Shown one piece after another: positions 1-22,627 of a DNA stretch of 22,627 bases. The notes under the pieces were generated by a model. That model did no database searches, was not told the DNA's origin, and saw only the letters and a list, made by a program, of their open reading frames with translations. Each line of letters starts with the position of its first letter. The first letter of the stretch is position 1. The stretch spans positions 1 through 22,627 of the IMG/VR virus record IMGVR_UViG_3300045051_000006; one strand, given 5' to 3'. Source of the stretch: a virus. Made by a program: the position numbers and the translations under genes.

Positions 1-363
1 AAAAGATACATGCACCCATCTACCAAATTCATGGATCACCTGATCTACCTGTATATCTGAATCTTTTAACGCCTTGGCTACCGCGTATGGATCACCAAAA
101 CTAGGGCATACAAAGTCAATAGCCCAGCCATCCATGTGGCTTGATTTAGCAGCCCCGCCAATCGCTTGATTGACCGCGGGTAGGCGTAACCATGAATTAA
201 CTCTAATCGGCTTACCTAGAAGCTTTCTAATAGCTTCCATGCCTTCTGCTGCCTTTTTCATATTCTCCAGTTGTTCTGGGCTAGGGTCGTTAGAAATGCC
301 CATGCGAACAGCAGTTTCGCTGAATGTGGCTTCTTCAAGCGTGAAATTAGGGCTTAGTTGCAT
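1..363 (-). CDS. Endolysin, peptidase M15 family (3' end cut by window edge)
   Basis: A zinc D-Ala-D-Ala-type peptidase (M15A/VanY-like) that would cut the peptide part of peptidoglycan at lysis. The ATG at 363 opens a frame of 121 codons that is still open at base 1, so only the extreme C-terminus is missing if the usual length of about 130-150 residues holds. The family signature is complete: SSHMDGWAID places His76 and Asp83 as zinc ligands, and the HEFGRWVH motif gives His118 as third ligand, with Glu112 a candidate catalytic acid. The N-terminus starts MQLSPNFTLEEAT and has no signal peptide or TM segment, so export should depend on the holin. The start overlaps the end of the holin gene by 17 bp, the normal holin-endolysin coupling. 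The assignment rests on visible motifs and is firm. Confidence 0.9.
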   Translation of the reverse strand, partial: MQLSPNFTLEEATFSETAVRMGISNDPSPEQLENMKKAAEGMEAIRKLLGKPIRVNSWLRLPAVNQAIGGAAKSSHMDGWAIDFVCPSFGDPYAVAKALKDSDIQVDQVIHEFGRWVHVSF

Positions 364-751
364 TGCGTTTATCCATAATCTTTTCAAGGGTTCTACCGCC
401 AAAGTATGCGGTCATCACCACCATACCCCATTGGCCAAGTAAATTGACATATGCCTCTGAAATTTTAAAACCATAACCATCAACAACAGCCATTAAAATA
501 AAAGCAGTCAAAATATAAACTAAAGTCATGGGGCGAATGTTTTTAGATAGCCATGAATCGCTAGACATGTCAGCTTTCCAACGCTCTGATACATTGTTTT
601 GCTCGTTCATGTCAGCTTGTAAATCAGCTAATTTACCTTCTTGCTGTAGTTTGGCAAGTTCAGCTAATGCTTGGGCTTTGGCTTCAGGATTAGGTAATAC
701 TCGGTCTAAGACCTTTTCACCTATGCTTAATATGGCAGCGATTGGTAGCAT
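347..751 (-). CDS. Holin, GTA-type 3TM family
   Basis: Predicted holin of 134 aa that would permeabilise the inner membrane and release the endolysin. The N-terminal half (residues 15-60) is soluble, charged and helical. It is followed by the motif WLSKNIRPMTLV and hydrophobic segments at about 75-91 and 99-117, with a short basic tail. The 'NIRP(M/L)TL' motif before the first membrane segment is typical of the gene-transfer-agent holin family (GTA_holin_3TM), known from family knowledge and not searched here. The first ten residues are also hydrophobic and could be the third segment. The gene starts in a TAATG overlap with the upstream membrane protein, with GAGGAA as ribosome binding site, and overlaps the M15 endolysin downstream. 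Confidence 0.85.
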   Translation of the reverse strand: MLPIAAILSIGEKVLDRVLPNPEAKAQALAELAKLQQEGKLADLQADMNEQNNVSERWKADMSSDSWLSKNIRPMTLVYILTAFILMAVVDGYGFKISEAYVNLLGQWGMVVMTAYFGGRTLEKIMDKRNATKP

Positions 752-1332
752 TATTTCCTCATTAACATTGATGATGCGATTATTAACATGGCTTCAGGGT
801 CACTGGGCTTTTCTTTCCAGCCTACAGTTATTTGACCAATAAATTGATTGTTACTAGGTGGCACGGCAATCCTACAAGTGTAGTTAATCCCTAAACTTTT
901 ATACCAAAGACCAATTTCTGATTGTGCTTTAGGGTATTCAGAGCAAGGTATTTCATCGGCCATCATCTTGATAATATCGCTGTTATTGGCTAAGTTTTTG
1001 CTAAACAAACCAACATCGTGGCCATCAAATTCTTTATATCTTGATTCTGGAATGTACGCTCTCTCTACAATTCTTTTGCCAATAACCGTATTAACTGAAA
1101 ATATGACCACTACATCTGCGTTTGTGCCTTTGAATAGCAGTCTAGAAGCATCGTCATAGCGATCAGAGTTCATGGTTGGAAGTTCTTTGGACTTCTTATA
1201 AGCCCCCAACATGACCTCTTGGTTCTGCCAAATAAAGTAACCAGCAAAAGTAAAAACCGCCATAATGATTAGCGCAAATAACCTAAATGGGCTACTTACA
1301 TAGGCTAATATTTGTGGCAGTAAATCTTTCAC
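751..1332 (-). CDS. Membrane-anchored protein with GAF-like outer domain, unknown function
   Basis: A 193-aa protein with one strong TM segment at about residues 17-36, followed by a soluble domain of roughly 150 residues. Part of that domain (about 70-175) resembles a small GAF/PAS-type fold: a strand 'ADVVVIFSV', then EFDGHDVGLF, then an EIPCSEYP stretch, then a GINYTCRIAVPP strand and IGQITVGW. Two cysteines (130 and 153) could form a disulphide if the domain is outside. The start is a GTG overlapping the TGA of the preceding gene (GTGA), so translation is probably coupled. It sits inside the lysis cassette between a one-TM coiled-coil protein and the holin. The GAF resemblance is pattern recognition only. 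A regulator of holin timing, a spanin-like function or a superinfection factor are all possible. No function is assigned. Confidence 0.7.
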   Translation of the reverse strand: MKDLLPQILAYVSSPFRLFALIIMAVFTFAGYFIWQNQEVMLGAYKKSKELPTMNSDRYDDASRLLFKGTNADVVVIFSVNTVIGKRIVERAYIPESRYKEFDGHDVGLFSKNLANNSDIIKMMADEIPCSEYPKAQSEIGLWYKSLGINYTCRIAVPPSNNQFIGQITVGWKEKPSDPEAMLIIASSMLMRK

Positions 1333-1580
1333 TTGTCAGCTTTAGAATCTAACTTTTCAGAAATCTTATCTAGCTTGGCAAATATGACATTGGCTACTCG
1401 GTCAAAATCTTCTCTTTTGACATATTCACCAGCAACAACGACCTCAATTTTATTTACTTTTTCAGCTAATTTTTCGTCAGCTTTTCGTAAGTCACGATGA
1501 GAGTCGTATATCCATTTGAAGGCCGCACCTAATATAAGGTTGGCAACACCAAATACCCAATTAAGTGCGGACTGCTCCAT
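1329..1580 (-). CDS. Small one-TM coiled-coil protein of the lysis region
   Basis: An 83-aa protein with one hydrophobic segment near the N-terminus (about residues 7-25, LNWVFGVANLILGAAFKWIY) followed by a charged heptad-rich helix, a short break at VVAGEYVKREDF, and a second amphipathic helix (FAKLDKISEKLDSKADK). This topology resembles small phage lysis-region proteins such as XhlA-like accessory proteins, and less closely an inner-membrane spanin. No lipobox protein that could be its outer-membrane partner was seen. It starts in a TAATG junction with the previous gene and ends in the GTGA that begins the next one, so it belongs to the same lysis transcript. Real gene with good confidence; role inferred only from position and topology. 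Confidence 0.75.
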   Translation of the reverse strand: MEQSALNWVFGVANLILGAAFKWIYDSHRDLRKADEKLAEKVNKIEVVVAGEYVKREDFDRVANVIFAKLDKISEKLDSKADK

Positions 1581-1795
1581 TATTGCTCCGTTTTAGGTTC
1601 TAATGATTCTTTTAGCATTCTAATAAAAGCAGCTTTACCAACATTTAGCTGGTCTAGCGAGAATGATGCTCCACCAATTTTGCGGTCTAAATCTTGAATA
1701 TGATTAACCATTACCTGTTGGCTTTGGGTTAATTCTTCATAAAAATATTCAACATCATCAAGCACAATTGGGGTTTTTTTCGTGTTTTCACCCAT
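1580..1795 (-). CDS. Small phage protein, unknown function (DUF6447-like)
   Basis: A 71-aa acidic, soluble protein. The sequence runs VLDDVEYFYEELTQSQQVMV, then NHIQDLDRKIGGASFSLDQL and NVGKAAFIRML. This pattern (short strand, then two or three helices with HIxDLDxKI and a final helix) is common in small phage proteins encoded between the tail fibre and lysis genes, and I recall it as DUF6447-like, with moderate certainty. I chose the ATG at 1795 because GGAGAAAATC lies immediately before it. An in-frame TTG four codons upstream overlaps that ribosome binding site and is unlikely to be used. No enzymatic motif, TM segment or signal peptide is present. Confidence 0.75.
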   Translation of the reverse strand: MGENTKKTPIVLDDVEYFYEELTQSQQVMVNHIQDLDRKIGGASFSLDQLNVGKAAFIRMLKESLEPKTEQ

Positions 1796-1840
1796 GATTT
1801 TCTCCAAAATTACCGCTTAAAGGGAAGCGTTTTACCCATA

Positions 1841-2122
1841 TTACCAAGGCAATCCGCTTGCTACCTTTGGTGCTTTTAGTTCTGCTAATTGAGCATCAAG
1901 ACTAGCTTCCATAGCTTCTAAGTCTAGTTTTTCAGCTAACCAAGTCTTAACTGTTTCTTCAGTCAATGATGCAAAAGGGATGACTGTATCGCCTACTTCT
2001 ACACCGACTGAGCCATAAGAAGATGCTGTGAATTCACCATCTTGTTTGATAGCAGAGTAGTGAACAGTAGTAACAATGTCACCATCTGTATTACGGTCTA
2101 GTTGATTGATAATTAAATTCAT
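1841..2122 (-). CDS. Small protein downstream of tail fibre, unknown function
   Basis: A 93-aa acidic protein. The N-terminal half is beta-rich (MNLIINQLDRNTDGDIVTTV, then YGSVGVEVGDTVIPFASLT) and the C-terminal half is helical (TVKTWLAEKLDLEAMEASLD). It ends in VASGLPW. Small proteins of this build often follow tail fibre genes in podoviruses, where an assembly or fibre-associated role has been suspected; here that is inference from position. The ATG overlaps the TGA of the fibre gene (ATGA) and has GGAG as ribosome binding site, so the two genes are translationally coupled. Confidence 0.7.
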   Translation of the reverse strand: MNLIINQLDRNTDGDIVTTVHYSAIKQDGEFTASSYGSVGVEVGDTVIPFASLTEETVKTWLAEKLDLEAMEASLDAQLAELKAPKVASGLPW

Positions 2123-3672
2123 TTGTTCTCCAATGCTGTGAGCCTTACTTCCATAGCTGTGATAGTGTCTGCTTGTGATTGAATGATGGTCTGTTGTTCT
2201 TGAATAGCGGCAGTTAGTGTAGCTACTAAGAATGAAGTATCAATACCTTGGTACTGTGGATTGCCTTCTTCGTCTACCGCATCCTTCTCACCAGTTACAC
2301 AATCAGGTACTACTTCAGCTAATTCATGGGCAATGAAACCTTGACCGTCTAAACCGTCTACTTTCCACTTATAAGTAACTGGTTTAAGAGCTTGGACAGT
2401 AGCTAAAGCACCTGTCATTGGTGCGATGTTTTCCTTTAAACGATAGTCTGACGATGTTACATAAGAAGTGCTAGTTCCAGATGTTTGAATAGAACCAACT
2501 AGACCATTTGGATTATAAAATTGAGCATGAGCTAACGCTCCTGTACCTGCACGGCTTGTTTGTAGTATTCCGCTAGAAGTCAATGAAGAACCATTTGAAG
2601 CACCTGTAGGAGCTGTTGTAGTCCCCACTAGCAAGTTACCATTAGTATCTAGTGTCATTGCCTGTGTAAAGGTAATAGCGTTTCCTGCTGTACCTGATGG
2701 TGCTATGAACCAAGAGTGATAGCCGTCTTGCTCATACTGTGTTGCACGACCTGTTCCAATGTATCTGTAAGAGCCATCATAGTAGGTATTGGCAAACATT
2801 CGAAAGTTCGTTGTACCAGAGCTTGCCATTGCTCCAGTCCTAACTTGCAGAATAGGATTAAACACTGTCCAAGCATTAGGAGTAACACCAATACCTACAT
2901 TACCAGAGCTATCAATACGCATACGCTCTGCGTAAGTGCCAGAGTTAGAAGTTCCTAGCGTCAAGAATGTAGAACCGCCTGTTGAGTTTGGTCCGATATT
3001 TGCCTGACCGCTACCACCATCATAGGATAGGTTTAGTCTATTAGTTGCTGAAGCACCAATACCTACATTACCGCTAGAGTCTATTCTCATGCGTTCTGTG
3101 CCACCAGTATATGCAGTTAAAAATGAGCTTGTAGAATTGCCAAGAAAATAAGCATTTGAACCAAAACCAATAGCTTTGTTGTCGCCAGTTAAAATATTAC
3201 CAGTTGAATTAATGTTTCCAGTTACATCTAATGCCTGACTTGGACTAGCAGTACCTACACCAACTCTATTATTAGTGGCATCAATAACTAAAGTATTGCT
3301 ATCAAAGTTCAATCCATTAGGAATAGATACTGCACTAGAGTTAATAGTTAAGGCATCTCCACTAGCATCTCCTAGTGTTGCTCCACCATTGGCAGCGAAA
3401 GCACCTGTAACTGTAAGGGCAGAAATAGTTGCAGCTTGACCATAAGATAAAGCATCGCCTGACGATGTAGCCACAGCAAGACCAGTAATCTTGTTGTTAC
3501 CCATCTGCAAGTTGCCAGTCATAGCTGTTTGACCGTCAGCAGCTACTGAGCCTGTAAGAGCCGTTGCAATATCACTTAGGGTTGTATTCGCCCAAGATGA
3601 TGATATGGTTGTACCTGTGACAACTGGGTTGCCCGCTGGTAATGAATATACGCCTGATCCGTTACGACTCAT
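2119..3672 (-). CDS. Tail fibre/spike with C-terminal peptidase S74 chaperone
   Basis: A 517-aa host-recognition fibre or spike. The N-terminal 65 residues (SRNGSGVYSLPAGNPVVTGT onward) resemble virion-attachment ends of podovirus fibres. The middle is Gly/Thr/Ser-rich and beta-type, with repeated RIDSSGNVGIG units at residues 193-206 and 249-262 and weaker versions near 128-140 and in MTLDTNGNLLVG. The last 110 residues form an intramolecular chaperone/auto-processing domain (peptidase S74): SDYRLKENI holds the expected catalytic Ser408 and Lys413, followed by GFIAHELAEVVPD, GIDTSFLVATLTAAIQEQ and a C-terminal coiled coil. In this family the domain trimerises the fibre and then cuts itself off before the Ser. 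The gene follows an ejection-protein-like gene by one base, with GGGAAAATAAC before the ATG. Confidence 0.88.
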   Translation of the reverse strand: MSRNGSGVYSLPAGNPVVTGTTISSSWANTTLSDIATALTGSVAADGQTAMTGNLQMGNNKITGLAVATSSGDALSYGQAATISALTVTGAFAANGGATLGDASGDALTINSSAVSIPNGLNFDSNTLVIDATNNRVGVGTASPSQALDVTGNINSTGNILTGDNKAIGFGSNAYFLGNSTSSFLTAYTGGTERMRIDSSGNVGIGASATNRLNLSYDGGSGQANIGPNSTGGSTFLTLGTSNSGTYAERMRIDSSGNVGIGVTPNAWTVFNPILQVRTGAMASSGTTNFRMFANTYYDGSYRYIGTGRATQYEQDGYHSWFIAPSGTAGNAITFTQAMTLDTNGNLLVGTTTAPTGASNGSSLTSSGILQTSRAGTGALAHAQFYNPNGLVGSIQTSGTSTSYVTSSDYRLKENIAPMTGALATVQALKPVTYKWKVDGLDGQGFIAHELAEVVPDCVTGEKDAVDEEGNPQYQGIDTSFLVATLTAAIQEQQTIIQSQADTITAMEVRLTALENK

Positions 3673-3673
3673 G

Positions 3674-5569
3674 TTATTTTCCCTTTCTTAATTCTTTGGC
3701 CAAATCTTCTGGCGTAAATTCTAACGATTGTTTTACTTGTTTACCAAGTTTCTTTTTCTCTGCCATTTCAGCGCCAACTTCATACAAAGAACCCACTCCC
3801 ATAGGTAATTTGCTTAATGCTGATCCTCTGATACGGTCTAAAGCTTGAGTTAATGCGCTAGCAGTGTTTGATTGGTTAATACCAGCCACAGGGCTATAAA
3901 CCGTGATAGCGGTATCGCGTAGATCACGAATCTCTTGCGCGCCCTTCTTACCAAACAAATAATCCAATTTACCGTCAGCATCCAAGTTCTTAACAAAACT
4001 ATCCAACTGTCTTGGAGATACGATTGGGTTGCCAGCTTCATCACGCTGAATGTTCTTAGTGACGGCAGCTTTCATTTGTTCAATGGTTTGACCTTGTAGC
4101 TCACGCCAAGCTTGTTCACCCTCTGGGCCAGCCTTTTTAAGCGTTCTACCAATAGAGCGAACATCATCCAATGAACCCTTCATGATGCTGTGATCAAATA
4201 CATCTTCTAAAGCTACTGCGCGGTCACTTGTACCGTTCTTTTTGCTCAAAAGTTTGTCAATAAAACCAATATTCTCAAATTCTCTGGCGTATTTAGACCT
4301 TAATGCTCTGGCCGTTTGGTAATACTCGCCACCTTTGCCCTCAGTTGCACTATCAATCAAAGCTTTCATTTGACGAACATGCACATTTGCAACTTTGTCA
4401 GATGGATCAAAGTTTTTGTTAATAAACTGGAAAATATCTTCAATTTGATTGATTGAGATTGCGCCAGTATTTTGAGGGTCGTTTAGCTTAATTTGCTCAT
4501 CAACAGCATCTAAAATTGGGGCTAATTTTGTTCTAACCGTAGGCGTTTGTTGCTCAATGTATTTTTTCAAAGGAGCATAAGCAACTGGTTCTTGAGTTTC
4601 GCCTTTTTCGCGAGCCAATGTATAAGCTTCGTCAATTTTCTTTTTGGCACGATTAGCTTCATTAACCAAAGCTGAGTCCACTACCTTACCGACTTCTCGT
4701 AAGTTAAACTCTCCAGCCTTTTGTGCGCCTGTAGCATCTACAAAAGAATCAAAATTCATCAAAATACGCTCATTTTGATCAAGTTTTGCCTTTACAAGCG
4801 GTCTACCCACATCCTGTGGATAAGTTTTCATTGTTTCAGCTTCAAATTGTTGCTGGCCTAGCTCTCTAGTTGCTTGTCCTTTTGTCAAAGGTACTGGCAC
4901 TCTTAAGCTTTGAGCTAATTGAACTCGTTGAACTGCTGGCGGTACTTCAGCAGCACCTACGCCAGACAATACTGGGGCTTCACGCTCACGCAATAACTCT
5001 GCAATACGCTGTGGCCCGCTGCTTACTGTGGCTTTGAACTCGTTAAATGATGGCAAATTGCCACGCACCATAGGATTAGTAACTTCAGCGCCTTGTCTTG
5101 TTGCGCCAGCCAATCTACCTACAGATGGTACATAAGCTGGAATCTTTGCAGCTTCTAAAGCAGAACCAAGATTACCAACAACTTCTTGAGATACAGGGGA
5201 TGTTGGTTCATAAGTAAAGCGTTGAGCTAGTTCTGGGCGGTCTACGCGCTGGTTTGTACCTTGGCGCATATTCTCAATCATGCCAGCACCAACACCAATA
5301 AATGGGGCTACGGCTGCTGATCCAATGGTAGCTGGTACTTCTAAGAATGCTTTAGCGTAATCAGCAACTGTTCTTGGGGGTTCAACTGGTTGAGGGTTTA
5401 TAGCATTTGGGCGTGATCCGACAACAGTAGGCACATCGGTATTAATGATGTTACCTCTGTCAGTAGTTTTTAAACCCAAGTAAGCGTCAGGATCAAATCC
5501 CATCGCTTTAGCACCAATATCGCCCTGTAACTTGGTATTTTTTAGGTATAAATCTGGATCAAAAGCCAT
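3674..5569 (-). CDS. Large internal virion/ejection-like protein
   Basis: A 631-aa protein, mostly helical and charged, with no recognised enzyme motif. The N-terminus carries a short duplication, FDPDLYL at 3-9 and FDPDAYL at 25-31. A Pro-rich linker follows at about 50-66, then a hydrophobic segment at about 78-98 (VPATIGSAAVAPFIGVGAGM) that could insert in a membrane. The remaining 500 residues are amphipathic helices. Its place as the last and largest of a run of four structural-type genes between the tail proteins and the fibre matches the internal core or ejection proteins of T7- and P22-type podoviruses, which are delivered into the cell with the DNA. The assignment is by position and composition. 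No lytic transglycosylase signature was seen. Starts in a TAATG overlap with the previous gene. Confidence 0.65.
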   Translation of the reverse strand: MAFDPDLYLKNTKLQGDIGAKAMGFDPDAYLGLKTTDRGNIINTDVPTVVGSRPNAINPQPVEPPRTVADYAKAFLEVPATIGSAAVAPFIGVGAGMIENMRQGTNQRVDRPELAQRFTYEPTSPVSQEVVGNLGSALEAAKIPAYVPSVGRLAGATRQGAEVTNPMVRGNLPSFNEFKATVSSGPQRIAELLREREAPVLSGVGAAEVPPAVQRVQLAQSLRVPVPLTKGQATRELGQQQFEAETMKTYPQDVGRPLVKAKLDQNERILMNFDSFVDATGAQKAGEFNLREVGKVVDSALVNEANRAKKKIDEAYTLAREKGETQEPVAYAPLKKYIEQQTPTVRTKLAPILDAVDEQIKLNDPQNTGAISINQIEDIFQFINKNFDPSDKVANVHVRQMKALIDSATEGKGGEYYQTARALRSKYAREFENIGFIDKLLSKKNGTSDRAVALEDVFDHSIMKGSLDDVRSIGRTLKKAGPEGEQAWRELQGQTIEQMKAAVTKNIQRDEAGNPIVSPRQLDSFVKNLDADGKLDYLFGKKGAQEIRDLRDTAITVYSPVAGINQSNTASALTQALDRIRGSALSKLPMGVGSLYEVGAEMAEKKKLGKQVKQSLEFTPEDLAKELRKGK

Positions 5570-6957
5570 TATTGAAATCCTAATCGTTTTCTGATTTCAG
5601 TTGAGCGTGGATCATTAGGGTTTTTTCTAGCCCAATCAAAAGCTTCTTGATCAGGGCCAGTTAAACCTTTTCTAAACTCTGTCGGTGACATTGTTTTAGA
5701 TCCGCTAAAGAATGTTTGCTTTGTTCTTACTGGGCCAGCTAAATCAATGCTATCCCAGTTACCTTGAGGGTAATACTTCTTATTCAAATCAATCAATGTC
5801 TTAAGCGCTGACATACGAGTTGTTATCGTTTTGCCAGCGTTACCTAAATCACCAGCAGCCGCTCTGTATGAAGCAGTATCTTTATCAGACTGTGGGCCTT
5901 CAAAGCGCGGTACTTGCGCAGTTAATTTCTCGCCTAAAATTGTCAATTTAGCGTCAGCATCCGCAGCTTCAGTTGGAATATCAAAAAATTCAGCAATGCC
6001 AGTGCCGATATTCTTAAAGCCGCCAGATGTTGGCTTGCCTGTAGAGAAAATATCCGCTGCTTCTTTAATTACATCAAAAGATTCTTTAGCGTTTTTGATG
6101 TTTTTTTGCTGATCTGCAACAAATTTAGCCTGTAGTTCTCTGTTTTGCGCTGGAGATAAACTAGGGTTGTATTGGTAAGTAGGCATATTGGCTGCTACAT
6201 CTGTTTGTTTTGCTTGTCCACCGCTTGGTGTAACAACTGCGCCACCTTGGCTAGCAGTTACAGGCATTGCACCACCAACAGATACAGTATTGCCGCCTAG
6301 TGGCATGTTACCACCACCAACATTGATACCTCTATCGCGGAAATCAATAATATCTTTTTGTGACAAAGCTGGCTTAGATACGCCAATTTCTCTAAATGTT
6401 AGTTCTGGTTGCGGGCTGTTTACATCCACCATGCCAGCAATAGTGTTTCCAGTGCGTTGATCTACGCGTTCTACCTTTTCCCACTTTGGTTGCTTGAACT
6501 GTTGTTCCATCAACTTAGCAGCCATTGTTTGTGCGAATGGTGACTGGCCAGCTAATGCTTTAGCTAAAGCGGCTGATTGGCTACCTTCTACCGCTGGCGT
6601 TACATTCATGGTTGGGCCTTCCATGCCAGCACCATAAACAGTTTGCTCTGGTATGCCACGCAATGCACCAAGAATGTCTTGAGCTTCTGTCGCTTGAGTT
6701 TCTCTTAGCTGTTTAGCAAGTTGTTGCTCTTTTGCGTTGGCTTCTTTAGCCAATTTACCAGACCTGTAAATAGCAAATGCGTCTGCAATATTTTCTAAAG
6801 GGTGTGATGGCACATAAATGTTACCTACCATCTGGCCTTTGCTGCCTTGCATACCCTGTTGCAATAGCATTTCAGACAATTTACGCTGGCGGGAAATGTC
6901 CTGTAGCTCTGGCTGAGTAAAAGCCAAGCTTGATAATGGATTAACTGGAGCAGCCAT
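5569..6957 (-). CDS. Internal virion/ejection-like structural protein
   Basis: A 462-aa protein, Ala/Gln-rich at the N-terminus (about 1-170, helical, with RSGKLAKEANAKEQQLAKQL coiled coil), with a Gly-rich low-complexity linker at about 205-245 (INVGGGNMPLGGNTVSVGGA) and a helical C-terminal domain from about 260. The C-terminal part contains AQVPRFEGPQSDKDTASYRA and TTRMSALKTLIDLNKKYYP, a pattern I associate with a widespread family of uncharacterised podovirus virion proteins. No TM segment or catalytic motif is evident. Both ends are in TAATG junctions with neighbours of similar style, so it is probably made and packaged with them. The virion role is inference from position. Confidence 0.65.
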   Translation of the reverse strand: MAAPVNPLSSLAFTQPELQDISRQRKLSEMLLQQGMQGSKGQMVGNIYVPSHPLENIADAFAIYRSGKLAKEANAKEQQLAKQLRETQATEAQDILGALRGIPEQTVYGAGMEGPTMNVTPAVEGSQSAALAKALAGQSPFAQTMAAKLMEQQFKQPKWEKVERVDQRTGNTIAGMVDVNSPQPELTFREIGVSKPALSQKDIIDFRDRGINVGGGNMPLGGNTVSVGGAMPVTASQGGAVVTPSGGQAKQTDVAANMPTYQYNPSLSPAQNRELQAKFVADQQKNIKNAKESFDVIKEAADIFSTGKPTSGGFKNIGTGIAEFFDIPTEAADADAKLTILGEKLTAQVPRFEGPQSDKDTASYRAAAGDLGNAGKTITTRMSALKTLIDLNKKYYPQGNWDSIDLAGPVRTKQTFFSGSKTMSPTEFRKGLTGPDQEAFDWARKNPNDPRSTEIRKRLGFQ

Positions 6958-7277
6958 TACATCCCCCTCTGTTGCATAGCAAGCATGCGAGTTGTTTCAG
7001 AATATGGATCAGTTCCATATTGGTTTGCTAATTCATTTTGCGTATTTGGCATGTAAGCATTGATGGTTTGACCCATGTTTCTTAGCCCTTGAGCTAATTG
7101 TTTAGGATCATATTGATCTTCTGCTGGCAATAAAGATTGACCAGCAAGATTTTGCCCTTGCCCCATCAAACCTTGAAAGTTTTGTTGTTGCGCAGCATTG
7201 TTCTGAAATACTGGAGCAACGGTTTGTTGATCCATACCCATCGGGTAAAATTTTTGGTATTGGTTATATGTATTCAT
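6957..7277 (-). CDS. Small Gln/Asn-rich virion-type protein
   Basis: A 106-aa low-complexity protein rich in Gln, Asn, Met and Tyr (MNTYNQYQKFYPMGMDQQTV, NNAAQQQNFQGLMGQGQNLA). It has no recognised domain, no TM segment and no signal peptide. It lies between two larger Gln/Ala-rich proteins and is joined to the next gene by a TAATG junction, so it probably acts with them as a minor internal or neck component of the virion. The assignment is weak beyond 'real gene in the structural operon'. Confidence 0.6.
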   Translation of the reverse strand: MNTYNQYQKFYPMGMDQQTVAPVFQNNAAQQQNFQGLMGQGQNLAGQSLLPAEDQYDPKQLAQGLRNMGQTINAYMPNTQNELANQYGTDPYSETTRMLAMQQRGM

Positions 7278-7279
7278 GA

Positions 7280-8281
7280 TTAAGACAATCCAGCGCTACC
7301 TAATTTAAAGAAACCGCTCATCATTGCGTTCTGGTATGCGTTTTGTGCGTTTGCATTGGCAATATTCGCATTTCCAGTAGCTTGAGCAGCGCTCATGTAG
7401 TCAGCCCCAGTAGTTGTTGCTTGCTGTGGCGCATTGACATAAAACTGATTAGGGGTTGTAACCTGTGATCCAGAACGAACTGCGTTAAGCGTATTGATTG
7501 GTTCATTACGCTGATAAGCCAACTCTTGGAAACCTTGACCGCGAGCTTGGTTTTGCAAGTTTGCTTGGCTAAGTTGGTTAGCCAGCATTTGTTGCTGTGC
7601 AGTATTGCCAAATTGACCAGCTTGTAAAGATTGTCCAAACAAGTTTTGTTGTACTGATTGACCGCTCAAAGCAGCTTGGTTTAACAAGTCGTTTTGCTTC
7701 ATGGCCAAATCTTGTTGAGCTTGTTCATAAGCTTCAGAACCACGCATAATGCCTTGGTTAGCCAATTGAGTGTCCAAAGACCTTTGCTGACGCTCTAACT
7801 GTGGGGCTAGGCGTTGCATGATCAAACCAGTGGCCTTATCCCAGCCAGCCATACCTTGATTATCAAGACTTGTTTGCAATGTTGGAGCATTTAACTGGCT
7901 AGACAACTGTGGCAATCCGCTAGTGCTAAATGGCTGATCAATCATTTGACCAACATAGTTCAAGCCTTTGCTTTGTAGCTGGCCAAGGCCTAATGAACTA
8001 GCAATATCGTAGTTGTAAAGTTGTTGTTGCTCTGGGCTTAATGAAGTCGTAGCAGTCCATGTAGGATTTCCGTATGGGTCTTGACCTGTAACCGCATAAT
8101 TTAGCGATCCATAAGGGGTAACTTGATTGACTCGGTTAGCTGCCGTAGCTGCTCTTGCTGCGTCTAAGTTGCCCGCTGCCGTAGCTTCTGCTGCGCCTGT
8201 ATAGTCTGGCGTTGCCGCTTGCGTTGGCTTGCCAAACAAAGCTCCTGTAACACCGCCTAATAATCCACCACCACCGCCCAT
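7280..8281 (-). CDS. Internal virion protein-like (T7 gp14 position), Gln-rich
   Basis: A 333-aa protein with a Gly-rich hydrophobic N-terminus (MGGGGGLLGGVTGALFGKPT), an Ala-rich helix (AATAAGNLDAARAATAANRV), a conserved-looking VTPYGSLNYAV strand, and a long Gln/Asn/Leu-rich helical body with LERQQRSLDTQLANQGIMRG and QQMLANQLSQANLQNQARGQ. The C-terminus is again hydrophobic (NAMMSGFFKLGSAGLS). The 'QLANQGIMRGSEAYEQA' region recurs in many uncharacterised podovirus virion proteins. The gene directly follows the GNAT-fold gene, as T7 gene 14 follows gene 13, which suggests a small ejected internal protein. GGAGAATGAC precedes the ATG. The functional call is inference from synteny and composition. 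Confidence 0.65.
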   Translation of the reverse strand: MGGGGGLLGGVTGALFGKPTQAATPDYTGAAEATAAGNLDAARAATAANRVNQVTPYGSLNYAVTGQDPYGNPTWTATTSLSPEQQQLYNYDIASSLGLGQLQSKGLNYVGQMIDQPFSTSGLPQLSSQLNAPTLQTSLDNQGMAGWDKATGLIMQRLAPQLERQQRSLDTQLANQGIMRGSEAYEQAQQDLAMKQNDLLNQAALSGQSVQQNLFGQSLQAGQFGNTAQQQMLANQLSQANLQNQARGQGFQELAYQRNEPINTLNAVRSGSQVTTPNQFYVNAPQQATTTGADYMSAAQATGNANIANANAQNAYQNAMMSGFFKLGSAGLS

Positions 8282-8282
8282 G

Positions 8283-8717
8283 TCATTCTCCTAGTTTCTT
8301 GCGTAATGAGCATTGAAGATTTAGCCATTTGCAATCTTCTTTTCTCATCGCCATTAAAAGTAAATCCCCATTTTCGTGAGCATCTTCAATTAACGCTTTA
8401 TCTTGGAAACCAAGGTGTCGGTTTAGTTTTACGGCTTCGTCATTAGACGCTTCCATAGTCGCTAATATAACCTTTTTTTCCAATTTGTTAAAGGGGTAAT
8501 CAAAGCAAGCCCACAATAAATTTCTATCCATCCAATGTTCGCCAACTGAAGCTATGTGCATGGCGCATGCGTTAGGGATAAAGTTCGTAAAAGCTACCAC
8601 CGCGACCAGATTATCTTGCTTAATTTGACCTATAAATTTAGCTTCTTCGCCAAATTTTTGACCAAGCATTCGCTCAATCCAAGCTTTTAGATAACCTTGA
8701 TCCTCAGTAGTAATCAA
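8283..8717 (-). CDS. GNAT-fold protein in T7 gp13-like position
   Basis: A 144-aa protein with the outline of a GNAT acetyltransferase: strand LVAVVAFTNF at 37-46, strand/turn AMHIASVGEHW at 52-62, helix, strand KKVILATMEASND at 81-93, and the family-typical AVKLNRHLGFQ at 95-105. The usual acetyl-CoA pyrophosphate loop (Q/RxxGxG/A) is not visible where it should be; MDRNLLWACFDYPF stands there instead. T7 gp13 and relatives are also GNAT-like and are needed for virion morphogenesis without known acetylation, and this gene has the same neighbours (tail protein before, internal protein after). The start is a TTG overlapping the TGA of the tail gene, with a strong GGGGGAG ribosome binding site; no better start exists. 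Fold fairly sure, catalytic activity doubtful. Confidence 0.75.
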   Translation of the reverse strand: MITTEDQGYLKAWIERMLGQKFGEEAKFIGQIKQDNLVAVVAFTNFIPNACAMHIASVGEHWMDRNLLWACFDYPFNKLEKKVILATMEASNDEAVKLNRHLGFQDKALIEDAHENGDLLLMAMRKEDCKWLNLQCSLRKKLGE

Positions 8718-10486
8718 ATAACTCCCCCGCGCTCCATCACAAAGTCCGTTGATGCCCAGTGAACTTCAATACCTTTTGATGCCACATTTAGCGAAATGCT
8801 TGCACAATAACCTATGCCAGATACGCCTTGCCAGTCTTTATTGACCGCCAAAGTACCGCCCCAGAAGTTATTATCCCAAGTTCCAACATCCCAAACGCCA
8901 ATTGTCAAAGCAGATGGGTTGAACGAAACCTGTCCTAATTGAGATTGAGTATCAAAATCGGTGTTAATTGCACACAAAACGCTAGGCAAGCCATTGTCAG
9001 TTAAGAATATAGGTCTTACAAGGGTAAAGCGCTTGTTTTGACCGCGACTCTCAAAGTAGTTATAAGCTTGCTGAACAGTTGCGTTGATCACATTGCCGTT
9101 ATCTGCGTAAGTATCCCAGAACTTACCTACAAATCCATTACCGCCAAAATATAGGTTGTCATTGTGAACTTCAAAAGTTGTAGCCTGTATGCCTGTGAAT
9201 CTACCCCATGATTTTGTAATGTTATTCATTACATACTGCTCATATCCTATATTTGTAGGGATGTTCACAATAAGCATGTTGGCTTTTGCAAAATACTGTA
9301 TTTCCCAGCCAAAATTTGTTGAATAAAGAGTAGTTGCTTGAGCAAAAGCACCGTAAATCTTGTCTGTAAGATTCACGCGTGGATCTAAACGGCTAGATTG
9401 CAATGATGCAGCCAAAGGTACAAGGCCTTCTTGCGTGATCAATAGCAAATCACCGCCAAATTTAGCAAAACAGCGTCTTGTAAATGTTTGACCTAGCTGC
9501 CAAACGCCACGCAAAGCCCATTTTGTTACATCGCTAGGATCTGTACCTTCGTAAACAATGACTTCGCCCATGTTAGTTACAAAAACTGCGTAATCATCAA
9601 CACCTTGGCCAGCATCAATAGTCCAAGTACCCATCGCTTGGATGTATCCACCCATTTTTGCGACTGATCCAAAGTCTAGTTTGCTTGCTGCGCCTGATAC
9701 GGCTTTAGTGCCTAAGTACCAGACATTCATTGATTCTTCTTGCACATAGAACAAGCGCTCTTTAAACACATTCACATTAATAAAAGTGTTTGAATTAACG
9801 CCAGTAATGGCATGAACCACCACATAAGAGCCTACAACGCTTGCATCGGCAGCGGGGGCTGTGGCCATTGTATAAGTAAATGTTGTTGATCCTGTAACGG
9901 TGATCAAATAAGTACCGTTATAGTTAGATTCTGTAGCTCCAGAGATAGTGACCTGATTGCCAGTTACCAATCCATGATCAGCAGCCGTTGTAAGGGTTGC
10001 AGTTAGGTTTCCAGTGCCACCCCTAGTGATGGTACTAATTGTTTGCGCTGTGGCCGTAGTGGCTATTTTGATCCAATTAGTGCCGTTATATAGTAAAGCT
10101 GGGTCTTGGCCGTTTACTGCCGTTAAAAATGGATCGCCAGCGCTGTTGGTAAAGTTTGCATGCTGGAATCTGCTATTGGATAAGCCTGTATATACAGAAG
10201 TGGCTGTAGAAGTTGCAGTATTGTAAATAACACCGTTAGCCACTGCAAACAAAGTCTGCGATGTAGGGCCAGCGTAGTTCATTACAGTGTCTGCTGATCC
10301 ATTAAATCCACCAGAATGCTGGGTGTAACCCTTACGCATCAAAATGTCTGTAGGCGTAGGGAAGAAATTAACCATCTCTACCGCATCAATTGGGTTCATT
10401 TCAGCTAGGGAATCTCTAGCGTTCCATCCACCCAATGGTGCTGGTACGGAAGCAGTTACCGCATTGCGTCTTTGTGGGAGAGCCAT
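8714..10486 (-). CDS. Large tail/DNA-stabilising neck protein with Ig-like insert
   Basis: A 590-aa beta-rich protein. It begins with RRNAVTASVPAPLGGWNARD and SLAEMNPIDAVEMVNFFPTP, the type of start seen in P22 gp10-like and T7 gp12-like tail components, where one conserved block contains 'GGWNxxD...MxpxdAvxxxNffP'. Residues of about 149-224 form an inserted Ig-like beta domain (TRGGTGNLTATLTTAADHGL, then TGNQVTISGATESNYNGTYL), a common phage virion module. The rest reads as beta-propeller-like strands (FKERLFYVQE, EVIVYEGTDPSD, AKFGGDLLLITQEGLVPL). The likely role is to complete the neck/tail tube and hold the packaged DNA. It follows the 301-aa connector-like gene and precedes the GNAT-fold gene, the same order as T7 gp11-gp12-gp13. 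Distinguishing gp10-type from gp12-type needs structure prediction. Confidence 0.75.
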   Translation of the reverse strand: MALPQRRNAVTASVPAPLGGWNARDSLAEMNPIDAVEMVNFFPTPTDILMRKGYTQHSGGFNGSADTVMNYAGPTSQTLFAVANGVIYNTATSTATSVYTGLSNSRFQHANFTNSAGDPFLTAVNGQDPALLYNGTNWIKIATTATAQTISTITRGGTGNLTATLTTAADHGLVTGNQVTISGATESNYNGTYLITVTGSTTFTYTMATAPAADASVVGSYVVVHAITGVNSNTFINVNVFKERLFYVQEESMNVWYLGTKAVSGAASKLDFGSVAKMGGYIQAMGTWTIDAGQGVDDYAVFVTNMGEVIVYEGTDPSDVTKWALRGVWQLGQTFTRRCFAKFGGDLLLITQEGLVPLAASLQSSRLDPRVNLTDKIYGAFAQATTLYSTNFGWEIQYFAKANMLIVNIPTNIGYEQYVMNNITKSWGRFTGIQATTFEVHNDNLYFGGNGFVGKFWDTYADNGNVINATVQQAYNYFESRGQNKRFTLVRPIFLTDNGLPSVLCAINTDFDTQSQLGQVSFNPSALTIGVWDVGTWDNNFWGGTLAVNKDWQGVSGIGYCASISLNVASKGIEVHWASTDFVMERGGVI

Positions 10487-10488
10487 AA

Positions 10489-11394
10489 TTAACTTCCGTA
10501 GCCAGTATCTGGAATATTTGCGTAACCGATAAGTACCTTAGATGGGTAAGGTGCGAATGATAAGTTTGGAGCGCCTTTGTCGTTAGCTTTAGCCACGCTC
10601 AAATAACGATCATATTCTTGCTGCAATGCAGTAGTATCAAAGCCCTTGATCTGCCAATATCTAAGCTTTGTGCCTAGAATCATGATTTGATCATCAAAAA
10701 TGGTGGTATCTGTATCGGCTGTGAAGCTATTTTTTACTGCACCAGATGAGCTTTCAGCCCAACCCTTAGAACGGTACTCGTAGCCCAAATACTCTTGGGT
10801 GTTCATCATTGGCCAGATATTGAAATATTGACCTAAGATTCTCCAGCGAACACGCGGGCCTGTTGAGATATAACCAGACTTTAGCCACTGCCATTGCTGC
10901 GCATCTTCTGGCCCTAGCATTTCCCAGTGTTTGGTTTTATCCCATTGGGTGCGGTCTGTGATTGTTTCGTAGTCTGGTGGTAAATCGTACTGAGTTTGGC
11001 CAAATGTAAGGGTTGCGCCAACTGCTGTTTGTTCTGCGGGTTGGTTTAGGGTGACTGTTGATCCATTAACGGCTACTACATAGCAGTCTTGAGGAATACC
11101 AGTACCATTGACCATCCATTTATTAGGTACTATGCCTGTGGTGTTAGCCACATTTAGAATGTCATAAGAGCCATCTACCACATCACCAGTTGTGCTGATT
11201 GCTTGGGTATAAAAGCGATACTCTCTTTGCAATGCTCGCCAGTCGTACTCTTTAGTCAGGTTATAACCTTGACGGTTCATCAAAGCTAATAGCTGGATCA
11301 CATCTTGATTGGTGTTACCAGCAACATAAGTAGGGGCTACTAATCCAAGCTCGTTAGAGGTTTCTTGCATTAGTTGGAGCATTGTCTGTGACAT
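10489..11394 (-). CDS. Head-tail connector/adaptor-like protein (T7 gp11 position)
   Basis: A 301-aa protein with a helical start (TMLQLMQETSNELGLVAPTY, then QDVIQLLALMNRQGYNLTKE), the DWRALQREYRF motif, a beta-rich inserted region with GSYDILNVANTTGIVPNKWM, and a helical/strand C-terminus (ILGTKLRYWQIKGFD, TTALQQEYDRYLSVAKANDK). The head segment, with repeated helices binding to a portal ring, and the 'L...N..g..L..e.dW..L..e..f' pattern recur in podovirus head-tail adaptors of the T7 gp11/P22 gp4 kind. It is the first gene after the extended -10 promoter at 11449-11457 and has AAAGGA spaced six bases from its ATG. The connector role follows from position and pattern. Confidence 0.7.
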   Translation of the reverse strand: MSQTMLQLMQETSNELGLVAPTYVAGNTNQDVIQLLALMNRQGYNLTKEYDWRALQREYRFYTQAISTTGDVVDGSYDILNVANTTGIVPNKWMVNGTGIPQDCYVVAVNGSTVTLNQPAEQTAVGATLTFGQTQYDLPPDYETITDRTQWDKTKHWEMLGPEDAQQWQWLKSGYISTGPRVRWRILGQYFNIWPMMNTQEYLGYEYRSKGWAESSSGAVKNSFTADTDTTIFDDQIMILGTKLRYWQIKGFDTTALQQEYDRYLSVAKANDKGAPNLSFAPYPSKVLIGYANIPDTGYGS

Positions 11395-11448
11395 GGAGAA
11401 TCCTTTACTTTAGTGGTTTGCACCCTAAGTAATTAAGGTATTTTGCCC

Positions 11449-11457
11449 ATTATAGCA
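11449..11457 (-). promoter_or_regulatory. Extended -10 promoter for neck/tail genes
   Basis: On the minus strand the sequence is TGCTATAAT: a perfect TATAAT hexamer with the TGn extension one base upstream. No good -35 box lies 16-18 bases upstream (that stretch is the T-rich tail of the preceding terminator), as often happens with extended -10 promoters. The expected start point is near 11442, about 48 bases before the ATG of the connector-like gene. It would restart transcription behind the terminator at 11467-11493. Confidence 0.6.
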
Positions 11458-11466
11458 ACTACTGTA

Positions 11467-11493
11467 CAAAATAAAAGGGGGCGAACCCCCTTT
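11467..11493 (-). terminator. Intrinsic terminator after the 207-aa gene
   Basis: The minus strand reads AAAGGGGG, TTCG, CCCCCTTT and then TATTTTG. The stem has five G-C pairs extended by three A-T pairs, with a TTCG tetraloop and a T-rich tail. It begins one base after the stop codon of the 207-aa gene. The tail is interrupted by an A, so some read-through is likely. Confidence 0.8.
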
Positions 11494-11494
11494 A

Positions 11495-12118
11495 TTATTC
11501 TTCTACTTCTTCTTTAGCTTTGCGTTTAGGTTTCTTTTCAGAAGCCATCAACAACAAAGCTTTCATTTGCTCTTGCATCTCTGCAAGTTTGCGGTCTGTT
11601 TCAGCTTTAATTCTCTCGTTTTCAGCCTTTAGTTCAGCAATCTCAGCTTCGCGCTTGGCTTCTTCGGCAGAATCGTTTGCTAGGTTTAAGAATGCTCTGG
11701 CCTTGTCACGCAATGAGTTAGGTGACATACCAGCAATCATGCCAATTCTTTGCAATTGACCATCGTTTGCGTTAGCAATTAGCTCAACTGTAAAGAATTT
11801 CAATGCTCGCAGTTCTTCGGCAGCACTAGCGGTCAGTTGTGGCCATTCACCTACTGGTGTGCCAATAACTTGCTGTTGTCCAGCTTGCTTGTTTTGGAAA
11901 TGCGCCCACTGTCTTGGGAATCGGGCTTTGTGATCCTCTCTAGCGATGGTGTCAATTTGGGTTAATTGATCACTAGGAGTCATAATTTTGACAAACACGA
12001 CATCTTGGAAAATTGGTCTGCCAGCTTCTTCTGAAGCAAAGTTTTGTTTTACAGGTTTGATGTAGAACTCTGCGTACAGGTTCTCATCGCCATTGCGAAT
12101 ATCTGACTCAATAGCCAT
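11495..12118 (-). CDS. Coiled-coil phage protein of unknown function
   Basis: A 207-aa protein. The N-terminal 80 residues (AEFYIKPVKQNFASEEAGRP, then IFQDVVFVKIMTPSDQLTQI) look like a compact alpha/beta region. About 85-150 holds AAEELRALKFFTVELIANAN, then GQLQRIGMIAGMSPNSLRDK, which is a short helical domain reminiscent of helix-hairpin or SAM-like DNA/protein-binding repeats. The C-terminal 55 residues are a charged coiled coil (EIAELKAENERIKAETDRKL) ending in KKPKRKAKEEVEE. It is a cistron between two intrinsic terminators, with AGGAG six bases before the ATG, so its amount may be set separately from the capsid genes. I know similar proteins in marine and freshwater podovirus structural modules but no proven role. 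Confidence 0.7.
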   Translation of the reverse strand: MAIESDIRNGDENLYAEFYIKPVKQNFASEEAGRPIFQDVVFVKIMTPSDQLTQIDTIAREDHKARFPRQWAHFQNKQAGQQQVIGTPVGEWPQLTASAAEELRALKFFTVELIANANDGQLQRIGMIAGMSPNSLRDKARAFLNLANDSAEEAKREAEIAELKAENERIKAETDRKLAEMQEQMKALLLMASEKKPKRKAKEEVEE

Positions 12119-12150
12119 TAAGTTCTCCTAAGTGGTTAGGGTTTAAAAGT

Positions 12151-12178
12151 AAAAAAGGGCAGTCCGTTAAGACCGCCC
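12151..12178 (-). terminator. Intrinsic terminator after capsid/decoration genes
   Basis: The minus strand reads GGGCGGTC, loop TTAACG, GACTGCCC, then TTTTTT. The eight-base-pair stem has one G-T wobble and can be lengthened by G-T and A-T pairs into the T tract. It lies 23 bases beyond the decoration-like gene and 33 bases before the next ATG. This is a textbook factor-independent terminator, most likely partial because genes of the same late operon follow. Confidence 0.85.
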
Positions 12179-12201
12179 CCTTAGTTTACTACTTAAGCTA
12201 A

Positions 12202-12498
12202 TTAAACGCTAGTAGCTGCGAACCATGCGTATGAACCAGATGGTACTGCAACTGCTGGGCTAGCATAAGTGCCGCCAGAAGCTGTAACAACAAAGGTTGA
12301 AGCATTGATTGAGCAAGTAGCTGTAGAAGCTGTAATAGCTGCACCAGCAACACCTAGAACATAGCGTTTACCGTCTGAACCAAACACCTGTGAACCCAAT
12401 GGGCCGTTTACAGGTACGCCTGTGCCAGCAGAGTTTGGATTTGTATTAACTACATCATCCAAGTTAATACCAGCGGTTGGGGTAATGTTATAAGACAT
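12202..12498 (-). CDS. Capsid decoration-like small protein
   Basis: A 98-aa beta-rich, Ala/Ser/Thr/Val/Gly-rich protein (PLGSQVFGSDGKRYVLGVAG, then STFVVTASGGTYASPAVAVP, ending SGSYAWFAATSV). The size, composition and position immediately after the major capsid gene fit a head decoration or head-fibre-base protein, as found after the capsid gene in many phages. The central GSQVFGSDGKRYVLG motif recurs in such small proteins. It has a strong ribosome binding site (TAGGAG spaced 7 from ATG), which agrees with a high-copy structural protein. It is followed directly by a strong terminator. The decoration role is inference. Confidence 0.65.
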   Translation of the reverse strand: MSYNITPTAGINLDDVVNTNPNSAGTGVPVNGPLGSQVFGSDGKRYVLGVAGAAITASTATCSINASTFVVTASGGTYASPAVAVPSGSYAWFAATSV

Positions 12499-12533
12499 AA
12501 TTTTCTCCTAAAAGTTAGTGGATGTGATCACAA

Positions 12534-13529
12534 TTAAGCGATCAACACGCCTTGCAAGAAGCTGTTAGAACAAGTCAAGTTACCAGCCCAGCCATAAAGC
12601 TTAACGATAGCATCTTGGTTAATCGCTTGACGCTCACCACCGATAGGTACAAAGTTACGCTCTTTGTGTGGGCGCAAGAAGATGTAGTTAGTGTTCAAGA
12701 AGAACATGTGGTTTGCTGTACAAGCATTACCAACACCACCGTCTAACACTACATCCGCAGATGTGCCACCACCGTAGAACTTCAATGATGCGAAACCACC
12801 AGCAGCAGATTCTTCGCTAGTAATACGCTGAATTGCTTGTAGTGACTGAACATACAATGAATAGTAGTTGTTATCAGCAACGATCAAGTCAGCCTTGTCA
12901 TTACCACGAACCAACTGAATAGCCAATGAAGTCATATACTTCTGGATGTTAGTAGCTGAAACTGCTGCGCCACCGTCAGATGTACCAGAATACTTCTTAG
13001 ACTGCCAGAAAGTCCAGTTTGCACGGTTAATACCACCGTATGTGCCAGATGTTGGAGAATCAGGTACAGCAGCAGCCAAACCAGTGATGTTCTTACCACC
13101 GTTTCCAGTACCGTCACCATAGATGTCAGAACCGATACGGTTTAGCAAGCGAGCTTCAGAAACTTGCATACGACCATCTAAAAGGTCAATGATTGCTTCT
13201 TTGCTTGAGTTTTGCAACATTTCCAAACCGCTCATTGTTACTGAGTCAGCATACTGAGTGATGCTGAACTGAGCAGCAGAGATTGGGCTGTCAGGAGTAA
13301 TGTTTAGAACTTCGTAACCTGAGTATGAGTTAGCGTTGTTCGTATTAGGATCGTTATACATGATTTCTTCCAAAATCACATTACCGCCTGAGAATGGGCG
13401 TACATTGCCCTTAGACTTCAAGCGCTTCAATAACGCGTTGTTGTTTGTTAAGTTGTCTGCCAATTCACCGCTACGGCTTTGAATAGTCGTTGCGATAATA
13501 TCGGTAATTGCTGAGTTAGCGAATGCCAT
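12534..13529 (-). CDS. Major capsid protein (HK97-fold type)
   Basis: A 331-aa major head protein. The N-terminus (MAFANSAITDIIATTIQSRS, then GELADNLTNNNALLKRLKSK) is helical, followed by GNVRPFSGGNVILEEIMYND, QYADSVTMSGLEMLQNSSKE, EARLLNRIGSDIYGDGTGNG, ADLIVADNNYYSLYVQSLQA, and VVLDGGVGNACTANHMFFLN; the end is GWAGNLTCSNSFLQGVLIA. These are hallmark segments of a large family of podovirus/siphovirus capsid proteins with an HK97 fold. The length and the absence of an N-terminal delta domain fit the separate scaffold gene upstream. AAGGAAA lies before the ATG. No prohead protease gene is seen in the window, so maturation without a protease, as in P22 or T7, is likely. Confidence 0.9.
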   Translation of the reverse strand: MAFANSAITDIIATTIQSRSGELADNLTNNNALLKRLKSKGNVRPFSGGNVILEEIMYNDPNTNNANSYSGYEVLNITPDSPISAAQFSITQYADSVTMSGLEMLQNSSKEAIIDLLDGRMQVSEARLLNRIGSDIYGDGTGNGGKNITGLAAAVPDSPTSGTYGGINRANWTFWQSKKYSGTSDGGAAVSATNIQKYMTSLAIQLVRGNDKADLIVADNNYYSLYVQSLQAIQRITSEESAAGGFASLKFYGGGTSADVVLDGGVGNACTANHMFFLNTNYIFLRPHKERNFVPIGGERQAINQDAIVKLYGWAGNLTCSNSFLQGVLIA

Positions 13530-13552
13530 GATATTTCCTTAAAAAAAGTTTA

Positions 13553-14617
13553 TTAAACACGATTGCCTAGTTCACCCATTTGCTCGGCTAATATAGACCG
13601 TCTATCCTTTGCTCCGCTTTGGCCACTTTGACTGTTAGGGGTAACAGACTTAGGACTTACAGCAGCAGCTTTAGCTTTAGCGACTCGCTGGGCTTGCGTT
13701 GCTTGTTTAGTAGCACTTTGCAGAAGTCTATTCTGCTCAGTCTGCCAAACTTCATCGTTCAAGCGTACAGCTTTTGCATAAGCCGTTTCAAGGTCGTTTG
13801 CCAAACCGTTCTCAAGTAATTGAGCCATTTGTTCACGCACCGCCTCAAAATGTGGATGTTTGTCCACATCACTACTAAATCTTTGTATCTCGTTCATTAG
13901 AACGCCTTGCTCTTGCTGCTCCTTCCAGCTACCCACCTGTTGAACTTGTTGTTGCAACTGTTGGATCTGCTGTTGTAACGCAAAAGCCTGTGGGTCTTGA
14001 TACTGTGTTGTATTTTCGCCACTATAAGCTGAGTTTAAATCAATTCCGTAATCTTGTGCAAGCTTTCCAAATAATTCTACCTTTTGCTGGTATGGTGCTT
14101 GCGATAGGATCATGTGGGCGCGGCCCAAGTTGTTGATCCATGCTGCTGGGTGAATACCGTTCTTTTGCAATTCTGGAATAAATGGGCTAATTGCTTCTGT
14201 AAGTGAGCGAGCATTGTCAGCTTCAGCTTTGTAGGCAGATACGCCCTTTTTAAACTCGTTTTCACGCTGAACATTGTATTGCAGCAATGAGCGAGCTTCT
14301 TCTTGGCTAAGTGCTTCGCCTTTATCTAGCTTATCCCACAATGGCAAGTATTCTTTTTTCCATGTTGTCGGTCTAGCAACAACTGGGGTGTATTCTTGTT
14401 CTTCAACTACTTCAGATTCTTCAGCCGTAGCTTCTGTTTCTGCAATTTCCGCTGGAGCTTCATCTTCAACAGTTTCTTTAGAAGCAAACTGTCCTTTTTC
14501 GTTGCGTATCGGATCATCATCTACCTCAATTTCGCGTTCTTCTGGCGCTTCCAATGTGCCATCTTCTGCTTGCTCCATTGCAGCCATTAGTTGTTCTCTA
14601 CGGTCTAGCTCTGACAT
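13553..14617 (-). CDS. Scaffolding protein
   Basis: A 354-aa assembly scaffold that would template procapsid formation and leave before or during DNA packaging. The first 75 residues are very acidic (LEAPEEREIEVDDDPIRNEK, then many Glu and Ala), the centre has PTTWKKEYLPLWDKLDKGEA and helical stretches, followed by a Gln-rich coiled coil (FALQQQIQQLQQQVQQVGSW), and the C-terminus is basic and Lys/Ala-rich (ATQAQRVAKAKAAAVSPKSV). Acidic, helical scaffolds with a basic C-terminal capsid-binding end directly before the major capsid gene are the rule. I chose the ATG at 14617 (MSELDRREQL) because GGAG lies six bases upstream. The TTG at 14629 in the same frame is part of that ribosome binding site. 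Confidence 0.85.
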   Translation of the reverse strand: MSELDRREQLMAAMEQAEDGTLEAPEEREIEVDDDPIRNEKGQFASKETVEDEAPAEIAETEATAEESEVVEEQEYTPVVARPTTWKKEYLPLWDKLDKGEALSQEEARSLLQYNVQRENEFKKGVSAYKAEADNARSLTEAISPFIPELQKNGIHPAAWINNLGRAHMILSQAPYQQKVELFGKLAQDYGIDLNSAYSGENTTQYQDPQAFALQQQIQQLQQQVQQVGSWKEQQEQGVLMNEIQRFSSDVDKHPHFEAVREQMAQLLENGLANDLETAYAKAVRLNDEVWQTEQNRLLQSATKQATQAQRVAKAKAAAVSPKSVTPNSQSGQSGAKDRRSILAEQMGELGNRV

Positions 14618-14638
14618 AGTTTTCTCCAAGTTGTCGGA

Positions 14639-15007
14639 TTATCGGTATCTAAGCTTTTCATACGCTATTTCAGCGATGCGTTGCTTAAGTTGAGGGTCTT
14701 GCTTCGGTGTTGCGTTACTCTGTTTCTCGTTGCCAACCTCAATACAGCCGTGTTCTTTAAGGTGGTTACGATGCTTAGACTTGGAATCAATCCATGATCC
14801 ATCAATCTGGCTGATATAACCTTGAATGTCTGATTGGATCATAGGCGCTTCGCGTTTTGTCATTTCTTGCTTTAGTTTCCATGCTTCTTCAGCTTCTGGT
14901 GTGCCTAAAGTGTAGTTCCAGTGCAACAAATACTTGTCTTTTTCTGACAATTTGCTGTCATCTCTTGGTTCGTACTCGCTTTTACATAGTGGGCAAATAT
15001 GTTTCAT
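14639..15007 (-). CDS. Small Cys/His protein before scaffold, possible zinc finger
   Basis: A 122-aa protein beginning MKHICPLCKSEYEP, a CxxC knuckle (Cys5, Cys8). A second cluster follows at 79-88 (SKHRNHLKEHGC), offering His79, His82, His86 and Cys88, so a zinc site built from the CPLC knuckle and this helix is likely. Between them is a helical charged part (TLGTPEAEEAWKLKQEMTKR). The C-terminus is polar and helical. The arrangement resembles a C2H2/C2HC finger with an unusually long insertion, usable for nucleic-acid or protein binding. It starts in a TAATG junction with the glycosyltransferase gene (GAGGATGTAATG) and ends 21 bases before the scaffold start. Function unknown: a DNA-binding regulator or an assembly factor are both possible. 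Confidence 0.7.
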   Translation of the reverse strand: MKHICPLCKSEYEPRDDSKLSEKDKYLLHWNYTLGTPEAEEAWKLKQEMTKREAPMIQSDIQGYISQIDGSWIDSKSKHRNHLKEHGCIEVGNEKQSNATPKQDPQLKQRIAEIAYEKLRYR

Positions 15008-15915
15008 TACATCCTCGCTATTAGTTCAGTTACTTTGTGATACTCGTCAGGTCGTAAGCAAACAACAGAGTCATACCATCTAGCATTCTTCCATCGCCAG
15101 CATACAAATTCTTCTTTTGGTAGTAAAACAATGGTTTTGACGCCCAAAGCACCAGCCAAATGAGCAGTTCCAGTGTCTACGGTGACTATGCCCTTCATGG
15201 CCTTCATGTGTTTTGCGGTAATTGACCAGTCTTTTTTCCATCCATCGTTAGGTAATGGGTAGAAGTTGCCGTCAGACTCTGGATTTAGTGAATAAACATC
15301 ACTTCCAACCAGACTTTCCATGTGTTCTACAGAAATAGACTTGATCCATTGAAGATTTCCCTTGCTTGCAGCCCAATTGACGCCCACTTTCTTAGGTATA
15401 TAGCTTGGTTCTGCATCAAAGTAGCCTTCTGATCCAACAACTTTGGTGTTATTGATGGGAAAAAGGGCTTTTACATACGGCATGGCGCAATCAATGTAGT
15501 ACGGCAGTGACATTGAGCCAATCCAATAGTCACATTCGTGTGCTGGGCCTTCTTCTGTCTTGTTTGTTAGCTGATCAATGCACTCCATTTGACCAAGAAC
15601 TTGCATTAGTGCTGGTATACAAAGAACAACGACCTTTTCCGCGCCCATGACTTTGAGGGCTGGTAAGAATCTAGCGTATTGGAATATGTCACCAAAGCCT
15701 TGCTCCATCTGAACCACAATAGACTTGCCAATCAATGACTCACCTTGCCATGTTTTTGGTGCTTTTGGCAGTCTTTCGTATGGCAATTGTTGGTTACTTA
15801 GGATTGCTGGATGCCAGCGGTACTCAAAAAGCCTAAAGCCAGCAGCATATCTACCAGCGTGTAGATTATCGTAGGCTTTCTTGTACTCTGCGTGTGGGTT
15901 TAGATTAGTAGTAAT
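15007..15915 (-). CDS. Glycosyltransferase, GT9/TPR-type, with non-standard start
   Basis: A glycosyltransferase of the heptosyltransferase-like (GT9, GT-B) type found beside TPR repeats. Counting from the TTG at 15786, EQGFGD is at 28-33, DTGTAHLAGALG at 204-215 and a WRWKNARWYDSV end at 230-241. Only the TTG is a standard start, but the same frame stays open upstream to a TGA at 15925-15927 and reads NPHAEYKKAYDNLHAGRYAA, then GFRLFEYRWHPA. This is the family's own N-terminus (last TPR helix, 'L..GRY..G..L.EYRW', followed by 'P.W.Ge.l.Gk'). I therefore place the start at one of two ATT codons (15918 or 15915); the second lies six bases after AGGA. This gives about 302 aa; the TTG form would be 259. 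It could modify virion or host sugars. The abnormal start is discussed in findings. Confidence 0.8.
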   Translation of the reverse strand: MTTNLNPHAEYKKAYDNLHAGRYAAGFRLFEYRWHPAILSNQQLPYERLPKAPKTWQGESLIGKSIVVQMEQGFGDIFQYARFLPALKVMGAEKVVVLCIPALMQVLGQMECIDQLTNKTEEGPAHECDYWIGSMSLPYYIDCAMPYVKALFPINNTKVVGSEGYFDAEPSYIPKKVGVNWAASKGNLQWIKSISVEHMESLVGSDVYSLNPESDGNFYPLPNDGWKKDWSITAKHMKAMKGIVTVDTGTAHLAGALGVKTIVLLPKEEFVCWRWKNARWYDSVVCLRPDEYHKVTELIARM

Positions 15916-16430
15916 AATGCTTCCTCATCATCTCGTTCAGCAGCCATTTGAGCTTCGTGAATCGCTAACATGGCCTGTGCCTGTGCTATCTGATTCCTTA
16001 ACTCAACCGTTTTCAGCAGTTTCTCTTGCTGGCGTTGAAGATTGATAATGGTCGCATTGAGTTTCTTAAGGTCAATTGACGGTTTATCAATCTTAACTTC
16101 TGAAACGGATTCTACTTTAGTTACTTTAACTTGTAAAACTGGTTTTGGATCTATTAAGTCAGCAATTTGTTGCTTGCGTAGTAGTGACTTAGTTTTTCTA
16201 GCCTGTATCTTGTCGGCTTCTGCTTGAGCTAGTTTCTTCTGTAGTTTTTTGTAACGCTTGTACTCATCTTTTGTAAAGCCATCATGAGTATCTACGGTGA
16301 CTTCGCCACCAGTGACTGTACCTACTAAATTAGCTGTATCGTTCTGATCTACTGCATAGATAACACCAGTTACTGGGTCTACTTGAAACCCAGAGTTCTG
16401 GAAAGCATTAGATTGAAACGCTGTGGTCAT
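15900..16430 (-). CDS. Coiled-coil protein with fibre-like N-terminus
   Basis: A 176-aa protein. The first 45 residues are polar and beta-type with an FQ repeat (AFQSNAFQNSGFQV) followed by TGVIYAVDQNDTANLVGTVT, a start common to small phage head- or tail-associated proteins. From about residue 55 the protein is a charged coiled coil (YKRYKKLQKKLAQAEADKIQ; LKKLNATIINLQRQQEKLLK; LRNQIAQAQAMLAIHEAQMA) ending DDEEALLLLI. The ATG is in a TAATG junction with the fibre-like gene. Its tail overlaps the putative true start of the glycosyltransferase by about 16 bases and contains GAGGAA, which can serve as that gene's ribosome binding site. Real gene; virion attachment is an inference. Confidence 0.65.
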   Translation of the reverse strand: MTTAFQSNAFQNSGFQVDPVTGVIYAVDQNDTANLVGTVTGGEVTVDTHDGFTKDEYKRYKKLQKKLAQAEADKIQARKTKSLLRKQQIADLIDPKPVLQVKVTKVESVSEVKIDKPSIDLKKLNATIINLQRQQEKLLKTVELRNQIAQAQAMLAIHEAQMAAERDDEEALLLLI

Positions 16431-18040
16431 TACGCGCCCCAGATAGCTACAGTTGTAATGGTCAAAGTATCAGTTGATGCGTCAGTTGTTAGGGTTACAC
16501 CAGCACCAGCAGCCACTGTTAAAGTATCGTTGTTGGTATCAGCCACAATGGTAGATTGACCAGCTACGGCCACATTCTTAAATATGTTCTGGGCGCTGCC
16601 TGTATCGGTATTGGTGACGGTAAAGTTAGGATAAGTTCCGCTTGTAGATATACCTGTACCGCCTGTAATGCTTACGGTTTGGTCTGGCGCTGAGTTTGTT
16701 ACAGTGACAACATCATTGCCTTGGGTTACAGACATTCCTGTACCAGCAGTCACTCTTGTTTGAAATGAAATTCTTACAGTCAATATGCCAGAACCGCCTG
16801 ATCCTGATTTGGCTACAGCAGCAGCAATAACAATTGGGCCACTTGTTGGGAATGTCTTTGTAAACCCACCAGTTACGGCAGAGTTGTAATAAAGAATGTC
16901 ACCGTCTAAAAATGCAGATGTATCAACACCTTTTAGTGAACCTGTGTTTTGAATCAAGCCAAATGCGTTGTTAGCAATATCTTCGGCAGCAACACCAATA
17001 ATCGCTTCAGCAAATGGGATAGAAGTAGCTGGAGCAGCAGTCAATACGCCACTTGACCCAACCGCACCAGTAAACATGACTAATTGACCCTTGGTGATAG
17101 TTGCACTAGCCTTTACATAGAAAAATGTATCTTCGCCAATGTGCTGCACAACATTACCGCCAATCATGCCTAAACCAAGTGTGTCGTTACCGTTCCATCC
17201 TAGTTGGCCAGCACCTAAAGCTGTTGCATAGGTAGTGTCAAAGTCTAAGTAATCTAGATTATTGATTACAGTTGCGCCATCAATAACGCCTGTATCGCTA
17301 AGTGTTACTACTGAGTTTTGAATAAGCTTGCCAGTAGTCGTATCGTATCTGGCCAAAGCGTTATCTGTTGCAGAAGCTGGGCCAACCACATCACCACCCA
17401 AAGATGGGCTTGAATTGGTGATTACGCCAGTGGTGTTATCGTAGCTTATACCTGTACCAGCGCTCAAAGATTGTCTTGCTCTGGCTTGGGTGAAGTATTC
17501 GTTTGTGCCTTCAGCAATGTTTGTAGTCGTAAGAACTACAGTGCCAACTTGGCCGTTTACAGATGTCACAGCATCGGTGTTGTCTACCTTTTGCCATACT
17601 GAACCGTTGTAAATAGCCCAATCGCCTACTTTCCAATCGGTAATGCCGTTTAGGTTTGTAGATCCAGCTACATCAACAACATAGTAATAACCCTGAGTGC
17701 CTACGCTAGATGTCAAAGTTGGTGTATTTGTGCTGGCGTTCCATGTGCCTTGATAGTTTAGATCACCTTGCAGTGGGATCTGACTTGTTGGCACTTTACC
17801 GCCAGCGTCTAGAGTTGCAACCCCCAATGGCTGCGCTTTCTCGCTTGTAGGAATGTATCCGCTAACCGTTGTACCGCTGATTGATCCACCAGTAATGCTC
17901 ACATTATTGGCGTTTTGCTCTGCCATTGTGCCAAGACCTGTAAGCGTGTGGTCAGCGTTCCAATCCGATGGGCGTACTAAGCTTGTATCTGCGGTATCAG
18001 GTACGGTGCTTACTTTGGTGTGTTTGACTGTAATGGCCAT
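16430..18040 (-). CDS. Modular fibre-like structural protein
   Basis: A 536-aa beta-rich protein. The N-terminus (KVSTVPDTADTSLVRPSDWN, then ADHTLTGLGTMAEQNANNVS) is a known attachment-type start of phage fibre proteins. Residues 70-95 hold AQPLGVATLDAGGKVPTSQI. A domain at about 95-155 (YQGTWNASTNTPTLTSSVGT and WKVGDWAIYNGSVWQKVDN) resembles a small carbohydrate-binding module shared by many phage fibres. Residues 305-425 (TKGQLVMFTGAVGSSGVL; IIGVAAEDIANNAFGLIQN; GVDTSAFLDGDILYYNSA) form another widespread phage structural module. The C-terminus is Thr-rich beta repeat ending AIWGA; no S74 domain is present. It lies between portal and scaffold, not near the tail genes, so a head fibre or neck appendage is as likely as a tail fibre. 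Confidence 0.75.
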   Translation of the reverse strand: MAITVKHTKVSTVPDTADTSLVRPSDWNADHTLTGLGTMAEQNANNVSITGGSISGTTVSGYIPTSEKAQPLGVATLDAGGKVPTSQIPLQGDLNYQGTWNASTNTPTLTSSVGTQGYYYVVDVAGSTNLNGITDWKVGDWAIYNGSVWQKVDNTDAVTSVNGQVGTVVLTTTNIAEGTNEYFTQARARQSLSAGTGISYDNTTGVITNSSPSLGGDVVGPASATDNALARYDTTTGKLIQNSVVTLSDTGVIDGATVINNLDYLDFDTTYATALGAGQLGWNGNDTLGLGMIGGNVVQHIGEDTFFYVKASATITKGQLVMFTGAVGSSGVLTAAPATSIPFAEAIIGVAAEDIANNAFGLIQNTGSLKGVDTSAFLDGDILYYNSAVTGGFTKTFPTSGPIVIAAAVAKSGSGGSGILTVRISFQTRVTAGTGMSVTQGNDVVTVTNSAPDQTVSITGGTGISTSGTYPNFTVTNTDTGSAQNIFKNVAVAGQSTIVADTNNDTLTVAAGAGVTLTTDASTDTLTITTVAIWGA

Positions 18041-18441
18041 TATTGATTATTCCTAATGATAGTACCGCCAGTGATATTGACCGATTGCGTGATGTTGATG
18101 TTTGTCGTATCTAGGTTCAAATCTGCACCTGTTACGCCTACTGATCCATCCATAACCACGCTTGTATTATCGGATTTAAAGACTCTAAAAAAGCTTGCTA
18201 CCCCAGTGGCTACTGCAACACCAGTATTGACCGTTCCAAGTGTCAAAGTGCCGTTGGTATCTGTACCAAAAGCACCAGATAAAACGCATGAAACTAGCAA
18301 AGTCTGAGTTGTAATACCTGTATTGGCATTAGCTGGCGCAGAGCCTTGGTAAATGTTAATGATGGCATCGTTTCCAGCGTAAGTGATCAACGCTTCGTTC
18401 TGAGCGTGACGCAATGCGTTGGAATACTTTAAAGCGCTCAT
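18040..18441 (-). CDS. Small beta-rich virion-type protein
   Basis: A 133-aa protein starting MSALKYSNALRHAQNEALIT and continuing NAIINIYQGSAPANANTGIT-like text (YAGNDAIINIYQGSAPANAN), TGVAVATGVASFFRVFKSDN, VVMDGSVGVTGADLNLDTTN and INITQSVNITGGTIIRNNQ. This 'ALKYSxALRxAQ... I.IYxGxxPA... FRxxxxDxxxVMDGSVGxxGADLNLxTxxI' pattern is a widely distributed phage protein family that I recognise, usually annotated as hypothetical or structural and placed among head or fibre genes. Its ATG overlaps the TGA of the portal gene (ATGA) and its stop forms TAATG with the fibre-like gene, so it is coupled to both. It probably contributes to the base of the following fibre-like protein (inference). Confidence 0.75.
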   Translation of the reverse strand: MSALKYSNALRHAQNEALITYAGNDAIINIYQGSAPANANTGITTQTLLVSCVLSGAFGTDTNGTLTLGTVNTGVAVATGVASFFRVFKSDNTSVVMDGSVGVTGADLNLDTTNINITQSVNITGGTIIRNNQ

Positions 18442-20705
18442 TGAACACCTATGATTTTACCGTCTGCTCCGCGAATAACCTGTTTAGGCCTGTTTTGGCT
18501 TTGGTTAATGTTTTCAGCTAACTGTGCAATCATGTCAGCGGTCTGTTGATTACCTTGCTGGATAGCATTAGCGATAGGGGCAAGCGGGTGTTCCATAGCT
18601 TTAGCCATATCTTCGTCTAAGTCGTATTGCTGCGGTAAGCCTTCACCACCGTTTACGCCAGCAGAAATCTGGGCTACTTCAACTTTTGCACCGTTGTTTA
18701 CATAAGCCAATAACAACTGAGTATTACGCTCTGTCATCATCTTCATTTGTGCCATCTTCATTTCCATCTCACGCTCTGCTGCATCTCTTTGCATTTCCAT
18801 CTGCATGCGGACTTGAGTTTCTTGAGATTGGTACTCTTGTTTAGCGCGTTCCATCTCAATATTGGCTTGCATCTTCTGTTGCTCAAGCTGAGATTGGAAT
18901 TGCATCTTTTGTTGCTCCAACTGGGCTTGCATCTGTAGCTTCTGGATCTCTGGGCTTGGCTGTTTAGGCTGGCCTTCTTGCATCTTGGCTTGTTCGCGGA
19001 ATTTATCAGCGGTTTCGTCAATCAAACCTTCAATTTGCTTACCAGCTTTGAACGCAGTTACGCCAAACTTGAGCATTTCCATGAATAAAGGTACGAGTTC
19101 TGGTACGGCTTGGCCTACAGGCAAGGCAGTTTGTACAAATTGGCTAACCGCAGTCAAAAACTCTACGCGGTTTTGCTTTTCTTGCTGCTCATCCTGATAA
19201 ATCATTGAATCGCTGGTGACTTCAATGCGGAAGTTCTTAGCTGATTCTGACTTTAATAGCTCTAAAGCTTGCGGTACAAGCGCTTTGTCGTTGTCTGTTA
19301 GCTGATCTGCACCAGAAATCTTTAGGATTGTTTCATCGCTAAAGTGATTGCAGATAATCTGGGCCTTGATGTTAAGCAACATAGTGGCAAACTGCACCAC
19401 ATGGTTTTGCATGGTCTTAAGACGGCCAGCAGCGTTGTTGCTCTTGATGATCTGAGCGCCCAATGTTTCATTAGGATCAGTCTGGCCACGCTGAATGTCA
19501 GCAATGCCCATGATTTCATAGATTTGACCCTTAACTTGCTCCATTGCTTGGTAGCAAGACATCAAAGCGTTGGCAAATGGGGCAATATCCACTAGATCAA
19601 TAGCGCCCTTCATGCCTTGCTTCTCAGCAAAAGCCATCCAGTTATGAACTGGAATCAATGTATTGTTCTCTCCCTCAGAGAATAAACGCTGCAACTCGCT
19701 AGATGATGCGTCATAAACACCGCGAACCTTCAATGCGTTGATTAGGCCATCTATACGGTCTGCCAATGTGTCAAGTTCTTTAGCCTGATCCTGATACATC
19801 ACAAAATCAGGGATTGGTTCTAGGTTTTCAGTCGTTAGATTGCTATAAAGTGGCTTTGGACATGGCCAGAAATTCTCAAGCTGTAGCGGATCTGGGCGCT
19901 CATCTAGGATTTTCCCTAATGATTTGCTGATCCAGAGCGCTGTGCCTGTTTCTTTATCCCAAATCTCATAGATAACAGCTTGCTGTGCAGCATCTTGTTG
20001 ATGTGCGTAAGTCTTGCCATCGCTAGGCGTTGAATCTAATGGGATCTGATAGCCAAGTTCTTCACCAAAACGCTCAACTAGAGCATCGCGGTTCATGTAA
20101 ACCTTGCGCCATACAGCAGTTACTTCTTCCCAAGTTCTGGCTACTGAGTGGCCAAAGTCACGCCAATGAACATAATCAATGGGTGCGCACTCGTATTCAA
20201 TGCGTTCTTGGCTTTCATTCTCTAAGCCCTCTGTTGATTCGTCTGCTTCGTCAATATCTTCTGTGACTTGTACGCCATCTTCTGGCATACCTTTTTCACC
20301 AGCAACAATATGCGGTTCATAACGAACCCAAGCTGTACCGCGGCCACCGATCATGCGGTCAAATACGGCTGAGTCCATAGCGGACTTGTAATCGGTGTAG
20401 TGTTCTAGTTCAAACTCAAGGGCGCGCTCAAGCATCATAGAAGCAACGCGACCAATAGGATCATTGTCGCGGAATCTACGGCTTACATCTGGTCTTGGTA
20501 ATCGTGCAAAGATGGCTGGAATAACCGTCTGCACATTGGAATATAGGATATTGAATCTAGCGTTAGGATTGTTCTGAGTCCTAGAATCGTCACGGTATCG
20601 CTTGAGAATCTTATCTGCTCGGCCTTCCCACTTCTTGTAGGTGCGCTCATAAGAACCAATGGTGTTATACCATTTCTCATAGGTGTGTTTTGACGAATTT
20701 TCCAT
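18438..20705 (-). CDS. Portal protein, P22-like
   Basis: A 755-aa portal, which forms the dodecameric ring at one head vertex through which DNA is pumped. The N-terminal region (YEKWYNTIGSYERTYKKWEG; RFNILYSNVQTVIPAIFARL; RVASMMLERALEFELEHYTD; YKSAMDSAVFDRMIGGRGTA) is the wing/stem type of the P22-like portal family. DFVMYQDQAKELDTLADRID and EIMGIADIQRGQTDPNETLG are family-typical central segments. The C-terminal part carries a Gln/Met/Glu-rich coiled coil at about 584-659, with an 11-residue repeat (QLEQQKMQ at 595-602 and 606-613), equivalent to the helical barrel that in P22 extends into the head. It follows the large terminase by two bases and ends in an ATGA junction. Confidence 0.88.
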   Translation of the reverse strand: MENSSKHTYEKWYNTIGSYERTYKKWEGRADKILKRYRDDSRTQNNPNARFNILYSNVQTVIPAIFARLPRPDVSRRFRDNDPIGRVASMMLERALEFELEHYTDYKSAMDSAVFDRMIGGRGTAWVRYEPHIVAGEKGMPEDGVQVTEDIDEADESTEGLENESQERIEYECAPIDYVHWRDFGHSVARTWEEVTAVWRKVYMNRDALVERFGEELGYQIPLDSTPSDGKTYAHQQDAAQQAVIYEIWDKETGTALWISKSLGKILDERPDPLQLENFWPCPKPLYSNLTTENLEPIPDFVMYQDQAKELDTLADRIDGLINALKVRGVYDASSSELQRLFSEGENNTLIPVHNWMAFAEKQGMKGAIDLVDIAPFANALMSCYQAMEQVKGQIYEIMGIADIQRGQTDPNETLGAQIIKSNNAAGRLKTMQNHVVQFATMLLNIKAQIICNHFSDETILKISGADQLTDNDKALVPQALELLKSESAKNFRIEVTSDSMIYQDEQQEKQNRVEFLTAVSQFVQTALPVGQAVPELVPLFMEMLKFGVTAFKAGKQIEGLIDETADKFREQAKMQEGQPKQPSPEIQKLQMQAQLEQQKMQFQSQLEQQKMQANIEMERAKQEYQSQETQVRMQMEMQRDAAEREMEMKMAQMKMMTERNTQLLLAYVNNGAKVEVAQISAGVNGGEGLPQQYDLDEDMAKAMEHPLAPIANAIQQGNQQTADMIAQLAENINQSQNRPKQVIRGADGKIIGVQ
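18867..18923 (-). repeat. 33-bp tandem repeat in portal barrel
   Basis: Two near-identical copies of a 24-base block, at 18867-18890 and 18900-18923, are spaced 33 bases apart. Each encodes QLEQQKMQ in the portal coiled coil. The spacing equals 11 codons, the length of a hendecad coiled-coil repeat, so the duplication extends the helix in register. Confidence 0.75.
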
Positions 20706-20707
20706 GC

Positions 20708-22057
20708 TTATATTCTTCCGCTAGGTTTTGGGGCTTGAGTTTTCCACAAATCATTGAGTGTGGTGTCATTCTTACCTACTACAATACCCCTGATAGAGTG
20801 GTCTTTCGGAGTCGTTTTATCTTCTTCTTTCCATGCAATTGCAAGCATACGGAAAGCATCTGCACCGTGAGAAGTCCAATCATGTTTAGGTTTATCCCTA
20901 AATACCTTCTTGTCCTCATCGTATTCACGCTGATACTGCCGTAAGCACTCTATACCGTCATGACATCTATCTGCATCAAACCAGCTTCGCATTAATGCAA
21001 GTCTAGTGGCTTGAATACCGTCTTGAAGCGATAAGCTTGGCACTATTTTAAGCGATTCTATAGGAATTTTGCTAGCTATTTGTTCAATAATTGATTTTCC
21101 ACCGCTTGCCAGTGTTTTTGCTCTAGCATCATGGGGTAAATAATGCTTGCCGTACTTCCATTTATTCTCTTGGCGCTTAGATTCTAATAGATCAGTGTAG
21201 TAACTGACTTGATGGCCGTTAGAGCTATGGTAGTCCAGTATCCTGATTTCCCCATAGATCACTTGATAGAACCAAAGCGCTGTATCGTCTGAATAGCCCA
21301 AATCCCATGCCGTATTGACTGGGAATAGTGGATCAGCTTCTACCGTAGTAATGCGCTTGGCATCGGTAAGGACTCGCATCTCTTTACCGTAGTAAGCGCC
21401 CATAATGGCAGCTTCAAAGCTACATTCAAACTCTTGCTCATACTGATCTGGTGACATAGAAGCTTGAGCATCTTCTAGTTCTGAGTCAGGTAATAGGCCT
21501 GTTTGGCTAGCTCTTAGTGTTTTAGCAAACCAGCGATTATCCTTTGTAGCGTTTGTATATACATCGTAAAAGGCATTATGTCCTTTAGGAGTACCAATAA
21601 AGACAGCCCACCCCATACGGTCAGCAAGCAAAGGGCGAATAATCTCTCCCCACATTCTTGGGCGCATGTCTGCGTACTCATCAAGTACCACTCCATCAAG
21701 ATACAAACCCCTGAGAGCGTCAGGATTATCAGCACCATAAAGCTTGATTTTCGCTCCATTAACTAGCTCCACCCATAGTTCAGATTGATTGGCTTTAGCC
21801 ATGACTGGCTTAGAGTACCGTTGTAAGTAATCCCAAGCGATATTTTTAGCTTGAGAGTAGTAAGGGGCTACATAGGCGTATTGACCATGCTCTTTATCTT
21901 CGGTCAAAGCACGAAAAATTAGATCATTGATGCACGATACGGTTTTACCGCATCTACGGTGTGCAACTACTACGGCCCAGCGCTCTTGTCTGTTATGAAA
22001 GTCCTCAAATACAGTTCTGGGCGAGTAGTCTAGCTCTATGTCTAAGACTTCTTCCAT
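20708..22057 (-). CDS. Terminase large subunit
   Basis: The 449-aa packaging motor: ATPase plus nuclease that cuts concatemeric DNA and drives it through the portal. The ATPase domain has Walker A HRRCGKT at 33-39, Walker B GVVLDEY at 122-128 with acidic residue Glu127, and the coupling motif FIGTPKG at 153-159. The nuclease domain has AWDLGYSDDTALW at 250-262 (Asp252), RILDYH (Asp276) and WTSHGADAFR (Asp400), which supply the metal-binding carboxylates of the RNase H-like fold. The length is normal for this compact class. The ATG at 22057 overlaps the small terminase gene by 16 bp, and the portal gene follows two bases after the stop. Confidence 0.95.
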   Translation of the reverse strand: MEEVLDIELDYSPRTVFEDFHNRQERWAVVVAHRRCGKTVSCINDLIFRALTEDKEHGQYAYVAPYYSQAKNIAWDYLQRYSKPVMAKANQSELWVELVNGAKIKLYGADNPDALRGLYLDGVVLDEYADMRPRMWGEIIRPLLADRMGWAVFIGTPKGHNAFYDVYTNATKDNRWFAKTLRASQTGLLPDSELEDAQASMSPDQYEQEFECSFEAAIMGAYYGKEMRVLTDAKRITTVEADPLFPVNTAWDLGYSDDTALWFYQVIYGEIRILDYHSSNGHQVSYYTDLLESKRQENKWKYGKHYLPHDARAKTLASGGKSIIEQIASKIPIESLKIVPSLSLQDGIQATRLALMRSWFDADRCHDGIECLRQYQREYDEDKKVFRDKPKHDWTSHGADAFRMLAIAWKEEDKTTPKDHSIRGIVVGKNDTTLNDLWKTQAPKPSGRI

Positions 22058-22365
22058 GAAACCTGTATCTTCACTGGAGCTTTATTGTCACCAACAAGTT
22101 CTTGGCGGGCTAGCTTGGGTACATGGTATTCAACAACGGATTGAAGCATCGCAAATGCTTTTTCTGGATTAGGGGGTACAAGCCACTTGCCTGTTTCTTC
22201 GTCTTGAATGCCCTCTGCAACGCTTTCAAGCCACCCTTGCATCTTGTCTGTATTGCCATCAACAAAGCGCGCTATGGCTTCTCTAGCTAGGCTAGTGGAC
22301 TTATTTGGGCTACCCGCTGGTCTACCAGCACCCTTAATATTTCCTGATTGTTTATTTGCAGACAT
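22042..22365 (-). CDS. Terminase small subunit-like protein
   Basis: A 107-aa basic protein that would recognise phage DNA and load the large subunit. It begins SANKQSGNIKGAGRPAGSPN KST; the GRPxGSPNK motif is typical of the DNA-binding N-terminus of many small terminases and related phage proteins. Residues 25-90 are helical (REAIARFVDGNTDKMQGWLE; EKAFAMLQSVVEYHVPKLAR), and the C-terminus is short and basic (VKIQVSWKKS). The match is to pattern and place, since small terminases diverge strongly. It is the first complete gene after the sigma70-like promoter at 22396-22424, with AGG eight bases before the ATG, and overlaps the large subunit gene by 16 bp. Confidence 0.8.
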   Translation of the reverse strand: MSANKQSGNIKGAGRPAGSPNKSTSLAREAIARFVDGNTDKMQGWLESVAEGIQDEETGKWLVPPNPEKAFAMLQSVVEYHVPKLARQELVGDNKAPVKIQVSWKKS

Positions 22366-22395
22366 AACTTGTTACCTAAGTATTTAGATAAGTTA

Positions 22396-22424
22396 AGTAT
22401 AACTAAAATGTTGTTTTCTTACAA
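22396..22424 (-). promoter_or_regulatory. Sigma70-type promoter for the packaging/late operon
   Basis: On the minus strand TTGTAA (-35, 22419-22424, four of six consensus bases) and TATACT (-10, 22396-22401, five of six) are separated by exactly 17 bases. The predicted start near 22389 leaves a leader of about 23 bases before the small terminase ATG. The promoter begins three bases after the stop codon of the previous gene and is the only non-coding gap in this part of the window. Confidence 0.6.
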
Positions 22425-22427
22425 ATC

Positions 22428-22627
22428 CTACTTAATCTTTAGGGCTTCTTTAGCTACTCTACGGATATAGTCTTTGTGATCAAGCTTATTCTTGTTTTCT
22501 AGCTTATCTAATGCGCTATTGATAAGGTCATAGTAATCTTCTGCTGTAAAGCCATGTTCGGGCTTGAGCCAATTATCATTAAAGCTTTTAATCCATAGTC
22601 CTAAGAAGCAGAAGCAAACTAGAAATA
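22428..22627 (-). CDS. 3' end of unknown gene (5' part beyond the window)
   Basis: An open frame enters from the right edge and ends with TAG at 22428-22430, giving 66 visible codons. No ATG, GTG or TTG is available in frame, so the start lies outside. The visible part begins with a hydrophobic run, FLVCFCFLGLWIKSF, which may be the end or whole of a membrane segment, and continues as a charged helix: HGFTAEDYYDLINSALDKLE, then NKNKLDHKDYIRRVAKEALK, stop after IK. The codon use and density resemble the neighbouring genes. It stands before the promoter of the packaging operon, so it may be the last gene of an earlier unit. I do not recognise the family. Confidence 0.55.
   Translation of the reverse strand, partial: FLVCFCFLGLWIKSFNDNWLKPEHGFTAEDYYDLINSALDKLENKNKLDHKDYIRRVAKEALKIK

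Follow-up and report, generated by a model that had tools for sequence, protein, structure and literature searches.

The glycosyltransferase (GT) gene of the phage fragment analysed here is very probably translated as a protein of its own from an AUU codon at 15915-15913 on the minus strand, behind a GAGG motif. With moderate confidence, we further propose that AUU has been kept as the primary GT start across deep divergence (to about 53% protein identity), wedged in a -1 overlap with the upstream gene that excludes NTG codons, and that the weak codon may also set a low, coupled expression.

The window, i.e. the whole stretch of 22,627 nucleotides that was analysed, is an IMG/VR record of a 22.6-kb viral fragment, from a member of a family of uncultured phages, and its main genes, a terminase and a tail protein among them, are carried by the minus strand. 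GT sits between a coiled-coil (CC) gene at 16430-15900, which ends in the TAA at 15902-15900, and a small Cys-motif gene at 15007-14639. The last codons of CC overlap the GT start in another frame, and the conserved CC tail (DDEEALLLLI and variants) contains the ATT. The GT gene as proposed is an open frame that runs on the minus strand from the AUU to its stop codon (15007-15915) and encodes 302 residues; the mechanical ORF listing puts its start at the TTG at 15786-15784. Rfam and tRNA searches gave no matches. Among GenBank phages we found only four remote GT matches, all below 28% identity, and no relatives of CC; the search among bacteria returned one GT match, at 27% identity, PHROGs held no match for GT and a PDB sequence search gave no convincing relative. 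Three unrelated phages (L201, L202 and L205, near position 2500) have in common with CC only an N-terminal motif of the MTTAFQSNAFQN type, to which different bodies are attached.

Above TTG 15786-15784 the GT frame is open on the minus strand up to the TGA at 15927-15925 and reads GSIITTNLNPHAEYKKAYDNLHAGRYAAGFRLFEYRWHPAILSNQQ. ATG, GTG and TTG are all absent from the 46 sense codons between this TGA and the TTG, as the first-pass annotation had claimed; 43 of these codons are counted from the proposed start site, and the 42 between the AUU and the TTG (15787-15912, minus strand) form the N-terminal extension, modelled as helix-turn-helix. The same start-less frame recurs in 218 of the 255 distinct related junctions and is therefore not a product of chance. 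Eighty relatives from IMG/VR display the same extension, nearly all of them without a canonical start. Protein-level selection acts on the extension: among the ATT-type members on a tree of 140 representative GTs, the substitutions in 32 N-terminal codons number 266, 107 and 782 at codon positions 1, 2 and 3, respectively. In an AlphaFold2 model of the 302-residue GT (mean pLDDT 90.2), the extension folds as a confident helical hairpin with helices at residues 7-19 and 23-34 and block pLDDT values of 91 and 88 over residues 11-30. The substitution pattern and the confident fold together mark the extension as real protein, corroborating the earlier view that it belongs to the translated product. 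The PxWxGExL block, which had been placed within it, is actually located downstream of TTG 15786.

Gene callers limited to ATG, GTG and TTG would choose TTG 15786 and leave the extension untranslated. This start is rejected because the equivalent codon varies among relatives, where it often encodes Ile, and the homologue comparison that the first-pass annotation proposed for this point places the beginning of the canonical-start relatives near the ATT position; the hairpin and the strong position-3 bias of the changes also contradict an untranslated extension. The single-base sequence error put forward earlier is excluded by the replication of the same arrangement in more than 200 contigs, so that an error or a true start at the TTG is scarcely credible. 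A short ATG open reading frame in the third frame of the window (MMRKHYYY) was also considered and discarded, as relatives do not conserve its stop.

Junctions were collected from IMG/VR with GT and CC queries, which yielded a CC-anchored set of 197 distinct junctions and an enlarged set of 255. The enlarged set comprises 218 GT genes without a canonical start, all of them with an in-frame ATT close to the CC end, 36 with ATG and one (L045) with neither. The GT frame of the latter (L045:1-641) lies near a contig end, lacks an upstream CC gene and is possibly chimeric or rearranged. In the CC-anchored set, 166 GT genes have no canonical start and every one shows an in-frame ATT 7-19 nt before the CC stop, against only 4 with an ATT in this stretch among the 26 with a canonical start. 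When the homologous site was defined by anchoring on the CC motif D-D/E-E-x-x, the ATT occupied a single site in 162/166 start-less relatives versus 2/26 canonical-start relatives, counts that are not independent, because the ATT-type GT genes form in essence a single clade of 118 representatives, in which two losses are nested. The remaining four start-less loci (L064, L139, L269 and L286) have the ATT one codon later. In the window the homologous site is 15915-15913, the second of two ATTs, which is the one that the first-pass annotation had favoured for its spacing. The first ATT (15918-15916, minus strand) is probably not the main start; only a minority of relatives have an ATT at this upstream place. 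In one relative the GT match spans 904 nt (L176:1501-2404), a length not divisible by three, implying a frameshift or an assembly error inside the gene.

The bases of the ATT differ in what they reveal. The two T bases, which fall on positions 2 and 1 of conserved CC codons, say little. The A falls on a CC wobble position, for which the tree shows a single change; for the remaining CC wobble bases nearby it shows 5 to 34, apart from the one that directly follows the ATT, which likewise changed once. At this site the CC Leu codons end in A in 96 of 96 cases, against 57% in the rest of the CC genes; ATA stands for Ile in 54 of 55 and GTA for Val in 15 of 15 (34% and 37%, respectively, elsewhere in the same genes). 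In favour of the ATT as a by-product of coding the Leu-rich CC tail, with GT starting in some other way, are the constraint of the CC frame on the two T bases and the common use of A-ending codons there; against it, the A is kept far more strictly than CC codon use predicts, and the same CC residues without an abutting GT use other codons: in L189, a GT-less relative, Ile-Leu is coded ATA CTT and there is no ATT at the site. We consider this explanation highly improbable. The base after the ATT (15912 in the window) is A in 165 of 166 loci; because it is kept as strongly as the A of the ATT, part of the conservation at the site may have another cause, and the A after the ATT is perhaps conserved as start-codon context.

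Under the proposed initiation at the AUU, the GAGG at 15923-15926 (minus strand), a candidate Shine-Dalgarno sequence 7 nt upstream of the second ATT, would position the ribosome, and the initiator tRNA would decode the AUU as (formyl)methionine. Initiation of GT is probably coupled to CC translation, because the AUU lies inside the CC end; the coupling could come from ribosomes that terminate a short way downstream or from unfolding of the mRNA, and the distance of 13 nt between the A of the ATT and the CC stop fits termination-reinitiation. Among the 166 start-less relatives the GAGG precedes the ATT by 7 nt in 134, by 4 nt in 22 and by 10 nt in 4, and a clear Shine-Dalgarno 4-mer is absent in 6, although the conservation of GAGG alone proves nothing, since the same bases specify conserved Asp-Glu residues of CC. 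A spacing of 7 nt falls inside the range of 5-9 nt reported for E. coli (PMC2268962). The strength of AUU as a start is about 0.3% of that of AUG in a survey as cited by PMC10666635, and this weakness leads us to expect a low GT output.

Another possibility is that ribosomes that finish CC restart at the codon that overlaps with the CC stop, in the window a CTA four codons past the ATT. Such restarts are a common way of gene coupling (PMC10666635), and the GT of L026 has an ATG at the equivalent place. In the ATT-type loci, however, the stop-overlapping codon varies (TTA in 67, GTA in 51, ATA in 28 and CTA in 20), and the tree shows about 36 changes of the base before the CC stop, while the ATT was retained. 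As the codon is not conserved, the restart is unsupported and very unlikely.

The frame relation between the two genes offers a reason for the use of AUU. GT lies in the -1 frame relative to CC, and in a -1 frame an NTG start, be it ATG, GTG, TTG or CTG, overlaps the upstream gene as NNN TGN, which is read there as Cys, Trp or stop. An ATT demands no more than NNA TTN in CC, a Leu or Phe codon that the conserved Leu-rich tail provides. Neither Cys nor Trp occurs in the last 20 CC codons of any of the 166 start-less loci, and in the window a change of the ATT to ATG would turn the CC Leu codon TTA into TGA. We infer that AUU persists because NTG would need Cys, Trp or a stop in the CC frame, and this overlap constraint explains the codon better than a self-regulation of the infC type. 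A TGA stop of CC, which would give an NTG start and is used as ATGA by sister groups, is absent from the 166 ATT-type loci, where CC ends in TAA or TAG throughout, with about 15 changes between the two on the tree. This hints that a stronger GT start may be avoided, but a general stop-codon preference could also be the cause of the missing TGA stops. In the window, TGA terminates 5 of the 24 genes.

ATG is the start in relatives whose GT stands apart from CC or overlaps with a TGA stop, and the ATT is almost always absent from them. Two such reversals (L026 and L035) are nested in the ATT clade, each with an insertion between CC and GT and without the ATT at the site. In L026 the insertion is an HNH-endonuclease-like gene (L026:2366-2887; the name was read from the sequence alone), whose stop overlaps the new ATG of GT as ATGA, and the CC tail has lost the ATT. 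The insertion in L035 measures about 45 nt and carries a 13-codon ORF; here GT has an ATG exactly at the ATT position (MSSNLNPH...). This ORF (L035:1357-1410) has a GTG start preceded by AAAGGAG and overlaps the ATG of GT. In the ATG-type sister groups, GT begins near the same residue as the ATT site, either in an ATGA overlap (e.g. L231-L244) or after a short spacer (L250-L267). The independent-pairs test could draw on only 2-3 pairs, too few to be significant, and these loci are therefore illustrative only.

These relatives also bear on a programmed -1 ribosomal frameshift near the CC end, which would produce a CC-GT fusion and leave GT without a start of its own. In favour of it, every start-less locus has GT in the -1 frame of CC, a frame relation that the first-pass annotation had seen in the window when it considered a -1 shift from CC, and only 22 or 25 nt separate the -1-frame stop from the CC stop in 164 of 166, a short and regular distance. 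Against it, a slippery X-XXY-YYZ heptamer is present in 0 of 166 loci, GT is a free-standing ATG gene in relatives, two of them within the ATT clade, and frameshifting does not predict an ATT at one site. We regard it as unlikely.

AUU starts as such are already known. The infC gene of E. coli, which encodes IF3, starts with AUU, as proposed for GT, and is a rare well-characterised case of a non-canonical start (PMC5472188). In infC fidelity mutants, a 3-15-fold higher signal is reported for non-canonical starts (PMC5472188). In infC the codon gives autoregulation of IF3, whereas the window holds a phage GT that is not known to be linked to IF3, and its AUU, unlike that of infC, lies in a -1 overlap from which NTG is excluded. 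PncA (BBE22) of Borrelia burgdorferi also starts with AUU, and its database entries are truncated, so that N-terminal residues needed for the fold are missing (PMC13398362); this is a cellular gene with experimental support, while the phage GT is known from sequence and lies in a -1 overlap. In Yersinia pestis RcsD-Hpt, the start function of an AUU behind a ribosome-binding site was shown by mutation (PMC10191623), but this codon is internal and beside a recent frameshift, whereas a large clade has kept the AUU of the window. AUU starts are rare: when 61,358 ancestral AUG starts were reconstructed, one switch to AUU was found (PMC5622118). Short overlapping pairs that use termination-reinitiation mostly overlap by 4 or 1 nt and have canonical starts (PMC10666635). 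The CC/GT pair resembles them in having the downstream start within the end of the upstream gene, which makes coupling plausible, and differs in its overlap of 16 nt (from the A of the ATT through the CC stop) and its AUU; the ATG-type sister phages show the 4-nt ATGA form of the coupled pairs.

Among the titles and abstracts listed from the open-access literature searched, we found no clade-wide conserved phage AUU start held by a -1 overlap. If true, a family-wide conserved AUU, with its more than 200 phage contigs, would stand out as a natural case of unusually good replication. Callers that accept only ATG, GTG and TTG as starts would cut about 43 structured residues from the GT of the window and similar stretches from its relatives. 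As a canonical start in a -1 overlap needs Cys, Trp or a stop, such overlaps are a place to seek hidden non-canonical starts, and our analysis suggests that the constraint may be a general, testable rule.

The fold of the GT product is probably GT9-like. The top 22 Foldseek matches of the model are GT9 or heptosyltransferase-type structures (TM about 0.41-0.51, E down to 1.2e-5), the best being the GT9 heptosyltransferases 3tov, WaaC and TibC, to which the identity is only 11-14% at a TM near 0.5. The infC-like self-regulation raised by the first-pass annotation found no support, the product being probably GT9-like and not IF3. Pfam Glyco_transf_9 scores 21 bits against the GT of the window (cut-off 22; E 2.3e-4), over residues 235-266 of 302 only, and matches 64 of 71 members.
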